Assembly (NCBI GenBank): GCA_017413085.1
Contig: JAFPVC010000061.1
Span: forward strand, 158,946-222,945
Direction: 5' to 3'
DNA from: Prevotella sp.
GTDB taxonomy: Bacteria; Bacteroidota; Bacteroidia; Bacteroidales; Bacteroidaceae
DNA: 64,000 bases
Each line of letters opens with the position of its first letter. Within the stretch, counting starts at the first letter, position 1. The notes below the pieces were generated by a model. That model ran no database searches, was not told the DNA's origin, and saw nothing but the letters and a program-made list of their open reading frames with translations. The translations under genes were made by a program, and so were the position numbers. Below, one piece after another: positions 1 through 64,000 of the stretch.

Positions 1-317
1 GCCATGTGCAGTGCGTGGAAAGTCTCAGAAGCCTTGTGCTCTGACAGTACCACGCGGCGCGTCACGTCCTTGTAACCCACGTAGGTCAGGCGAAGCGTAT
101 AGGCTCCGTATTTCACATCCTTGATGATGAAGTTTCCTTCAATGTCAGTCTGCGACCCTGTCACAAACGTGGTGTCGCTCTCTGATGTAAGAGTTGCACT
201 GACAAACGGCAGAGCCTCTGATGTCTTCTTGTCTAACACCTTGCCACGCACGGTACCCTGTGCCATGGCTCCCACAGCTGCCAGCACGGCAGCGAACAAA
301 ATGATTAGTCTTTTCAT
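1..317 (-). CDS. TonB-dependent receptor-like outer-membrane protein, N-terminal part
   Basis: The minus strand opens with ATG at 317 and stays open to the window edge, so only about 105 N-terminal residues are visible. They form a signal peptide (MKRLIILFAAVLAAVGAMAQ) followed by a carboxypeptidase-regulatory-like beta-sandwich (GTVRGKVLDKKTSEALPFVSA, then DIEGNFIIKDVKYGAYTLR and VGYKD). This module is the usual N-terminus of Bacteroidota SusC/TonB receptors and of the related outer-membrane barrel family that lacks a plug. The barrel itself is outside the window, so the exact family and ligand cannot be told. A divergent promoter pair separates it from the pectinase gene. Confidence 0.75.
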   Translation of the reverse strand, partial: MKRLIILFAAVLAAVGAMAQGTVRGKVLDKKTSEALPFVSATLTSESDTTFVTGSQTDIEGNFIIKDVKYGAYTLRLTYVGYKDVTRRVVLSEHKASETFHALHM

Positions 318-417
318 TACCTTGAATATGGTCTTTTTCTTATATACCTTATTGTTTGTGTTGTCAGGATTCACATCCTTAGATGATTATAAGTGCCGTG
401 GGTTTAATATTAATGTG

Positions 418-448
418 CAAAATTAATTATTTTATTGCAAATAAACAA
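418..448 (-). promoter_or_regulatory. Bacteroidota-type promoter for the receptor-like gene
   Basis: On the minus strand a TTG (448-446) is followed after 20 bp by TAATTTTG (425-418), matching the TAnnTTTG -7 consensus. It would give a leader of about 95 nt before the ATG at 317. Assigned by pattern only. Confidence 0.4.
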
Positions 449-467
449 GAAAAAGCAGTGTTATTCT

Positions 468-498
468 TTTGCCGTAACGAAATTTATGTGTAAATTTG
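468..498 (+). promoter_or_regulatory. Bacteroidota-type promoter for the GH28 gene
   Basis: TTTG (468-471), a 19-bp spacer and TAAATTTG (491-498) match the -33/-7 consensus exactly. The start codon follows at 539. Confidence 0.6.
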
Positions 499-538
499 TA
501 CCTCGGATTACAATTACACCAATAAAAAAGAAACAAAG

Positions 539-2002
539 ATGAAAAAGCTGTCTTCTGTGTTGCTTCTCCTGCTTTATGCCGGCATGTCAATGGCTATGGA
601 TACCGATTCGCTCGTCAGCACATTCCAGAATGTTGACATTCCCAAGCGTTCTGCATCTGTCAACCCTTTGCCGTCAGCAGAAGCTGATGCACTGCCTGCG
701 CTGCAGTCGGCGGTAGACGAACTGTCGAAGAAGGGCGGCGGTACGCTCGTGGTCAACTCCGGCACATATCTGCTTTGTGGTTCATTGGTGCTGAAGTCGG
801 GTGTGGAACTGCATCTTGAATCAGGGGCACTGCTGAAGTTCAGTGGCAGGGCTGATGATTTCCTGCCTGTGGTACAGACCCGCTGGGAGGGTACCAACCT
901 CATGGGACGTTCTGCCATGATATATGCCAACGGTGCCGCCAACATAGCGATAACGGGTAGCGGCACCATCGACGCACAAGGCAGCAGGGAAATGGCACGC
1001 TGGGGCATGACCGCCGCCACGGAGACATTTGAGGAAAACGCACACGGCACTCATGGTGAGACCGTGGAGATGCCCGACGTAAGGCGGTTGCGTGCACTTG
1101 GCGACGCAGAGGGCAGCGAACGCGTGTTTGGCAGCGGCACGTTCCTGCGACCGTGTGCGGTTGAGTTCTACGGTTGCAGCCGTGTACTAATCAGCGGTAT
1201 CACGCTGAAGGACTCTCCGTTCTGGTGCATACACCCCGTATACTGCGACAACGTGACCGTGCGCAACGTAACCATCGACAGCCATTCGCCAAACAACGAC
1301 GGCTGCGACCCAGAGTCGTCGCGCAACGTGCTGATAGAAAACTGCACCTTCCGCACAGGCGATGATGCCGTGGCAATCAAGGCAGGGCGTGATGCTGACG
1401 GCCGCAGGGTGGGCATACCGTCGGAGAACATAGTGATACGCCACTGCCGCTTCTACTCTGAGTGTAACGGACTCTGCATAGGTTCGGAGATGAGCGGCGG
1501 CGTGAAGAACATATACATGCACAACGTGGAGATTGGCAACGTGAAGAATGCGCTGCTCTTCAAGTCGAACCTTGACCGTGGCGGCTACATACGCAACGTG
1601 TTTGTCGACAGCATCACGATAACGTCTGCCAAAGGTGCCGTGCTGCGTTTCGAGACTAACTATTTCGGCTATCGCGGAGGCAATTACCCGGCTCAGTATG
1701 AGCATTTCCGCATCAGCCGCGTGAGTGCCGCTCATGCCGACGGCTACGGGGTGTATTATGACGGTCCCGGTGTGCCGGTGCATGGCGACGGGGACGTTCC
1801 TTCTGTGTCGCCCACAGAAAAGAACACCGCCTTTGCCATACGCGACATCAAGGTTAGCGACTTCCATGTAGGCACCGCCACGCGTTCTTATTATCTCTTC
1901 AACACAGAAGACTGCCATTTCATTCGTTCAACGGTCAACGGACTGCCGCTGCCGTCATGCCCGGCAGAGTCATCGGCACGCCAAAGTTGCGATGTGTGGT
2001 AA
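539..2002 (+). CDS. GH28 family polygalacturonase (pectinase)
   Basis: A secreted enzyme of 487 residues predicted to hydrolyse galacturonan in pectin through a right-handed parallel beta-helix. The signal peptide is residues 1-20. The GH28 active-site blocks are visible: NNDGCD (Asp254) and GDDAVAIKAG (Asp275/Asp276), then CIGSEMSGG, which replaces the classical GHG block, and LFKSNLDRGG, the RIK-like substrate strand. The Ser-Glu-Met version of the third block is typical of the Bacteroidota exo-acting and rhamnogalacturonan-like branch, so the precise linkage is uncertain. It has its own promoter and no neighbouring SusC/SusD pair. It is followed by 640 bp of noncoding repeats rather than another gene. 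Confidence 0.88.
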   Translation: MKKLSSVLLLLLYAGMSMAMDTDSLVSTFQNVDIPKRSASVNPLPSAEADALPALQSAVDELSKKGGGTLVVNSGTYLLCGSLVLKSGVELHLESGALLKFSGRADDFLPVVQTRWEGTNLMGRSAMIYANGAANIAITGSGTIDAQGSREMARWGMTAATETFEENAHGTHGETVEMPDVRRLRALGDAEGSERVFGSGTFLRPCAVEFYGCSRVLISGITLKDSPFWCIHPVYCDNVTVRNVTIDSHSPNNDGCDPESSRNVLIENCTFRTGDDAVAIKAGRDADGRRVGIPSENIVIRHCRFYSECNGLCIGSEMSGGVKNIYMHNVEIGNVKNALLFKSNLDRGGYIRNVFVDSITITSAKGAVLRFETNYFGYRGGNYPAQYEHFRISRVSAAHADGYGVYYDGPGVPVHGDGDVPSVSPTEKNTAFAIRDIKVSDFHVGTATRSYYLFNTEDCHFIRSTVNGLPLPSCPAESSARQSCDVW

Positions 2003-2180
2003 AGCATAAATTACAAGATTCTATGGAGCAGAAAACATGTATTTAAGTGGCGATTCCTTGCGATAGAAATCACCAACTTTAATTTTGCTTTCAAATACGC
2101 CAAAATTTCGACCGCCAAGTATGTTGCTGTACCACAGCAACATAAGCAAGAAATCCGTTTCTCTGCTGCCCGCCCGAATT

Positions 2181-2287
2181 GTAATCAGGCCCCAATTACC
2201 ATGTAATCAGGCCTTGATTACACCCTAATGAGGTGCTAATTACACTGTAAAAACAATCAAATAGCACTGTAATCAGGTACTAATTAC
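2181..2287. repeat. Array A: five units of a 22-bp-period dyad repeat
   Basis: Units of 19 bp start at 2181, 2203, 2225, 2247 (degenerate) and 2269, exactly 22 bp apart, with 3-bp linkers (CAT, ACC, ACT, ACT). The best unit, GTAATCAGGCCTTGATTAC, is a 7-bp perfect dyad around a 5-bp centre. The same architecture recurs at 26.7 and 46.2 kb. The rest of the interval 2003-2556 is AT-rich and holds no ORF I can support. Confidence 0.8.
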
Positions 2288-2556
2288 AATTAAAAAAGAA
2301 AAATTGAAGGTTTTTAAAATCGAAAAATACCGAAATTAACAGATTTTAACCTCTATTTTGAGTCAAAAAGTCATGCGTCATTTGTTCACAAATTTAATCT
2401 CTGAGAAGCACTACAAACTACCATAAAAATTCATAAATTCAGCCAATAACGAAATGAATATTCGCTGAATAGCTGCAGAAAGCACCTAAAAGGTTAATAA
2501 AAATTAAAAACAAGGCAATTTACATCACTTTTGTGTAAAAATTGGTAAATAGTTAT

Positions 2557-2564
2557 TAACTTTG
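2557..2564 (+). promoter_or_regulatory. -7 element for the DUF805 gene
   Basis: TAACTTTG matches the -7 consensus. The nearest TTTG (2530-2533) is 23 bp away, longer than the usual 19-20, so the -33 element is weak. The leader would be about 70 nt and is A-rich just before the ATG. Confidence 0.4.
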
Positions 2565-2641
2565 TAGGCAGTAACCCAGACAAATATCGAAGAATATTTA
2601 CATATCACTTATAATTCAACCAAACAAAATCAAAAAAAAAA

Positions 2642-3151
2642 ATGGAAAACTACGTATCTACACCAACCCTGTCATTCGTACAGGCAATCAAGAATTGTTT
2701 CTCTAAGTATTGTTGCTTCACTGGACGCGCTCGCCGTTCTGAGTACTGGTGGTTTGCTGTGCTCAACTACATCTGGTCTGGCTTGGTTTACTATGCAGTG
2801 AACTATAAGCTCACAGTGAAGGCCGACCTCGAGTCTCAGGTTATGGAGGCCGTGTTCGACCAGGAGAAGATGAACGCCCTGACCGCACAGGCAGAGGCTG
2901 CCGACTCTACATTCATGATGCTGATGATTGTATGTGGTATCGTCGGACTGGTACTGCTGCTGCCAGGACTTGGCGTGGCTTGCCGCCGTCTGCATGACAT
3001 CGGCAAGAGCGGCTGGTGGTTGCTGCTTGCTCTCGTTCCTTTGGTTAACTGTATCTTCGCCATCGTGATACTCATCTGGACTATCAAGGACGGTGCAAAG
3101 GAGACAAACCAGTATGGTCCTTCACCAAAATACATACTTACGGAGGCATAA
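2642..3151 (+). CDS. DUF805 inner-membrane protein
   Basis: A 169-residue membrane protein of the DUF805 (YhaH-like) family. The family signature is clear: FTGRARRSEYWWF near residue 28 before the first helix, RRLHDIGKSGWWLL around residues 116-130 before the last pair of helices, and a C-terminal D-GAKETNQYGP block. Three or four hydrophobic helices are visible. A charged segment (about residues 60-87) that looks helical and non-membrane separates helices 2 and 3. No biochemical function is established for the family. It stands alone between a promoter and a strong terminator, so it looks monocistronic. Confidence 0.85.
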   Translation: MENYVSTPTLSFVQAIKNCFSKYCCFTGRARRSEYWWFAVLNYIWSGLVYYAVNYKLTVKADLESQVMEAVFDQEKMNALTAQAEAADSTFMMLMIVCGIVGLVLLLPGLGVACRRLHDIGKSGWWLLLALVPLVNCIFAIVILIWTIKDGAKETNQYGPSPKYILTEA

Positions 3152-3174
3152 AATATTAAGGTAAACATCACTTT

Positions 3175-3222
3175 GAAAGAGTGGAAAAGCGGAAAAACCG
3201 CTTTTTCACTCTTTCACTTTTT
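3175..3222 (+). terminator. Rho-independent terminator after the DUF805 gene
   Basis: An 18-bp stem (3175-3192 with 3198-3215), interrupted only by one G-U pair, closes a five-A loop and runs into ACTTTTT. It lies 24 bp past the stop codon. Confidence 0.85.
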
Positions 3223-3277
3223 AATTAAATAATCATAATAAACAGAGGAAAATTGCAGATATTTGAGAAATTATGAG

Positions 3278-3285
3278 TAATTTTG
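3278..3285 (+). promoter_or_regulatory. -7 element for the DUF6242 lipoprotein gene
   Basis: TAATTTTG matches the -7 consensus. Transcription would start near 3292, downstream of the in-frame ATG at 3283, which favours the internal ATG at 3337 as the true start. No well-spaced -33 TTTG is present. Confidence 0.4.
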
Positions 3286-3336
3286 CACTCGATTTCGAAA
3301 TTAAAAACGTATTTTTTTATTCTTGCATCACAGGAA

Positions 3337-4809
3337 ATGACAATAAGAATAACACTGCCACTGGTATCGATAACCGTTGCGTGTGCACTGTCTTCATGCC
3401 TTAGCACAGAGAACAGCAGCCAGATACAGACCTACGACGATGCGTGTGTCACGTCGATAAAACTGGGCACAGCCAAATGCCGACGCACGGTGAAAAAGTC
3501 CGACGGCACCGACAGCACATACACTTACACATACAGTGCTGCAACTTTCCCACTGCATGTAGATCAGAAGAACCGTCTGATATACAACACCGACTCGCTG
3601 CCCGTGGGCACCGACCTAAGTGCAATACTCGTAACAATCACTACATTGAACAGCGGAGTAGCAGCATGGAAAAACATTGACGACGAACTGTATACGTTCT
3701 ATTCTACCACCGACTCGGTAAACCTGTCGCAGGAGCGCACACTGAGACTGTTCTCAGGCGACGGCACCTGCGTGAACGACTATACGGTGAACATCCGTGT
3801 GCATAAGGAGTATGCCGATTCGTTTACATGGTCGGAAGTAAACTCTGGAATAGCTGCTGAACTTGCTTCGTTCAAGCACATAAAGGCCGTAAGCCAGCAG
3901 TCGAGACTGTATGTTCTTGGAGCGGACGACGAGAAGTCACGGTTGTTCACCTCGTCCGATGGCAACACATGGACGGAATGTACTGTGGATGGAGTTGAGC
4001 CATCTCTCAAGCCCGATGCTTCGATTGCCGTATACGACGGACACGTATGGTTACTTAATGACGACGTACTGTATAGTTCTACTGACGGCAGTGCATGGAC
4101 GGAGGCAAGCCGTGGAAACGGACTGCATACAATCGTGGGCGGAACGGTATGCGAGGATACAGGCGGCAGCCGTTTGCTCGGCGAGCTGTATGCTTTGGGG
4201 CAGACGGGCAAGATACTCGTGTCGACAGACGAAGGAGCAACATGGAATCCTGACGACACAGAAAGCGACATTGCATCATACATTAACAATGACGCATGTC
4301 TGCCATACGCCGACATAAACTTCATAAATACCGTAGCACGCACGAACTCTGACATACAGCGCGTGACAATAGTAGCGAACAGAAAACTGGAAGAGGGCGA
4401 CAAGGACACGCTGGCTGCGGTGTGGAACAAGGTGGTTGACCCTATGGAGAAACAAGTGTGGTTCTATACGAACAACGCCTGGAACAACCATACATTCATG
4501 TTGCCCCGCATGCCTCAACTCAGTGCAACATACTATGCCGACGGCATCGTGGCACTGGGCGGCAAGCCTGTGTATGGCAGCGTAGAGCCGTTTTCAAAGT
4601 TATACTATTCGCCAGACCTCGGTGTCACATGGCACTCAATGACGGGACTGACGCTGCCTGCGGGATTCGCTGCGACGGATGCGGCGGCAGTAGTTAGCGA
4701 CGGAAACGGATATATATATGTAATAAGCGACGGAAACGCTTCTGACGGTGATACAAAAGCCGGACAGATATGGCGTGGCCGCAGAAACAAGGAGGCGTGG
4801 AGCAAGTAG
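3337..4809 (+). CDS. DUF6242 surface lipoprotein with beta-propeller-like repeats
   Basis: The start is placed at ATG 3337, giving 490 residues, because the encoded MTIRITLPLVSITVACALSSC is a proper lipoprotein signal with lipobox LSSC and because the predicted promoter lies inside the longer frame. The N-terminal third matches the DUF6242 pattern of Bacteroidales lipoproteins (TYDDACVTSIKLGTAKCRRT, then DQKNRLIYNTDSLPVGTD, then TTLNSGVAAWKNI). The rest has recurring sialidase/BNR-like turns such as FTSSDGNTWTE, YSSTDGSAWTE, VSTDEGATWN and YSPDLGVTWHS, which suggests a beta-propeller. The ligand is unknown. It is probably surface-anchored. Its end overlaps the next ORF, so the two are likely co-transcribed. 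Confidence 0.75.
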   Translation: MTIRITLPLVSITVACALSSCLSTENSSQIQTYDDACVTSIKLGTAKCRRTVKKSDGTDSTYTYTYSAATFPLHVDQKNRLIYNTDSLPVGTDLSAILVTITTLNSGVAAWKNIDDELYTFYSTTDSVNLSQERTLRLFSGDGTCVNDYTVNIRVHKEYADSFTWSEVNSGIAAELASFKHIKAVSQQSRLYVLGADDEKSRLFTSSDGNTWTECTVDGVEPSLKPDASIAVYDGHVWLLNDDVLYSSTDGSAWTEASRGNGLHTIVGGTVCEDTGGSRLLGELYALGQTGKILVSTDEGATWNPDDTESDIASYINNDACLPYADINFINTVARTNSDIQRVTIVANRKLEEGDKDTLAAVWNKVVDPMEKQVWFYTNNAWNNHTFMLPRMPQLSATYYADGIVALGGKPVYGSVEPFSKLYYSPDLGVTWHSMTGLTLPAGFAATDAAAVVSDGNGYIYVISDGNASDGDTKAGQIWRGRRNKEAWSK

Positions 4810-5546
4810 CACGCTACATACTTGGCAGACTTGGCATGGCAGTAGTCCTCATGCTTTGCGCAATGGAAAGCATGGCGCAGGATGACGTGGAGTATCGCTA
4901 TGACATCGGCGTGGGCGCAGGAGCCACCACATACTACGGCGACTTCAACAGCAAACTGATGGGCAACCTGCAGCCGGCGGGTGCAGTGGTGTTTCGTAAG
5001 ATTATCAACCCACGGTCGGCGGTGAGGATATCGGGAATGTATACCAGGGCAAAAGGCTCGTATGACAAGGGCATGACCGACTATCCCGACTTGGATGCCA
5101 CGGGAGGCTATGACTTCAATAACACGCTTGGCGACCTGTCGGCGGTGTATGAATATAACTTCTGGGCATTCGGCACTGGCAAGGATTACCGTGGAGCCAA
5201 GCGCGTGGCACCGTTCGTGGCACTGGGCGTGGGGTTGACCTACGTGGGCTGCAAGACGGGCATGAGGGATTATTCCAATCCGCGTCCGCAGAGCACTACG
5301 CGTCGTGTAGTATCGGCCAACGTGCCGCTGGGTTTCGGAGTGAAATACAGAATAAAGGACAGAGTGAACCTGACGCTTGACTGGCAGATGCACTTCTCGC
5401 TGACAGACCAGATAGACGGAGTGAAAGACCCGTACCGCGTGAAGAGCGACGGACTGTTCAAGAACACCGACTGCTATTCTACGCTCATGCTCAGTCTGGC
5501 ATACTGCTTCTCGGCAAAATGTCCTACATGTATGAAAGACAGGTAG
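4770..5546 (+). CDS. DUF6089-like outer-membrane beta-barrel protein
   Basis: A product of 258 residues from ATG 4770, overlapping the upstream gene by 40 bp. GTG 4797 or ATG 4836 would shorten it and place the hydrophobic segment MAVVLMLCAMESMAQ at the N-terminus as the signal peptide, so the start is uncertain. After the Ala-Gln cleavage site the sequence alternates polar and aromatic residues as in small outer-membrane barrels: YDIGVGAGATTYYGDFN, YEYNFWAFG, PFVALGVGLTYVG, LGFGVKYRI and LMLSLAYCF. It ends with a short Cys-rich tail (CPTCMKDR) unusual for a barrel. No transport or binding role can be assigned. Coupling to the DUF6242 lipoprotein suggests they act together at the surface. Confidence 0.65.
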   Translation: MAWPQKQGGVEQVARYILGRLGMAVVLMLCAMESMAQDDVEYRYDIGVGAGATTYYGDFNSKLMGNLQPAGAVVFRKIINPRSAVRISGMYTRAKGSYDKGMTDYPDLDATGGYDFNNTLGDLSAVYEYNFWAFGTGKDYRGAKRVAPFVALGVGLTYVGCKTGMRDYSNPRPQSTTRRVVSANVPLGFGVKYRIKDRVNLTLDWQMHFSLTDQIDGVKDPYRVKSDGLFKNTDCYSTLMLSLAYCFSAKCPTCMKDR

Positions 5547-5555
5547 GAAGGGGTG

Positions 5556-5638
5556 GAGAATTGAAAAATTGAAGAGTTGAAGAATTGAAGAGTTGAAGAA
5601 TTGAAGAGTTGAAGAATTGAAGGGTTGAAGAATTGAAG
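5556..5638 (+). repeat. Tandem purine-rich octamer repeat before uppS
   Basis: About ten copies of an 8-bp unit alternate as GAAGAGTT and GAAGAATT, giving a 16-bp higher-order period. The tract fills almost the whole gap between the barrel gene and uppS. Related tracts occur at 18.4 and 30.1 kb. Confidence 0.85.
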
Positions 5639-5660
5639 TTATGCATCGTGCATTAAAATT

Positions 5661-6392
5661 ATGGATTTAAATAGAATACCGCAACATATCGCCGTCATCA
5701 TGGACGGCAACGGGCGATGGGCCACCGAGCAAGGCAAGATTCGCACAGAGGGGCATGTGGCCGGTGTGGAGACCGTCAGGAAGATTACGGCGGAGTGTGT
5801 CAGACTGGGTGTGAAGTATCTTACACTGTATGCTTTCTCCACTGAGAACTGGAACCGTCCGCCGGCAGAAGTGGCAGCACTGATGAAACTTGTGCTGACA
5901 AGTCTGCGCCGCGACCTGTTTGATGAAAACAACGTCAGAATGCGTCTGATAGGCGACCGCAAGCGTCTACCGGAGGATGTTCTCCGTGCCATGGAGGAAC
6001 TTGAGGAGGAGACTGCTTCATACAGTCGTATGACGGTGACAATAGCCTTGAGCTATTCGTCGCGCTGGGAAATCACCGATGCCGTGAAGAAGATTGCACG
6101 TGAAGCTGCTGAGGGCAAGCTGAATCCCGACGACATCTGCGAGGATACTGTCAGCAGTCACCTTGACTCTGCATTCCAACCGGATCCCGACCTGCTCATA
6201 CGCACGGGTGGCGAGAAACGCATATCCAACTATCTGTTGTGGCAGATAGCATACTCAGAACTCTATTTCACGCCCGTATACTGGCCCGACTTCGACGAGG
6301 AACAGCTGCACAAGGCCATCGAGGATTTCCAGTCGAAGCAGAGACGATACGGCAAGACGGAGGCGCAGATTGAAGAAGAAGAAAAGAAATGA
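5661..6392 (+). CDS. uppS: Undecaprenyl diphosphate synthase
   Basis: A cis-prenyltransferase that adds eight isoprene units to farnesyl diphosphate to make the C55 carrier lipid for peptidoglycan and surface glycans. At 243 residues it has the normal length. The diphosphate-binding MDGNGRWA block carries the essential Asp15. The family blocks YAFSTENWNRP and DLLIRTGGEKRISNYLLWQIAYSE are intact. The C-terminus is a charged Glu/Lys tail. It is the first gene of the envelope operon and its stop overlaps the bamA start (ATGA). The octamer repeat lies directly upstream, and I see no clear promoter between that repeat and the start codon. Confidence 0.96.
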   Translation: MDLNRIPQHIAVIMDGNGRWATEQGKIRTEGHVAGVETVRKITAECVRLGVKYLTLYAFSTENWNRPPAEVAALMKLVLTSLRRDLFDENNVRMRLIGDRKRLPEDVLRAMEELEEETASYSRMTVTIALSYSSRWEITDAVKKIAREAAEGKLNPDDICEDTVSSHLDSAFQPDPDLLIRTGGEKRISNYLLWQIAYSELYFTPVYWPDFDEEQLHKAIEDFQSKQRRYGKTEAQIEEEEKK

Positions 6393-9022
6393 GAATTATA
6401 TCAAGACATACATTCTGTAAAAGAATACTGACCGCCGCAGCACTGCTCGCTGTGCAGTTTGCTGCGTGCGTTACTCTCGTCAGGGCGCAGGAGAGAATAG
6501 TGAACCCTGACATCTCTTACGTGGCTCAGGTGAAGCCATACGTAGTAGGTGCGCTGCGGGTGAGCGGCGTTGAGGACTATGAGGAGTATATGCTTACGAG
6601 TATTTCTGGATTGTCGGTTGGTCAGCACATTGTCGTGCCCGGCAACGACATCACTGATGCAGTGAAGCGCTATTGGAAGCATGGACTGTTCTCCGACGTG
6701 AAGATTGCAGCAGACTCTATCGTGGGCGATTCAATCTTCCTGCATATATATCTGAAGACCCGTCCACGTGTGAGCGAGGTGAATTACTACGGTCTCAGCA
6801 AGAAGTCGGAGCGTGAGGACATGGACCAGAAACTCGGACTGCTGAAGGGTGCGCAGGTTACGCCCAACATGCTGGCGCGTGCCAAAATCCTTGCGGAACG
6901 CTACTTCGCCGACAAGGGTTTTAAGAATGCTGACATTAATATACGCCAGCGTGACGACGTGACGCAGAAGAACCACGTCATACTTGACATCGAGGTGGAC
7001 AAAAAGCAGAAGACAAAGATACGCAACATATATATCACCGGTAACAAAGATTTCACTGAGTCAGAACTTAAGGGCGGCCTGATAAAAAAGGGTGCGATAA
7101 AGAAAATGCACGAGGCGGGCAAGTTCCGCTCGTTCTTCAAGAGTTCCAAGTTCACCCCTGAGAAATTTAAGGAAGACAAGCAGGGCATAATAGAGTGGTA
7201 TAATGAGCATGGCTATCGCGACGCAGCTATACTGGCAGACAGCGTGGTGGGCGACGGCGGCAGACACGTTGACGTGTATCTGCATCTGACGGAAGGACAG
7301 AAGTATTACATCCGCAATATCACGTGGGCTGGCAATACTGTCTACAGCACAGAATATCTTTCGCGTCTGCTCACCATGCAGAAAGGCGATGTGTATAATC
7401 AGTCACTACTGAAGAAACGTCTGTCGGAAGACGACGATGCCGTGGGCAATGCCTATTGGAACAACGGTTACCTCTTCTATCAGCTCGACCCAGTGGAGGT
7501 GAATGTGGATGGCGACAGCATCGACCTTGAGATGCGTATAATGGAAGGACCGCAGGCGCATATCTCGCATGTGCGCATTACCGGTAACGACCGACTGTAT
7601 GAGAAGGTTGTGCGACGCGAACTGCGCACCAAGCCGGGTGACTTGTTCTCTAAGGATGCCCTGATGCGTTCGGCTCGCGAGATTGCCTCCATGGGACACT
7701 TTGACCAAGAGAAAGTAAATCCAGATATCAAGCCAAACACAGATGACGGCTCGGTAGACGTGAACTGGAACCTTGAGCAGAAGTCAAACGACCAGGTGGA
7801 GTTCTCACTCGGTTGGGGACAGACGGGTGTCATTGGTAAGGTCGGCTTGAAACTCAACAACTTCTCAATGGCCAACCTTTTCAATCGCAACAAGGAACAC
7901 CGCGGTATCATGCCTATAGGCGACGGTGAACAGTTTTCACTGAGTGCGCAGACCAACGGTACGTATTATCAGGCCTACAACATGTCGTATGCCACTGGCT
8001 GGTTTGGCGGTAAGCGTCCTATACAGTTCAGTGTTGGCGTGTTCTACTCCAAGCAGACAGACGTGAACTCCAACTACTACAACAACAGTTGGATGAACAG
8101 CTACTACGGTTTGTATAACAATTCCAACATCGAAAGCTATTATGACCCCGACAAGTATGTTCGTTTGCTTGGCGGCTCGCTCGGTTGGGGTAAGCGCTTG
8201 CGTTGGCCTGATGACTACTTCCAACTGTCGGTCAGCCTTGCCTACACTCGTTATATGCTGAAGAACTGGAGTTACTTCCTTGTAAGTTCGGGTAACTGTA
8301 ACAACCTTAACTTTAACGTGTCGCTCTCGCGTTCGTCAACGGATAACCCATACTTCCCGCGTCACGGTTCTGAGTTTGACCTGTCGCTCAGCATCACACC
8401 ACCATGGTCGTATTTCGATGGAAAGAACTATGCCGGACTGGCGCGGAATCCAAAGTCGGCTACCTATCGTGCAGAGCAGCAGGAGAAGTACCGCTGGATT
8501 GAATATCACAAGTGGAAGTTTAAGTCGCGCACCTATACCGCATTGAGTAGCGGCAACAGGTGTTTCGTGTTGATGACCCGCGTGGAGTTGGGTATACTCG
8601 GACACTTCAACAAGGACAAGAAGTCGCCGTTTGAAACATTCTATATGGGCGGCGATGGAATGTCAGGATATTCGAGCAGCTATGCAGAGGAAACCATAGG
8701 TTTGCGTGGCTATGAGAATGGTTCACTTACTCCTTATGGCTCTGAGGGCTATGCCTACGACCGCTTCGCCCTTGAACTGCGCTATCCGTTCATGCTCGGC
8801 AACACCACCATTTACGGACTGGGCTTCGTGGAGGCAGGTAATGCCTGGACGGATGTCAAGAAACTCAATCCTTTCGACATGAAGCGTTCTGCAGGCTTCG
8901 GCGTTCGTATCTTCCTGCCAATGGTGGGACTGATGGGACTTGACTGGGCTTACGGTTTCGACAAGGTAAGCGGCAGCAAGGGAGGCAGCAACTTCCACTT
9001 CATACTTGGTCAGGAGTTCTGA
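6389..9022 (+). CDS. bamA: Outer-membrane assembly factor BamA (Omp85)
   Basis: The central subunit of the barrel assembly machine, 877 residues. After a signal peptide ending near LVRAQ come repeated POTRA domains (about residues 50-470). They are recognisable by strands such as VVGALRVSGVEDY, RVSEVNYYGLSKKS, KIRNIYITGNKDFTE, YYIRNITWAGNTVYS and ISHVRITGNDRLYE, each followed by helix-rich segments. The C-terminal Omp85 barrel (about 480-877) contains the loop-6 motif GLRGYENGSLTP and ends in an aromatic Phe, as expected for a BamA substrate signal. The second POTRA has the Lys-rich KKQKTKIRN segment common in Bacteroidota. Translation is coupled to uppS through a 4-bp overlap, and Skp chaperones follow. 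Confidence 0.96.
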   Translation: MRIISRHTFCKRILTAAALLAVQFAACVTLVRAQERIVNPDISYVAQVKPYVVGALRVSGVEDYEEYMLTSISGLSVGQHIVVPGNDITDAVKRYWKHGLFSDVKIAADSIVGDSIFLHIYLKTRPRVSEVNYYGLSKKSEREDMDQKLGLLKGAQVTPNMLARAKILAERYFADKGFKNADINIRQRDDVTQKNHVILDIEVDKKQKTKIRNIYITGNKDFTESELKGGLIKKGAIKKMHEAGKFRSFFKSSKFTPEKFKEDKQGIIEWYNEHGYRDAAILADSVVGDGGRHVDVYLHLTEGQKYYIRNITWAGNTVYSTEYLSRLLTMQKGDVYNQSLLKKRLSEDDDAVGNAYWNNGYLFYQLDPVEVNVDGDSIDLEMRIMEGPQAHISHVRITGNDRLYEKVVRRELRTKPGDLFSKDALMRSAREIASMGHFDQEKVNPDIKPNTDDGSVDVNWNLEQKSNDQVEFSLGWGQTGVIGKVGLKLNNFSMANLFNRNKEHRGIMPIGDGEQFSLSAQTNGTYYQAYNMSYATGWFGGKRPIQFSVGVFYSKQTDVNSNYYNNSWMNSYYGLYNNSNIESYYDPDKYVRLLGGSLGWGKRLRWPDDYFQLSVSLAYTRYMLKNWSYFLVSSGNCNNLNFNVSLSRSSTDNPYFPRHGSEFDLSLSITPPWSYFDGKNYAGLARNPKSATYRAEQQEKYRWIEYHKWKFKSRTYTALSSGNRCFVLMTRVELGILGHFNKDKKSPFETFYMGGDGMSGYSSSYAEETIGLRGYENGSLTPYGSEGYAYDRFALELRYPFMLGNTTIYGLGFVEAGNAWTDVKKLNPFDMKRSAGFGVRIFLPMVGLMGLDWAYGFDKVSGSKGGSNFHFILGQEF

Positions 9023-9058
9023 TTAGGGAAAGCCCCTTGCTTCATAGGGATTTACATC

Positions 9059-9089
9059 TTGCACGCAGAAAGAAAAATAACTACTTTCG
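9059..9089 (+). promoter_or_regulatory. Possible internal promoter before the first skp gene
   Basis: TTG (9059-9061), 20 bp and TACTTTCG (9082-9089) resemble the -33/-7 consensus with one mismatch. It could let the chaperone genes be expressed apart from bamA. Confidence 0.35.
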
Positions 9090-9109
9090 CATCGTCTAAC
9101 AATTAAAAG

Positions 9110-9652
9110 ATGAAAGTTATGAAACAGATTACAAAGAAACTGACTGCCCTGGCAGTGATATTAGTTCTTCACTCTTCATTCTTCATCCTTCATTCAGAGG
9201 CACAGAAGTATGCTCTGATTGACATGGAATATATTCTGAAGAATGTTCCTGCATACGAGCGTGCCAACGAGCAACTCGCTCAGGTGAGCAAGCGTTGGCA
9301 GGCAGAGGTCGAGGCATTGACCACCGAGGCTTCAACCATGTATAAGAACTATCAGAACGAGGTTGTTTTCCTGTCGCAGGAACAGAAGCAGGCCAAGCAG
9401 GATGCCATAATGCAGAAAGAGAAAGAGGCTGCAGACCTGAAGAAGAAGTATTTCGGACCTGAAGGTGAATTGTTCAAGAAGCGCGAGAGCCTTATGTCTC
9501 CCATACAGGATGAGATATACAACGCCGTAAAGGAGGTGGCAGAGCTCCGTGGCTACCAGATGGTGCTCGACCGTGCCTCTGATAATGGCATCATCTTCGC
9601 TTCACCAAAGATTGACATTTCTAACGAAGTGTTGGGTAAACTGGGATATTAA
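9110..9652 (+). CDS. Skp/OmpH periplasmic chaperone, copy 1
   Basis: A 180-residue OmpH-family protein. Family members form periplasmic trimers with long coiled-coil arms that carry unfolded outer-membrane proteins to BamA. The core begins at YALIDMEYILKNVPAYERAN, continues as a long Glu/Gln/Lys-rich helix pair (about residues 50-140) and closes with GYQMVLDRASDNGIIFASPK, the returning body strand. The signal peptide is odd: VLHSSFFILHS comes from a repetitive CTTCAYTCTTCAT tract like the pyrimidine strand of the intergenic repeats. An ATG 9 bp downstream (9119) is an equally good start. Confidence 0.88.
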   Translation: MKVMKQITKKLTALAVILVLHSSFFILHSEAQKYALIDMEYILKNVPAYERANEQLAQVSKRWQAEVEALTTEASTMYKNYQNEVVFLSQEQKQAKQDAIMQKEKEAADLKKKYFGPEGELFKKRESLMSPIQDEIYNAVKEVAELRGYQMVLDRASDNGIIFASPKIDISNEVLGKLGY

Positions 9653-9745
9653 GTACTGGCGGACATTGGATATCAATTCCATTTGTCTCCACATAATATA
9701 TAATTAGAAATAATAAATAAAAACCAAAAACAATAAAAGAAAGAA

Positions 9746-10246
9746 ATGAAAAAGACTATCATTGCACTCGTTGCAACATTCGCTATGGCACTGGGTGCCA
9801 ACGCTCAGAAGTTCGGACACGTTGACGTACAGTCTATCATGCAGAGCCTGCCGGAGGTGACAAAGGCTAATGGTGAACTGCAGGCCCAGGCTCAGCAGTA
9901 TGACAACGACCTCAAGCAGATGCAGGAAGAAATCCAGAAGAAGGGCGAGGAGTATGAGAAGAACAAGGCTACCATGAGTGCAACTGCACAGCAGCAGGCA
10001 GAGACAGACCTGCAGGCCATGTATCAGAAACTGCAGGAGGCTTACCAGCAGAACCAGCAGGAGATGCAGAAGAAGCAGAACGAGCTGATGGAGCCTATCC
10101 AGAAGAAAGTTATCACCGCTATCGAGAACGTAGGCAAGGCAGGTGGCTACACCTACATTGCACAGTCTGGCATGTTCCTCTATATGGGTGCCGACGTTAA
10201 GGACGTTACCGCCGACGTAAAGGCTGAACTCAACAAGTTGAAGTAA
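9746..10246 (+). CDS. Skp/OmpH periplasmic chaperone, copy 2
   Basis: A 166-residue OmpH-family protein with a classical signal peptide (MKKTIIALVATFAMALGANAQ). The body starts FGHVDVQSIMQSLPEVTKANGE, followed by a Gln-rich coiled-coil hairpin (about residues 50-125) and the closing strand GGYTYIAQSGMFLYMGADV. It differs from copy 1 in its extremely Gln-rich arm and ordinary signal peptide. It lies 93 bp after copy 1, in an AT-rich gap where I cannot identify a clear promoter, and only 4 bp before copy 3. Confidence 0.9.
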   Translation: MKKTIIALVATFAMALGANAQKFGHVDVQSIMQSLPEVTKANGELQAQAQQYDNDLKQMQEEIQKKGEEYEKNKATMSATAQQQAETDLQAMYQKLQEAYQQNQQEMQKKQNELMEPIQKKVITAIENVGKAGGYTYIAQSGMFLYMGADVKDVTADVKAELNKLK

Positions 10247-10250
10247 TATA

Positions 10251-10757
10251 ATGAAGAAACTATTTCTTATTACAGCAATGTTTTTCGCTTGCTGCACCAC
10301 GATGATGGCGCAGCAAGCGAAAATCGGTTATTTCTCTTACAAAGCCGTGCTTGAGGGTATGACCGATTATGTTACGGCAATGCTTGGCGTGGAAGAACTG
10401 CGTAAGCAGTATGACGACGAGGTGAAGAATGCCGAGAATGAGTTCAATGAGAAATATGAGCTCTTCCTTGACCAGCAGAACATGCTTGATGATGCAATCC
10501 GCCAAAAGCGTCAGGCTGACCTGCAGAACCTTCTAGACCGTAATATGCAGTTCCGCAAGGAGGCTGACCGTTTGCTCAAGCAGGCAGAGCAGGATGCCAT
10601 AGCGCCTGTTAAGCAGCAGCTGAACAAGGCTATACAGAGCGTTGGCTACTCTGGTGCATACCTTATGATTGTCAATACAGACAGCGAGGCATGTCCCTAT
10701 ATCGATGCCTCAAGAGCTGAAGACGTAACATCAAAAATAAAAAGTTATCTGAAATAA
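10251..10757 (+). CDS. Skp/OmpH periplasmic chaperone, copy 3
   Basis: A 168-residue OmpH-family protein with signal peptide MKKLFLITAMFFACCTTMMAQ. The family pattern is kept but more divergent: AKIGYFSYKAVLEGMTDYV at the N-terminus, a charged coiled-coil arm (about residues 48-130), and AYLMIVNTDSEACPYIDASR near the end. The two Cys in the signal sequence do not form a convincing lipobox because the mature sequence starts after Ala-Gln. Start and stop are within a few bases of copy 2 and murI, so all three are one transcript. A triplet rather than a pair suggests specialisation among the copies. Confidence 0.85.
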   Translation: MKKLFLITAMFFACCTTMMAQQAKIGYFSYKAVLEGMTDYVTAMLGVEELRKQYDDEVKNAENEFNEKYELFLDQQNMLDDAIRQKRQADLQNLLDRNMQFRKEADRLLKQAEQDAIAPVKQQLNKAIQSVGYSGAYLMIVNTDSEACPYIDASRAEDVTSKIKSYLK

Positions 10758-10759
10758 TA

Positions 10760-11575
10760 GTGTCACCAATAGGCGTTTTTGATTCCGGCTATGGTGGACT
10801 GACCATCTTGCAGCAGTTGCGCAAGAGTCTGCCCGAGCGTGACTTCATATATCTTGGCGACAATGCGCGTGCCCCATACGGCTCGCGCAGTTTCGATGTG
10901 GTATATGAGTTTACGCGCCAAGCCGTAGTGCGTCTGTTTGATATGGGTTGCAATCTCATCATATTGGGTTGCAACACCGCTTCGGCGAAAGCACTGCGCA
11001 CCATACAGCAGAACGACCTGCCACTCATCGACCACACAAAGCGAGTGCTCGGAGTGATACGGCCTACCGTGGAGATTATCGGCAACCTGACAAAGAGCCG
11101 ACACGTAGGTGTTGTGGCCACCGAAGGCACCGTACGTTCAGAGAGTTATGAGTTGGAGATAGCCAAACTGCATCCCGACATTAAGGTTACGGGACAGGCA
11201 TGTCCACTGTGGGCAGCCATCGTGGAAGCAGGAGAGGCCGACAGCGAAGGGGCAGAGTATTTCGTGCGAAAGCGCATCCGCCAGTTGTTGGAGCGCGACC
11301 CACTAATCGATGCCATCATCCTCGGCTGCACCCACTATCCTCTTCTTATGAATGCCCTGCGCAAGGCTGTACCCGATGGAATAAGGATAGTCTCACAAGG
11401 CGAATACGTTGCCGCCTCATTGGTAGATTACCTCCGCCGCCATCCCGAGATGGACGCCCGTTGTACACGCGGTGCTACCATGCGCTACTATACCACAGAG
11501 CATCCCGACCGTTTCAAAGAATGTGCCCGTATCTTCTTGCATGAAGATGTTACGGTAGAACATATAGACTTATAA
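10760..11575 (+). CDS. murI: Glutamate racemase
   Basis: Makes D-glutamate for the peptidoglycan stem peptide by cofactor-independent racemisation with two cysteines. Both are present: Cys71 in LGCNTAS and Cys190 in LGCTHYP. The substrate-binding FDSGYGG (Asp8-Ser9) and the DNARAPYG block are also present. At 271 residues it has normal length. The start is GTG at 10760, 2 bp after the skp3 stop. It closes the envelope operon, which therefore joins carrier-lipid synthesis, barrel assembly and cell-wall precursor supply. A strong terminator follows. Confidence 0.95.
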   Translation: MSPIGVFDSGYGGLTILQQLRKSLPERDFIYLGDNARAPYGSRSFDVVYEFTRQAVVRLFDMGCNLIILGCNTASAKALRTIQQNDLPLIDHTKRVLGVIRPTVEIIGNLTKSRHVGVVATEGTVRSESYELEIAKLHPDIKVTGQACPLWAAIVEAGEADSEGAEYFVRKRIRQLLERDPLIDAIILGCTHYPLLMNALRKAVPDGIRIVSQGEYVAASLVDYLRRHPEMDARCTRGATMRYYTTEHPDRFKECARIFLHEDVTVEHIDL

Positions 11576-11582
11576 CAGAAAT

Positions 11583-11635
11583 AATAATATGTGCGTACAC
11601 AGACAGCATGGTCTGAGTACGCACATATTATTTTT
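11583..11635 (+). terminator. Terminator between murI and the convergent hydrolase gene
   Basis: A perfect 16-bp inverted repeat (11583-11598 with 11617-11632) extends inward through CAGAC/GTCTG and ends in a short T run. A-rich sequence on the other side means it could serve both converging genes. Confidence 0.8.
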
Positions 11636-11677
11636 ACCTATATATCTTATTTCCAAGCGAGATTAATCTCCGCTACC

Positions 11678-12886
11678 CTACAACTCCCTGTCGAAGAACC
11701 TGCGAACCTCTTCCTGCATCTGTCGGTTGAAGAAATGTTTCTCATCCCATATCTTGGTAACAAGTTTACTATCGGCACGCTGAGAGTGCCACACCTCACG
11801 CATACGCCAATAAGCATTTTCCACGCCCTCTACAGGAAACAATTTGTCACGCTCTCCATTGAAGAAGAGCGAGGGTTTCGGACATGCCATTGCCGCCACG
11901 TCGGCATAGTCCATCAGGTTGCGTATGCCAGGCACAAGCATAGAATATGCCGACCCGCCCTTGTTTTGGTTGTTGCTCAGCGACATAAGGTGTTCGGTGT
12001 CATTCATCCAGCATATAGATGCACTCGCCTTTACCACGTCGGTCAAGGCTGCCGTCATCCAAGAGCGATAGGCTCCCATTGAGAAACCCAGACAGCCTAT
12101 CCTTTCCTTGTCGACCATTGGCAGGCTGGCAAGAAACTCAGCCGAGCGGATGTCGTCCCACGTTATCCATGCTCCCCACGACGTGCCCATCTGAAGCATG
12201 TTGGCCGAAAGAGCCTGCTGTGAGTCATAGCGCACACCCTCCATGCGTCCGCGGTCGCCCCAAAACAAAGCATCGGTACAAAGCACCACATAACCCGCCT
12301 TGGCCAGTTCATCGCCCACATACAGACTGTCGTAGCATCGCTGCGACCAGTCGTCGGCATCGGCCATGATGAGCGAATCAACGCCGAAAGGCTTTATCAT
12401 CTTCTCCTTGCCGATGGAGAAATGTGCCCCATGATCGTGAAACAAGAGAACGGCAGGACTGCCACCTCCCGCAGAAGGACTGGAGAGGGGGTTCAACAGA
12501 TATGCCAGAACCCGTTCCCACTTGTTCACGTTGAAGCGTATCTTCAAGGCATCGTAGCCTTCGCGATGTTCCGTGTCGATAACCTCATAGTTATAGTCCT
12601 GTGGAGCCGGCGGAGCCATCTGCATGGTCTTCATCACCTCTTCGCGTGCGGCCGTGCGCCATTTATCAAACGGCATGGTACGTTGCTTGGACTGCCACGC
12701 CCACGGCCAGGTCAACTGGCTTTTCAGTTGCTGAAAGAATAAAGGCATGTCACGCTGCGTGCCATAATCCATACCTGGCAGACGCTCGGGCTGTGGCGGC
12801 ACGGTGACATTGCCGGCTGCCTTGTTGGTCTGGGCAGCGGCTACTGCTGAAACTGCCAGCAGTAGTGTAATGAGGAACTGCTTCAC
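11678..12886 (-). CDS. Secreted alpha/beta hydrolase (dienelactone hydrolase/acetyl-esterase-like)
   Basis: A 402-residue exported enzyme with signal peptide MKQFLITLLLAVSAVAAAQ. The alpha/beta hydrolase fold shows as AVLLFHDHGAHFSIGKEKM (oxyanion region), AGYVVLCTDALFWGDRG, the nucleophile elbow GFSMG (Ser269), the acid in NGERDKLFP and a His in DEKHFF. The layout resembles the Abhydrolase_7 group of secreted Bacteroidota esterases, whose substrates are mostly unknown but often acylated glycans. A Pro/Ser/Gly insertion (NPLSSPSAGGGSP, about residues 132-144) looks like a low-complexity repeat inserted in frame. It is 7 bp downstream of proC and probably shares its transcript, though the functions seem unrelated. 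Confidence 0.78.
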   Translation of the reverse strand: MKQFLITLLLAVSAVAAAQTNKAAGNVTVPPQPERLPGMDYGTQRDMPLFFQQLKSQLTWPWAWQSKQRTMPFDKWRTAAREEVMKTMQMAPPAPQDYNYEVIDTEHREGYDALKIRFNVNKWERVLAYLLNPLSSPSAGGGSPAVLLFHDHGAHFSIGKEKMIKPFGVDSLIMADADDWSQRCYDSLYVGDELAKAGYVVLCTDALFWGDRGRMEGVRYDSQQALSANMLQMGTSWGAWITWDDIRSAEFLASLPMVDKERIGCLGFSMGAYRSWMTAALTDVVKASASICWMNDTEHLMSLSNNQNKGGSAYSMLVPGIRNLMDYADVAAMACPKPSLFFNGERDKLFPVEGVENAYWRMREVWHSQRADSKLVTKIWDEKHFFNRQMQEEVRRFFDREL

Positions 12887-12893
12887 GACCCTA

Positions 12894-13673
12894 TTATTTC
12901 AATCCGGCTTTCAGGCTGCGTATTACCGCAGAGTTGAAGCCAGCATGGTCAAGTTCGTTGAGTCCCTTTATGGTCACGCCGCCTGGTGTCGTAACCTTGT
13001 CGATGGCTTCCTCTGGATGCCATCCAGTCTCCTTCAGCAGTGACACTGCACCCTGCATGGTCTGCAGTGCAATCTGCTTTGCCTGCTGTGGGTAGAAGCC
13101 CATCTCGCATCCGCCTTCCATCTGCGCACGGATATAGCGCATTACGTAAGCTATGCCGCACGATGCCATCATCATGCCGGGGCCTACGAGGTTCTCGGCA
13201 ACTACAAGCGTATCACCGCAAAGGTCGTAGAGAGCCTTTACCTGTGCGAGAGAGTCATCGGTAGTATCCTTGCCCTTGGCTATGAAGCTCATGCTTGCGC
13301 CGAATTCGGCAGCAATGTTTGGTATTACATAGCAATACTGGCCGACAGTGCCGAGCTGGTCTGCAACCTTGTCGGTGGTGAAGTTTGCCGCATCAGACAC
13401 TACAATCTGCTTGCTCAGGTCAAGTGCCGGCTTTATCTCCTCCAGCACCACAGGCATGAGCCAAGGCTTAACCACAACGACCACGATGTCAGCATCCTTT
13501 ACGGCAGCCACGTTGTCTGTGGTTGTGATGATTGTAGAATACTTTTCCTTGAACGAAGCCAGCAGAGCCTCGTTCTTGTCGGAGATTGTCAACTGCGAGA
13601 GCTTGCCGCTCTTCGCCCATCCGTGTATGAGTGCGCCGCCCATATTGCCGGCGCCGATAACTGAAACTTTCAT
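12894..13673 (-). CDS. proC: Pyrroline-5-carboxylate reductase
   Basis: Catalyses the last step of proline synthesis, NAD(P)H reduction of 1-pyrroline-5-carboxylate, in the cytoplasm. The 259-residue protein begins with a Rossmann motif (VSVIGAGNMGGALIHGW). It has the VVVVVKPW strand and carries the C-terminal dimerisation and active-site signature GPGMMMASCGIAYVMRYI, then KVTTPGGVTIKGLNELDH. These match the ProC family throughout, including the TPGG-T turn. It has its own promoter. Confidence 0.94.
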   Translation of the reverse strand: MKVSVIGAGNMGGALIHGWAKSGKLSQLTISDKNEALLASFKEKYSTIITTTDNVAAVKDADIVVVVVKPWLMPVVLEEIKPALDLSKQIVVSDAANFTTDKVADQLGTVGQYCYVIPNIAAEFGASMSFIAKGKDTTDDSLAQVKALYDLCGDTLVVAENLVGPGMMMASCGIAYVMRYIRAQMEGGCEMGFYPQQAKQIALQTMQGAVSLLKETGWHPEEAIDKVTTPGGVTIKGLNELDHAGFNSAVIRSLKAGLK

Positions 13674-13707
13674 ATATTTGTGTGTGATTAATTACTTTTT
13701 CAAGATG

Positions 13708-13715
13708 CAAAATTA
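13708..13715 (-). promoter_or_regulatory. -7 element of the proC promoter
   Basis: TAATTTTG on the minus strand lies about 35 bp before the proC ATG. A well-placed -33 TTTG is not evident. Confidence 0.4.
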
Positions 13716-13832
13716 CTAAAAAAAAACAAGAATATCTTATTCAGATGAAAAAAACTGCATTTTTTTGTCGTTAGGCGGAATTAGATTAACTTTGTTAATC
13801 GTCAGCTTTGCCGTTTTGAGGATACTAAATAT

Positions 13833-15788
13833 TTATTCAATCTGAAGCATTCTAATCTTTTCTTCTATTTCCTTCTTTAATGCTTCTATTTTCTTCAATT
13901 CTTCTTCATATTCCTTGAGTTTCTTATTTTTCTCTTCTACTCTATTCTCTATTGGAAATGGTATTTCTTCGTTTTCTTCCACATACTCTTTTATCACCTT
14001 GATGAAGATTTCACCGTAGGTCTTGGCTTTGTGTTCGCCAATGCCGAAGATGGTGCCCAGTGCTGCTATTGATGTGGGACGCTTTGCAGCGAGGTCATGT
14101 AACGTACGGTCAGACATTATTATATACGCAGGCTTCTTTGCTTCGTCTGCAAGGCTGCGGCGCAACTCGCGCAACCGCTGGAACAGATTCGGGTCTTCGT
14201 CTGGCAGAATATCGGGGATTATTGGTTTCAGTGCTTTTTCCTTCTTTTTCCTTCCTTTTACGCTAAAGTCCTCTCGCACGATGACTGCCAGCTGCACCTG
14301 TCGTGTACCTTGCAGCACCTCACGGCCCAGCGGCGTGATATGCAGGTGGTTGTTTTCGTTGTAGGCAATCTCTATAAACCCCATCTGGAGCATCTGCAGC
14401 ATGTAGTCGTGCCAGTCGCGGGCTGTTACGTCGCGCCCTGCACCGTAGGTCTTCATTTTATCGTAGCCACCCTGCACCACTTCATGCGTGGGCATAGCCC
14501 GCAAAATGTCTATGGTAACGGTGAAACCAATGCTTTCATTTGCACGTGCTACTGCCGACAGGGCTTTCTGCACGAGTATGGTGCCGTCGAACATCTGCGG
14601 CGGCGTATGGCATACGTCACAGTTACCGCATTGGCAGTCGGTGGTCTCGCCGAAATAATTCAGCAGTATGCGACGGCGGCATACGCTGGCTTCGGCATAT
14701 TCCTGCATGCGTTGAAGTTTCTCAAGGTTAGTGTCACGCTGACCGCTTTCGTCAGCGAATTTGCGCAAAGTGATTATGTCCTGCAGGTTGTAGAACAGTG
14801 TCGTTTCCGTGGGCAATCCATCACGCCCGCCACGTCCTATCTCCTGATAGAAACTCTCAATGCTCTTTGGCAGGTTGTAGTGTATAACGAAACGTATGTT
14901 ACTTTTATCAATACCCATTCCAAAAGCTACGGTGGCGCATATCACGTCTATGCGGTCGTTAATGAACTCCTCCTGCACGTGGTTGCGCTCCTCTGCTGTC
15001 ATGCCTGCATGATATACGTCTGCCGATATTTTGTATGACCGCAGTTTGTCTGCAAGTTTCTCAGTATTTTTCCTTGACGTGCAATATATGATTCCGTTTT
15101 CTCCCTGATGTCGGTTGATGATGCTGAGTATTGTGCGCAATTTTTCTTTTGCAGCATATCCGCGCTTCACGTCAAGACTGAGGTTTGGGCGATCGAACGA
15201 ACTTACGAACAAACGTGGTTCCTTCATGTGCAGCTGTTCCAGTATGTCCTGCCTAGTCACTTTGTCGGCCGTGGCCGTCAGTGCCATCACAGGCACGCCT
15301 GGAAACTGTTCATGCAACGTACCGAGTTGCGTGTATTCTGGTCGGAAATCATGTCCCCACTGCGAAATGCAGTGTGCCTCGTCTATGGCTATCAGTGATA
15401 CGTGAACGCATGCTCTCAGCCATTCAAGGTCTGTCACCAGTCGTTCTGGCGACAAGTAAAGTACTTTTACATCCCCCGCACAGCACCGCTCGCGTATTAT
15501 GCGGTTCACGCGTTCCTCGTTGCCACTGTTAAGTGCTTCTGCCGCAATACCGTTGGAACGGAGAGTGTCAACCTGATCTTTCATCAGCGATATCAGTGGA
15601 GACACCACTACTGCCACTCCATCCATCAGCAATGCAGGAATCTGGTAGCACAGCGACTTGCCGCCACCCGTGGGCATCAGTACCAGAGCATCGCCTCCCT
15701 GGCATACGTGGTTTATTATTTCCTCCTGCAATGGGCGGAAAGAATCATAACCATAATATTGTTTCAGTATCTGCAGTGGGCTTTGCAT
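13833..15788 (-). CDS. recQ: ATP-dependent DNA helicase RecQ
   Basis: A 3'-5' superfamily 2 helicase for recombination and repair. I start it at ATG 15788 (651 residues, MQSPLQILKQYYGY), which matches usual RecQ N-termini. An upstream ATG at 15860 adds 24 unrelated residues. Visible are Walker A PTGGGKS (Lys44), DEAHCISQWGHDFRPEY, SAT-like ALTAT, the motif VI region QEIGRGGRDG, the zinc-binding cysteines CRRRILLNYFG...CQCGNCDVC, a winged-helix domain and a C-terminal HRDC domain (LRELRRSLADE). After HRDC comes a short Glu/Lys coiled coil (about the last 45 residues). It has its own promoter. Confidence 0.95.
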   Translation of the reverse strand: MQSPLQILKQYYGYDSFRPLQEEIINHVCQGGDALVLMPTGGGKSLCYQIPALLMDGVAVVVSPLISLMKDQVDTLRSNGIAAEALNSGNEERVNRIIRERCCAGDVKVLYLSPERLVTDLEWLRACVHVSLIAIDEAHCISQWGHDFRPEYTQLGTLHEQFPGVPVMALTATADKVTRQDILEQLHMKEPRLFVSSFDRPNLSLDVKRGYAAKEKLRTILSIINRHQGENGIIYCTSRKNTEKLADKLRSYKISADVYHAGMTAEERNHVQEEFINDRIDVICATVAFGMGIDKSNIRFVIHYNLPKSIESFYQEIGRGGRDGLPTETTLFYNLQDIITLRKFADESGQRDTNLEKLQRMQEYAEASVCRRRILLNYFGETTDCQCGNCDVCHTPPQMFDGTILVQKALSAVARANESIGFTVTIDILRAMPTHEVVQGGYDKMKTYGAGRDVTARDWHDYMLQMLQMGFIEIAYNENNHLHITPLGREVLQGTRQVQLAVIVREDFSVKGRKKKEKALKPIIPDILPDEDPNLFQRLRELRRSLADEAKKPAYIIMSDRTLHDLAAKRPTSIAALGTIFGIGEHKAKTYGEIFIKVIKEYVEENEEIPFPIENRVEEKNKKLKEYEEELKKIEALKKEIEEKIRMLQIE

Positions 15789-15914
15789 AGTATGTGGTAC
15801 GAGAAAACTATTTTCTATCTTGATTGTCCTTGTTGTCCTTAAGTGAAATAGCGTCTGCATCGTTGTTCCCTATCGGCTTGATATAGTCAGATGCCCGTTC
15901 ATTCGATATATCTA

Positions 15915-15945
15915 CAAATTTACGAATAAAATCTGAAACGACAAA
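15915..15945 (-). promoter_or_regulatory. recQ promoter with shared spacer motif
   Basis: On the minus strand TTTG (15945-15942), 19 bp and TAAATTTG (15922-15915). The spacer contains GTTTCAGA at the same offset as three other promoters in the window (21.2, 23.9 and 28.0 kb). Confidence 0.6.
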
Positions 15946-15985
15946 ATAATAATTGAAGAATTGAGAATGTATTGCAGGCAGAATT

Positions 15986-16498
15986 TTATTCCACAGACTT
16001 TACTTTCACCATTCTGTGAAGGACGTATATCAGATTGGCGGCAACGCCGACGATTCCTACTGCCATGCCAACAATGACACACGTATTCATTTGCATGGAC
16101 TGGCAGGACTGTTTTATTAAGTAGATGCTCGGCGGCAGCGTTATGATGCTGGTGATGAGCGCAGGAATGTAACTTCTGATGACGGTAGCCTGCACGAGAT
16201 GCACAACAAGGTGGATGGCGAAACCAACAAACACACCGAGCCACAGTCCATCAACGAAACTGTTGACGGTGACATCAGCCAACAGGCAGACGACTGTGAG
16301 CAGGACAAATTCCTCATATACGGCGGCTGCGAAGCGTGCCGTGCTGACATTCCTCATCGGTGCAAGCATACGCCTTGCTATAGGATAGCGTGCCGCTATG
16401 TCTTCATAACGTGAAGACACCCATTTCTCCATTCCGATGATTTCCTCCATGTCGTGAAACATGAAGAGAACCGGTAACATCCATATATACTTATCCAT
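15986..16498 (-). CDS. HXXEE-domain membrane protein
   Basis: A 170-residue integral membrane protein. The family-naming motif is present near the N-terminus in FMFHDMEEIIGMEKW (His-Asp-Met-Glu-Glu), followed by about four hydrophobic helices. The conserved His/Glu in the first helix are thought to bind metal or form an active site, but no reaction is established. Its start overlaps the end of the radical SAM gene by 8 bp, so it is translated from the same mRNA. In this setting it could process or export the peptide product. That role is inference only. Confidence 0.75.
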   Translation of the reverse strand: MDKYIWMLPVLFMFHDMEEIIGMEKWVSSRYEDIAARYPIARRMLAPMRNVSTARFAAAVYEEFVLLTVVCLLADVTVNSFVDGLWLGVFVGFAIHLVVHLVQATVIRSYIPALITSIITLPPSIYLIKQSCQSMQMNTCVIVGMAVGIVGVAANLIYVLHRMVKVKSVE

Positions 16499-17558
16499 TA
16501 TTCATTCTGTTATAATTGCATAGCATGAGATTACCGTCGTCATCACGCAGGTGCATTCCGTTTCCCTCGCAATAGCGCCACATGTCACATTCCTTACATT
16601 CACCTGTTTTCATCCATGAATGGTCGCGGTACAGCTGGAACCTGTTCTTCCATACGTCAGTGAACTTGTCCGTGTAAATGTTTCCCTGATGATATTTCGA
16701 GCGGATGCTCAGACAACCGGAGATGGAGCCGTCGCTCAGAATGGATGCTGCATTAGTTCCCGCTATGCACAGGAACTGATGATTGCGAACTTCATTCTCG
16801 TATTCACCAAGAAAGCCCTCGCAACTGTAACTTAGGTCTATCTTTCCTTCCCGCCGTGTCTCAACTATAAAATCCATTACCTGACGTATCTGGCTGTCTT
16901 CAAGGGTTAGTTCCGGATTATCCTTCGCCCTGCCCATCGGCACAATCGTAAACACCCGCCATTCCCTAACACCAATGCCGTAAAGGAAATCCTTGAACTC
17001 CGCAAGGGTAGCGATGTTGCGTCTGTTCACACATGTTATGACATCCCATTTGATATTGCTTTTGACCAAGGCCTTTATTGCGTTTACGGCATGAAGGAAA
17101 CTGTGGTCGTTGCCACGCATCCAGTTATGGTCTTCTTCAAATCCGTCAAGACTTATGGCAATAGTCCTCAGTCCGGCGGCAGTCAATTCCGAAAGTTTCT
17201 CCTCAGACAACAACATCCCGTTGCTGACCATTCCCCATGAAAAACCTTTTTCCGTAATTTTTCTTCCGCAGGAAACCAAATCTTTACGCACCAATGGCTC
17301 ACCGCCAGTCGTGATTACCAACACATTGCGGGGGTTCATTACACTGCTGATGTCGTCCAATACCTTCTCAAAATCCTCAAAAGGCATGTCGGGAGCAATG
17401 TCGTCCACCTTACAGTCGCTGCCACAGTGCAGACATTTGAGATTGCACCTCAGAGTACATTCCCAAAACAGTTGCATCAGTTGGCGACTATTCTTTCTTG
17501 CGTTGTTGATTCTCCTGTTTCTCTCTAATTGAATCAACTTTCTGAGCCCCACTGTCAT
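16491..17558 (-). CDS. Radical SAM/SPASM peptide-modifying enzyme
   Basis: A 355-residue enzyme from ATG 17558 (MTVGLRKLIQLERN). An ATG at 17636 adds 26 Arg-rich residues unlike the family. The iron-sulfur and SAM site is CNLKCLHC (Cys38, Cys42, Cys45), followed by ITTGGEPLVRKDL and VSNGMLL, the usual second and third SAM strands. The C-terminal SPASM part has CIAGTNAASILSDGSISGC, then CKECDMWRYCEGNG and a last CNYN, enough cysteines for two auxiliary clusters. SPASM enzymes typically modify ribosomal peptides. The likeliest substrate is the small YGPP protein encoded just upstream, whose 3' end overlaps this gene by 71 bp in another frame. It resembles the Bacteroidota rSAM/lipoprotein systems. 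Confidence 0.88.
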   Translation of the reverse strand: MTVGLRKLIQLERNRRINNARKNSRQLMQLFWECTLRCNLKCLHCGSDCKVDDIAPDMPFEDFEKVLDDISSVMNPRNVLVITTGGEPLVRKDLVSCGRKITEKGFSWGMVSNGMLLSEEKLSELTAAGLRTIAISLDGFEEDHNWMRGNDHSFLHAVNAIKALVKSNIKWDVITCVNRRNIATLAEFKDFLYGIGVREWRVFTIVPMGRAKDNPELTLEDSQIRQVMDFIVETRREGKIDLSYSCEGFLGEYENEVRNHQFLCIAGTNAASILSDGSISGCLSIRSKYHQGNIYTDKFTDVWKNRFQLYRDHSWMKTGECKECDMWRYCEGNGMHLRDDDGNLMLCNYNRMNNG

Positions 17559-17754
17559 TTTCTTCCGAATTTTGTTCAAACATAGATGGCGGACCATAGA
17601 TACAACGAATTTCCTCCTCCTCCTGTGGCGGGCCATACAGACGTGGAGCCCTTGCAGGATCTATCACTTTCCACAAAGTCCAAGCGCCAACTGTTGTTAT
17701 CGCTCCGACAATAACAGCTATTACGAGATATATTTTCTTTGTTATGCGTTTCAT
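17488..17754 (-). CDS. Small membrane-anchored peptide with twin YGPP motifs, candidate radical SAM substrate
   Basis: An 88-residue protein from ATG 17754. An N-terminal Lys/Arg patch and one hydrophobic helix (about residues 8-28) anchor or export it. The exposed part carries YGPP twice (residues 40-43 and 53-56), 13 residues apart, separated by an acidic run (QEEEEIRC). It then has a hydrophilic Glu/Lys/Gln tail. Duplicated aromatic-Gly-Pro-Pro motifs beside a SPASM enzyme are what a modified precursor would look like. No family function is known to me. The last 23 residues are encoded by DNA that also encodes the enzyme's start. It begins 29 bp after the upstream lipoprotein gene. Confidence 0.7.
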   Translation of the reverse strand: MKRITKKIYLVIAVIVGAITTVGAWTLWKVIDPARAPRLYGPPQEEEEIRCIYGPPSMFEQNSEENDSGAQKVDSIREKQENQQRKKE

Positions 17755-17783
17755 ACCTTTATTATTTACAGACACAAGACATA

Positions 17784-18386
17784 TCAGTTTCCCTTCACAT
17801 ATTCATCCATCTCCTGCAAGAGACTGTTGAAATTGTTTATGCGCCAGCTGTCATCCTCGTAGCGCATGGAGAGTTTAAGCGGTGTCACAGTCCCATAGTT
17901 GTGCAGTTCAAGGGTTACTGTTGCCACGCCCTTCTCTGCATCAATGCTTGCAACCTTGACTTTCTTTATTTTCAAATCGCCGTCATCCTGCGACATGCTC
18001 CAATAGTCGAAGTCAAAGAATCCCACTTCATCCTCCGACTCTGCATCCTTGTCATGCACTGCCTTCAATGCCTTGCGCCAAGCGTTTGTAGTGTAATTCT
18101 GTTCGAGTTTGGCGAAATCAGCAGACGTCTTTCTTTTTTTCACGGCTGCGTATATCTCCTTTACGCGTTCCACTATCTCTTCCTCCTGATTGACTTCGGC
18201 TTCCTCGTCAGCCTGCGCCTCGTCTGTTGCGGCAGCGGTTTTCATATTTGCAGCAGAGTCAGCAGACACGATGGAGTCGCTTCCAGCCGCCGCACTGTCG
18301 GTCTTGCCGCCACATGAAGAGAGCAACACGCATACACAAACTGCAAATGCCAATGGCAAAAAATGTCTCTTATCTGTAATATTCAT
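17784..18386 (-). CDS. Lipoprotein, first gene of the radical SAM operon
   Basis: A 200-residue lipoprotein with signal MNITDKRHFLPLAFAVCVCVLLSSC and lipobox LSSC-GG. After the lipid anchor comes a Ser/Ala/Asp/Glu-rich linker (about residues 26-70). A compact alpha+beta domain follows: VERVKEIYAAVKKRK, FFDFDYWSMSQDDGDLKIKKVKV, KGVATVTLELHNYGT and LKLSMRYEDDSWRINNF. The domain resembles the DUF3828/SnoaL-like folds of small Bacteroidota lipoproteins, but I cannot name a function. It is 29 bp from the YGPP peptide gene on the same strand, so it is probably part of that system, possibly as its receptor or display partner. Confidence 0.7.
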   Translation of the reverse strand: MNITDKRHFLPLAFAVCVCVLLSSCGGKTDSAAAGSDSIVSADSAANMKTAAATDEAQADEEAEVNQEEEIVERVKEIYAAVKKRKTSADFAKLEQNYTTNAWRKALKAVHDKDAESEDEVGFFDFDYWSMSQDDGDLKIKKVKVASIDAEKGVATVTLELHNYGTVTPLKLSMRYEDDSWRINNFNSLLQEMDEYVKGN

Positions 18387-18420
18387 GATAATGTTTTGTT
18401 TTGGTTGGTAATATTAACTT

Positions 18421-18452
18421 CAACTCTTCAATTTTTCAACTCTTCAATTTTC
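18421..18452 (-). repeat. Purine-rich octamer repeat before the radical SAM operon
   Basis: On the minus strand the sequence reads as repeats of GAAGAGTT and GAAAAATT, the same family as the tract before uppS. It lies in the 86-bp gap between the BspA-like gene end and the lipoprotein start. I could not find a clear promoter there. Confidence 0.7.
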
Positions 18453-18472
18453 ACTTTGAGCGAAGCAACGCC

Positions 18473-21001
18473 TTACGGATGTACAGGACGCACACTGCAC
18501 CCACGGTTACGCCCACCGTAACGACCGCCGCCGCGGCCCACGGAATCCGAGCCGAAGTACGCGTACCACGCGCTGCTCGGGTAGTTCTCGTCGAGCGAAG
18601 CCAACCTGTAGTAGCCATACATGCTTTGGACGTAGAGGTACGCGTCTTCGCGAAACCCGGCAGCAGGAAGAAAAATGTGAGCATCACTAAGCGAATAAGT
18701 GGCAGATGTCGTAACAGTGCTACCTTGGGTCTTCTTCACGCCCATATCGTCAGGATTTTTTACCTTATATACTATGTAACCTGAGCCTTTACTGTTGTAG
18801 TTCGTTGTCCACTCCCAATAACAACTGTCGCGGAGTGCACTTAGCTCATTATATGTAGGCATGCGCCATGCACCGCCCCAGTTAGCAGCAGCGGCATCGT
18901 CGGCAATCTCAAGGGTTGTAAGGTTGTCTACTGTGCCGTAATCACTATCTATATTGTACTTGGTTAGAGTGGTTTGACTACCGTTGCACCATTTGTAGTT
19001 TTCCCAACTATAGTTATCCTTCGGTTCCGTCTCACCCCATGCGAAGTAAGCTCCATAGTTTTCAGGGTTCTCCGCACCTATGTTGCATTTTGCCCACTTG
19101 ACTGACAGCCCGAGGTCAACGTATTCATGGCCTTCCGCTGTCTGACCGTCTGTCTGCGAAGAGCCGCCATTCAGGTACATATTCACAATCATGTTGGCAT
19201 CGGCCATGGTAATATCATTGTCGCCATTCACGTCGGCAGTCGTCACGTCGAAGTCCAACGGTTTGGTGGTGGCGAGGTAGTAGTTGACCACCATGTTGGC
19301 GTCTGCCATGGTAATAGAACCGTCGTGGTTCACGTCGCCAGGCTGGTAAGTCTCCACGTTGGCATCAGGATTCTCTATCACTACTGCCGTGCCGGCCACA
19401 GGCGTGAGCGTTGTCGTTGTTGTACCGGACAGTTCCTTACCTGAGAAAGATACACTTATTTTGCAGAAGGTATTAACGGTGCCGTAGTATGCTGTGCGCG
19501 ATGGTGCGGTCACCTTGTATCCCTCTGCCGGAGTGAAGCCGCCGAGAGTCTGGAAGCACTGCTTCGTTCCATTCACACTGAGCTTTGAGTTCTCACCACC
19601 GACTTTCAGTGTGGTACGGTAGTAGATTGCCGTTGTTCCTGTTAGTCCTATACGACCAGTATTATACTCCCTACCCTGCACACCATAGTTGTCTGCGGTG
19701 ACGTTCACCGTTACCTTACCGTCGATGTCGAGGGTGTTGCTGCTGGTATTGTTCATCACAATACCGTTGCCGCCAGCGGTGACGTTGAGCGTACCTGTGC
19801 CACCGATTACCACGTTGCGTGAGTTTGCGAATACGCCTGTGCCTGCGGCAGATGAAATGCTACAGTCGCCCACCACGTTTATGCGAAGCGTGTCGAGGGT
19901 GGTACGCAGTGCATAGCCGCCTGCCACTGTCATCTCCGTTATGCTGGCATCTTCCAGATACAGTGTCTTTGTCCTATTGTCGTATGATACCTTGCCCGTA
20001 ACGCCGGGGATGGCGGTGAGGTCCTTGCTGTTTATAGTCGTTATTGATGTTTCCGCCAACTTGACATCAAAGGTATCTACCTTAGTAAAGTAGCCAGTTT
20101 CAGGGTTGGCATATTTCGCATCCGTCATTGATATCAATGTGCTGTATTCTAAGGCTCCACTCAACTCATAACAGCCTTTAAACATATCCTTCGACACCAA
20201 GTTTATTCTCTGCCAATCATCGTTACAATATATTGTCGTAAGCGCCGAACAATACCAGAACATTTGACACATATCCGTCACGTTAGAGGTATTGAAACTT
20301 CTAAGGTCGAGATTCAAAAGCGACTCACAATAAAAGAACATGCCAAACATCTTCTTCACGTTAGAGGTATTGAAGTTGCTGACATTAAGGCTCGTAAGTG
20401 AGTAGCATTGATAGAACATACAACTCATATCCGTCACACTGGAGGTGTTAAAACTGCTAAGATCAAGACTTGTCAGTTGCTCACAACCATAGAACATGCT
20501 AATCATATCCGTAACGTTGGAGGTATCAAAATTACTAAGGTCAAGACTCTTAAGCGACTTACAAAAACTGAACATACTATGCATGTCCGTCACGTTGGAG
20601 GTGTTAAAACCGCTAATATCAAGACTTGTAAGCAACTCACAACCATAGAACATATTACTCATATCTGTCACACTTGAGGTGTTTAGATTTTCAATACCTT
20701 CTATCTTATGAAGAAACTTTATGTTTTCAAACCAACCGTGGCACGACAAAGGTCTTGCACTTGAAAATTCATCCATAAAACGCACAACCTTGATTTTGAA
20801 CCTAAAGGCACTCCACGGTTGCTCTGTTCCAGTATTCGACACTTCCCATGCATTTGTTTCCGGCAGTGTTCCCACGGTGAAACACAGTATGGAATCGTTT
20901 TCAATGTAAGCATAAGGGAAAGCTGGGTCGGCTTTAGCCCCTGTAAGCATTGTTACAAGCGCAAAGATTAGAAGGTAAATCCTCTTTGTTTTAGTTTTCA
21001 T
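18473..21001 (-). CDS. BspA-type leucine-rich repeat surface protein with dockerin and FISUMP domains
   Basis: A secreted protein of 842 residues. After the signal peptide (ends near LTGAKA) come about seven BspA/DUF285-type repeats (about residues 90-290) built on the pattern SLDLSNFNTSNVTDMxxMF. Then there is a beta-rich region (about 310-545). A dockerin type I-like pair follows (about 550-620) with calcium-loop sequences GDVNHDGSITMADAN and ADVNGDNDITMADAN. The C-terminal FISUMP domain starts at YVDLGLSVKWAKCNIGAENP. BspA repeats in relatives bind host or matrix proteins, and FISUMP domains are found in fibre-associated proteins. A partner cohesin is not visible here. It is expressed from a strong promoter with a 150-nt leader. 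Confidence 0.85.
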   Translation of the reverse strand: MKTKTKRIYLLIFALVTMLTGAKADPAFPYAYIENDSILCFTVGTLPETNAWEVSNTGTEQPWSAFRFKIKVVRFMDEFSSARPLSCHGWFENIKFLHKIEGIENLNTSSVTDMSNMFYGCELLTSLDISGFNTSNVTDMHSMFSFCKSLKSLDLSNFDTSNVTDMISMFYGCEQLTSLDLSSFNTSSVTDMSCMFYQCYSLTSLNVSNFNTSNVKKMFGMFFYCESLLNLDLRSFNTSNVTDMCQMFWYCSALTTIYCNDDWQRINLVSKDMFKGCYELSGALEYSTLISMTDAKYANPETGYFTKVDTFDVKLAETSITTINSKDLTAIPGVTGKVSYDNRTKTLYLEDASITEMTVAGGYALRTTLDTLRINVVGDCSISSAAGTGVFANSRNVVIGGTGTLNVTAGGNGIVMNNTSSNTLDIDGKVTVNVTADNYGVQGREYNTGRIGLTGTTAIYYRTTLKVGGENSKLSVNGTKQCFQTLGGFTPAEGYKVTAPSRTAYYGTVNTFCKISVSFSGKELSGTTTTTLTPVAGTAVVIENPDANVETYQPGDVNHDGSITMADANMVVNYYLATTKPLDFDVTTADVNGDNDITMADANMIVNMYLNGGSSQTDGQTAEGHEYVDLGLSVKWAKCNIGAENPENYGAYFAWGETEPKDNYSWENYKWCNGSQTTLTKYNIDSDYGTVDNLTTLEIADDAAAANWGGAWRMPTYNELSALRDSCYWEWTTNYNSKGSGYIVYKVKNPDDMGVKKTQGSTVTTSATYSLSDAHIFLPAAGFREDAYLYVQSMYGYYRLASLDENYPSSAWYAYFGSDSVGRGGGRYGGRNRGCSVRPVHP

Positions 21002-21158
21002 ACTCTTTTTGTTTATTGATTTATATTCTAAATATTCATGAATACCTATCTTATTGCCCCTGTCTTGATATCAGCTGTCCTCCATTTATACGACAATACT
21101 CTGCAACATCAGTGACCATTGACTGAAACGACTGCGTGTGACAATATGATTACGAGTA

Positions 21159-21188
21159 CAAAGTTACGAACTTTTTCTGAAACAGCAA
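21159..21188 (-). promoter_or_regulatory. Promoter of the BspA-like gene
   Basis: Minus-strand TTTG (21188-21185), 18 bp and TAACTTTG (21166-21159). The spacer reads GTTTCAGAAAAAGTT, nearly identical to the promoter at 23.9 kb. Confidence 0.65.
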
Positions 21189-21345
21189 AATAATTGCGTT
21201 GTTTTCCAAGAAAATGACTCACGCAGATTGTAAGGGATTGTAAGGGATGATTGTATCTCCCACAGATATATTGATTTAACCACTCGCACAGATACCGCAG
21301 ATACCACAGATTTTTCGTTGACGAATTCGCAGTATCGATAATATA

Positions 21346-21455
21346 GTGAAAATGAAAAGTGAAAAGTGAAAAGTGAAAAATACGTTGGTGACATAGACTT
21401 GATGATAAGTCTAAACGTAACCTGTATTCTTCACTTTTCACTATTCACTTTTCAC
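21346..21455. repeat. Long inverted repeat made of GTGAAAA heptamers
   Basis: Left arm 21346-21384 (GTGAAAA units) pairs with right arm 21423-21455 (TTTTCAC units). Inside, ACGTT/AACGT and AGACTT/AAGTCT form a nested hairpin. It lies between the two dockerin/FISUMP genes. A second element of this design occurs at 34.4 kb. The rest of 21189-21345 holds only a short direct repeat (TTGTAAGGGA). Confidence 0.75.
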
Positions 21456-21482
21456 TCCTCGCATAGCGAGGTCCTGCAAGTC

Positions 21483-23669
21483 TTACGGAAGTACCATACG
21501 GACGGGTCTATAATCATATATCATAGACCATTGATTAGTTAAAGTAGTTTCACATCTTATTTCTCCATTTGGTCCAGCTTTTTCCAGGCCTCCCCAATAT
21601 CTACAATACCCTTTATAATATTCATAAACGGAATAGCCTTCATACTTATTATGTTCATACTTTACAGTTACATCAACAGCTGGCAAGAAAATGCTATTAC
21701 CGTTTAGGGGGCTCACAACCTCAAAGCCCTCACAACCGTTATACTTTGAGTTTCCTTTTTCAAACCACTCCCAATCACAACAATGTTCAAGTTCCCACCA
21801 TTCTTTATATTCAGGTTCACGCCATGCGCCTCCCCAACTAAACTCAGCCATATATCTATAATCATATTCACTACCACTTTCATAAGATCGTAATGCACCT
21901 ACATTGCAGGTTGCCCACTTTACCGACAGACCGAGGTCTACATACATGTGACCATTGGCTGGGTCGGTGTACTCCTGCATTCCTGCACCACTGAGGAACG
22001 AATTCACTATTTGGTTGGCATCAGCCATGGTAACAGCAGGATTGCCATCATCGTCGTAATCGTCGTTCACGTTGGCAAGGTGAATGAGGAATCCCTCTGG
22101 CTTCTCCACTGCAAGGTAGTAGTTCACCACGGCATTGGCATCAGCCATGGTAATTGCACCATCTTGGTTCACGTCACCGAGATAGCTTGGCAATGCCGAG
22201 AATATACGATACAACTTGGCTGACGTATTGCTGATTTTACAATAAACTCCTGGAACTTCGGAAATTTCCATAGATGCAGTATCCCCATTTACGACAAACT
22301 GCGTGCTATTGAGTTTATAACTCTGACTTAAACTTGAACTAATTCTCAGATATATATTACCACCCAGAGAAAACTGCTTTCCGCTGACGGGTGCCACCGA
22401 CATTTCCACTCCATACATCTTGCCTTGCTGGAATTTATCACCGCGTTCCAGTTCTTTTCCTCCTACTTCAAACCACTTTATCTCATTCACCAGACAGTCT
22501 TCACCCTGAAAATGCTCCTTGGCATTTGCCTCCAGCAATGCACCGGCGGCTTTTGCTCCAGCTGCCGTAGCAATCTCCCACTGTGGTTCTTCTCCTATTA
22601 CCGGAGCGGTGATGTTTTCTTTTACCTCGCGTATATATGCACCGCCCTCAGGTGTGGGCACAGGATAAGTGAACACGAAGTCTTGCTTACTTGCTGTTGC
22701 GCCAGCCACTTTAAAATTTTGCGTTACGTAAGTGCCATCTCTCCATATATATGCTTTGACATCATCAGCAAACTTATAATTATCCTTCAATTCCACCGTG
22801 AAACGTATACCGAGATTATTACCTGCGTATCCCTCGTAATTTTCCCATATTTTACCGTACATGTTATATTCCACGTTTACTGACTTCACACCTTTAGTAG
22901 AACTTGTCACATTGTAGTCGGCAGGTACGAAGTCAACTGGCCATGCGTAGTTGTTGATATATATATATTTTAGAGTTGTACTTATCGTAACCCACTCGTT
23001 CTTCACGCTGCTGCCGTTGGCATCATATACTGTTCCATTCTTAACATACACTCCGTATGGGTCTGTGAAAATCTGACCATCATTGAGGATAATGCTCTTA
23101 AGATTGTGGAAGCACTCCTCCAAACCCCGAACCTTGACTTCTGTGCTGGCATCAGATACACTCATCTTCGTTTTACTGTTGCTGCTCTGCACACCGTAGT
23201 TTGTGGTGCCGTCGAGCGTCAGTTTAATTCCATTGTATATATGAAGGTTGTTATCCTCCTCAGAAGACATTGTTATAGCAGTACCAGCATTGATAGAGAG
23301 AACATCCTCACCAGAACTAAAACCAAATATTTCCAACGAACCAGTGCTAACTATTCCTGAGCTATTTGAAATGAGCTTACTGTTACCTTGCACTCCGATT
23401 TGGAGTTCTGGCATTTCGCTGTATACAGCAGCCTGACCATAACCATTGTTAGCCGTTGCAGTAATCGTGGCGTTTTTTATATAAAGCCTATTGACGTTAG
23501 GAACAAACGTTACCGTGCCGTTATCGACGGGTATGTTAGTCCTGTTATCATCAGTCACTTGCACGCCGGCGACCCACAAATTATACTTCTCTGCACTGAC
23601 GTTCATGGCCGTTGCCACGAGCAATAAGAATAAGAGGCATATCCGCCTCAACATGTTTACATTTTTCAT
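21483..23669 (-). CDS. Secreted dockerin/FISUMP surface protein
   Basis: A secreted protein of 728 residues with signal peptide ending at VSAEK. The N-terminal 250 residues are Asn/Ser-rich beta strands (IKNATITATANNGYGQ, LHIYNGIKLTLDGTTNYGVQSS) that look like a beta-helix or carbohydrate-binding region. A middle domain follows. A dockerin-like pair (about 495-570) has GDVNQDGAITMADAN and then a second loop interrupted by extra acidic residues (ANVNDDYDDDGNPAVTMADAN). A shortened FISUMP domain starts near residue 576 (YVDLGLSVKWATCNVGA). It shares domain order and close sequence with the 842-residue neighbour but has no BspA repeats. A role in attachment or fibre handling is plausible. Ligands are unknown. 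Confidence 0.8.
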   Translation of the reverse strand: MKNVNMLRRICLLFLLLVATAMNVSAEKYNLWVAGVQVTDDNRTNIPVDNGTVTFVPNVNRLYIKNATITATANNGYGQAAVYSEMPELQIGVQGNSKLISNSSGIVSTGSLEIFGFSSGEDVLSINAGTAITMSSEEDNNLHIYNGIKLTLDGTTNYGVQSSNSKTKMSVSDASTEVKVRGLEECFHNLKSIILNDGQIFTDPYGVYVKNGTVYDANGSSVKNEWVTISTTLKYIYINNYAWPVDFVPADYNVTSSTKGVKSVNVEYNMYGKIWENYEGYAGNNLGIRFTVELKDNYKFADDVKAYIWRDGTYVTQNFKVAGATASKQDFVFTYPVPTPEGGAYIREVKENITAPVIGEEPQWEIATAAGAKAAGALLEANAKEHFQGEDCLVNEIKWFEVGGKELERGDKFQQGKMYGVEMSVAPVSGKQFSLGGNIYLRISSSLSQSYKLNSTQFVVNGDTASMEISEVPGVYCKISNTSAKLYRIFSALPSYLGDVNQDGAITMADANAVVNYYLAVEKPEGFLIHLANVNDDYDDDGNPAVTMADANQIVNSFLSGAGMQEYTDPANGHMYVDLGLSVKWATCNVGALRSYESGSEYDYRYMAEFSWGGAWREPEYKEWWELEHCCDWEWFEKGNSKYNGCEGFEVVSPLNGNSIFLPAVDVTVKYEHNKYEGYSVYEYYKGYCRYWGGLEKAGPNGEIRCETTLTNQWSMIYDYRPVRMVLP

Positions 23670-23755
23670 TATTTTGACTTTGTTATTATTTTGTTTGTTT
23701 TCTATTTTATGAGTAATTACATGGACATTATATGTTTATATGAAAACGCAAAGCA

Positions 23756-23790
23756 TCCGCACACATGGCTACATGAGCCACGTATGCGGA
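23756..23790 (-). other. Hairpin in the 5' leader of the dockerin/FISUMP gene
   Basis: Arms 23756-23770 and 23776-23790 pair over 15 bp with a 5-nt loop. The two mismatches become G-U pairs only in the minus-strand RNA, which is the leader of the 21.5-23.7 kb gene (predicted start of transcription near 23884). Confidence 0.5.
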
Positions 23791-23890
23791 CACATCCGTT
23801 TATTCTTCTCTTCTAATAAATAATAACATAGAAAACATTGTTGTTCTCCTGTTTTATTCGTTTTATCTGTTTTATTCGTTTTCCTGAGTG

Positions 23891-23921
23891 CAAAGTTACT
23901 AACTTTTTCTGAAACCGCAAA
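23891..23921 (-). promoter_or_regulatory. Promoter of the dockerin/FISUMP gene
   Basis: Minus-strand TTTG (23921-23918), 19 bp and TAACTTTG (23898-23891), an exact consensus match. The spacer GGTTTCAGAAAAAGTT is shared with the BspA-like gene promoter. The leader is about 215 nt. Confidence 0.7.
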
Positions 23922-24018
23922 GGAAAAGAGCATTTTTCTATTTCACCTATTATATGTTTTCTGTCCCTCACCGCCACGGTGGATGAAACATTTTTAAAAA
24001 TGATGTGCAACAGTATTC

Positions 24019-24050
24019 TTTGGCTGACATATATATTATTAGTAAATTTG
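24019..24050 (+). promoter_or_regulatory. Promoter of the GH10 xylanase gene
   Basis: TTTG (24019-24022), 20 bp and TAAATTTG (24043-24050). It is divergent from the promoter at 23.9 kb, about 100 bp away. Confidence 0.65.
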
Positions 24051-24098
24051 CATCGCTAAAAAAGAAACGTGAAACTAACTATCCATAAAACATCTACA

Positions 24099-26456
24099 AT
24101 GAAGAAAACATACTTGCTTTTGCTTGCTGCCTGTATGCTGAAACCAGCGATGGCACAAGAGAAATTTGAACTGGGGAAACCCAACAATTCCAATTACCGC
24201 TACCTGGACGACTACCAGGCTCTCAAAGACTACATCGACTATTCCAAGTATCCGAACTTCAAGCTCGGTGCCGGTACGACAGTCAGCGACTATCTCTACA
24301 ATTCCACGTTCAAGAATCTTATCAACAAAAACTTCACCGAGACCGTTGCCGGCAATGCCATGAAGATGGCAAGTTGCGTGGATGCCAAAGGCAACATGAA
24401 TTTCTCGACTGTGAAGAGCTACGTAAAGGCTGCAACCGATGCCGGCCTCAATGTCTACGGCCACACCCTTGCATGGCATTCGCAACAGCCAAAGGCCTGG
24501 CTGCTGAAGCTCGTTGCCGACAAACCCGCACCGGAACTGGAAGACGCTGACTTTGAATTCTGGGAAACGGTTGCCAGCAAGGACTACCGTGTCACCAAGA
24601 ACGTAGGCTGGACTTCAGACCAGACAAAATATAACTTCTCCATCAGTTTCGACGCAACCAACGGACTCAAGGTTACGACCAACAAGTCTTATTCATGGGA
24701 AGTGCAGTTTGATGCCATGTCTGACATCATGCTCCAGACAAACAAGAGCTATAAGATGACCATAACCATAAAGGGTTCTAAGTCTGGTCACGTGAACGGC
24801 ACGCTCGGCAACTTTAATGGCGGTGCAAGTTTCGATGCGTCGTTCACTACGCAGTGGAAAGACGTGGAAATGACCATCAAGCCTACCATGGAGAGCAGTC
24901 TCATACTTATGCACATACCGAGCTACGTCGGCAACGTGTATATCAAGTCCATCAAGTTTGAGGAACTGAAGAAAGGCAAGACCATCAACGAGGAGCGCCG
25001 CTGCATGAAGGCACATGCCACCGCAAGGCAGGCAAACGTGTGGGACAACCAGATATGGCTGGTGCCGGGTTCGTTCTCTTCCGGCGCAAGCTATGTGTTC
25101 AAGGCTGACGTGCGTGCCGACAAGGCTGCATTCGCATCAACACAGATTCACTCTACCCCAGGCAGTTTCGTCGACGGCAATGCATTTGGCAACATATACT
25201 TCACCCCGGAATGGAAGACCATCACCGTCAGCGGAAAGTTTGCAAAAGCCGGCCAGAGCATAGCCTTCAACCTAAGCGAACTGGCAGAGGAAAACAACTA
25301 TTACTTCGACAATGTGAGCCTGAAGATAAACGGAACGGAGAAGATGAGGAACGGCGACTTTGAAGGTACCAACGTCAGCACATTCAAGGCAAAGGAATAT
25401 GGTGGAGGCCCCGTTGCCCCAACGATTGTAGACAACCTCACCTACGTCTATGTGCCAGGCACCATCCCCTTGTCACAGCAGGAGCGTCACGACACTCTCG
25501 TTTATGCCATGGACAAATGGATAAAGGGCATGATGACAGCCTGTGGCGGAAAGGTAAAGGCATGGGACCTCGTCAATGAGGCCATTTCCGGCGGTGGTAA
25601 CGACGGTTCTGACAACTACGTGCTGCAGGGCAACAATCCAAACGGCAACCCCGATGCCACATGGGACGTGGGTGGCGATGCCTTCTTCTGGCAGGACTAC
25701 ATGGGTTCACTGGAATACGTGCGTCAGGCATGCCGCCTGGCACGCAAGTATGGCCCGGAGGACATAGTGCTCTTCATCAACGACTACAACCTTGAGTCTG
25801 ACTGGGACGACAACAAGAAGCTCAAGTCGCTCATCAACTGGATAAAGAAATGGGAGGCCGACGGAGTTACCAAGATTGACGGTATCGGCACGCAGATGCA
25901 CATATCATACTATGAGAAGAGCAGCACACAGAGCAGCAAGAAAAGTGCCATCACCAACATGTTTAAGCTCATGGCAAAAACTGGCAAGTATGTGCGTGTC
26001 AGCGAACTGGACATGGGCTATGTGGATGCCAACGGCAACGCCATATCTACAAACAACATGACAGAGGCACAGCACAAGAACATGGCAAACTTCTACGAAT
26101 GGATAATAAAGGAGTTCTTCCGTCTTGTCCCCGTGGATCAGCAGTGGGGTATATGCCAGTGGTGTACCAACGATGCTCCTGCAGGTGGAAATGCATGGCG
26201 CAAAGGCCAGCCTGTAGGTATCTGGGATTTGAACAACTACCGCAAGCATGCCTATGCAGGATTCGTGCGCGGACTCGGCGGAGTGGTCTACACAGCTCCT
26301 GACGGTGTTGACGGCATAGAAGCCGACGAACCTGCTGACATCGACACCTCGAAAGGCATATACAACATCAACGGAATGCCGCTGAAGGCAACATCTCTTG
26401 ACAAACTGCCGTCAGGACTTTACATAGTAAACGGCAAGAAAATAGCAATAAAATAA
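24099..26456 (+). CDS. GH10 endo-beta-1,4-xylanase with internal carbohydrate-binding insertion
   Basis: An exported retaining xylanase of 785 residues from ATG 24099 (signal MKKTYLLLLAACMLKPAMAQ). An in-frame ATG 30 bp upstream is less suitable. The (beta/alpha)8 barrel is split. GHTLAWHSQQPKAW (from residue 121) ends the first part. About 300 residues of beta-sandwich sequence with two binding-module-like units (each with an NYYFDNVSLKI or VYIKSIKF closing strand) follow. The barrel resumes near residue 448. The catalytic acid/base is Glu494 in DLVNEAIS and the nucleophile is Glu636 in VSELDMGY. This split design is known from xylanases of rumen Prevotella. The C-terminus ends GLYIVNGKKIAIK, a recurrent tail also on the giant protein at 57 kb. 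Confidence 0.93.
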   Translation: MKKTYLLLLAACMLKPAMAQEKFELGKPNNSNYRYLDDYQALKDYIDYSKYPNFKLGAGTTVSDYLYNSTFKNLINKNFTETVAGNAMKMASCVDAKGNMNFSTVKSYVKAATDAGLNVYGHTLAWHSQQPKAWLLKLVADKPAPELEDADFEFWETVASKDYRVTKNVGWTSDQTKYNFSISFDATNGLKVTTNKSYSWEVQFDAMSDIMLQTNKSYKMTITIKGSKSGHVNGTLGNFNGGASFDASFTTQWKDVEMTIKPTMESSLILMHIPSYVGNVYIKSIKFEELKKGKTINEERRCMKAHATARQANVWDNQIWLVPGSFSSGASYVFKADVRADKAAFASTQIHSTPGSFVDGNAFGNIYFTPEWKTITVSGKFAKAGQSIAFNLSELAEENNYYFDNVSLKINGTEKMRNGDFEGTNVSTFKAKEYGGGPVAPTIVDNLTYVYVPGTIPLSQQERHDTLVYAMDKWIKGMMTACGGKVKAWDLVNEAISGGGNDGSDNYVLQGNNPNGNPDATWDVGGDAFFWQDYMGSLEYVRQACRLARKYGPEDIVLFINDYNLESDWDDNKKLKSLINWIKKWEADGVTKIDGIGTQMHISYYEKSSTQSSKKSAITNMFKLMAKTGKYVRVSELDMGYVDANGNAISTNNMTEAQHKNMANFYEWIIKEFFRLVPVDQQWGICQWCTNDAPAGGNAWRKGQPVGIWDLNNYRKHAYAGFVRGLGGVVYTAPDGVDGIEADEPADIDTSKGIYNINGMPLKATSLDKLPSGLYIVNGKKIAIK

Positions 26457-26609
26457 TTGTTCTATTTCTCCACTATCAAGAAAACTCATTTTAAGCGCAA
26501 GAAACGAAGTTGGCGGACACGCACCCCACAGAAGGGGGCAAATCGCGCAGAGGCACCTTAAAACGCATTCTGAAGGGTCGGCATTTTCTTGAAAATGGAA
26601 GAAAATACT

Positions 26610-26656
26610 AAAAAGGCACTAATTGCAGCTGTTTTTGCTGTAATTAGTGCCTTTTT
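26610..26656. terminator. Bidirectional terminator between GH10 and the lipoprotein gene
   Basis: A 20-bp stem (26610-26629 with 26637-26656, one G-U pair) with A-run and T-run ends works in either direction for the two converging genes. Its arms contain GGCACTAATT and AATTAGTGCC, related to the units of array B immediately downstream. Confidence 0.8.
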
Positions 26657-26661
26657 ACGTT

Positions 26662-26746
26662 GTAATCAGCACCAAATTACGGTGTAATCGGGACTTGATT
26701 GCACTGTAATCAGGTACAAATTACACTGTAATCAGGCCCTGATTAC
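26662..26746. repeat. Array B: four units of the 22-bp-period dyad repeat
   Basis: Units of 19 bp start at 26662, 26684, 26706 and 26728, exactly 22 bp apart with linkers GGT, ACT, ACT. The last, GTAATCAGGCCCTGATTAC, has perfect 7-bp arms. It lies between two convergent genes. The remainder of 26457-26809 holds the adjoining terminator and no other element I can name. Confidence 0.8.
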
Positions 26747-26809
26747 AGTGCGTTAAGAAAACTTTACATTTTTAACATTTACGCAAATGTCGGATTTTTA
26801 CTTTTGGTG

Positions 26810-27916
26810 TTACTTCTGGCAAGTGTAGCGAAATGTTAAACCATTCTGAAGTAACGGCCACGTTGATTTGGTAAAACACACATTTGCAGTGTCACCACAC
26901 AGGGTGATGCGTCCTCCTATCGGGTTGCCGTTGGCATCGGTAGCGGTGAAGGTCATTCCGTCACTATTCATCTCGCCTACGCCGTCGTCGAGAGTGGTAA
27001 GGCGGAAGATGCCTATCTGCACGTCATACTTGCCTGTGATGCGATTAAACGCAATATGCAGGTTCGGTTCGTTATTGTCTTCATCAAGATAGTCGCCTTC
27101 GTACTCCCAGCCACTTAACACTCCTACACGCTCTATTAGAAACCTCCCTGTGTCGTCAGTATGCAGTTCTACTTTCAGCGTCGGCATGCCATCGTATGCC
27201 AGAACCTGACTGTCAGGTGATTTCAAACCAGGCGTAACAAGAACTATTGGCCAGTTGTCGTTCAGCTGATAACGCATTTGTTCGCCTATCCAGATAAGCG
27301 AGTCAATGGCATCGTCATCCGTGTGTTTCACATTACCTGTATATGTATAAAGTTTGCAGTCTTTGTAATACAGCGTAATCTGATTTCCGTTGACAGTATA
27401 ACCCAGCCTACTGCATAAAACCTGCTGTACCTCGTATGGGTCAATGCTGTAAACCAAATTTGCCTTATTGGCATAATTGAATCCGAACTTATAATAACGT
27501 TCTGTCAATACTCCTGTACCCTCCATGGCTCCACAAGTAAGATATAAGTCGTCTCCTAGGACTTCATAGTCAGCCAAAGGGTTTCGTCCATGATGTATGT
27601 CTGGGAAAGAAGTTCTTACCTTTTCTCTCTCTATTACAATGCCATAACCGTCTGACGACACGTCGCGACCACAACGTTGAAGAGCCCATACGCTGATATC
27701 GTTCGGCTCATTATACATGACACGTTCAAAACAGTCCACGCCGCACTTGTCTATAGCCGCGCGCACTTTCTGTGGCGCAGTGTCAGCGAGTAGTGGTGCG
27801 TCTATCGTACCAACCACAGGATACATCCTTGGAGTTGGTTGAGATTGACATGCCGCCAGAACCGTACCAAGAAATACGGATGCGGCAACCAGAGCAGATA
27901 TTGATGTCTTCTTCAT
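26810..27916 (-). CDS. Lipoprotein of unknown function
   Basis: A product of 368 residues from ATG 27916 (MKKTSISALVAASVFLGTVLAACQS). The lipobox is LAAC, so it is a lipoprotein exposed in the periplasm or at the surface. An ATG 15 bp upstream is less likely. The mature part has no motif I recognise. It contains a Cys-rich start (DKCGVDCFERVMYNEPND), several aromatic beta strands (YYKFGFNYANKANLVYSIDPYE, LYYKDCKLYTYTGNV) and an acidic segment (EYEGDYLDEDNNEPN) that may bind calcium. It ends after TFRYTCQK. It is monocistronic, with its own promoter, and converges on the xylanase gene. Confidence 0.65.
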   Translation of the reverse strand: MKKTSISALVAASVFLGTVLAACQSQPTPRMYPVVGTIDAPLLADTAPQKVRAAIDKCGVDCFERVMYNEPNDISVWALQRCGRDVSSDGYGIVIEREKVRTSFPDIHHGRNPLADYEVLGDDLYLTCGAMEGTGVLTERYYKFGFNYANKANLVYSIDPYEVQQVLCSRLGYTVNGNQITLYYKDCKLYTYTGNVKHTDDDAIDSLIWIGEQMRYQLNDNWPIVLVTPGLKSPDSQVLAYDGMPTLKVELHTDDTGRFLIERVGVLSGWEYEGDYLDEDNNEPNLHIAFNRITGKYDVQIGIFRLTTLDDGVGEMNSDGMTFTATDANGNPIGGRITLCGDTANVCFTKSTWPLLQNGLTFRYTCQK

Positions 27917-27960
27917 TGTGGCGTAAGTCAAAGTTTACGATTACCTTTATATTTCCCCTG

Positions 27961-27991
27961 CAAAGATACATCTTTTTCCTGAAACCACAAA
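27961..27991 (-). promoter_or_regulatory. Promoter of the 26.8-27.9 kb lipoprotein gene
   Basis: Minus-strand TTTG (27991-27988), 19 bp and TATCTTTG (27968-27961). The spacer GGTTTCAGGAAAAAG again matches the promoters at 21.2 and 23.9 kb. Confidence 0.65.
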
Positions 27992-28134
27992 ATTATTCTC
28001 TCTTTGCAGTCTAAATGTGAAATATCCATAAAACATGTAATATTTATGACGAAAACAAAACGGTAATTGAAAACTTTTCACTAACTTTACAACTTAAATT
28101 AACGCAAACTCGACGAAATAAATATTTTTTTATC

Positions 28135-28223
28135 ATTAATGTCGTTAATACAAACCATTAATGTCATTAATAGCCATAGGGCAAATATTAATGGAATTAA
28201 CGAATGAAATTAATGGCATTAAC
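28135..28223. repeat. Operator-like palindrome array before the type III restriction-modification operon
   Basis: Four 15-bp units start at 28135, 28157, 28187 and 28209: two pairs each spaced 22 bp, with 52 bp between pairs. The second unit, ATTAATGTCATTAAT, is a perfect palindrome with 7-bp arms. The others differ at one to three positions. The array ends 20 bp before the mod start, so a bound protein would cover the promoter or start region. Confidence 0.75.
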
Positions 28224-28242
28224 GTAAAAAGACTATACAACT

Positions 28243-30123
28243 ATGATACGGAATATAGCAGAAGAGAATGAAAAGGTAACTCTTGTTAGCAGAGAAATGG
28301 AGGGATTGCGCGAATACTTCCCACAGTGTTTCAACAGCAACGGAGAGTTCGACATAGAAAAGTTTCGTGAGGCTATTCAGCCGCAGGTGGATGTGACGCG
28401 CGAAGGTCGCAGCTACGACTTCCTGGGCAAGAGTTATGCCCGTATGCTGTCGTCGCTCGATACCACGACGGTAATTCGTCCTGATGTGGAGCACAATTCC
28501 AAGCCAGAGAACCAGAACAGCGAGAACATATATATCAGCGGCGACAATCTTGATGCGCTGCACCATTTGGTGAAAAGCTATGCCGGTCAGGTGAAGTGCA
28601 TCTATATCGACCCGCCTTACAACACGGGTACTGACGGCTTCGTTTATAACGACAAGTTTAAGTTTACGGCTGAAGAGTTGGAAAACAAGTTGAGCATCAG
28701 TTCTGACGAGGCAGAGAAGATTATCGCCATGACGAGTGGCCATCGTGCCAGCCATGCAGCGTGGCTCACATTTATGATGCCCCGTCTGCAATTGGCTCGC
28801 GACCTGATGTCTAAGGATGGTGTTATCTTTATATCAATTGATGACAATGAGCAGGCATATCTGAAACAACTGTGCGACAATATCTTTGGTGAAGACAATT
28901 TTGTTGCTCAGTTAATTTGGGAGAAGGCGTTTGCCCCTAAAAACGATGCGAAGTATTTTTCTGATAGTCACGATTATATCCTTGTTTATGCTCGTAACAT
29001 AGAGAATTTTTCTATAGGACTTCTGCCACGTACAGATGAAGCAAATGCAAGGTACAAGAATCCTGATAATGACCCTAAAGGCCCTTGGACGCCTGATAAT
29101 ATGACTGTAAAAACATATTCTGCATCTTACGATTATCCTATAACGACGCCAAATGGTACTATAATGAACCCACCCAACGGTCGCTGTTGGTTTACGAGCA
29201 AGGAAAAAATGCAGGAATTAATAAATGAAGGTCGTGTGTGGTTTGGTGAAAACGGAGGAAATATGCCCAGATTAAAGCGATACCTTTCAGACGTACAACA
29301 AGGTATGACACCGATAACTATAATGAAATATACAGAAGTTGGACATAACCAAGAAGGACGTCAAGAATTGAAACAATTGTTTGGAGGTGACGGAGTATTC
29401 GATGGTCCCAAACCAGTGCGTTTATTAAAGCGATTAATGACACTTGCTAATCTTGACAACAATTCTTTTGTGGTGGATTTCTTTGGAGGAAGTAGTTCAA
29501 CTGCTGACGCTATTATGCAGATTAATGCCAAAGAAGGTAAATCAATAAGGTATTGTATGGTTCAATGGCAAGAGAAATGCAAGGAAGGCAGCACAGCCTA
29601 CAAAGCTGGCTACCGCACCATTGACGAAATCGGCATGGAGCGCATCAAGCGTGCTGCAAAGAAAATCAAGGAAGAGAATCCGCTGTTTGCAGGCGACTTG
29701 GGTTTTAAGCACTATACGCTGGAGGAAGTGCCACAGAATACCCTCGACAAGTTAGAGACTTTTGACCCAAACGTGATACTTTCGACGGACGATGCGCTCA
29801 ATATGTTTGGGCGTGATACTGTTTTAGCAACCTGGCTCGTTAACGACGGCTATGGACTTGGGGCAAAGACGGAAGAAATTGTGCTCGACAAATATCACGC
29901 TACACTCTGCGGCAACCACCTATATATGACGGATGCTGACTTTGACGAAGAGGATATGGCTGCACTGGTGGACAGATATCAGAGCGACCCTGCATTTAAC
30001 CCAGACTGCATCGTGCTGTTTGGCTATAGCTTTAGTCACAACGCCAAAGACATGCTCGAGAAGAACAAACCCACCATCAATCTGGTGAAGGACAAAAATA
30101 TAATTATCGACGTGCGCTACTGA
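28243..30123 (+). CDS. mod: Type III restriction-modification system methyltransferase (Mod)
   Basis: A 626-residue N6-adenine methyltransferase that recognises the target site and methylates one strand. It also guides the restriction subunit. It has the beta-class order: catalytic DPPYNTG (Asp123-Tyr126) precedes the SAM-binding FFGGSSSTADA (from Phe413). A region of about 190 residues between them is the target recognition domain. The DNA for that middle part (roughly 28.9-29.57 kb) is visibly more AT-rich than its flanks, as if exchanged. The C-terminal third (KHYTLEEVPQNTLDKLETFDPN) matches type III Mod tails. The res gene follows after 49 bp. Confidence 0.93.
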   Translation: MIRNIAEENEKVTLVSREMEGLREYFPQCFNSNGEFDIEKFREAIQPQVDVTREGRSYDFLGKSYARMLSSLDTTTVIRPDVEHNSKPENQNSENIYISGDNLDALHHLVKSYAGQVKCIYIDPPYNTGTDGFVYNDKFKFTAEELENKLSISSDEAEKIIAMTSGHRASHAAWLTFMMPRLQLARDLMSKDGVIFISIDDNEQAYLKQLCDNIFGEDNFVAQLIWEKAFAPKNDAKYFSDSHDYILVYARNIENFSIGLLPRTDEANARYKNPDNDPKGPWTPDNMTVKTYSASYDYPITTPNGTIMNPPNGRCWFTSKEKMQELINEGRVWFGENGGNMPRLKRYLSDVQQGMTPITIMKYTEVGHNQEGRQELKQLFGGDGVFDGPKPVRLLKRLMTLANLDNNSFVVDFFGGSSSTADAIMQINAKEGKSIRYCMVQWQEKCKEGSTAYKAGYRTIDEIGMERIKRAAKKIKEENPLFAGDLGFKHYTLEEVPQNTLDKLETFDPNVILSTDDALNMFGRDTVLATWLVNDGYGLGAKTEEIVLDKYHATLCGNHLYMTDADFDEEDMAALVDRYQSDPAFNPDCIVLFGYSFSHNAKDMLEKNKPTINLVKDKNIIIDVRY

Positions 30124-30165
30124 GAAGAATTGAAGAATTGAAAAGTTGAAAGATTGAAAAAGTTG
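30124..30165 (+). repeat. Purine-rich repeat between mod and res
   Basis: Repeats of GAAGAATT and GAAAAGTT units fill nearly all of the 49-bp gap between the mod stop and the res start. Same family as the tract before uppS. Confidence 0.7.
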
Positions 30166-30172
30166 CTACCGC

Positions 30173-33133
30173 ATGGAGTTGATTCTGCAAAATAATCTGC
30201 CGCACCAGCAGTTGCCAGTAGAGGCAGTGGGCGATGCATTGAGAGACGTAAACTGGCAGTCGCCTAAGGATTTCTATGCCAATCCACAGTTGTCGTGGTC
30301 GCACACCACACAACTGTTTACGCCCATCGTAAATGTAAAGAAGCGACTGGTGCCGAATATTCCACCCAAGCTACAAGAGCCAGAAGAGAAAGGTCCGCTG
30401 AATCTTGACATCAAGATGGAAACTGGCACGGGCAAGACGTATGTCTATACCAAGACAATCTATGAGTTGCATCAGCGCTATAGGCTGAACAAATTCATCG
30501 TCTGCGTACCCTCGCTGCCTATCAAGGCAGGCGCAGAGCAGTTTCTGAGCGATATCTACGTGCAGCGTCATTTTTATGATGCCTGCGGCTATCATTGCGA
30601 TTTGGAGGTAGGCGTATTGGAGGCAGCCAAGACAAAGAAAGGAAAGAGAACTTTCCCCCATGTGGTGCGTGATTTCGTTGTAGGCTCCTGTCAGCAGCAC
30701 AACAAAGTCTATGTGCTGCTCATGAACATGGCCATGCTGACTAATGCACAGATATTGAAACGAAACGATTATGACTCTGACGTATTGGGCTTCTATCGTC
30801 CGTTTGATGCGTTGAGGGCTACACGCCCTGTAGTCATCATTGATGAGCCCCACCGCTTTACACGCACGCAGTCGGCATATACGCAGATACTGAATGAACT
30901 GAAGCCACAACTGATATTGCGCTATGGCGCCACTTTCCCAGAGATAACCGTGGGGCGTGGCAAGAGTAAGCATGTAACGAAAGACTATCTGAACCTGCTA
31001 TACGACCTGAATGCCTGTGAGGCTTTCTCGCAGAACTTGATTAAGGGTGTTGCCAAAGAGCACTTTGAATTGGAGGGACAGCAGCGCGAGCGCATTATCA
31101 TAAAAGAAATAAATCAGCGTGAGCTCAAGGTAACACTGCAATACGGCAGCAGGACGGAAACGCTGCAGGCTGGCGACCCTGTCACGTTGGCACCTGAGAT
31201 GCAAAATGTAAGTGTGGATGCAGTTGAAAAGGGACTTGTCACGCTGTCGAATGGCAAGCAGTTCCATACCAGCGAACACTTCAGCCCCTCGGTCTATGCC
31301 CAGTCGTATCAGGAGGAGATGATTAAACTGGCCATACAGCGCCACTTCGAGACAGAACGCCAGAACTTTGACCGACAGCAGCGCATGAAGACGCTGGCAT
31401 TGTTCTTTATCGACAGCATCCGCTCATATCGTGGTGATGACGAAACGAACGGTTGGTTGGCGGAGAAGTTTGAGTCATTGCTTGTTGAAAGAGTGAAGTT
31501 CGAACTCGGGAAGCCTTGCTCTGATGACTATAGGGCTTATCTGGAAGCTACGCTGAAAGACCCTCATGCCTGTCATGGAGGATACTTTGCAGAAGACAAC
31601 CAGAACAGCGATGAAGAGATTGCCCAGCAGGTAAAGGAGATTCTTCACGACAAGAAACGGTTGCTGTCTTTCAAGAACGAGGATGGCAGTTGGAACACAC
31701 GCCGTTTCATCTTCTCTAAATGGACGCTGAAGGAGGGTTGGGACAATCCCAATGTGTTTACCATCTGCAAGCTGCGCTCCAGTGGCAGCGAAATAAGCAA
31801 GTTGCAGGAAGTAGGCCGCGGACTTCGCCTGCCTGTAGATGAATATGGCAATCGCAGCAGCGAGGCATATCTGCTGAACTACATCGTGGATTACGACGAG
31901 GCGGATTTTGCCGCTAAACTTGTTGCAGAGATTAACGGTCAGTTGCCACAAGTTGTCATTACCGATAAGATTCCTATGGTGCTGATTCAGCGTGTTGCAG
32001 AGAAGCGAGACATGGACGAATTAGCACTTCTGACAGAACTCTACCAGAAAGGTATCATCAAAGATATTCAAGGAACAATCAACGGAGACATGCTGGGCGA
32101 ACTCTATAACCTCTATCCAGAGTTTGCAAATACAGGCTTGCCTAAGTCGAAGGTTATCGACCGCAACAAGAAGAACAGCAACAAGATTAAGATTCGTCCG
32201 CAGGTTTTTGACCGTTTGCGCGACCTTTGGATGAAGATTAACAAGCGCTATATCATCTTCTTCGACCCCATGCTGGAGAAAGAATTGGAGAAAGCTTTGC
32301 CCGGTCTGTTCAGCAGCGGTGTTTTTGCCTACAGCGTTATTACCAGCCAGAGAGAAATTGTTGAAGCCGATGATGGGAAAATGGCGTATGTTCACGATAC
32401 CGGAGTACAATATAAGACAAGCGGTAATCGTATTCCCTACAATGAATTTCTTCAGCGTATCAACCGTGCAACCAGTGTTCCCATACGCACACTCCATAAG
32501 GCTATGTGCGAAGGCATAGGAACAAAAGGCACTTTCAAGCAAGAGATGATAAACGACCAATCATTAGCACGTATCATCAGTAACATTACCAACTGGAAGA
32601 TAGAACATTCGATGAGCCAGTTTAAGTACAAGCAGACTGCCTACGATGTAAAGCGCACCCGTCTGACTGACGAAAACGGCAGGTTGTATGATGATATCGT
32701 ACAGAGCTATATTGGTAATCATCTGGATAGTGCCCGAGTGGCCGACAGGTATCTATATGATGCCTACACTTATGACAGTGAACTGGAACAAAAGAACTTG
32801 AGAACGTCGGATATAGAAGAGGTTATCGTATTTGGCAAGATTCCACGCAAGAGTATTGCCATCCCAACCATTACGAACGACTCGTACAGTCCTGACTTTA
32901 TGTATATAGTAAAGAAAACAGACGGTACAAAGGAACTAAACATAATCGTTGAAACCAAGGGCGTAGACACACCAGAGAATTTGCGTGGCGTTGAGGAGAA
33001 GAAAATCAATTGTGCCAAGCTGTTCTTTAACCAACTGCGTGAAGACAACCCAGAGTTAAACGTGAATTTCCGTGACCAACTTAACAATCAGCAGTTGCGC
33101 ACAATTATTGAGGAAGTATTGAGAGAAGCATAA
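30173..33133 (+). CDS. res: Type III restriction endonuclease subunit (Res)
   Basis: A 986-residue ATP-dependent restriction subunit that works with Mod to cleave unmethylated DNA. The superfamily 2 motor shows Walker A METGTGKT (Lys88), motif II DEPHR, GATFPE, and motif VI in EVGRGLRLPVDEYGNR after FSKWTLKEGWDNPNV. The C-terminal nuclease has PDFMYIVKK and ETKG, the PD-(D/E)XK-type catalytic pair. Length and order match the family and no frame break is seen, so the system appears intact. Confidence 0.94.
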   Translation: MELILQNNLPHQQLPVEAVGDALRDVNWQSPKDFYANPQLSWSHTTQLFTPIVNVKKRLVPNIPPKLQEPEEKGPLNLDIKMETGTGKTYVYTKTIYELHQRYRLNKFIVCVPSLPIKAGAEQFLSDIYVQRHFYDACGYHCDLEVGVLEAAKTKKGKRTFPHVVRDFVVGSCQQHNKVYVLLMNMAMLTNAQILKRNDYDSDVLGFYRPFDALRATRPVVIIDEPHRFTRTQSAYTQILNELKPQLILRYGATFPEITVGRGKSKHVTKDYLNLLYDLNACEAFSQNLIKGVAKEHFELEGQQRERIIIKEINQRELKVTLQYGSRTETLQAGDPVTLAPEMQNVSVDAVEKGLVTLSNGKQFHTSEHFSPSVYAQSYQEEMIKLAIQRHFETERQNFDRQQRMKTLALFFIDSIRSYRGDDETNGWLAEKFESLLVERVKFELGKPCSDDYRAYLEATLKDPHACHGGYFAEDNQNSDEEIAQQVKEILHDKKRLLSFKNEDGSWNTRRFIFSKWTLKEGWDNPNVFTICKLRSSGSEISKLQEVGRGLRLPVDEYGNRSSEAYLLNYIVDYDEADFAAKLVAEINGQLPQVVITDKIPMVLIQRVAEKRDMDELALLTELYQKGIIKDIQGTINGDMLGELYNLYPEFANTGLPKSKVIDRNKKNSNKIKIRPQVFDRLRDLWMKINKRYIIFFDPMLEKELEKALPGLFSSGVFAYSVITSQREIVEADDGKMAYVHDTGVQYKTSGNRIPYNEFLQRINRATSVPIRTLHKAMCEGIGTKGTFKQEMINDQSLARIISNITNWKIEHSMSQFKYKQTAYDVKRTRLTDENGRLYDDIVQSYIGNHLDSARVADRYLYDAYTYDSELEQKNLRTSDIEEVIVFGKIPRKSIAIPTITNDSYSPDFMYIVKKTDGTKELNIIVETKGVDTPENLRGVEEKKINCAKLFFNQLREDNPELNVNFRDQLNNQQLRTIIEEVLREA

Positions 33134-33159
33134 TTCTTAATTCTTAATTTTCAAGAAAA

Positions 33160-34344
33160 ATGAGAACGATATTGAAAAGGACATTTTATCTTGCGGCATT
33201 TGTGCTTTGCACCATGACCGCAATGGCTGAGGGAAACTACATGGACAACAGCGCTATTGATGCGCAATGGCGCAAGCGCGAGATACACATCAAGGGCGGC
33301 AGCAAGGCACCGAGCATCATGACACTGCTCAAGGCTTTTCAAGGAGCCATGCCCACATGGAGCGTGGAGCAGGTCATCAAGCACGGTACGCAGACTCCTG
33401 ACGGCGAACAGTATCAGGATGCTGACGACTGGCGCGTGCTGGTGAACCGCAAGCAAGGATATGCCGATCTTGCCTCAGAGACAGACTGCAATCAGGTGCA
33501 GGCCTGCGTATGGCGCAAAAAAGACGGACACCGTTTTTTTGCCGTAAGCCTGTATGAGCAGCACACCAAACCTCAGAATATACTGTGCTGGTATGACTAT
33601 AATCCCGACACTGAGACGCTGACACCAGAGGAGAGTCCAGTAGACGATTTTCTCGATGTGCAGACAGAAGAGTATCGCAAACGAGCCATAGCAGGAGGAG
33701 AACTGGGCTGGTCGTTGCCGATGAGCGGCACAGACTTTGAACTGTATGAATACATCGGTTCGCTGCCGCCCATAACCCACGTGCATAAATGGAACGGCAT
33801 GAGGTTGCTGCGCTCGCAGATAAACATCGAGGACTTCACATTCAAGTGGTTCGGCAACAGCACACCGGCGAAAGCATCTGACCAGGGGTTCAACAGCTAT
33901 ACCATAATGAACCTGACCGCAGAGGGTACGCCAGTGTTGGTACTCAGGAAGACAGACGAAGGCACTTACGGCTATGGCAACCAATACTGCATATTCTCCA
34001 CGTTCAAGGGTGATCATTCTGTAGTGGCAGTCAACAATAACATGTATGGCATCGATGCCCTCTATCACCCGAAGGCAGCGGCAGGAAAGCCGTGGAAGCA
34101 GACAGATGCCGTAGCACTGACACACGATGCCCTGGGCAACAAGATATATTCCGTGGTGACCAACGGACTGGTGAGCTACTACGTGATGCAGCCAACTGAC
34201 GACGATACCGGCCAGCGCCGCCGCGTGATAGGCTACGGAGCGAAAGAAGAAACCAAAGACATTGTGACATCAGAACCCGCCTCGCCAATAACGATTGACA
34301 CACGCTGGTTCCCCTGCACAATAACAAAAAGCACGGAAGAGTAA
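33160..34344 (+). CDS. Secreted protein of unknown function
   Basis: A product of 394 residues with signal peptide MRTILKRTFYLAAFVLCTMTAMA. I do not recognise the mature part. It is soluble, rich in Trp, Tyr and charged residues, with segments such as TWSVEQVIKHGTQTPDGEQYQDADDWRV, HRFFAVSLYEQHTKPQNILCWYDYNP, YSVVTNGLVSYYVMQP and a C-terminal RWFPCTITKSTEE. No catalytic motif stands out. It starts 26 bp after res on the same strand, so it may be read from the restriction-modification transcript, but its content suggests an unrelated periplasmic or secreted role. A large hairpin follows it. Confidence 0.6.
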   Translation: MRTILKRTFYLAAFVLCTMTAMAEGNYMDNSAIDAQWRKREIHIKGGSKAPSIMTLLKAFQGAMPTWSVEQVIKHGTQTPDGEQYQDADDWRVLVNRKQGYADLASETDCNQVQACVWRKKDGHRFFAVSLYEQHTKPQNILCWYDYNPDTETLTPEESPVDDFLDVQTEEYRKRAIAGGELGWSLPMSGTDFELYEYIGSLPPITHVHKWNGMRLLRSQINIEDFTFKWFGNSTPAKASDQGFNSYTIMNLTAEGTPVLVLRKTDEGTYGYGNQYCIFSTFKGDHSVVAVNNNMYGIDALYHPKAAAGKPWKQTDAVALTHDALGNKIYSVVTNGLVSYYVMQPTDDDTGQRRRVIGYGAKEETKDIVTSEPASPITIDTRWFPCTITKSTEE

Positions 34345-34347
34345 TAT

Positions 34348-34453
34348 GAAGTGAAAAGTGAAAAGTGAAGAATTTGAATTACTTGGAGTGTATGGTGGTG
34401 CCACACAAAAGGTAATTCAGATTCTTCACTCTTCACTTTTCACTCTTCACTTC
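34348..34453. repeat. Long inverted repeat of GTGAAAA/GAAGAGT heptamers
   Basis: Left arm 34348-34382 pairs with right arm 34412-34453 over about 35 bp, the right arm having one extra 7-bp unit. Both arms end in GAATTAC/GTAATTC around a loop that itself has GTGT/ACAC arms. It lies between two convergent genes and may end transcription for both. CCCC-AAA-GGGG follows at 34453-34463. Confidence 0.8.
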
Positions 34454-34471
34454 CCCAAAGGGGATTATAAA

Positions 34472-35611
34472 TCATATCACCTTCTTCAGTCTGTCGATGA
34501 AGTCGTCCACATTCTCCTTGGTAAGGCAGAGCGGCGGTAGCAGACGCAGGAGGTTTGTTCCGGCACAACCGGTGAAGCAGTGCTGGTCATAAACGAGCGG
34601 CTTGCGCACGTCGGCCTGTGGAATGTCAAACTCTACGCCGACCATCAGACCGCGACCGCGCACGTCGGTGATGTGCTTGCCTTCGGGTGATGCCTGCAAC
34701 TTCTTCAGTTCGTCCATGAGGTAGCCGCCTATGATGCGTGCGTTCTCTACGAGGTTTTCCTTTTCCATTACGTCAAGCACTGCCAGTGCGGCCGTGCAAG
34801 CAAGGTGGTTGCCGCCGAATGTGGTGCCGAGTTGACCATAGACTGGCTTGAAGTCTGGAGATATCAGCAGTCCAGACATTGGGAAGCCATTGCCGATGCC
34901 CTTTGCCACCGTGATAAGGTCGGGCTTGATGCCGAGCCACTGGTGAGCGAAGAACTTACCAGAACGGCCATAACCACACTGTATCTCGTCGCAGATGAGG
35001 ATGGTGCCATACTTCTTGCAGGCAGCCTGCAAGCCCTGGGCAAACTCTTCTGTTGCCATCTGTATGCCGCCGACGCCCTGTATGCACTCAAGTATCACTG
35101 CGCACACGTCGCCCTTTGCCAATTCAGCCTCCCATGCGGCGAGGTCGTTCATAGGCAGGTAGGTTACGTGGCCACCGTCGTTGATAGGTGCGATAATCTT
35201 CGGATTGTTTGTTACCTCCACAGCCAGCGACGTACGACCATGGAAAGCCTTCTGTGCAGACAGCACGCGAGTGCGGCCGTTGGTGAACGAAGCCAGTTTC
35301 AGTGCGTTCTCATTGGCCTCGGCACCAGAGTTGATGAGGAAGAACTGATAATCCTCATAACCGCTGGCCTTGCCCAGGCGCTCTGCGAGTTCCACCTGCA
35401 GCTTGTTGATGACTGAGTTGGAATAGAATCCCAACTTGTTCAGTTGCGCTGTCATCATCTCCACATAGTGAGGATGACAGTGACCGATGCTGATAACGGC
35501 ATGTCCACCGTAAAGGTCAAGATACTCCTGACCTTTCTCGTCCCACACCTTGCAGCCTTGTCCCTTGACGATGTTTACGTCGAAGAGTGGATATACGTCG
35601 AATAATTTCAT
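34472..35611 (-). CDS. argD: Acetylornithine aminotransferase-like class III aminotransferase
   Basis: A 379-residue pyridoxal-phosphate enzyme of the ornithine pathway that makes N-acetylornithine from N-acetylglutamate semialdehyde using glutamate. The class III signature is clear: NSGAEANENALKLA near residue 94, ICDEIQCGYGRSGKFFAHQ with the cofactor Asp, and ITVAKGIGNGFPMSG with the Schiff-base Lys. GTTFGGNHLAC precedes the small domain. It is 26 bp downstream of argC, supporting arginine synthesis. Bacteroidota often use N-succinyl intermediates at this step, so the true acyl group may be succinyl. The sequence alone does not decide. Confidence 0.88.
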   Translation of the reverse strand: MKLFDVYPLFDVNIVKGQGCKVWDEKGQEYLDLYGGHAVISIGHCHPHYVEMMTAQLNKLGFYSNSVINKLQVELAERLGKASGYEDYQFFLINSGAEANENALKLASFTNGRTRVLSAQKAFHGRTSLAVEVTNNPKIIAPINDGGHVTYLPMNDLAAWEAELAKGDVCAVILECIQGVGGIQMATEEFAQGLQAACKKYGTILICDEIQCGYGRSGKFFAHQWLGIKPDLITVAKGIGNGFPMSGLLISPDFKPVYGQLGTTFGGNHLACTAALAVLDVMEKENLVENARIIGGYLMDELKKLQASPEGKHITDVRGRGLMVGVEFDIPQADVRKPLVYDQHCFTGCAGTNLLRLLPPLCLTKENVDDFIDRLKKVI

Positions 35612-35637
35612 AAATATAAATGCGATTCTGTGTTTAA

Positions 35638-36678
35638 CTAAAATGCCGCAGCCTTCAGTTTCAGACCTGCTTTCTCGTCAATGCCGAACATGATGTTCAT
35701 ATTCTGCACAGCCTGACCGACGGCTCCCTTGAGCAGGTTGTCAATCATTGAAGTGACAACCACCTTGCGGCCAAACACCTCTGTATGCACCAGAGCCTTG
35801 TTAGTGTTTACCACTTGCTTCAGGTCGAGTGCCTTGTCGCTGTAGTGAGTGAAGGCGGCATCCTTGTAATACTCCTTATATAATATGGCAATCTCGTCGG
35901 CATTCTTTGCAGAGTCGAGTGTTATCACCTCTGTGCAGAATATGCCTCGGGCAAAGTCGCCACGGTAAGGGATGAAATCCACTGTTATGCCGTCAGCATT
36001 ATAGCCTTCGTCCAGTGTATCGATTACGCGTGGTGTGTTCTCTGGTCGCAGTTCGTTCAGCGTCTGCGTTATCTCATGCAGGTGCTGGTGTGTGAAGAGT
36101 TTATACACGGAGAAGTTGTTGCTGCGCCATGAGAAGTGCGTGGTTGCACCAGGCTTCTGACCTGCGCCCGTAGAACCCGTGATGGCATTGACAGCAATGT
36201 CATGGGTCAGCAGTCCAGCCTTTGCAAGCGGCAGCAGACCAAGCTGTATGCAGGTGGCAAAGCATCCGGGGTTAGCCAAGTGCTGGCACTGTGCAATCTC
36301 ACTTCGTCGCACCTCTGGCAGACCGTAAACATAGTCGTGGTTACCCTTAATGCGGAAGTCCTGCGCAAGGTCGATAATCTTTACGTTGGCAGGAATGGTG
36401 TGTTCCTTGAGGAATGCCTCGCTCTTTCCATGACCAAAGCAGAAGAACACCACATCCACCTTGTCGAAAGGCATCTCGCTGGTAAACTCCAATTCTGTCT
36501 CGCCAATCAGTCCCTCATGCACGTCATACACCTTGTTGCCGGCATTTGATTCCGAGTTAGCGAACACTATCTCCACCTCTGGATGATTGATGAGCAGTCG
36601 GATAAGCTCGCCACCAGTATAACCGGCAGCACCGAGGATTCCAACTGCGATTTTCTTATTGTTGTTTTGTGTATCCAT
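35638..36678 (-). CDS. argC: N-acetyl-gamma-glutamyl-phosphate reductase
   Basis: A 346-residue NADPH-dependent reductase making the semialdehyde used by argD. It opens with the Rossmann motif VGILGAAGYTGGELIRLL. The active-site cysteine is in HLANPGCFATCIQLGLLPL, and the catalytic His region HQHLHEITQTL is present. The length and the family ending (SMIDNLLKGAVGQAVQNMNIMFGI) are normal. It is the first gene of an argC-argD transcript with its own promoter about 25 bp upstream of the start. Confidence 0.94.
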   Translation of the reverse strand: MDTQNNNKKIAVGILGAAGYTGGELIRLLINHPEVEIVFANSESNAGNKVYDVHEGLIGETELEFTSEMPFDKVDVVFFCFGHGKSEAFLKEHTIPANVKIIDLAQDFRIKGNHDYVYGLPEVRRSEIAQCQHLANPGCFATCIQLGLLPLAKAGLLTHDIAVNAITGSTGAGQKPGATTHFSWRSNNFSVYKLFTHQHLHEITQTLNELRPENTPRVIDTLDEGYNADGITVDFIPYRGDFARGIFCTEVITLDSAKNADEIAILYKEYYKDAAFTHYSDKALDLKQVVNTNKALVHTEVFGRKVVVTSMIDNLLKGAVGQAVQNMNIMFGIDEKAGLKLKAAAF

Positions 36679-36701
36679 ATCCTAAATAACAATTACGAAT
36701 G

Positions 36702-36733
36702 CAAAAGTACTCTTTTTTTCTGACATAAGCAAA
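36702..36733 (-). promoter_or_regulatory. Promoter of argC-argD
   Basis: Minus-strand TTTG (36733-36730), 20 bp and TACTTTTG (36709-36702). The spacer contains TCAGAAAAA, a partial match to the motif shared by the promoters at 15.9, 21.2, 23.9 and 28.0 kb. Confidence 0.6.
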
Positions 36734-36765
36734 ATAATACGGACATTTCCTTATGAATACCTGAT

Positions 36766-38223
36766 TTACAGGAGATTCATTTCCCTTGCTTTCTCCTTCA
36801 GCAGGAGCATGAGCGGTTCACGTTCGTTTTCCACGCGGTTGTCGAGCACGGCATCCTTGAGATACTTTTTCAGTTCACCCACCTCGCGCGAAGGTTTCAA
36901 ATTGAACATCTGCATAATCTCGTTGCCGTCAATGCAAGGCTGCAGCAAACGCTTGTAGTCACGCTGCTTCAGGTCTTCAATCTTCTCGCGAACAAGAACA
37001 TAGTTGTCACGGAAACGCTGTTTCTTGACGCGGTTCTTGCTTGTTATGTCGGCCTCGCAAAGTCGCATCAGGTCATCAATGTAGTCGCCGGCGTCATTCA
37101 CCAATCGTCGCACGGCGCTGTCGGTAACTTCACTGTCGGCAATCGCAATCGGACGCATGTGCATGTCAACAAGCAGCTGCACGTATTTCATCTTTTGATC
37201 CTGCGGCAGCTTGAGGCGGTTGAATATCTTAGGCACCATGCGCGCTCCGATGTGCTCGTGCGAGTGGAACGTCCAGCCAAGCTGGTTGTCCCACCTCTTA
37301 CTTTTCGTCTTGCCCACGTCATGCAGCAAGGCTGCCCATCGCATGAACAACGGTGAGAAAGGTGTGAAAGAAGAGTCCACAACATTGTCGAGCACCTCTA
37401 GCGTATGGTAGAAGTTGTTTTTGTGCGCCTTGCCGTTACGTTCCTCCACTATGTCAAGATCTGCCACCTCCGGCAGTATCAAGTGGAGCAGTCCGCAACG
37501 CTGCAGGTCAACGAAGCCGCGGCTGGGTGTATTGGTCATCAGAATCTTGTTGAGTTCCTCGTTAATGCGCTCAGCCGAGATAATCTTTATGCGACCAGCA
37601 TTACGCTCAAGGGCACTGAACGTCTCATCGTCGATATAGAAGTTAAGCCGTGTGGCAAAACGTATGCAGCGAAGCATGCGCAGTGGGTCGTCGGAAAAAG
37701 TAATGTCAGGATCAAGGGGTGTGCGGATGATGCCATCCCACAGGTCGTCAAGGCCATAGAAAGGGTCGACGAGTTCACCGAACCTCTCCTTGTTCAGGCA
37801 GATGGCCATAGCGTTTATTGTAAAGTCGCGGCGATTCTGATCATCCTCCAGCGTGCCGTCCTCCACAATCGGTTTCCGTGAGTCACGCTGATAACTCTCC
37901 TTGCGTGCCCCGACGAACTCTATCTCCTGACTGCCCAGTTTTACCTGAGCCGTCCCGAAGTTCTTGAACACCGACAAGTAAGCATTACGGCCAAGCTTGT
38001 TCTTCAGCAATTTGGCCACTGCGATGCCCGGACTCTTCACGCTCTTGTCAGGACTTACCACCACGCAGTCAATGTCGTCAGACGGACGCTCGAGAAAGAT
38101 GTCGCGCACATAGCCGCCAACGACATAGCACTCAAGCCCCAGCTCATCAGCTGCGGCAGAGATGTGATGGAAAATGTCCTTGTCGAGGATTTGAGCCAGT
38201 TCCTCATCGGTATACTCTTTCAT
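36766..38223 (-). CDS. cca: CCA-adding tRNA nucleotidyltransferase with HD domain
   Basis: A 485-residue enzyme that adds or repairs the 3' CCA end of tRNA. The class II nucleotidyltransferase head has VVGGYVRD, the metal-binding DIDCVV pair and RRDFTINAMAI. The neck has PLRMLRCIRFATRL. A C-terminal HD phosphohydrolase domain is present (HTLEVLDNVV, ALLHDVGKTKSKRW, HSHEHIGARM). HD-bearing versions are common in bacteria and may also trim the tRNA end. A poly(A) polymerase role is possible because the families are close. It starts 2 bp after rlpA and shares its transcript. Confidence 0.92.
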   Translation of the reverse strand: MKEYTDEELAQILDKDIFHHISAAADELGLECYVVGGYVRDIFLERPSDDIDCVVVSPDKSVKSPGIAVAKLLKNKLGRNAYLSVFKNFGTAQVKLGSQEIEFVGARKESYQRDSRKPIVEDGTLEDDQNRRDFTINAMAICLNKERFGELVDPFYGLDDLWDGIIRTPLDPDITFSDDPLRMLRCIRFATRLNFYIDDETFSALERNAGRIKIISAERINEELNKILMTNTPSRGFVDLQRCGLLHLILPEVADLDIVEERNGKAHKNNFYHTLEVLDNVVDSSFTPFSPLFMRWAALLHDVGKTKSKRWDNQLGWTFHSHEHIGARMVPKIFNRLKLPQDQKMKYVQLLVDMHMRPIAIADSEVTDSAVRRLVNDAGDYIDDLMRLCEADITSKNRVKKQRFRDNYVLVREKIEDLKQRDYKRLLQPCIDGNEIMQMFNLKPSREVGELKKYLKDAVLDNRVENEREPLMLLLKEKAREMNLL

Positions 38224-38225
38224 TA

Positions 38226-38888
38226 TTATTCTTTTTGTTTTTTCTTCCAGGCCGGGTTCAGAGGGTCGCCGCCGTCGTTCATCTCCAACTCCAACTCTGG
38301 CACTTTGTAATCATCTTTCGGACGGTAAGGCACGTGGGTTTCGTTATACACAGAGACCTCAACCATGGCCACACCGGCCGACAACATTCCAAGCCTCCGC
38401 GCTGCCTCATACGACAAGTCAACGATACGTCCTTTGGAATAAGGGCCGCGGTCTATAACCCTGACCACAACCTCCTTGCCGTTGGCTGGATTACGCACGA
38501 GCAAGCGGGTGTTGAACGGATAAGTACGGTGAGCACACACCAGCGAGTCGTTGTTCAGTCGCTCGCCGCTGCTCGTCTTGTGTCCGTTGATGCGCAGGGA
38601 ATAGTACGAAGCCTTACCCTTCTGGGCTGGTGCCTTTATCAATGGGTGCTCATCAAGGGTTGATGTCTTGATAATCGAATCAGCTGCATTCGATGCAGCT
38701 TCAGCAGACTTCGTCTTGCCTTTCTTTTTTGCAATGCCCGCTGTCTTTGTTTTCTTTTTGGTATTCGTTTTGGCAACAGCGTGCTTTCTTGCGGGTCTTT
38801 TTGGCCGGCCATAAGCTGAGGGCGTCGCAGCAGTCAACAGCAGCAACGCCAAAAGCAAGCCTCCGGCCATTCGTCGGATAGTTTGCAT
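38226..38888 (-). CDS. rlpA: RlpA-family double-psi beta-barrel lytic transglycosylase-like protein
   Basis: A 220-residue exported protein. The signal peptide ends near PSAYG. An extremely Lys/Ala/Arg-rich, disordered linker follows (about residues 28-65) that could bind the cell wall or DNA-like polyanions. The RlpA domain begins at GKASYYSLRINGHKTSSGERLNNDSLVCAHRTYPFNT and contains RVIDRGPYSKGRIVDLSYEAARRLGM, the double-psi barrel core with the catalytic-type Asp. It lacks a SPOR domain and an obvious lipobox. RlpA proteins cleave denuded glycan strands at division sites in some bacteria. Here that role is inferred. Confidence 0.88.
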   Translation of the reverse strand: MQTIRRMAGGLLLALLLLTAATPSAYGRPKRPARKHAVAKTNTKKKTKTAGIAKKKGKTKSAEAASNAADSIIKTSTLDEHPLIKAPAQKGKASYYSLRINGHKTSSGERLNNDSLVCAHRTYPFNTRLLVRNPANGKEVVVRVIDRGPYSKGRIVDLSYEAARRLGMLSAGVAMVEVSVYNETHVPYRPKDDYKVPELELEMNDGGDPLNPAWKKKQKE

Positions 38889-38922
38889 TTCCTTAGGTGG
38901 GTATTTGTTTAAATAGTAACGG

Positions 38923-38954
38923 CAAAGTTACCATGTTTCTTCGTATAGAACAAT
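38923..38954 (-). promoter_or_regulatory. Promoter of rlpA-cca
   Basis: Minus-strand ATTG (38954-38951), 20 bp and TAACTTTG (38930-38923), giving a leader of about 30 nt. Confidence 0.55.
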
Positions 38955-39001
38955 AAATTTACAAACTTTTATCCCCTAGACCTTAATAAATAAGAAAAAA
39001 T

Positions 39002-39032
39002 TTTGTAATTACGTGATTTTTTTGTAACTTTG
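39002..39032 (+). promoter_or_regulatory. Promoter of the purH-mre operon
   Basis: TTTG (39002-39005), 19 bp and TAACTTTG (39025-39032), an exact consensus match, about 58 bp before the start codon. Confidence 0.65.
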
Positions 39033-39089
39033 CACGTCAAAATGATTTAAAACCGGTTTTTTATAATTTTCTTTTACGTAAAAAAGCAG

Positions 39090-39698
39090 ATGGCAGAAGC
39101 AAAAAAAATTAAGACAGCCTTGGTTAGCGTATTCCACAAGGACGGTCTTGACGAGCTGTTGAAGAAGCTCAACGCAGAAGGTGTGAAGTTCCTTTCCACT
39201 GGTGGTACACAGAAATTCATCGAGTCTCTCGGCTACGAATGTGAGGCCGTAGAGAATGTTACGACATATCCGTCCATACTGGGCGGCAGGGTCAAGACAC
39301 TGCACCCGAAAATATTCGGAGGTATACTCGGACGTCGCGAGTTGCAGGACGACCTTGACCAGATGGCTAAATATGAGATACCAGAGATAGACCTCGTGAT
39401 TGTTGACCTCTATCCATTTGAGCAGACCGTGGCAAGCGGTGCCTCTGAGGCTGACATCATAGAGAAAATCGACATAGGCGGTATCTCCCTGATACGTGCA
39501 GGAGCAAAGAATTTCAAGGATGTTGTAATCGTACCGTCAAAGGCAGAGTACGGCATTCTGCTCGACATCCTGAACAAGAAGGGTGCGCAGACAGACATAG
39601 AAGACCGCCGCATGTTCGCTACACGCGCTTTCGGTGTAAGCTCACACTATGACACCGCAATACACGAGTGGTTTGAGAAGACCAACCGCAACATGTAA
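39090..39698 (+). CDS. purH: IMP cyclohydrolase, single-domain PurH
   Basis: A 202-residue protein corresponding only to the N-terminal MGS-like domain of PurH, which closes FAICAR to IMP in the last step of purine synthesis. The block KTALVSVFHKDGLDELLKKL, STGGTQKFIESLG, SILGGRVKTLHPKIFGGIL, IDLVIVDLYPFEQTV, IDIGGISLIRAGAKNF and FGVSSHYDTAIHEWF are intact. The stop comes exactly at the domain boundary and mreB follows 27 bp later, so the formyltransferase domain (about 300 residues) found in most bacterial PurH is missing here. That activity must be encoded elsewhere. No remnant of it is seen downstream. Confidence 0.88.
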   Translation: MAEAKKIKTALVSVFHKDGLDELLKKLNAEGVKFLSTGGTQKFIESLGYECEAVENVTTYPSILGGRVKTLHPKIFGGILGRRELQDDLDQMAKYEIPEIDLVIVDLYPFEQTVASGASEADIIEKIDIGGISLIRAGAKNFKDVVIVPSKAEYGILLDILNKKGAQTDIEDRRMFATRAFGVSSHYDTAIHEWFEKTNRNM

Positions 39699-39725
39699 TT
39701 CTTTTAACTATTACACTACAAAGAA

Positions 39726-40748
39726 ATGGGATTTTTCTCTTTTACCAAGGAATTGGCAATGGATCTTGGCACTGCCAATACCATCATAATACACGATGAC
39801 AAGATTGTGGTTGACCAGCCATCGGTTGTAGCCATAGAGCGTGACACAAACCAGATGGTAGCTGTCGGCGAGAGAGCCAAGAGCATGTATGAGAAGACAA
39901 ACGAGCGCATTAAGTCTGTGCGTCCGCTTCGCGACGGCGTGATTGCAGATTTCACAGCCTGCGAGATGATGATGCGTGGTCTTATCAAGATGGTTAATAC
40001 TGGTCATCATCTCTTCTCACCATCACTGCGCATGGTAATCGGTGTGCCGTCAGGCTCTACCGAGGTTGAACTGCGCGCCGTGCGCGACAGTGCCGAGCAT
40101 GCCGACGGCCGTGACGTATACCTGATATTCGAGCCTATGGCTGCAGCCGTGGGCATAGGCATTGACGTTGAAGCTCCGGAAGGAAACATGATTGTCGACA
40201 TAGGCGGCGGCTCAACAGAGATTGCCGTAATCTCACTCGGTGGCATCGTAAGCAACAACTCAATACGCGTGGCTGGTGATGAAATCACAGCCGACATCCA
40301 GAACTACATGTCGCAGCAGCACAATGTAAAGGTGTCAGAGCGCATGGCCGAGCGCATCAAGATTAACGTAGGCTCAGCGCTTACAGAATTGGGCGAAGAG
40401 GCTCCTGAAGATTACATCGTGCGCGGTCCTAACCGTATCACCGCACTGCCGATGGAAGTGCCCGTATGCTATCAGGAGATAGCTCACTGCATAGACGGCA
40501 CAGTGCGCAAGATTGAAGATGCTGTGCTCTCTGCACTTGAGAACACACCACCGGAGCTTTATGCCGACATCGTGAAGAACGGCATCTATCTCAGCGGTGG
40601 CGGTGCTCTGCTCCGAGGACTCGACCGCAGGCTTGAGGCAAAGATTGGCATACCATGCCACATAGCCGAAGACCCGCTCCACAGTGTAGCAAAGGGTGCC
40701 GGCATTGCACTGAAGAACATCGGACGTTTCTCTTTCCTTATGAGATAA
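39726..40748 (+). CDS. mreB: Rod-shape actin MreB
   Basis: A 340-residue actin-like ATPase that forms membrane-bound filaments guiding lateral cell-wall synthesis. Visible are phosphate-1 DLGTANTIIIHDDK, VIADFTACEMMMRGLI, phosphate-2 IVDIGGGSTEIAVISLGGIV, the adenosine motif LSGGGALLRGLD and the C-terminal membrane-proximal segment. Length and order are standard. It is the second gene of an operon with purH, mreC, mreD and the transpeptidase. Confidence 0.96.
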   Translation: MGFFSFTKELAMDLGTANTIIIHDDKIVVDQPSVVAIERDTNQMVAVGERAKSMYEKTNERIKSVRPLRDGVIADFTACEMMMRGLIKMVNTGHHLFSPSLRMVIGVPSGSTEVELRAVRDSAEHADGRDVYLIFEPMAAAVGIGIDVEAPEGNMIVDIGGGSTEIAVISLGGIVSNNSIRVAGDEITADIQNYMSQQHNVKVSERMAERIKINVGSALTELGEEAPEDYIVRGPNRITALPMEVPVCYQEIAHCIDGTVRKIEDAVLSALENTPPELYADIVKNGIYLSGGGALLRGLDRRLEAKIGIPCHIAEDPLHSVAKGAGIALKNIGRFSFLMR

Positions 40749-40757
40749 GCACTACAG

Positions 40758-41621
40758 ATGCGCAATCTGCTCGACTTTATAAACAAATACTATCACTGGC
40801 TCGTATTCCTCGTTCTCGAGGCATGCGGGCTCGTGTTGTTGTTTTCATATAACGGCTATCAGGGAGCAGCATGGATTTCATCTGCCAATGCCATAGCCGG
40901 AATGGTGTTTGAGGGCGAATCAAAGGTTCATTCTTTTCTTGCCCTGCGCGACGAGAATCGTGAATTGCAGAACCGCAACATGTTCCTGATACATCAGGTG
41001 AATATGCTGCGCGACGAACTTGACCGCCAAGGCATCGACACCACCAAGGTGCCTGGTATCAACGACTCAGCACCATATAATACAATAGCTGCCGAGGTAG
41101 TCAACAACAGCATCGACAAGCGTGACAACCTCATTACCATAAACAAGGGTGAGGCCGATGGCGTACGCAAGGACATGGGCGTGGTGAGCGGAAGCGGCGT
41201 AGTGGGCATTGTTTATCTGACAAGCCAGCACTATTCGGTTGTGATACCGGTGCTGTCATCGAAATCGAGCATCAGTTGTAAAATCGAGCGTACTAGCTAT
41301 TATGGCTATCTTCGCTGGGATGGCGGATGGAGCAACGTAGCATACGTAGACGAGGTGCCGCGCCATGCGCACTTCAAACTATATGAACGCGTTGTCACCT
41401 CCGGATATTCTTCGGTGTTTCCCCCTGGCATACCTGTAGGAAAGATACTCCACGTATACAACTCACCCGACGGATTGTCATACCGTCTTCAGGTGCAGCT
41501 TTACACCGACTTCGGCAACCTGCGCCACGTTACCGTAATAGACAACAGTGCGATGCACGAGCAACTGCAAATCATACGTGCCGCACAGGACTCTCTATCC
41601 ACCAATAAAAATAAGGACTAA
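40758..41621 (+). CDS. mreC: Rod-shape determining protein MreC
   Basis: A 287-residue bitopic protein that bridges MreB filaments to periplasmic wall synthases. One N-terminal helix (about residues 11-30) is followed by a coiled coil (HSFLALRDENRELQNRNMFLIHQVNMLRDEL) and two beta-barrel lobes. Signature strands include NKGEADGVRKDMGVVSGSGVVGIVYLTSQHYSVVIPVLS and VVTSGYSSVFPPGIPVGKI. It ends in a polar tail. It starts 9 bp after mreB. Confidence 0.94.
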   Translation: MRNLLDFINKYYHWLVFLVLEACGLVLLFSYNGYQGAAWISSANAIAGMVFEGESKVHSFLALRDENRELQNRNMFLIHQVNMLRDELDRQGIDTTKVPGINDSAPYNTIAAEVVNNSIDKRDNLITINKGEADGVRKDMGVVSGSGVVGIVYLTSQHYSVVIPVLSSKSSISCKIERTSYYGYLRWDGGWSNVAYVDEVPRHAHFKLYERVVTSGYSSVFPPGIPVGKILHVYNSPDGLSYRLQVQLYTDFGNLRHVTVIDNSAMHEQLQIIRAAQDSLSTNKNKD

Positions 41622-41629
41622 AGCATATC

Positions 41630-42112
41630 TTGGTTTACTTTTTTCTAATCATATTGTTCACTCTGCTCCAGGCATTGCTGCTCGGACGCATCCATATCTT
41701 CGGTGTTGCAACACCGTTGCTGTATGTGTATTTGGTTCTGCTGTTCCCACGCGGATTCTCCAAGTGGCAGCATCTGGTATGGGCATTCGTAATGGGACTG
41801 GCGGTCGACATGTTTGAGAGCACCCCCGGCCTCGCAGCCTCCACCATGACGCTGACAGCATTCGTGCAGCCGCATGTACTGGAGCTATTCCTAAAGAAAG
41901 AAGACGGCCCGGAATTTGCTCCATCCATTGCCACTATGGGATGGACCAAGTATTTCGCCTATGCGCTGATACTTGTATCGCTATACTGCTTCGTATTTTT
42001 CACGCTTGAGGCCTTCAGCATGGTTTATTGGTCAGGCTGGCTTTTGGGCGTAGTTGGCAGCATAGTGCTCACCATGGTCATAATCTTGATTGTTGACAGT
42101 GTCAGGAAATAG
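41630..42112 (+). CDS. mreD: Rod-shape determining protein MreD
   Basis: A 160-residue membrane protein of about five or six helices, small and hydrophobic as in the MreD family (FPRGFSKWQHLVWAFVMGLAVDMFESTPGLAASTMTLTAF is the recognisable stretch with the conserved Asp). The start is TTG at 41630, 8 bp after mreC. No ATG lies near the expected N-terminus, so a rare start codon may keep its level low. It lies between mreC and the transpeptidase gene, the standard position. Confidence 0.88.
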   Translation: MVYFFLIILFTLLQALLLGRIHIFGVATPLLYVYLVLLFPRGFSKWQHLVWAFVMGLAVDMFESTPGLAASTMTLTAFVQPHVLELFLKKEDGPEFAPSIATMGWTKYFAYALILVSLYCFVFFTLEAFSMVYWSGWLLGVVGSIVLTMVIILIVDSVRK

Positions 42113-42123
42113 GAGGGGGCGGC

Positions 42124-43971
42124 ATGAGGAATGATTACTCACAGCGTAGGTTCATAATTGGCGGAGCAGCAATCTTCATCGTCATTGTCTACTCACTTCG
42201 TCTGCTCATGCTTCAGGTTATGAGCGACAAATACCGCAAGGCAGCCGACACCAACGCCGTATTGCAGCAAACAGAATATCCGGCACGCGGTGCAATCTTT
42301 GACCGCAACGGCAAACTGCTTGTCTACAACAAGCCGTCATACGACGTAATGGTCGTAATGGACGAAGCAAGGGAACATCTTGACACGCTTGCACTGTGTG
42401 AGGCACTCGGCATCACACGACAGTATTTCGACAAGCGCATGGCCGACATTAAAGACCGCAACAAGAATCCCGGTTATTCCAGCTTCACCATGCAGGTGTT
42501 CATGACACAGCTTGACGAACAAGATTTTGCTGTGTTTCGTGAAAAGATATTCCGTTTCCCAGGTTTCTATACACAGAAGCGCACATTGCGCCAGTATCAG
42601 TACCCTTACGGGGCACATGTGCTTGGAGATGTGGCTGAGGTGTCACAGGGCGACATCGAGAATGACGACTACTACGTAAAGGGCGACTACATCGGAAAAC
42701 TTGGTGTAGAACGTTCATACGAAAAAGTGCTGCGCGGTGAGAAGGGCATACAGTTACTGTTGCGCGATGCTCACGGCAGGGTGCAGGGACATTTGCAAAA
42801 TGGTAAGTATGATCGTCGTCCTGTGCCGGGAAAGAACATCACACTGGCAATCGATGTAGACCTGCAGGCCTTGGGCGAAAGGATGATGGAAGGAAAAATC
42901 GGCGCCATCGTAGCAATTGAACCAAAAACAGGTGAAGTGCTGTGCATGGTGTCATCGCCAACCTACGACCCACGTATACTGACCGGACGCAAGCGTGGCA
43001 AGAACCATCTGGCACTGCAGCGCAACGTGTGGAAACCATTGCTCAACCGCAGCATAATGGGACAGTACCCTCCCGGCTCGACATTCAAGACCTCACAGGC
43101 TCTCACATTCCTGACTGAGGGAATAATAACACCAGAGACATCATACCCCTGCGCACACGGTTTCTCATTCAAGGGACTTCACGTGGGCTGTCACGGACAT
43201 GCAGCGCCGCTGTCGGTAGTGCCGGCTCTGTCAACGTCATGCAACGGTTTCTTCTGCTGGGGACTGTATTACATGATAGGCAACCGCAAGAAATACGGCA
43301 AGCCACTGGTGGCGATGAATGTATGGCGCGACTACATGGTGTCGATGGGATTCGGCTACCGCACAGGTATCGACCTGCCTGGAGAGAAGCGCGGACTGAT
43401 ACCTAACGGCGACTATTACGACCATGCCTACAAAGGCTCATGGAACGGACTAACCATCATTTCCATATCCATCGGACAGGGCGAGGTGAACCTCACGCCG
43501 TTGCAGATAGCCAACCTCGGAGCCACTATAGCCAACCGTGGCTATTGGGTAACGCCCCACGTTGTGAAATCCATTCAGGGCGGACAGATTGACACTGCAT
43601 ATACGAAGAAACACTATACAAAGGCATCGCGCGCAGCTTACGATGTAGTGGTAAAGGGTATGCGTGCCTCAGCCACAGGCGGCACGTGTCATGCACTAAG
43701 CCGCTATCCATACGTAGCGTGCGGCAAGACAGGTACGGCACAGAACCGCGGACGCGACCACTCTGTCTTCATGGGATTTGCGCCAATGGACAATCCTAAG
43801 ATTGCAATAGCAGTATATGTAGAGAACGGCGGCTTCGGTGCAGACCTTGGCGTGCCTATCGGTGCCGTGATGATGGAACAGTACCTGACAGGTAAACTCT
43901 CTGCTGCATCACAAGCCTGGGCCAGTGCGTTGCAAAGCCGTCACATAGCCTACGGCGATGCTGACAGATAG
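42124..43971 (+). CDS. mrdA: Penicillin-binding protein 2 (elongasome transpeptidase)
   Basis: A 615-residue class B penicillin-binding protein that crosslinks peptidoglycan during elongation. One N-terminal helix anchors it. The dimerisation domain starts at YPARGAIFDRNGKLLVYN. The transpeptidase motifs are STFK (Ser319, Lys322), SCN (Ser372-Asn374) and KTGT (from Lys535). An aromatic-rich insertion (about residues 145-165) is ordinary for Bacteroidota. In relatives rodA, the partner glycosyltransferase, usually follows, but here the gene ends at a terminator, so RodA must be encoded elsewhere. Confidence 0.94.
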   Translation: MRNDYSQRRFIIGGAAIFIVIVYSLRLLMLQVMSDKYRKAADTNAVLQQTEYPARGAIFDRNGKLLVYNKPSYDVMVVMDEAREHLDTLALCEALGITRQYFDKRMADIKDRNKNPGYSSFTMQVFMTQLDEQDFAVFREKIFRFPGFYTQKRTLRQYQYPYGAHVLGDVAEVSQGDIENDDYYVKGDYIGKLGVERSYEKVLRGEKGIQLLLRDAHGRVQGHLQNGKYDRRPVPGKNITLAIDVDLQALGERMMEGKIGAIVAIEPKTGEVLCMVSSPTYDPRILTGRKRGKNHLALQRNVWKPLLNRSIMGQYPPGSTFKTSQALTFLTEGIITPETSYPCAHGFSFKGLHVGCHGHAAPLSVVPALSTSCNGFFCWGLYYMIGNRKKYGKPLVAMNVWRDYMVSMGFGYRTGIDLPGEKRGLIPNGDYYDHAYKGSWNGLTIISISIGQGEVNLTPLQIANLGATIANRGYWVTPHVVKSIQGGQIDTAYTKKHYTKASRAAYDVVVKGMRASATGGTCHALSRYPYVACGKTGTAQNRGRDHSVFMGFAPMDNPKIAIAVYVENGGFGADLGVPIGAVMMEQYLTGKLSAASQAWASALQSRHIAYGDADR

Positions 43972-44015
43972 CATTATGCAAGACACATAAGCAAAAAAAC
44001 ACAAAAACAATATAA

Positions 44016-44054
44016 GGGGCGACATGTCATCACGACGTGTCGCCCCCAGTTTTT
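44016..44054 (+). terminator. Terminator of the purH-mre-mrdA operon
   Basis: A 13-bp GC-rich stem (44016-44028 with 44034-44046, one G-U pair) followed by CAGTTTTT. It lies 45 bp past the mrdA stop. Confidence 0.85.
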
Positions 44055-44210
44055 AAAATCAGACAGTTCTGTAAGAAACCAATTTCAATAACCAACCTAA
44101 ACAATAACAATATACTAACTAATCAAACATCAATCTTAAATCCTAAACAATCTTTGCACTTTCTTTATGGGTTTACATTGCAAAACTTTTTTCTGTCCTT
44201 TTTCTGAGTG

Positions 44211-44241
44211 CAAAGTTAATGCGTTTTTCAAAGATACCAAA
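44211..44241 (-). promoter_or_regulatory. Orphan promoter with no ORF downstream
   Basis: Minus-strand TTTG (44241-44238), 19 bp and TAACTTTG (44218-44211), an exact consensus match. A transcript would start near 44204 and reach the GC hairpin at 44046-44016 without any ORF of note, so it may make a small RNA of about 160-190 nt. The interval 44055-44260 otherwise looks noncoding. Confidence 0.5.
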
Positions 44242-44259
44242 CATATTTCCCCTAAACGG

Positions 44260-44293
44260 AAAAAGGATTTCCCTATCAGCGATAGGGAAATCC
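44260..44293 (-). terminator. Terminator of the sodium symporter gene
   Basis: A perfect 13-bp stem (44265-44277 with 44281-44293) with a 3-nt loop is followed on the minus strand by TTTTT. It lies about 55 bp past the symporter stop. Confidence 0.85.
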
Positions 44294-44347
44294 TCTATAA
44301 CCTTGTTTCTTGTTGTTGTACTATAAGTGGGTTCTATTAGTTCTCAT

Positions 44348-45703
44348 CTATACCGACAGCAACCCTGTCTGGTAAAGGAATATCGTGGCAATGCCCATGG
44401 GGCATACAAAACGTACGAGTATGTAGAACACATTCAATGCAGCTACACGCCACCGATAGTGTCCATGCGACGTAAGTTGGCGAATGACCGTCCGCTTCGG
44501 CATTGCCCATCCCACAAGCAGTGTCGTGGTAAATGCACCGAGTGGCAGCAGAATGTTAGATGTCAGAGCATCGAAATTGTCAAAGAGAGTTTTCCCAAAC
44601 AATCCCATTGGAACCGGCCCCATGCTCAGTGCGCTCAACATACCTATCAAGCAACATACGGCGGTGACAATCCAGGCAGCGGTGCGGCGACTCAACCGCA
44701 ACTCTTCCGACAGCAGCGAAGTGCCTATCTCATGCATTGAGATGGTGGAAGTAAGTGCAGCGAGCGTAAGCAAAGCGAAAAACAATACCGCAACGACATA
44801 AGCCACAGCCGGCGGAAAAGCCTGCGTGAATACACTGGGCAGCGTAAGGAAGATAAGGTTCGGCCCGGCATCAGGCTGAACACCAACAGAGAAAGCCGCA
44901 GGGAAAATCATCAGTCCCGCCATGATGGCCACGCCACAGTCTATACCAGCTATCTGTGCGGATGAGCGCAGCAGGTTGGTCTGCTTGTTAAAGTATGCAG
45001 CGTATGTACACAAGCATGCTGTTCCCAGGCTTATTGAGAAGAACGCCTGTCCCAGGGCTTCAAAAGCCACCTTACCGGTTATCTTCGAGAAATCAGGCTT
45101 GAAAAGAAATTCCACCCCCTGCCAGGCATTAGGTAGCGAACATGATGCACATATAATGACAATCAAAAGAACAAACAATACCGGCATCATCAACTTCGAT
45201 GCTTTCTCTATACCTCCCTGCACACCCCGAATGATGACCGAATGGGTAAGCAAGACGAAAAGCACAGACATCAGCGATGGAATCCACCAGTTGCCTACAA
45301 GGCGGCCAAAGCGTTGTTCTATCTCTGCCGATGTACCGAGCACATTACCGGTCATGGCTTGCAGCAGATAATAGATGCACCAGCCGGCCACAACGCTGTA
45401 GAAACCAAGTATGATAATCGCACACACCATACCCATTATGCCGACGGTCCCCCAGGCCTTCCTGCGTCCTGCCTTGGCATAGGCGCGCATGGGATTGCAC
45501 CCGCCGTTACGCCCGACGATGAATTCGCTCATCATGCCGGGCAGTCCAAGCAGTAAGGTAAAAAAGATGTATACAAGAATGAAAGCCGCGCCTCCGTTTT
45601 GTCCCGTGGTAGTAGGGAAACGCCATATATTGCCCAGACCGACGGCAGAGCCTGCCGTGGCAAGTATCAGTCCAATGCGTGATGCGAATTTTGCTTTAGC
45701 CAT
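44348..45703 (-). CDS. Sodium:neurotransmitter symporter family (LeuT-type) transporter
   Basis: A 451-residue inner-membrane protein with about eleven helices. It has the family N-terminus SRIGLILATAGSAVGLGNIWRFPTTTGQNGGAAF, whose unwound first helix binds sodium and substrate. GLPGMMSEFIVGRNGG and the paired-helix repeat seen in LeuT follow. It probably imports an amino acid with sodium. Bacterial members take tryptophan, leucine, tyrosine or others, and I cannot choose. It is monocistronic, with its own -7 element and a strong terminator, and diverges from the VanZ-like gene. Confidence 0.9.
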   Translation of the reverse strand: MAKAKFASRIGLILATAGSAVGLGNIWRFPTTTGQNGGAAFILVYIFFTLLLGLPGMMSEFIVGRNGGCNPMRAYAKAGRRKAWGTVGIMGMVCAIIILGFYSVVAGWCIYYLLQAMTGNVLGTSAEIEQRFGRLVGNWWIPSLMSVLFVLLTHSVIIRGVQGGIEKASKLMMPVLFVLLIVIICASCSLPNAWQGVEFLFKPDFSKITGKVAFEALGQAFFSISLGTACLCTYAAYFNKQTNLLRSSAQIAGIDCGVAIMAGLMIFPAAFSVGVQPDAGPNLIFLTLPSVFTQAFPPAVAYVVAVLFFALLTLAALTSTISMHEIGTSLLSEELRLSRRTAAWIVTAVCCLIGMLSALSMGPVPMGLFGKTLFDNFDALTSNILLPLGAFTTTLLVGWAMPKRTVIRQLTSHGHYRWRVAALNVFYILVRFVCPMGIATIFLYQTGLLSV

Positions 45704-45725
45704 TGTGATGAAATAATTAATAGTG

Positions 45726-45733
45726 CAAAGTTA
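45726..45733 (-). promoter_or_regulatory. -7 element of the symporter gene
   Basis: Minus-strand TAACTTTG about 23 bp before the start codon. No -33 TTTG at the usual distance. Confidence 0.4.
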
Positions 45734-45776
45734 CATTTTTTTTCGCAATCAGCGAGGATAAAACAAAAAAAATGAT

Positions 45777-45784
45777 TAACTTTG
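45777..45784 (+). promoter_or_regulatory. -7 element of the VanZ-like gene
   Basis: TAACTTTG places the transcript start near 45791, which excludes the GTG at 45786 and supports ATG 45804 as the start codon. Confidence 0.45.
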
Positions 45785-45803
45785 CGTGAAAAATAAAACA
45801 ATA

Positions 45804-46208
45804 ATGACACAACACCTGAAGAAATACCCTTTTTCATGCCTTCTCATCGCGGTTATATGGGTGCTATGCCTTATTCCCGTACCAGAAACGCCGCTTAATG
45901 ACATCAACCTCATCGACAAGTGGACTCACTTTGTCATGTACGGTGTGCTCACCACGGTGATTTGGGTGGAATACATAAGGCGGCACGGCACCATAGTAAA
46001 CTGGCAAAGGGTGCTCATCGGCGGTATGGCATGTCCCGTTGTCATGGGAATACTCGTGGAACTGGCGCAGGCCTATCTGACTACATGCCGCTCAGGTGAC
46101 TGGGTAGATGCCATGTGCAACTCCATCGGAGTGCTGCTTGGTGCCATAATAGGCAAAACTGTAATTTGTATCGTGGAACGAAGGAAAAGCGTTTTGTCAA
46201 CGCATTGA
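45804..46208 (+). CDS. VanZ-like membrane protein
   Basis: A 134-residue protein from ATG 45804 with about four helices. The VanZ-family pattern is present: PVPETPLNDINLIDKWTHFVMYGVLTTVIWVEY (Asp-Lys-x-x-His motif) and, near the end, RSGDWVDAMCNSIGVLLGAIIG. VanZ homologues can raise tolerance to glycopeptides, but most members in Bacteroidota have no tested function. It has its own promoter. The dyad repeat array C follows it directly. Confidence 0.82.
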   Translation: MTQHLKKYPFSCLLIAVIWVLCLIPVPETPLNDINLIDKWTHFVMYGVLTTVIWVEYIRRHGTIVNWQRVLIGGMACPVVMGILVELAQAYLTTCRSGDWVDAMCNSIGVLLGAIIGKTVICIVERRKSVLSTH

Positions 46209-46233
46209 AAGTCAGCAATGTACAAGGGGTGTT

Positions 46234-46318
46234 GTAATCAGGCCCTAATTACACTCTAATTAAGGCCTAATTACACTCTAATTAAGGCCTAATTACACTC
46301 TAATTAAGGCCTAATTAC
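46234..46318. repeat. Array C: four units of the 22-bp-period dyad repeat
   Basis: Units start at 46234, 46256, 46278 and 46300, exactly 22 bp apart with identical ACT linkers. Units 2-4 are identical (CTAATTAAGGCCTAATTAC) and unit 1 is GTAATCAGGCCCTAATTAC, the form seen in arrays A and B. It fills the gap between the VanZ-like gene and the glycan cluster. Confidence 0.85.
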
Positions 46319-46363
46319 AGGGCAATAATGCTGAACTGTAAAATTGGTATGCCATACACATAG

Positions 46364-47812
46364 ATGAACGTCTTTTTTGACATATTCAAAATACACAAAC
46401 GAGAGCGACTGACTGCACTTGTTGCAACGGTGTATTTCTCCTTGCTCAACATCCTCAACGTCGTGAGATTTTGGGATGTACTGTCAACTCCTGCAGAAAA
46501 CTACCGCCGCCTGTTCGTAGGCAGATGGCACGTGTCAGGTTTTGACCCGCTTACCTATGTTGTGATTTCTGACTGGAATACATCATACAACGTGTACCGT
46601 CATCCGCTGCTTGCTTTCTTCATGTGGCCGCTAAGCCAGCTGAACCGTCTGCTGATGTGGCTGACTGGAGTGAACTGCGCCTTGCCGCTTATGGGTGTTT
46701 TCCTTGTGGTGTGCTCCGTATACTCATGCTTGTTCCTATATAGGATACTGACACGCATAATCGGGCTGTCGGCGCAGAGTGCTGCCATGCTGTGCGCACT
46801 GTATTTCACGTTTGGCAGTATAATGCTTACGTCACTGGTGCCCGACCACTTCGCCGTGTCGCAGTTCTGCCTGTTGCTGACGCTGTGGCTCGCAGGAGAA
46901 AAACTGCGCAAAGGCTCAGCCTTGAACATGTGGCAGACCATCTGCCTGTTCACGCTGACGGCAGGAGTGTCGCTCAACAATGGTGCAAAGGTTATTCTGG
47001 CAGCACTGGTCACACGCCGCCGCAGGTTCTTTGAATGGGCGTTTCTGTTTTTTGCAGTCATAGTGCCAGTCACGCTGATATGGCAGTTTGCCCGATGGGA
47101 GTATTCAACATTCGTATTGCCACAAGAACTGGCTCGCTATGCTGTGAAAGCAAGGCACGACAGCGTGCAGACGGAAAGGATAAGGAGAGCGGTCATTGAT
47201 TCCATAATGAGGACAAATGCAGAGGTGGACTCGGCAGAGGTGGAGAGACGCGTGCAGTACATACGCAGCGAGAGGAAACGCGTAAAGGAAATGCGCGACA
47301 GCAAGAAAATATGGAACCAGAACAAGGGCAAACCTTTCATGCAGGGCGAGTTCATGGGATGGACTGACAGTAGCACGCCGCGCGGCGAAAGCATGGTGGA
47401 AAACCTGTTTGGCGAGGCTATCCAGCTGCATACAGACTATGCCTTGGGCGACGTTCTGCGCAACAGGCCCGCCATAGTGCGCTACAGCGGATTGTGGCGA
47501 TATGTGAACTATGCGGTCGAAGCATTGCTCATACTTCTCGCAATGATTGGAACATGGCGAGGCCGTCGCAGCCTGTTTCTGTGGACAGCCATGTCGTTTT
47601 TCCTCATGGACATGCTGCTTCATGTCGGACTTGGGTTCGGTCTGAACGAAATCTACATCATGTCAGCCCACTACCTGTTTGCCATTCCTATAGCTATCGG
47701 CTATCTTATGAAAGGCAACGGCCGGCATGCACGCTGGCTCCAGTGTGCCGTGGGTGCAATCACGCTGTTCCTGCTGATATGGAACGGCAGCATAATACTG
47801 AACTGCCTATGA
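46364..47812 (+). CDS. DUF6080-like polytopic membrane protein, copy 1
   Basis: A 482-residue protein with about ten predicted membrane helices. It is clearly homologous to the ORF at 50.1 kb: both have GFDPLTYVVISDW / GFDQFTYIIISMW, YRHPLLAFFMWPL / LRHPLLAYMIWPL, LVPDHFAVS / FVPDHMILS and MVENLFGEAIQLHTDYALGD / LVENIFGEGFQLHRDHLLGD. A charged helical segment (about residues 255-315) interrupts the membrane part. The family has no established function to my knowledge. The overall shape resembles GT-C membrane glycosyltransferases. The stop overlaps the next glycosyltransferase start (ATGA), so it is part of glycan assembly. Confidence 0.7.
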   Translation: MNVFFDIFKIHKRERLTALVATVYFSLLNILNVVRFWDVLSTPAENYRRLFVGRWHVSGFDPLTYVVISDWNTSYNVYRHPLLAFFMWPLSQLNRLLMWLTGVNCALPLMGVFLVVCSVYSCLFLYRILTRIIGLSAQSAAMLCALYFTFGSIMLTSLVPDHFAVSQFCLLLTLWLAGEKLRKGSALNMWQTICLFTLTAGVSLNNGAKVILAALVTRRRRFFEWAFLFFAVIVPVTLIWQFARWEYSTFVLPQELARYAVKARHDSVQTERIRRAVIDSIMRTNAEVDSAEVERRVQYIRSERKRVKEMRDSKKIWNQNKGKPFMQGEFMGWTDSSTPRGESMVENLFGEAIQLHTDYALGDVLRNRPAIVRYSGLWRYVNYAVEALLILLAMIGTWRGRRSLFLWTAMSFFLMDMLLHVGLGFGLNEIYIMSAHYLFAIPIAIGYLMKGNGRHARWLQCAVGAITLFLLIWNGSIILNCL

Positions 47813-49020
47813 AAGTACTGTTGTTAAGCACATACGAGAACGGTGGCGGTGCCGCCGTGGCGGCCTCACGATTGCTGCAAGCCCTGAGGCAAAACGGGGT
47901 GGATGCCTCTATGCTGTGTCGTACAAACATAGAATACGGTCCGAAGCGACTGCGCAAGCAGTCATGGGCGTGCATACGTGAACGTATCGAGATATTGCTC
48001 TGCAACGGATTCAACATGAAAACACTGTGGGCTACAGACACTGCCTCCTATGGTCAGGACGTGACCACGACGCAAGAGTTCCGCGAGGCCGACGTAATAC
48101 ACCTGCACTGGACAAACCAAGGTTTTCTCTCGCTCAGCGAGTTGGAAAAGATAATGGACAGCGGCAAACGCATTGTCATTACGATGCACGACGACTGGTA
48201 TTTCACGGCCGTATGCCACGTGGCAGGTGGTTGCACAGGGTATGAACACGACTGCAGCAGTTGCTGTCTTGTCAAATCAAGCAAGGCTCAGGCCATCATG
48301 CAAAGGAAGCAGAGTCTTTATAATAGTCGGAACTTTACGCTGACGAGCGTAAGCAACTGGCTGGCTGGCAGGGCAGCGAAAAGCAGTCTGATGAAAGGCA
48401 GGGATATACACGTCGTGCCAAACATGCTGCCGCGCGAGAATTACGGGCAGACGGACAAGGCAGCATGCCGCGAGTCGCTCGGCATACCGCAGGAGGCAAA
48501 GGTCATATCATTTTGTGCGGCAAAGATTGACGACCCAGTGAAAGACCTGCCAAAGCTCATAAATGCAGTGGAACGATTGCTCATGCTGCATCCTGAATGG
48601 AAAAGCGACATGCAGGTAAGACTGATAGGCGAAGCGAAAGACCACACAACGGTGAGAACGCTGCCACATACCTTTATATATATAGGACGTGTCGGAGCAG
48701 CGAAGCTTGAAGAAGAATTTGGAGCAGCCGACGTCATTGCATGCACGTCGGTCAGCGAGACATTCGGCCAGACGCTAATCGAGGCACAGGCATCGGGCGC
48801 ACTGCCGGTGTCGTTTGCAAACGGAGGACAGACCGACATTATCTACCACAAGCAAAACGGCTACCTGACAGACGAACGCAGTGCGGAAGCCTTTGCGAAA
48901 GGTCTGGAATGGGCATTCACGGAAGGGAGCAAGCATAGTCGCACCGCCCTGCATGACGAGGCCGTCAGACGTTTCTCACCACAGGCAGTAGCAAAAATGT
49001 ATATTGAATTATATGATTAG
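47809..49020 (+). CDS. GT4-type glycosyltransferase, copy 1
   Basis: A product of 403 residues from ATG 47809, coupled to the upstream gene by a 4-bp overlap. The same frame is open further upstream inside that gene, which is not coding there. It has the GT-B start MKVLLLSTYENGGGAAVAASRLLQALRQNG and the acceptor-side block ADVIHLHWTNQGFLS. A Cys-rich loop (CHVAGGCTGYEHDCSSCC) typical of one GT4 subgroup is present. The donor-binding region DVIACTSVSETFGQTLIEAQASGALPV carries the EX7E pair. The sugar and acceptor are unknown. The next glycosyltransferase overlaps its stop. Confidence 0.85.
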   Translation: MKVLLLSTYENGGGAAVAASRLLQALRQNGVDASMLCRTNIEYGPKRLRKQSWACIRERIEILLCNGFNMKTLWATDTASYGQDVTTTQEFREADVIHLHWTNQGFLSLSELEKIMDSGKRIVITMHDDWYFTAVCHVAGGCTGYEHDCSSCCLVKSSKAQAIMQRKQSLYNSRNFTLTSVSNWLAGRAAKSSLMKGRDIHVVPNMLPRENYGQTDKAACRESLGIPQEAKVISFCAAKIDDPVKDLPKLINAVERLLMLHPEWKSDMQVRLIGEAKDHTTVRTLPHTFIYIGRVGAAKLEEEFGAADVIACTSVSETFGQTLIEAQASGALPVSFANGGQTDIIYHKQNGYLTDERSAEAFAKGLEWAFTEGSKHSRTALHDEAVRRFSPQAVAKMYIELYD

Positions 49021-50104
49021 AGTATTTCACATAGTAGCACGACTCGACGTAGGCGGTTCAGAGCGGGTGGCAATCAATATTGCATCCTCTGAAGCTGAGC
49101 ATACTGAGTATCACATTGCAGAGGTGCTGCGCGGCAATTCCGCCTACACGGAGCAGGTACTCAGCGAACTGCGCGACAAGGGAATAAGTGTGCACCGCGC
49201 ACCGCTGTCAGTACTGTTCCACTGGCATTACCTCTGTGAGAAACTGCTCACCTTTTTGTTTCCGCTGCGCTTTCTGTTGCTGTGGCTTAGATACCGTCCT
49301 GATGTGGTGCACTGCCACACCGAAATGCCCGACATGGCAGTATGGCTCGCCATGCGGCTGTTTCCGTTCATCAAGTGCAGGGTGGTACGCACGATACACA
49401 ACACACGACTGTGGACGGGCATGACCGGCACCGGTAGCAAAGTAGAACGCTTCATGCAACGGCGGCACGCCAACATTGCAATATCGCCAAACGTGGCAAG
49501 AGCATATAATGATGTCTACGGCGAACTGCCACCGGTGATATACAACGGAGTGGCACCTGCAACACAGGAAACATATAACGAGGTTAAGACCGGCAAGACA
49601 AATATATGCTTTGCCGGCAGGCTGGAGGAGCAGAAAGGCATCAGCACCCTGTGTGAGATAATCAAGGCATTGGCTGACAACGATCAATACTACTTCCATG
49701 TGTTTGGCAGCGGCACGCTGCAACCTTTGGTTGATGACTTGCGGCAATTGCCAAACGTAAGCGTTAACCCGCCATTGCCCAACCTGTCACGCTATCTGTC
49801 CTCGTTCGACTATGTGATAATGCCGTCCGTTCACGAGGGACTGAGCATCCTTGCCATCGAGGCATCGATGAACGGTGTGCCGCTTATGATAAACCATTGC
49901 GATGGTCTGACCGACACACTGCCTGCAGGTTGGCCATTGGCAGTAAACGGCAACGACATGGCTGCATGGTTAAGGCTCTTCAGGGAGAAACTACCAATAA
50001 TTGACAGAGAGAGGCTGGCATGCGAGGCAATGGAATATGCCACGTCCAAGTTCTCGCTTAATAGAATGCAGCGCGAATACGAAGCTGTATACAACACAAA
50101 ATAA
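49013..50104 (+). CDS. GT4-type glycosyltransferase, copy 2
   Basis: A product of 363 residues from ATG 49013, overlapping the previous stop by 8 bp. An ATG 9 bp earlier is possible. It begins IRVFHIVARLDVGGSERVAINIAS, the nucleotide-sugar enzyme N-lobe, has VVHCHTEMPDMAVWLAMRLF, and ends with FDYVIMPSVHEGLSILAIEASMNGVPLM, the GT4 donor site with its EX7E pair. It is more closely related to general capsule and O-antigen transferases than to copy 1. The substrate is unknown. Confidence 0.87.
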   Translation: MIRVFHIVARLDVGGSERVAINIASSEAEHTEYHIAEVLRGNSAYTEQVLSELRDKGISVHRAPLSVLFHWHYLCEKLLTFLFPLRFLLLWLRYRPDVVHCHTEMPDMAVWLAMRLFPFIKCRVVRTIHNTRLWTGMTGTGSKVERFMQRRHANIAISPNVARAYNDVYGELPPVIYNGVAPATQETYNEVKTGKTNICFAGRLEEQKGISTLCEIIKALADNDQYYFHVFGSGTLQPLVDDLRQLPNVSVNPPLPNLSRYLSSFDYVIMPSVHEGLSILAIEASMNGVPLMINHCDGLTDTLPAGWPLAVNGNDMAAWLRLFREKLPIIDRERLACEAMEYATSKFSLNRMQREYEAVYNTK

Positions 50105-50113
50105 AAACACGGA

Positions 50114-51472
50114 ATGATGAAGAAGAAAAAGATAATAGAATACCTAATAGTCATAACAGCAGGTTTGCTGTTCTTTGCCCTGCTCAACATTATGATGGTA
50201 GTGGCAGCACCGCCACAGTGGACAGACACGCACTTCGGTGCCTGGACTGCGTTTCACCGTGGTTTCCGATTCTCAGGCTTCGACCAGTTCACCTATATCA
50301 TCATTAGCATGTGGCGACCGTTGTATACACACCTGCGCCATCCGCTGCTGGCATACATGATATGGCCGCTGACGGAAATCAACGAGTATCTGAAGGACAC
50401 ATACAAGATTAACTGCGCCATATATGTGCTGGCTGCGGCATGGACAATGATAAGCACATTGTCGTGGGTGCTGATGTATAAGATACTGCGCAGGATAGTT
50501 GAGATGACTTTCATGGAGAGCCTTCTGCTCACGCTGATGCTCTATTCATTTGCCTACGTAATGCTGGCCACATTCGTGCCAGACCACATGATACTCTCGA
50601 TGACTGTGACGCTTGCCACTCTGTATCTTGCCGGCAAGGCGTGGAAGCAAAACAAAAGTCCAAACATATTGTGGATGCTGCTGCTTTATTTCATCGGCAC
50701 AGGCATTTCCACAACAAATGCTGCAAAACTGTGGCTGATTGACACAGCTGCCGTCTGGAGGGGCAGATGCCTGTGGACTGTGCTCAAGCGCGGACTGCTG
50801 TATGTGATTCCCACACTGCTAATAGCATGGCTCTACTTCTATGAGGAGCGCACCGCCGTAGTTGAGGAAAACAAGTATCAGGCGCGCATTGCCGCCAAGG
50901 CAATAGCCAAGGACAGTGTGGAATACCAGAAGAAAAAGGAGAAAGGCGAGCAGCGTGTCGCCGCACGCACCGGCAAGCAATTAGTAGACAATCCTCTGTT
51001 TGAATGGACGGACTATACCATTCCCATGGTTCCTTCTTTGGTTGAGAATATTTTTGGCGAGGGTTTTCAGTTGCACCGCGACCACTTGCTCGGCGATGCC
51101 AACATAGCGGGGGGACGTCCAATCATAGTAAAATATGACGCCTGGTACAACTATTTGTTTGAAGCCATGATACTGCTATTGCTCATAGCCGGCATAGCGG
51201 CAGGGTGGCGCGAGCGTTTCATGTGGATATGCCTTATGCCATTCCTGTTTGACATGGTTATTCACATAGGTTTGCGTTTCGCCCTGACAGACGTGTATAT
51301 AATGACGGCACACTGGGCTTACGTCATACCCGTGGCAACCGCATACCTGATGAGAAAGGTGAGACAACGCCGCACAGTCCACAAGGCACTTCTTCTGACG
51401 GTAAGCATTCTGACGATATACCTGTTGTCATGGAACCTTTCTTTGCTCTACAGTCACCTCTTCCTTACGTAA
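50114..51472 (+). CDS. DUF6080-like polytopic membrane protein, copy 2
   Basis: A 452-residue membrane protein and diverged paralogue of the gene at 46.4 kb, with the same conserved loop motifs (GFDQFTYIIISMW, LRHPLLAYMIWPL, FVPDHMILS, LVENIFGEGFQLHRDHLLGD). Its charged insertion (EERTAVVEENKYQARIAAKAIAK...) is in the same place. It starts 9 bp after the second GT4 gene and ends overlapping the convergent flippase gene by 19 bp. Two copies flanking a pair of glycosyltransferases suggests each works with a partner enzyme. This is inference. Confidence 0.7.
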   Translation: MMKKKKIIEYLIVITAGLLFFALLNIMMVVAAPPQWTDTHFGAWTAFHRGFRFSGFDQFTYIIISMWRPLYTHLRHPLLAYMIWPLTEINEYLKDTYKINCAIYVLAAAWTMISTLSWVLMYKILRRIVEMTFMESLLLTLMLYSFAYVMLATFVPDHMILSMTVTLATLYLAGKAWKQNKSPNILWMLLLYFIGTGISTTNAAKLWLIDTAAVWRGRCLWTVLKRGLLYVIPTLLIAWLYFYEERTAVVEENKYQARIAAKAIAKDSVEYQKKKEKGEQRVAARTGKQLVDNPLFEWTDYTIPMVPSLVENIFGEGFQLHRDHLLGDANIAGGRPIIVKYDAWYNYLFEAMILLLLIAGIAAGWRERFMWICLMPFLFDMVIHIGLRFALTDVYIMTAHWAYVIPVATAYLMRKVRQRRTVHKALLLTVSILTIYLLSWNLSLLYSHLFLT

Positions 51473-52890
51473 TTGATGGCCTCGCGCAGTATCACTGCGC
51501 CGCTGGCATATAGCAGACCGACATACAATACTGCCGCCATGATGATTTTCGCCATGATGCACAGATATATGTTTTCAATCGACATGGTGGCATAGTATGT
51601 TGCCGTCATCACCACCGCTGCAAGCAGGAAGAACGGCATGACATCCTTCACAGCATCAATAAAACGAAGGCGGAACATTCTCCAGGCAAACCACTGCCAT
51701 ACAGCAAGCCACATAAGGTTTATGCCTACGAAGTAGACTATCATGTGGTAGATACCCAACGACTTCATCATAAACAAGCCTGCCCACACAAGCAGACAGA
51801 GCGTGATGGTGCAGAACATGTTTACGCCTGACCTGCCACGGCTTACCGACATGCGGCTGTACAATTCACTTATCGGCATGAAGGCTCCGTGCAGACACAG
51901 CATTGAGAGCATAGGTGCACTCTCTGCCCATTTCTCGTCGACGGTAATCAGGATAAACTCACGGGAAATCAACGCAAGGCCGAGCATACAGGGGAAACAG
52001 ACGAAACTTGCAAACCGAAGCATCTTGCGGAATACGGCACGATAGCGAGCATCGTTATCAACCACATGTGCCAGCACAGGTTGCGACACGCTGTTCATCA
52101 TGCCGTTGATGGTATAGGCTGCCATGTCGTTCCACTTGCGTGCATTGCTGTAGAGTCCTGTCATACGACCGTTATAATAGTGGCCAAGCAGGAACGAAAA
52201 TACGTGAGTGTTGAGTTGGTTAAACAAGTTGGTTGCAAGTATCTTGCTTGAAAAGCCAAACATGGCCAACGCAGGCTTCAGGTCAAAGTGAAATGAAGGC
52301 CGCCACGGAGAATAGTGCCATACGCATATCGAGACAATGGCGATATACAGCACTGACTGTGTAGCCAGTCCCCAGTAGGCAAAGCCCAACAGGGCAAGTA
52401 TCAGTCCTGTAGTGTTTGAGATAATCAGAGCAACCAGTCCAATTATACTGTTCTGCTTCACCTTCAGGTGTCCCACGAGATAAGCCCGCTGCACAAGTCC
52501 AAGCGAGTTTATTACGAAACTGAGAAACAGGAAGCGTGCCAGCGGTGTAAGCGACGGGTCGTGGTTGAAGTCGGCAATGAATGGCGATGCAAACCACAGC
52601 ACCACATAAATAGACGTGCTGACAAGAATGTTAAACCAGAACACGGAGTTGTATTGCTCATGCGTAGGTTCCTTAATGTTTATCAGCGCAGAGGTAAAGC
52701 CACTGTCCTGCAGGTTGGCTGCTATATTGGAATAAATCAGCAATACGGCAATCTTACCGTAGTCATCAGGTGAGAGTATGCGCAGCATTATGATACCGAG
52801 CAATGCCCCGATTACCTGTGTGGCACCGTTGCTCAGTCCTCCCCATATCAAACCTTTAGCCGTCTTCTCCTTTAAATTATCCTCGTTCAT
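51454..52890 (-). CDS. Polysaccharide flippase (Wzx/PST family)
   Basis: A 478-residue membrane protein with about 12-14 helices that would move lipid-linked oligosaccharide across the inner membrane. The N-terminus LKEKTAKGLIWGGLSNGATQVIGALLGIIMLRILSPDDYG and LQDSGFTSALIN are characteristic of the WzxC/TuaB-type branch of the MATE-like superfamily. It follows the HlpA-type transferase gene by 44 bp on the same strand and converges with the plus-strand cluster. No polymerase (Wzy) with clear features is visible, though one of the DUF6080-like proteins could fill a related place. Confidence 0.88.
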   Translation of the reverse strand: MNEDNLKEKTAKGLIWGGLSNGATQVIGALLGIIMLRILSPDDYGKIAVLLIYSNIAANLQDSGFTSALINIKEPTHEQYNSVFWFNILVSTSIYVVLWFASPFIADFNHDPSLTPLARFLFLSFVINSLGLVQRAYLVGHLKVKQNSIIGLVALIISNTTGLILALLGFAYWGLATQSVLYIAIVSICVWHYSPWRPSFHFDLKPALAMFGFSSKILATNLFNQLNTHVFSFLLGHYYNGRMTGLYSNARKWNDMAAYTINGMMNSVSQPVLAHVVDNDARYRAVFRKMLRFASFVCFPCMLGLALISREFILITVDEKWAESAPMLSMLCLHGAFMPISELYSRMSVSRGRSGVNMFCTITLCLLVWAGLFMMKSLGIYHMIVYFVGINLMWLAVWQWFAWRMFRLRFIDAVKDVMPFFLLAAVVMTATYYATMSIENIYLCIMAKIIMAAVLYVGLLYASGAVILREAINYVRKR

Positions 52891-52934
52891 GAAATGTAAA
52901 CTAATAACCTATTATACAATTTAAATAATGATTG

Positions 52935-53963
52935 CTACACATGCCGGGTACCGTGCAGCATTATACCTATGCGGTTGGCAATGGCACGAGTGATATTGCT
53001 GATGTTGCCATGCCGCAGGTTCAGCCACAGTTCTTCTAGCGAATACTGCACCTTGCGCCATGGATGATCCCACGCATAAAGCAGAAACATGCGCTTCTGA
53101 TATTCTGCGTACTCTCTGACCTCCTGCGGATGCGTGAGTGGAAATGTCAAATCATGCCGCCCCATTGTGAAGATGCGGCGCAGACGACGTGGCATTAATT
53201 CGAGAGCAGCCGAATAATGTGCTCCGCTGTTCAGTCCCACATTGTTTATCATGTTTACGCGTGGCATAATGGCAAGTCCGTCGTGCATCAGCATATATGC
53301 ACCGAAGATACTCTCAAAGTATTGCTTACCTGATGAGGCATGCTGGCGGTAGGCGTTTGGCAGCACACTGTGCTGGCGGTATTGCCTCACCTTGTCGCAC
53401 AGCAGTTTAAACTGCTCAGGGTCGTTCACGAAACCATATTCCCCGTCCCAGTTATTGACAACCCTTGCCCACGATGCCCAGCCCCAGATATTGAATGTAC
53501 GGGTGAAGAAATAAGAATCGCCGCACGGCAGTTGGGTTTGCTCATCGGTGTTGAAACCTGCCACCATCGTTATGCGTTCGTCATTCTCATAGCGGTCAAG
53601 CATTTCCTTGCAGAAAGGAAAGAACGACTGGCTCGGCACTACGTCGTCTTCAAGCACGATGCACTTGTCGGTAAGCGAGAAAGCCCACTGCTGCGAAAGG
53701 TAGCCGCTGGGGTCACACCCACGGTTCTGCTCTTGATAATTGCGATGCACCTCACACTGCCAGTCTATATTGTCGTCGCTTACCATCTCGCGACATGCCA
53801 TTATACCTGGCATGTCATCATGGTCGGGCCGTGGGCCGTCCTGATACAGAAACAGGCGTGCAGGACGGGCTTTCTTTACTTCAGCCCATACCTGAGCAAA
53901 ACTGTCAGTGCGTGCATGAAACAGCATAAGCACGCTTATATCAATGAGAGAAGGGCTTTTCAT
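52935..53963 (-). CDS. HlpA-type GT-A glycosyltransferase
   Basis: A 342-residue protein with a GT-A style start (LIDISVLMLFHARTDSFAQVWAEVKKARPARLFLYQDGPRP). CIVLEDDVVPSQSFFPFCKEML has the acidic cluster that binds the metal-nucleotide sugar, and a family region RTFNIWGWASWARVVNNWD follows. This matches the group annotated as HlpA-like or glycosyltransferase family 2-related proteins in capsule and lipopolysaccharide loci. The sugar is unknown. It is the first gene of a two-gene minus-strand transcript with the flippase. Confidence 0.78.
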   Translation of the reverse strand: MKSPSLIDISVLMLFHARTDSFAQVWAEVKKARPARLFLYQDGPRPDHDDMPGIMACREMVSDDNIDWQCEVHRNYQEQNRGCDPSGYLSQQWAFSLTDKCIVLEDDVVPSQSFFPFCKEMLDRYENDERITMVAGFNTDEQTQLPCGDSYFFTRTFNIWGWASWARVVNNWDGEYGFVNDPEQFKLLCDKVRQYRQHSVLPNAYRQHASSGKQYFESIFGAYMLMHDGLAIMPRVNMINNVGLNSGAHYSAALELMPRRLRRIFTMGRHDLTFPLTHPQEVREYAEYQKRMFLLYAWDHPWRKVQYSLEELWLNLRHGNISNITRAIANRIGIMLHGTRHV

Positions 53964-53992
53964 ATATAATACAGAAATCTGTTTATGGGATG

Positions 53993-54024
53993 CAAAAATA
54001 CAAAAACTTTTTCATATCTCCAAA
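53993..54024 (-). promoter_or_regulatory. Promoter of the HlpA-type transferase and flippase genes
   Basis: Minus-strand TTTG (54024-54021), 20 bp and TATTTTTG (54000-53993). It overlaps the divergent promoter of the fucosyltransferase-like gene. Confidence 0.6.
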
Positions 54025-54040
54025 AAAAACATTACCTTTG
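54010..54040 (+). promoter_or_regulatory. Promoter of the fucosyltransferase-like gene
   Basis: TTTC (54010-54013), 19 bp and TACCTTTG (54033-54040). It puts the transcript start near 54047, after the first in-frame ATG at 53985, and so fixes the start codon at 54105. Confidence 0.55.
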
Positions 54041-54104
54041 CACCTGCATATACAAAACATTACGCTTTACACGTAATACTATACACATTTATATACTTAT
54101 ACAC

Positions 54105-54959
54105 ATGAATTCCGACAAACTGTGTTTTGTACCGTTCGGAGGCTCGGCCAACAGGATGCGCGCCAGTGCCTCAGCTGTCAACCTGGCTCGGCAGTGCGCT
54201 GTTCAGCTCGATGTGGTGTGGTTCCGCGAATGGGCCATGGAGGCGAGACTGAGCGATTTGTTTCAGCCGTTTGAAGCGCAGGGCATAACCATGCGCGATG
54301 CTTCATGGTGGGAGTATTACGTGTTTGACCGTCCACGCAAGAAGAATTTGTGGCTGCCCATGCTGCCACAGCGCATGATGTTCAAGCGCAGCATGTCGGA
54401 ACAGGAGAGCACCGCACGTGCACTTGAAGGATATGACTTCAACGAATGGGTGTTACAAGGAGGTGCATCTATTCTGCCTTCGTGCATGAAGTTTGGCAAC
54501 TTTGCAGATTATGGTTCGCTGCTCCGCGAGATATTCCACCCGGTGAAAGCCGTCACAGACGAGGTCGGCAGGTTCCGTGAGAATTTCTCAGCCCACACCA
54601 TCGGTGCCCACATACGCCGCACCGACAGCGTAGCATCGATAAAGCACAGTCCGACGGAAGTGTTCATCAGTACGTTCGACCGGGAGATTGACATGCACAA
54701 TGACACATGCATATTCCTTGCCACCGACGATGAACCGACACGCACGGAACTGCAGGAACGCTATGGTTCACGAATAATAACATCCTCACGTCCCGCCACA
54801 CGCAAGAGCGCAGAAGGCGTGCGCGACGGCCTTGTTGACATGTACACACTTGCTGCCACGCAGTGCATCTACGGAAGTGTGGGCAGCAGTTTCTCTGTCA
54901 TGGCCGCGGAGATTGGTGGTGTAGAACTGATTATGTGCAAGTCTGAGGCTAATCCGTAA
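54105..54959 (+). CDS. Fucosyltransferase-like glycosyltransferase (HxRRxD superfamily)
   Basis: A 284-residue protein from ATG 54105 (MNSDKLCFVPFGGSANRMRA). The first part of the longer frame lies before the promoter. The GDP-fucose superfamily motifs are present: an N-terminal FGGSANRMRA block, the arginine motif GAHIRRTDS, CIFLATDDEPTRTEL, and the C-terminal YGSVGSSFSVMAAE. These place it near the GT11 and O-fucosyltransferase branches. Fucose transfer is probable but the linkage is not. It converges with the next gene and overlaps it by 11 bp. Confidence 0.72.
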   Translation: MNSDKLCFVPFGGSANRMRASASAVNLARQCAVQLDVVWFREWAMEARLSDLFQPFEAQGITMRDASWWEYYVFDRPRKKNLWLPMLPQRMMFKRSMSEQESTARALEGYDFNEWVLQGGASILPSCMKFGNFADYGSLLREIFHPVKAVTDEVGRFRENFSAHTIGAHIRRTDSVASIKHSPTEVFISTFDREIDMHNDTCIFLATDDEPTRTELQERYGSRIITSSRPATRKSAEGVRDGLVDMYTLAATQCIYGSVGSSFSVMAAEIGGVELIMCKSEANP

Positions 54960-56031
54960 GTGCCTTTTGCAATGCCTGCTCCAACTGTTTGCCATGCTTG
55001 ACCTTGCGCGAATACTCTGCAACGCCTTCCTTTATATCATTTAACTGTTCTGCAGAAAGCGAGCGCACTGCATCATATATGTCATTAAGCGAGCGGACGG
55101 TTATGCCGAGCTTGTATTCCTCCACATATTTTGCCATGGCACTCTCGCTCCACACGATAACGGGCAGTCCCTTGGCCAAATACAACGATAGTTTGAAGGG
55201 AGCGTTGTAGCGCAGGTACTCCCCCATCCTTCCGGTACAGCCGTCAAGGCTGTCGCCATCCCATACTAATCCCCATGTACCCTCTATGCCGGCAATATCG
55301 TCATTGCTGAAAAAACCTTTGTATTGTATATTATCGTTCGTAATCAAATTGCCGGTGTCCTTGCCATACAGGAAGAACCGTAAACCTTCATGCGGTGTCA
55401 GTTCGTTGAGTTTACTCAAGAAAGTGCTCTTGCCCAAGTTGCCGGCAAACACGACATCAATATTCCCGGTCATGTCAGTGGATGCACAGTCTGCCTCATA
55501 GTCATTGAGGTAGTCGAAGAATTCAAGTATAACCGTCTTGCCTTTGAATCCAAGTCCACGCAGTTTGTCGGCCATAGGCTGGCTGTGCACTATCACGGTG
55601 TCGACATTCTGCAACAGTTGTTCCTCCTCATGGTTTTTCTTTGCCCCTACCTGCAGTATGCCAAGGTCGTGCATGAGCATTATTATTCGGTTTCCGTCAC
55701 GATTCAGATTCTTGACCACACGAAACATTGCCTCTGTAGAAAAGCCGTACTGCACGAAGATGTCGGCATTCTTTATTCTTTCGAGTTTCCTCGACTGTAA
55801 TAAAACATACGCCTGCCAACTGAGATTGTAGGCATGCAGCAGCACTTTCTTCCAAAGTGGTTTGCCAAGTTTCGTTAACCGACTGCCATACAGACACTCA
55901 GTCTCAAAGCCGAGTCTGCCGGCTGTTTTCTCAGCATCGGAATGTGGCTTTGAACAAGCGTCATAGTGGGTCACGCCGAAGTTGCTCTTGTTCAGAGCGT
56001 CAATGTGGTATCGTTTTCTTGTTATTCCCAT
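54949..56031 (-). CDS. Gtf3/galactofuranosyltransferase-like glycosyltransferase
   Basis: A product of 360 residues from ATG 56031 (MGITRKRYHIDALNKSNFG). The ATG at 56076 precedes the predicted transcript start near 56057 and is rejected. It resembles bacterial Gtf3 and beta-1,6-galactofuranosyltransferases. The C-lobe signature GTWGLVWDGDSLDGCTGRMGEYLRYNAPFKLSLYLAKGLPVIVWSESAMAKYV is almost complete, and IIMLMHDLGILQ and VIVHSQPMADKLRGLGF precede it. The family transfers a hexose or galactofuranose in surface glycan synthesis. It stands alone on the minus strand, divergent from psd. Confidence 0.8.
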   Translation of the reverse strand: MGITRKRYHIDALNKSNFGVTHYDACSKPHSDAEKTAGRLGFETECLYGSRLTKLGKPLWKKVLLHAYNLSWQAYVLLQSRKLERIKNADIFVQYGFSTEAMFRVVKNLNRDGNRIIMLMHDLGILQVGAKKNHEEEQLLQNVDTVIVHSQPMADKLRGLGFKGKTVILEFFDYLNDYEADCASTDMTGNIDVVFAGNLGKSTFLSKLNELTPHEGLRFFLYGKDTGNLITNDNIQYKGFFSNDDIAGIEGTWGLVWDGDSLDGCTGRMGEYLRYNAPFKLSLYLAKGLPVIVWSESAMAKYVEEYKLGITVRSLNDIYDAVRSLSAEQLNDIKEGVAEYSRKVKHGKQLEQALQKALTD

Positions 56032-56063
56032 AGCAAATGATTTACACACTAAAATGCGCAATG

Positions 56064-56097
56064 CAAAATTACACATTTTAATTCAATTGACTGCAAA
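56064..56097 (-). promoter_or_regulatory. Promoter of the Gtf3-like gene
   Basis: Minus-strand TAATTTTG (56071-56064) with TTTG (56097-56094) 22 bp upstream, a slightly long spacer. Confidence 0.45.
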
Positions 56098-56132
56098 AAA
56101 AAACATAAAATACATACTTTCAATGATAAATA

Positions 56133-56164
56133 TTTGTGCATTTCGATTATTTTACTTAACTTTG
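56133..56164 (+). promoter_or_regulatory. Promoter of psd
   Basis: TTTG (56133-56136), 20 bp and TAACTTTG (56157-56164), about 32 bp before the start codon. Confidence 0.65.
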
Positions 56165-56195
56165 CAGGATAATAACCATTATCGGAAAAGCAAAC

Positions 56196-56894
56196 GTGGG
56201 AAAAAGAATAAAGAAACTCAAGAAAATACGCATACACCATGAGGGCACGCATCTGCTAATCTACAGCGCAGTGTTGCTCATAGCCATCGGCTACGTGCTG
56301 TGGCGATTCATACCGTCACACATACCTTTTTACGTGTATGCCGTACTTTTCGGTTCGGTATGGTGTATTGCACTCAACTTCTTCCGCTGTCCTATACGCA
56401 AATTCGCTGAGGACGACATTGATACCGACAAGCTTGTGGTAGCCCCGGCCGACGGCAAAGTGGTTGTAATAGAAGAGGTGATGGAAGAGAAATACCTGCA
56501 TGAGAAGCGCATCATGGTCAGCATCTTCATGAGTCTCTTCAACGTACATGCCAACTGGTTTCCTGTAGACGGCAAGGTAAAGATGGTGCACCATCAGAAC
56601 GGACACTTCCATCGTGCATGGCTGCCTAAGGCAAGCGACGAGAACGAAATGACTGATATTATAATCACTACCGTTGACGGCACTGACATTTTGTGTCGTC
56701 AGGTTGCTGGTGCGGTGGCACGACGTATAGTAACCTATGCAAAGGAGGGTGACGATTGCTACATTGACGAGCATCTGGGCTTCATAAAGTTCGGTTCGCG
56801 TGTCGATGTATTCCTGCCACTCGGCACCGACATTAAAGTCGTAATGGGACAGTCTACAACCGGCAATCAAACTGTAATAGCTGAACTGAAATAA
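56196..56894 (+). CDS. psd: Phosphatidylserine decarboxylase, short type
   Basis: A 232-residue enzyme that makes phosphatidylethanolamine in the inner membrane. It cleaves itself to create a pyruvoyl group. The expected cleavage serine is Ser201 in FGSRVD. Also present are [10 protein letters not shown], the catalytic [13 protein letters not shown] (His118) and [12 protein letters not shown]. Two N-terminal helices (about 20-62) anchor it. The start is GTG at 56196. In many relatives the serine-transferase gene pssA follows. Here a hairpin and then a surface protein follow instead. Confidence 0.93.
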
Positions 56895-56927
56895 ACGCTT
56901 ATGCGGACATAATATCACAATTAAGGA

Positions 56928-56972
56928 AGAGGGTGTATCAAAAACTCGGAGTTTTGATGCTACCTCTTTAAT
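56928..56972 (+). terminator. Probable terminator after psd
   Basis: A 16-bp imperfect stem (56928-56943 with 56952-56967) with a GTATCAAAA/TTTTGAT core and a small internal loop, followed by a TTAATTG stretch. The remaining 130 bp before the giant gene contain a second short hairpin (TTCCTTGA/TCAAGGGAA) and no recognisable promoter. Confidence 0.5.
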
Positions 56973-57101
56973 TGTTAATGCAAGGAGGCACGCCAATGGT
57001 CTATAGACTTTTTTCCTTGAACTAAGGTCAAGGGAAACCGCAGTGTTTTTCGTGCATTAAGTGAACTCTGACTATCGAATCATTAAACAATAATAATCAT
57101 C

Positions 57102-60100
57102 ATGCAATTTAATCAAACCATTAAGAGAATTTTCTCGGCGCCGACTGCCAAGTGGTCGAGCGGTGCACGGCGAGCAGCCATGCTGTTGCTTGTAACGATG
57201 CTCACCTCCGCTGGGGCGTGGGCTACCATTACGGGTGGTGGTACAGCAAGCGACCCGTATGTCATCAATAATAACGATGACTGGAACACGTTTTCCAACG
57301 AGAACAATGCTGCTATCTATTGGACAAGCGGTGTCTATGTGAAACTTGCTACAGACATTGGCACGTCTACAGCCGTCACCACGATGGTTGGCACTAGCAG
57401 CAACAAGTTCAAAGGTACGTTCGATGGCGGTGCCCACACGCTTACCATCAGCTATGATGTAAATGAGGACTACGTGGCTCCTTTCCGCTATGTGGACGGC
57501 GCCACCATTAAGGACTTGCATGTGACAGGTAGCATCACCACCAAAAATAGGAAGTTTGCCGGTGGACTAATGGCCGAGCCCTCGGGCAACTGCACCATCA
57601 GCAACTGCAGGTCGAGTGTAGCCATTAACAGTTACACGAGCGGCGATGGTACCCATGGCGGCTTTATCGGCGTGGCTAGAGGCGGCAGTTACACCATTAC
57701 GATTAACAACTGCCTCTTCGACGGCCAGTTGCTAAAGACTGGTAATAGTCCCAACTCGTGCGGTGGCTTTGTGGGCTGGCATGAGGGCAAAATCAACTTC
57801 ACGGGTTGTTACTTTAACCCGTCTGCCAACATCACCATAAGCACCAACAATAGTGCAACTTTCGCCCGCAATGGTGTGACCAGCATTGACCATTGTTACT
57901 ACAAGACGGCCTTCGGTACCGTCCAAGGCACAGCAGTTGGCAATATGTCCGCCACCGAAATCTGTGCAGCCCTCAACGCCGGCGGCGAAGACTGGCAAGT
58001 TGATGGCAACAACGTCGTGCCCGTCATGGTGCACAATCCACTCAAACTCCAGTACGCCACCATCGGCGGCGTCAGTTCGAAATACCTTTATATCTCCTCG
58101 CCCATTAGCATCATGCCAACAGTGACCGCAGCCGACGGCACTGTGCTCACCGCTGGCTCCGACTACACCGTCACCATCAAAAACAGCAGCGACCAGACCG
58201 TGACCACTATTAACGCTACGGGCGACTATACCCTGACCGTTACCGGTAAGGGTAGCTACACTGGCTCGCAGAGCGTTAGCTTCACCGTAACCGACTGCCC
58301 CGAAGGCCTCTCCGTCGACAACGCCTATAGCAAGGGCGAAGTCGGTTACTACTACGTCAACATGCCTGCGAACGACACGAAAACGCTGACTATTCCAGAC
58401 GGATTTACCTCTTCCTTCAAGGTTTATGACGACGGCGGCAAGGGTGGCGGCAACTCCAGCGGCATCCCCGGCAACTACAGCAGCAATTGCAATGGCTACC
58501 TTATTATCACGGCACCTACGGGGCATGCGATTAATCTTTCAGGCAATATCAAAACGCAAACTACTTATGATAAGTTGACCGTTTGGAACGGCACCGACAC
58601 CAGCGACGACAGCAAGAAGATACTTGACGGGATAAACGGCACAGTGACCGACATCAACGTAATTAGCACCGGCAACGTCATTATGCTTTATTTCAATTCT
58701 AATGACGGTTGGGAATACTACGGTCTAGATCTTGACGTGACGCTTATTGACACCAGCAAAAAGTATGACATCACGATAAACAGCGTCACAGGCGGCAACG
58801 TTGCAGCTAGTATGGACGGTTTAAGTGTAACCGAGGCCAAGTGGAAAGACGTAGTCACACTGACCTCCACCCCCACCAACAGCAACTTTCTCTGCGACCT
58901 AAGCGTGAAGGGTAAAGACAACGAGAATGTGGCAGTGACAGATATGCTTTGGTATACCGACGCAAGCACCGCCACGTTCACCATGCCCTTCTCAGCCGTC
59001 ACAGTCACCCCAACGTTCACTGATAACCTGACTGCCGCAGGCGGTCTCTACATTAACATGCCAAAGACCGGTACGAAGAACGCCACTATTCCCGCGGGCG
59101 TACAGTCGTTTAAGCTGTATGACGACGGCGGCGAGGGCGGCGGCAGCGGCATCACCCAACCAGGAAGCTACTTCGTCCCCACCAACGAACCAGGCAACTA
59201 CAGCGACAATTGTAACGGCTATCTTGTTATCACCGCGCCAGAGGGAACTATGATTAAATTTTCAGGCAACATCAAAACGCAATCAGGTGACAAACTGACC
59301 GTCTGGAACGGCACTGATACAAGCGACGACAGTAAGAAAATACTTGACGGGATAAGCGGCAAAGTAAGTGACATCGACAAATTAAGCATCGGCAACGTGA
59401 TTACGGTCTATTTTTGTTCTAATGCGGCTAACAACATAGCTGGGCTCGACTTTACCGTGACGATAGCTAATCCCAACGATCTTCAACATGGCACCATCAC
59501 CGATATTGAATCGAGTTACAACTGCATTTCCTCGCCTGTCAGCATTACTCCCACAGTGAAGGCTGCCGACGGCACCACGCTGACTCTTGGTACTCACTTC
59601 ACTGCTACGCTCGACGACAACAATGTGTCTTCGTTCCCGTTCGAGATCATCGACAAGGGCGACCATAAGCTGACCGTCACAGGTAAGGGCGACTACACAG
59701 GCTCGCAGAGCGTTAGTTTCCATGTAAATTCTCTTAGCAGAATCACCTATGATAGCGAAGGTGGCTATTTCATTATGGACGAAGCCCAGGACTTCGAGGA
59801 CCTGGCAGACTTTGTGAACGCTGGTAACAACTGTAAAGACTTGACGTTCAAGATGACGGGACCTGTGCAATTCGGCGATGGCACAGCAACAGGCGATGCC
59901 AACCATACGCCTATCGGCAGTGATTATGACCACAGCTTCGCTGGAACATTCGACGGACAGAATAATACCATCAGTGGTCTTATTGTTAACGCAACTGATT
60001 ATGCCGGTTTATTTGGTTATACAGATAGTTATAGTAAGATACAGAATGTGACCATCACCAATTCCAACATCAGTGCCACAGGCAACTATGCTGGCGGTTT

Positions 60101-62636
60101 TGTGGGTTATGCTCATGGTACAAATACTGAAATTACGAACTGTCATGTTACGGCAAGTGTTACCGTTTCTGCGACGAATTATGCAGGAGGTATTCTTGGT
60201 CGTTCAAACATTCAGCAAAGCAAGGGTATAATAAAGAATAACTCCAGCGCAGCCACTGTTTCTGGAAACCAAAACGTTGGTGGTATTACGGGGTTTGGTC
60301 CAGCTATCATTGCTAAAATTGAGGACTGTATTTATACAGGTAACAGCGTAACGGGAACCAACAATGTTGGTGCTATTACTGGAGAGGTGGGTTCAAGTAG
60401 TAATGGAGTCGTGAACTGTTACACAACTAATGATATGACGAGTATTGGTATGGGCGAGAATGGTGCGTTTCTTTATTCCTCAACACCTGCCACTGGCTTG
60501 TATTACCCCGTAACAATAATGGATTATACTGGCTATGCTAATTGCATCGTCAGCAATCTGTATGACAGCTATCTCACTGACGGCATCACTCCAACCGACA
60601 TCGTGTCTGTCGTGAAGGATGCTACCGGCAATGAATTTACTGCAGGTACTGACTACGCTATCAGCTACTCACCCAATGCTTCCCCCATTGCAGCTGGCAA
60701 CTACACCATGACCCTCACTGGTGTATCTGCAAACTGTGGTGGCAGTTATACGCACGACTTCACTCTGGTTGCTCAGTCCTTTGAGGGCAGCGGAACCCAG
60801 GAGTCGCCCTACATGATTGCCACTATTGACCAATTGGCGCAGGTGGCACAGTATGTGAACGACGGCACACTCGGCAGTGGCAGTTATACAAAGCACTACA
60901 AATTAACAGCCGACCTCGATTACACAGGAAAGACCTATACCCAGATTGGTACTGACGCAAATCGCTTCAATGGCGTATTCGACGGACAGGGCCATACGAT
61001 AAAGGGCATCACCGTAGAAGCAGCACAGCCGGGTCTCTTCGGCTATATAGAAAATGCCACCGTGAAAAATCTGTGGCTCGACAACAGCAGCTTCACCATG
61101 ACAGGTGACGATTATGCTGGTGGTTTTGTATGCCGCAGCTATAAATCCACCATTGAGAACTGTCATGTCAGCAGTCAGGTGACTATCTCCAAAAACAAAT
61201 ATTGGGCTTGTACTGGTGGTATCGTAGGCCTTGCTAGACTTGGGACAATACGTGGCTGTACCAGTGCTGTTCACATGGATGACTCTGACTCTAAATATGT
61301 TAATAAATGTGGTGGCATCCTAGGATATGAAAGCGACAATAGTTCTGTTGATCATTTATCTATTTATGATAATCTCTATTATGGGACACAACTTACTGGC
61401 GAACCAGGTATATTTTATTATAGTTCTTATACTGAGGGTGGGAAATCAGAATACTTTTACCGTAACCTTACCGCTGCTTCATGTGATGTAGGTGCTGAGT
61501 GGATTCATAAAGCCACAGTTGTCAGTTGCTCAGATGAACTGACCGGCACATTCAACATTGTCCACAATGAAGATGAGGATATACGTGAGATTACCTATGA
61601 CTACAATGGTTTGAAGGTCGTTTATAACAATAATAGTAACAATGGTAAATGGGCCAAAGGCATCTACTTCGATGGAATTCTCTACATACATACTTCCTAT
61701 AAGTATACGGCAAATCTTTCGCCAAAGCGCACTGGCTTTACATCAACCAAGTATTATAGGAATGGTAATGCCTTTAGCGATTCTAACGGCGAGAACGGCT
61801 CATTTAATAGCGATGCGCTTATTTCATGGGATTCTGATCACCATTATTGGGATGTAGTGTATGGTATCACCTTGGCAGACAATGCCACCACCAACGCTGA
61901 CATTATCGACACATTCGACGGCGCTGTATGCGATGTAACGTTAAGCGGACATAAGTTCTATCAGGATAGAGATTGGAACACAATATGCCTACCGTTTGAC
62001 TTAGATGTTACTTGTAACGAATTCGAAAATAGCCAAATAGGAGACATCCGCGTAATGGAACTGGACGCTGCGAACTCAAACCTTGATGCAGACGGTAAGC
62101 TGACACTTGCTTTCACTGCTGAGTGGACAACCATGAAGGCTGGCAAACCTTATATCGTAAGGTGGCCTAACGGCACTGGTGATATACTCGAGAGCCCAAC
62201 AATCACTGGCGTGACCATCGACAAGACAGAGCGTCCTGTCTGCTTCACGAACAATAAGACCTCTGGAGACTGCCAGTTCATGGGCAACTATGCTCCATTA
62301 GAGATTACTGATGCTAACCGTGACGACATCTTGCTGCTGGCTGCCGGCAATAAGCTGGGCTATGCCAAGACCGACCGCACCATTGAGAACGGCAAGGCAC
62401 TCGGAGCCTTCCGCGCATACTTCTATATCACTGACGATGGTGGCAGCCTTGCCGCACGCGAGTTCGTACTGAACTTCGGTGATGAAGAGGAAGCCACGGG
62501 CATTATTTCAATTGAAAATGGAAAATCGAAAGGTGAAAATGAGGCTGGCGCAATCTATGACCTGCAGGGCCGCAAGGTGGAGAATATGGTCAAGGGCCTT
62601 TACATCGTGAATGGAAAGAAAGTCGTAGTGGAATAA
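57102..62636 (+). CDS. Giant secreted surface protein with GLUG-type repeats and duplicated CUB-like domains
   Basis: A 1844-residue exported protein. The long signal region ends near SAGAWA. The order is: a GLUG-type beta-helix region (about 45-290; FAGGLMAEPSG, THGGFIGVARG), an Ig-like/MBG-type domain (about 310-395; GDYTLTVTGKGSYTGSQSVSFTV), CUB-like domain 1 (about 405-550), a short InlB-like unit, CUB-like domain 2 (about 640-790), a second MBG unit, two further GLUG regions (YAGGFVGYAHG, YAGGFVCRSYK) and a C-terminal beta domain. It ends in IYDLQGRKVENMVKGLYIVNGKKVVVE, the recurrent Prevotella tail that resembles type IX sorting tails. The two CUB-like copies are close repeats in DNA as well. 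An adhesion role is plausible. Confidence 0.85.
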   Translation: MQFNQTIKRIFSAPTAKWSSGARRAAMLLLVTMLTSAGAWATITGGGTASDPYVINNNDDWNTFSNENNAAIYWTSGVYVKLATDIGTSTAVTTMVGTSSNKFKGTFDGGAHTLTISYDVNEDYVAPFRYVDGATIKDLHVTGSITTKNRKFAGGLMAEPSGNCTISNCRSSVAINSYTSGDGTHGGFIGVARGGSYTITINNCLFDGQLLKTGNSPNSCGGFVGWHEGKINFTGCYFNPSANITISTNNSATFARNGVTSIDHCYYKTAFGTVQGTAVGNMSATEICAALNAGGEDWQVDGNNVVPVMVHNPLKLQYATIGGVSSKYLYISSPISIMPTVTAADGTVLTAGSDYTVTIKNSSDQTVTTINATGDYTLTVTGKGSYTGSQSVSFTVTDCPEGLSVDNAYSKGEVGYYYVNMPANDTKTLTIPDGFTSSFKVYDDGGKGGGNSSGIPGNYSSNCNGYLIITAPTGHAINLSGNIKTQTTYDKLTVWNGTDTSDDSKKILDGINGTVTDINVISTGNVIMLYFNSNDGWEYYGLDLDVTLIDTSKKYDITINSVTGGNVAASMDGLSVTEAKWKDVVTLTSTPTNSNFLCDLSVKGKDNENVAVTDMLWYTDASTATFTMPFSAVTVTPTFTDNLTAAGGLYINMPKTGTKNATIPAGVQSFKLYDDGGEGGGSGITQPGSYFVPTNEPGNYSDNCNGYLVITAPEGTMIKFSGNIKTQSGDKLTVWNGTDTSDDSKKILDGISGKVSDIDKLSIGNVITVYFCSNAANNIAGLDFTVTIANPNDLQHGTITDIESSYNCISSPVSITPTVKAADGTTLTLGTHFTATLDDNNVSSFPFEIIDKGDHKLTVTGKGDYTGSQSVSFHVNSLSRITYDSEGGYFIMDEAQDFEDLADFVNAGNNCKDLTFKMTGPVQFGDGTATGDANHTPIGSDYDHSFAGTFDGQNNTISGLIVNATDYAGLFGYTDSYSKIQNVTITNSNISATGNYAGGFVGYAHGTNTEITNCHVTASVTVSATNYAGGILGRSNIQQSKGIIKNNSSAATVSGNQNVGGITGFGPAIIAKIEDCIYTGNSVTGTNNVGAITGEVGSSSNGVVNCYTTNDMTSIGMGENGAFLYSSTPATGLYYPVTIMDYTGYANCIVSNLYDSYLTDGITPTDIVSVVKDATGNEFTAGTDYAISYSPNASPIAAGNYTMTLTGVSANCGGSYTHDFTLVAQSFEGSGTQESPYMIATIDQLAQVAQYVNDGTLGSGSYTKHYKLTADLDYTGKTYTQIGTDANRFNGVFDGQGHTIKGITVEAAQPGLFGYIENATVKNLWLDNSSFTMTGDDYAGGFVCRSYKSTIENCHVSSQVTISKNKYWACTGGIVGLARLGTIRGCTSAVHMDDSDSKYVNKCGGILGYESDNSSVDHLSIYDNLYYGTQLTGEPGIFYYSSYTEGGKSEYFYRNLTAASCDVGAEWIHKATVVSCSDELTGTFNIVHNEDEDIREITYDYNGLKVVYNNNSNNGKWAKGIYFDGILYIHTSYKYTANLSPKRTGFTSTKYYRNGNAFSDSNGENGSFNSDALISWDSDHHYWDVVYGITLADNATTNADIIDTFDGAVCDVTLSGHKFYQDRDWNTICLPFDLDVTCNEFENSQIGDIRVMELDAANSNLDADGKLTLAFTAEWTTMKAGKPYIVRWPNGTGDILESPTITGVTIDKTERPVCFTNNKTSGDCQFMGNYAPLEITDANRDDILLLAAGNKLGYAKTDRTIENGKALGAFRAYFYITDDGGSLAAREFVLNFGDEEEATGIISIENGKSKGENEAGAIYDLQGRKVENMVKGLYIVNGKKVVVE

Positions 62637-62837
62637 ATTCGACCTATAGCTCATTTTGCAGGCTAAAACCACTTTTAAAGCACTAAGCCACAGAGATTTT
62701 GACAAATCAAGCTACCTTCAGCGACAAATTGACGTTTGAAATTGCTCAATAGCTCATTTTGCAGGCTGGAACAGGTCTGAATCCCCGATAAACACTAACT
62801 TTGCAACCATTTAAGATGTCATAAACGCAGAGTTAGT

Positions 62838-63758
62838 ATGTTCAAAATGAGATGTATTGTGTGTGGAAGTATGCACACGAAGAAGAATGGTGTGCGCAAC
62901 GGTGTACAGTTGTATAAATGCCAGGACTGCGGCTACCAATTCCGTGCAAGAGTTGAGTTGAGTGAGGATGAACTGTGGAATGCCTATCTGCAGGAGAAGC
63001 AGACCATCAAGGAGCTTTCCGAGCGCTTTGGCATGAGTGTTGCCACCATCAAGCGTAGGCTGCACGACATCAAGCGTGAGTGGGTTCAGCCGCCTCTGTC
63101 CGGTAAAGGTTTCGTACATTTGGACGTGACTTACTGGGGGCGCTGTTTCGGTGTGCTGCTGGCATTGGACAGCCAGACGGGCAGTCCTTTGTACATGGCC
63201 TTCGTGAAGAGTGAGACGGTGAAGGACTATGAGGATGCGGTCTGCAGCATCAAAGAGCGTGGCTACACCATCCGTGGATTGATCATAGACGGCAAGCAGA
63301 GCCTGTTCAGGACGTTCTCAGATTACCGCATACAGATGTGCCAGTTCCATATGAAGCAGATTATCAGGAGGTATCTGACGCTGAATCCGAAGATGCATGC
63401 CAGCAGGGAGTTGAAGCAATTGACGGACAGGCTGCACAAGGCAGACGAGGCCGATTTCAAAAGGGATTACCAGAAGTGGAAAGAGAAGTGGAAGGACACG
63501 ATTGACCACAAGAGTCTTCACAAGGACGGGAAGATGCACTATACACATCAGCGGCTCAGGGCTGCGATGAACAGTCTGAATTTCTATCTCCCTTACCTTT
63601 TCACTTACCAGCGGGAGGACTGCAAGGGGATGCCAAATACCAACAACAAGATTGAGGGGACCTTTACAGACTTGAAGAAGAACCTGAACAATCACAGCGG
63701 CCTTACACAGATGAACCGCAAGCGGTTCATCTCTGGGTTTTTCTTGGCATTGATGTAA
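62838..63758 (+). CDS. IS256 family transposase, zinc-binding variant
   Basis: A 306-residue DDE transposase. The N-terminus has a zinc ribbon (CIVCGSMHTKKNGVRNGVQLYKCQDCGY) and a helix-turn-helix (TIKELSERFGMSVATIKRRL). The catalytic domain is of the MULE/IS256 type: first Asp in FVHLDVTYWG, second in GLIIDGKQS, then QMCQFHMKQI with the conserved Cys/His pair, and the last Glu in NNKIEGTFTDLKK. No frame break is seen, so it is probably active. It is longer than a passenger-type fragment and matches full-length elements in Prevotella. Confidence 0.88.
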   Translation: MFKMRCIVCGSMHTKKNGVRNGVQLYKCQDCGYQFRARVELSEDELWNAYLQEKQTIKELSERFGMSVATIKRRLHDIKREWVQPPLSGKGFVHLDVTYWGRCFGVLLALDSQTGSPLYMAFVKSETVKDYEDAVCSIKERGYTIRGLIIDGKQSLFRTFSDYRIQMCQFHMKQIIRRYLTLNPKMHASRELKQLTDRLHKADEADFKRDYQKWKEKWKDTIDHKSLHKDGKMHYTHQRLRAAMNSLNFYLPYLFTYQREDCKGMPNTNNKIEGTFTDLKKNLNNHSGLTQMNRKRFISGFFLALM

Positions 63759-63763
63759 ACTCT

Positions 63764-63811
63764 AAGAATGAAAAAGCAGGAGCCTTGTTGATAGAGACTC
63801 CTGCCCATTCT
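63764..63811 (+). terminator. Hairpin after the transposase gene
   Basis: GCAGGAG (63776-63782) pairs with CTCCTGC (63798-63804), extended by AAGAATG/CATTCTT outside an A bulge. It lies inside the insertion sequence, just past the transposase stop, and probably ends its transcript. Confidence 0.55.
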
Positions 63812-64000
63812 TGTCGTTTCATACAATCCTATTCCTCATGGAGTTGCTCCCCAGCAGAGCTCCACTATGCTTCAGACTGTAGGACAAAGGTACAAATTTT
63901 GGTTAATATGGCAATGGAAAATCTGGAAAAAATCAGCCTGCAATTTGAGCTATTGAATACCTACTACTCAAAAATAGCCTGCAAAATGAGCCATACGCCA

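Follow-up and report, generated by a model that had tools for sequence, protein, structure and literature searches.

The splicease PlpXY removes tyramine at X-Y-G sites, and its natural sites include MYG and LYG (PMC10533398). The tags given there include PIRP[L/G]YGLPI, PIRPLYGLPI among them; two of 16 tag insertions in FtsZ were accepted, and one tag tried in FtsZ had no Pro at +3 (PMC10533398). The same X-Y-G site rule appears in a second source, where PlpX has the RRE protein PlpY as its partner and is assigned to IPR026482 (PMC11002830). TIGR04133 (rSAM_w_lipo) and TIGR04134 (lipo_with_rSAM) are NCBIfam models of type hypoth_equivalog, the second being the usual partner family of the first. 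We take PlpX to be a member of TIGR04103, the "nif11-class peptide radical SAM maturase 3". A Nostoc enzyme that scores 853 bits against that model (cut-off 725) adjoins a precursor with a Nif11 leader and the end ALYGLPPELF.

In the tree described below, TIGR04103 and TIGR04133 are joined by a further family, TIGR03913 ("GDL motif peptide-associated radical SAM/SPASM maturase"), which is associated with DUF1843 peptides; in several of these small peptides X-Y-G stands close to the N-terminus (LYGGA, PYGVA, PYGPA). However, the peptides are short and show no evident membrane anchor, the Pro at +3 is not kept, and M or A replaces Gly in some of them (PMYMAT, LYAAG). A 2022 splicease survey by Scott et al. 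(Chem 8:2659) may already cover the TIGR04133 family. The name TIGR04133 was not found in the PMC literature searched, and PMC literature on TIGR04134, YGxP-type motifs and radical SAM/lipoprotein systems in Bacteroid- taxa held nothing recognisable as this pair. Neither "lipoprotein" nor "TIGR04" occurs in the accessible part of a survey of Bacteroidales RiPPs (PMC10352776).

The Prevotella locus

The DNA analysed, here called the window, is a stretch of 64,000 nt from Prevotella sp. (GCA_017413085.1, contig JAFPVC010000061.1, positions 158,946-222,945 of the forward strand). The first-pass annotation described four minus-strand genes in it with spacings of 29, -71 and -8 bp, and the ORFs agree when the peptide is started at its ATG and the enzyme at Met27. 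These genes encode a lipoprotein of 200 aa (17784-18386), a membrane peptide of 88 aa that is the probable substrate (17488-17754, from an ATG), a radical SAM/SPASM enzyme with an open frame of 381 aa (16491-17636) and an HXXEE protein of 170 aa (15986-16498). The twin-YGPP peptide ORF overlaps the enzyme gene on one side and the HXXEE gene overlaps it by 8 bp on the other. An alternative GTG start at 17775 would extend the peptide to 95 aa. For the enzyme, Met27 (17558) is the likelier start because the TIGR04133 model begins at residue 31 of the 381-aa frame, and this start gives a protein of 355 aa (16491-17558).

The enzyme scores 538.1 bits against TIGR04133 (cut-off 425), covering positions 1-349 of the 350 in the profile, and also matches Pfam Radical_SAM and SPASM. 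Its CX3CX2C site, C64-C68-C71 of the 381-aa frame (17424..17447, minus strand), and the seven cysteines of the SPASM region from C272 to C373 (272, 290, 308, 347, 350, 356 and 373; 16518..16823, minus strand) were confirmed, and every one of them is invariant across the 39 rows of an alignment. This alignment omits L124, and for L099 and L132 the start was fixed afterwards; identity to the 38 homologues is 51-65%. The predicted structure has a pLDDT of 86.5 and a pTM of 0.85; pLDDT falls under 50 at residues 1-26 of the 381-aa frame. Of 100 genomes searched, made up of that of the window and 99 relatives, 26 have a TIGR04133 enzyme over the cut-off. With its enzyme in a named family, the gene set as a whole is not undescribed, contrary to the earlier proposal. 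The first reading missed this family name, and also missed that the peptide has no lipobox cysteine, unlike most of its counterparts.

As described earlier, the 88-residue peptide has a single hydrophobic stretch, residues 8-26 (17677..17733, minus strand; Kyte-Doolittle mean 2.05 over 19 residues), and two YGPP motifs 13 residues apart. The first is LYGPP, Leu39-Pro43 with Tyr40 (17626..17640, minus strand), and the second is IYGPP, Ile52-Pro56 with Tyr53 (17587..17601, minus strand), both read from the sequence. We infer that the peptide is anchored in the membrane with an N-in topology. In the NCBIfam scan it matched neither TIGR04134 (cut-off 39.8 bits; no match at E 1) nor a leader family, and among seven counterpart peptides one exceeded the TIGR04134 cut-off and two matched below it. 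When the peptide was compared by phmmer with the ORFs of other TIGR04133 loci, 15 matches were obtained at E <=0.01, every one a YGxP-bearing ORF within a TIGR04133 cluster. A search for orthologues of the whole peptide in 399 genomes of the family, its own included, gave four besides its own, all weak (E 0.0017-0.006). Neighbourhood reading covered two of these, L167 and L168, which are YGPP lipoproteins adjoining a CX3CX2C enzyme that is TIGR04133-like by reading; the remaining two are L160 and L163. Enzyme and peptide together are a divergent version of a pair of genes that is common among gut bacteria. This copy resembles the TIGR04133/TIGR04134 pair in its family member with a YGxP partner directly upstream, and is unusual in that its 88-aa partner falls outside TIGR04134 and carries a plain membrane helix in place of a lipobox and two motifs.

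YGxP proteins beside TIGR04133 enzymes

The loci compared were the best 80 of 96 together with a set of 33, less the near-identical copy L057, which leaves 112 distinct loci. The set of 33 holds 31 matches over the TIGR04133 cut-off, the window among them, with two more that score 333 and 336 bits. A small ORF with YGxP or YGPx lies near the enzyme on the same strand at 101 of the 112 loci (102 of 113 when duplicates were at first filtered less strictly). The predicted co-occurrence of enzyme and motif protein was therefore seen, which supports the two as a pair. Ninety-eight of the 101 are of lipobox form, "lipobox" being a rule specific to this analysis (a hydrophobic run plus Cys); the others are given as L031, the window, L097 and L143, and the last is counted as a motif locus with a frame that is possibly mis-started. 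An ORF with both lipobox and motif was found at 98/112 TIGR04133 loci compared to 1/30 control loci of another SPASM enzyme, and any motif ORF at 103/112 compared to 4/30. Among lipobox-like ORFs, the motif was present in 132 of 179 near the enzyme and in 13 of 370 far from it (Fisher p = 7e-70, a guide only, with related ORFs treated as independent).

YGxP is kept among the counterparts, while the rest of the protein is divergent. The expected conservation of the motif thus holds in the form YGxP, and this, with the co-occurrence, makes the YG-P motif the likely site of modification. The residue before Tyr varies over 176 motif windows (V 75, L 27, C 24, E 14, M 12, I 12). Each partner protein has one to three copies, and the first motif Tyr lies mostly 1 to 170 residues past the lipobox Cys. 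Named pairs that carry YGxP occur in Parabacteroides distasonis (EYGSP) and on a Treponema saccharophilum plasmid (CYGMP).

Variants account for many of the 11 loci without a strict nearby motif: YATP at L120, L121 and L134, YGIR at L136, YGVR and YGTF at L034, YGMA at L124, and YGSW, in which Pro is replaced, at L036. At L054, a YGPRP lies about 1.0 kb downstream of the enzyme, beyond the distance counted as near, and at L125 the contig ends too early to show the whole locus. No motif ORF was seen near the TIGR04133 enzyme of L065 or of L094; L065 has the enzyme closest to that of the window (65% identity). At L064 the motif probably lies in the cytoplasm, and soluble YGCP proteins occur in addition at L069 and L095. 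These varied anchors argue against a single envelope role.

Relation to splicease-type enzymes

The window enzyme scores 113.5 bits against TIGR04103, far under the cut-off of 725, and several other models score higher, namely AhbD (141.5) and NirJ2 (135.4), which are heme-type, and TIGR04053 (143.9). Placing the enzyme by its best family score alone was rejected because the heme-type models outscore TIGR04103. No true TIGR04103 member was found over the cut-off in 345 Bacteroidota genomes. In a tree of 39 rows, with eight outgroup rows and with L180 and L204 left out, TIGR04133 and the splicease-type and related enzymes form one clade with support of 98/92. This clade was seen before the AU tests, in which the grouping of TIGR04133 with NirJ/AhbD/MftC/TIGR04053 was not rejected (p 0.077). 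Five residues, picked by their conservation, are present in 31/31 clade rows and in at most 2/8 outgroup rows. Beside the related enzymes, 17 sister loci (L172-L181, L185, L190, L191 and L201-L204) were viewed and judged by eye; 10 have an X-Y-G peptide, and no convincing one was seen at the other seven (L174, L176, L178-L181 and L202).

Besides its place in that clade of the tree, the window pair resembles PlpXY and TIGR04103 in having a SPASM enzyme and an X-Y-G substrate (LYG and IYG in the peptide), and L-Y-G-x-P recurs in the published tags and in the Nostoc precursor. In contrast to those systems, which have a Nif11 or nitrile-hydratase-like leader, its partner matched no leader family, TIGR04133 partners are membrane-anchored, and no third conserved gene was found in the place of PlpY among ORFs of at least 70 aa at TIGR04133 loci; PlpY itself is small.

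Proposed reaction and alternatives

On balance, we favor the reading that the enzyme and peptide form a divergent cassette of the TIGR04133 kind and that enzymes of this kind most likely act as spliceases, because of the family membership, the YGxP pairing across Bacteroidales, the likeness of the motif to the X-Y-G(-x-P) sites of PlpXY and the grouping in the tree. Points that weigh against it are the low TIGR04103 score and the higher ones of other models, the AU result with its small outgroup, the lack of a conserved third gene where PlpXY has PlpY, the few FtsZ insertions accepted, the seven sister loci with no convincing X-Y-G peptide, L065 and L094, and the varied anchors. By analogy, the enzyme would excise tyramine (C8H9NO) at each X-Y-G of the peptide, a putative change of about -135 Da per site. 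Most of the Tyr would be cut from the backbone, leaving a reactive keto group (an alpha-ketoamide) on a membrane-anchored protein. The N-terminal helix, with its Lys/Arg-rich end inside, would hold the segment with its two modifications at the inner membrane's outer face, and in most relatives the lipobox would place it in a lipoprotein. An alpha-ketoamide would be electrophilic, so a role as an anchored protease inhibitor is plausible. Only tentatively, and with some doubt, can this be extended to TIGR04133 as a whole, as spliceases that work without a RiPP leader or an RRE partner and put alpha-ketoamides in membrane-anchored lipoproteins; gut and rumen Bacteroidales would then display protease-trapping beta-amino-acid proteins at the envelope, and the window peptide would be a two-site transmembrane variant.

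Another possible explanation is that the enzyme modifies the YGxP Tyr by a different SPASM-type reaction, with no tyramine excision and rejoining: a Tyr crosslink or cyclophane, oxidation at the beta-carbon, or loss of the Tyr side chain to leave Gly. SPASM enzymes catalyze many reactions, several model families score about equally on TIGR04133, and the AU test leaves other placements open. Yet the Gly that is kept after Tyr and the freedom in the residue before it fit the X-Y-G rule of spliceases, and the Nostoc precursor carries the same LYGxPP, so we consider these options, even taken jointly, rather unlikely. In particular, the 2 Da loss or Tyr crosslink at YGPP suggested earlier is less likely than tyramine excision. 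The motif could instead be an unmodified docking or sorting signal, with the enzyme acting elsewhere or on another molecule. The few loci without a strict motif and the very variable distance between motif and lipobox would suit such a signal, but the otherwise unlike scaffolds were seen to share no other feature, the motif can be repeated within a protein, and Tyr is retained in the variants YATP, YGIR, YGVR, YGMA and YGSW, all of which make a signal improbable.

The first-pass annotation joined all four genes in one operon, with the HXXEE protein maturing or exporting the product. The genes may be co-transcribed, since they are close on one strand and the HXXEE and enzyme genes overlap. The 170-aa protein is a Pfam HXXEE member (93.8 bits, cut-off 25) and the upstream lipoprotein a DUF3828 member (36.8 bits, cut-off 26), but no homologue of either was found at phmmer E 0.01 in the stretches around 111 other distinct TIGR04133 loci (the 113-locus list minus the window is 112 loci, 111 of them distinct). 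Likewise, no TIGR04133 enzyme was seen in the six HXXEE neighbourhoods viewed, drawn from 29 other genomes with an HXXEE relative and including the two closest relatives (57% and 55%). The HXXEE protein was rejected as a functional partner on these neighbourhoods, and neither its proposed role nor the place of the lipoprotein in the operon was upheld; the four-gene scheme is the least probable of the explanations considered. The DUF3828 lipoprotein was also rejected as a partner or substrate, having no YGxP and just an NYGTV stretch within its domain. Both genes look like chance neighbours.

The splicease reading of YGxP gives the hypothetical TIGR04133/TIGR04134 families a concrete reaction, with about -135 Da for each motif, and by this reading bacterial membrane proteins would carry reactive ketoamides. 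Should it prove true, these splicease variants, possibly with no need of a leader or an RRE, would be useful for protein labelling.

Genes at the Prevotella locus

Reading of the open frames bore out the four minus-strand genes of the first-pass annotation, with the gaps and overlaps it had claimed. The radical SAM/SPASM enzyme (16491..17636, 381 aa) scored 538 bits against TIGR04133 'rSAM_w_lipo' in a profile search (cut-off 425), and both the radical SAM and SPASM domains were found with Pfam. It was the single TIGR04133 match in its genome, which is 79% complete. The AlphaFold2 model had a mean pLDDT of 86.5 and a pTM of 0.85. Since residues 1-26 fell below a pLDDT of 50 and the TIGR04133 profile begins at residue 31, Met27 is probably the true start. 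The candidate substrate, an 88-aa peptide (17488-17754), contains a single hydrophobic helix and a pair of YGPP motifs (Tyr40 and Tyr53), and matched no family in NCBIfam and Pfam profile scans. Upstream of the operon (18473-23669) lie two large proteins, of 842 and 728 aa. By eye, both carry dockerin-like 'GDVN.DG.ITMADAN' repeats, and the 842-aa one has leucine-rich repeats of the BspA-like kind as well.

The HXXEE protein (170 aa, 15986-16498) and the DUF3828 lipoprotein (200 aa, 17784-18386) had also been counted as members of the system. This was not supported, as neither had a homologue in the stretches searched around 111 other distinct TIGR04133 loci (phmmer, E 0.01). Of 399 genomes of the same family, 30 have an HXXEE relative, this one included, and no TIGR04133 enzyme was seen in the six HXXEE neighborhoods viewed, among which were those of the two nearest relatives (57% and 55%). 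When neighboring ORFs of at least 70 aa were clustered, no third gene proved to be conserved at TIGR04133 loci. The next largest motif-less cluster covered 17 loci (for example, a shikimate-kinase-like protein, by eye) and was taken as gene order common to one lineage.

The YGxP partner of TIGR04133 enzymes

TIGR04133 was above cut-off in 26 of 100 genomes, counting the one studied here. The 33 places from this search and 80 named loci (the best 80 of 96; according to their record titles, largely rumen and gut assemblies of Bacteroidales) gave 112 distinct loci. An ORF was considered near if it was on the same strand, 40-300 aa long, and ended at most 1.6 kb upstream or started at most 0.9 kb downstream of the enzyme. 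Near ORFs with YGxP or YGPx were found at 101 of the 112 loci, and 98 loci had one with a lipobox-like start. Among lipobox-like ORFs, the motif was present in 132/179 near the enzyme versus 13/370 farther off. As a control, 30 loci of another SPASM enzyme, anaerobic sulfatase maturase, were taken from genomes of the same family; four had any motif ORF and one had a lipobox-like one, apparently spurious, compared to 103 and 98 of the 112 TIGR04133 loci measured in the same way. The YGxP/YGPx motif is the signature of the TIGR04133 partner.

The scaffolds that carry it are unlike one another: domains like TIGR04134 (the usual lipoprotein partner family), coiled-coil-like chains, short acidic tails, and a TonB C-terminal domain. 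Each partner ORF has one to three copies, and the first Tyr mostly lies 1 to 170 residues past the lipobox Cys, with one value before it. In 176 distinct motif windows, from the lipobox ORFs and the 88-aa peptide, position -1 was V (75), L (27), C (24), E (14), M (12), or I (12), position +2 was P (66), S (51), T (20), or V (20), and position +3 was P in 159. At one locus, L049 (approximately 7923-9129), a pair of lipoproteins (197 and 200 aa) downstream of the enzyme have twin YGPPP motifs and a C-terminal domain, which in the first scored 54.6 bits against the TonB C-terminal model (cut-off 27.1).

Eleven loci lack a strict motif nearby. A Tyr variant (YATP, YGIR, YGVR, YGMA, or YGSW) is retained at seven of them, at another the motif lies farther downstream, and one ends at a contig edge. 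At the last two, L065 and L094, no motif ORF was found near the enzyme. The L065 enzyme is the closest to ours by identity (65%), and this exception weighs against the YGxP-partner reading.

Likeness to spliceases

Spliceases, such as PlpXY, provide a comparison; we take IPR026482 to be TIGR04103. PlpX is placed in IPR026482, PlpY is an RRE, and the site is named Xaa-Tyr-Gly (PMC11002830). A second paper describes PlpXY cutting out a tyramine equivalent at X-Y-G, with MYG and LYG as natural sites, tags tried that include GPIRPLYGLPI, GGPIRPGYGLPI, and GAVAAGYGVVFPG, and 2/16 FtsZ tag insertions accepted (PMC10533398). A Nostoc sp. C057 plasmid enzyme scored 853 bits against TIGR04103 (cut-off 725) and adjoins a Nif11-leader precursor ending ALYGLPPELF, which shares LYGxP with our peptide (LYGPP). 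An X-Y-G peptide adjoined the enzyme in 10 of 17 viewed loci of splicease-like enzymes and not in the other seven. Such neighbors include DUF1843 peptides with LYGGA, PYGVA, or PYGPA, an LYGTP peptide (L175), and a 35-aa Agathobacter ORF with a terminal MYGTGVRM. At L186 (3928-6059), in a genome of the same family as ours, the gene after a radical SAM enzyme that resembles TIGR03913 (233 bits) and TIGR04103 (218 bits) encodes a 214-aa protein. This protein repeats KYGYP six times, in five cases as KYGYPC, and may be a multi-site substrate.

In scans of six sister enzymes, TIGR04133 ranked directly behind TIGR03913 and TIGR04103 for four; for the other two, including the Nostoc enzyme, AhbD outranked it. 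In the reverse view, the TIGR04053, AhbD, NirJ2, and NirJ models all outscored TIGR04103 on TIGR04133 enzymes. A 39-row tree placed 16 TIGR04133 and 15 splicease-like enzymes in a single clade (support 98/92), apart from eight outgroup rows (PqqE, MftC, NirJ, an AhbD-like row, and TIGR04053). Constraining TIGR04133 with the non-PqqE outgroups cost 6.95 log units (p-AU 0.077), and the test did not reject this alternative. Ser73, His170, Trp226, Gly274, and Ser310, chosen after the fact, were present in 31/31 clade rows and in no more than two of the eight outgroup rows. On this reading, TIGR04133 would comprise splicease-like enzymes that act, apparently without a leader or RRE partner, on membrane-anchored proteins.

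Proposed action and spread

The enzyme family, the enzyme-partner pairing, and the motif are the observed basis for the proposal. On this proposal the enzyme is probably a splicease, which would excise a tyramine equivalent at each YGPP site and leave an alpha-ketoamide. The 88-aa peptide would lose ~270 Da in total. With a helix behind a Lys/Arg-rich end, it is likely to have an N-in, C-out topology, and therefore the ketoamides would face the periplasm. Since spliceotides are reported to inhibit proteases (PMC10373908, PMC11117315), anchored protease trapping by the modified peptide is a fair guess. A single envelope role is opposed by two sets of partners. At L064 (3113-3277), whose enzyme is nearest to ours by tree path, the 54-aa partner peptide is tail-anchored and carries VYGPPPP close to the N-terminus, and by charge this motif probably stays in the cytoplasm. 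Directly upstream of the enzyme at L069 and L095 are soluble proteins of 89 and 88 aa with VYGCP and TYGCP; YGxP lipoproteins are also present, farther upstream.

TIGR04133 has an NCBI family name without an assigned reaction, and no paper on the enzyme-lipoprotein pair was found within the PMC literature searched. By its title and others' accounts, the work of Scott et al. may already cover such enzymes. What appears new at this locus is a peptide with two putative sites that is held by a transmembrane anchor instead of the lipid. A TIGR04133 pair with the partner motif SCYGMPENYY was also found on plasmid pTS1 of the spirochaete Treponema saccharophilum (L182:2743-5035). An Mpi-family serine invertase gene adjoins this plasmid-borne pair, which suggests that the pair moved out of Bacteroidota by horizontal transfer.
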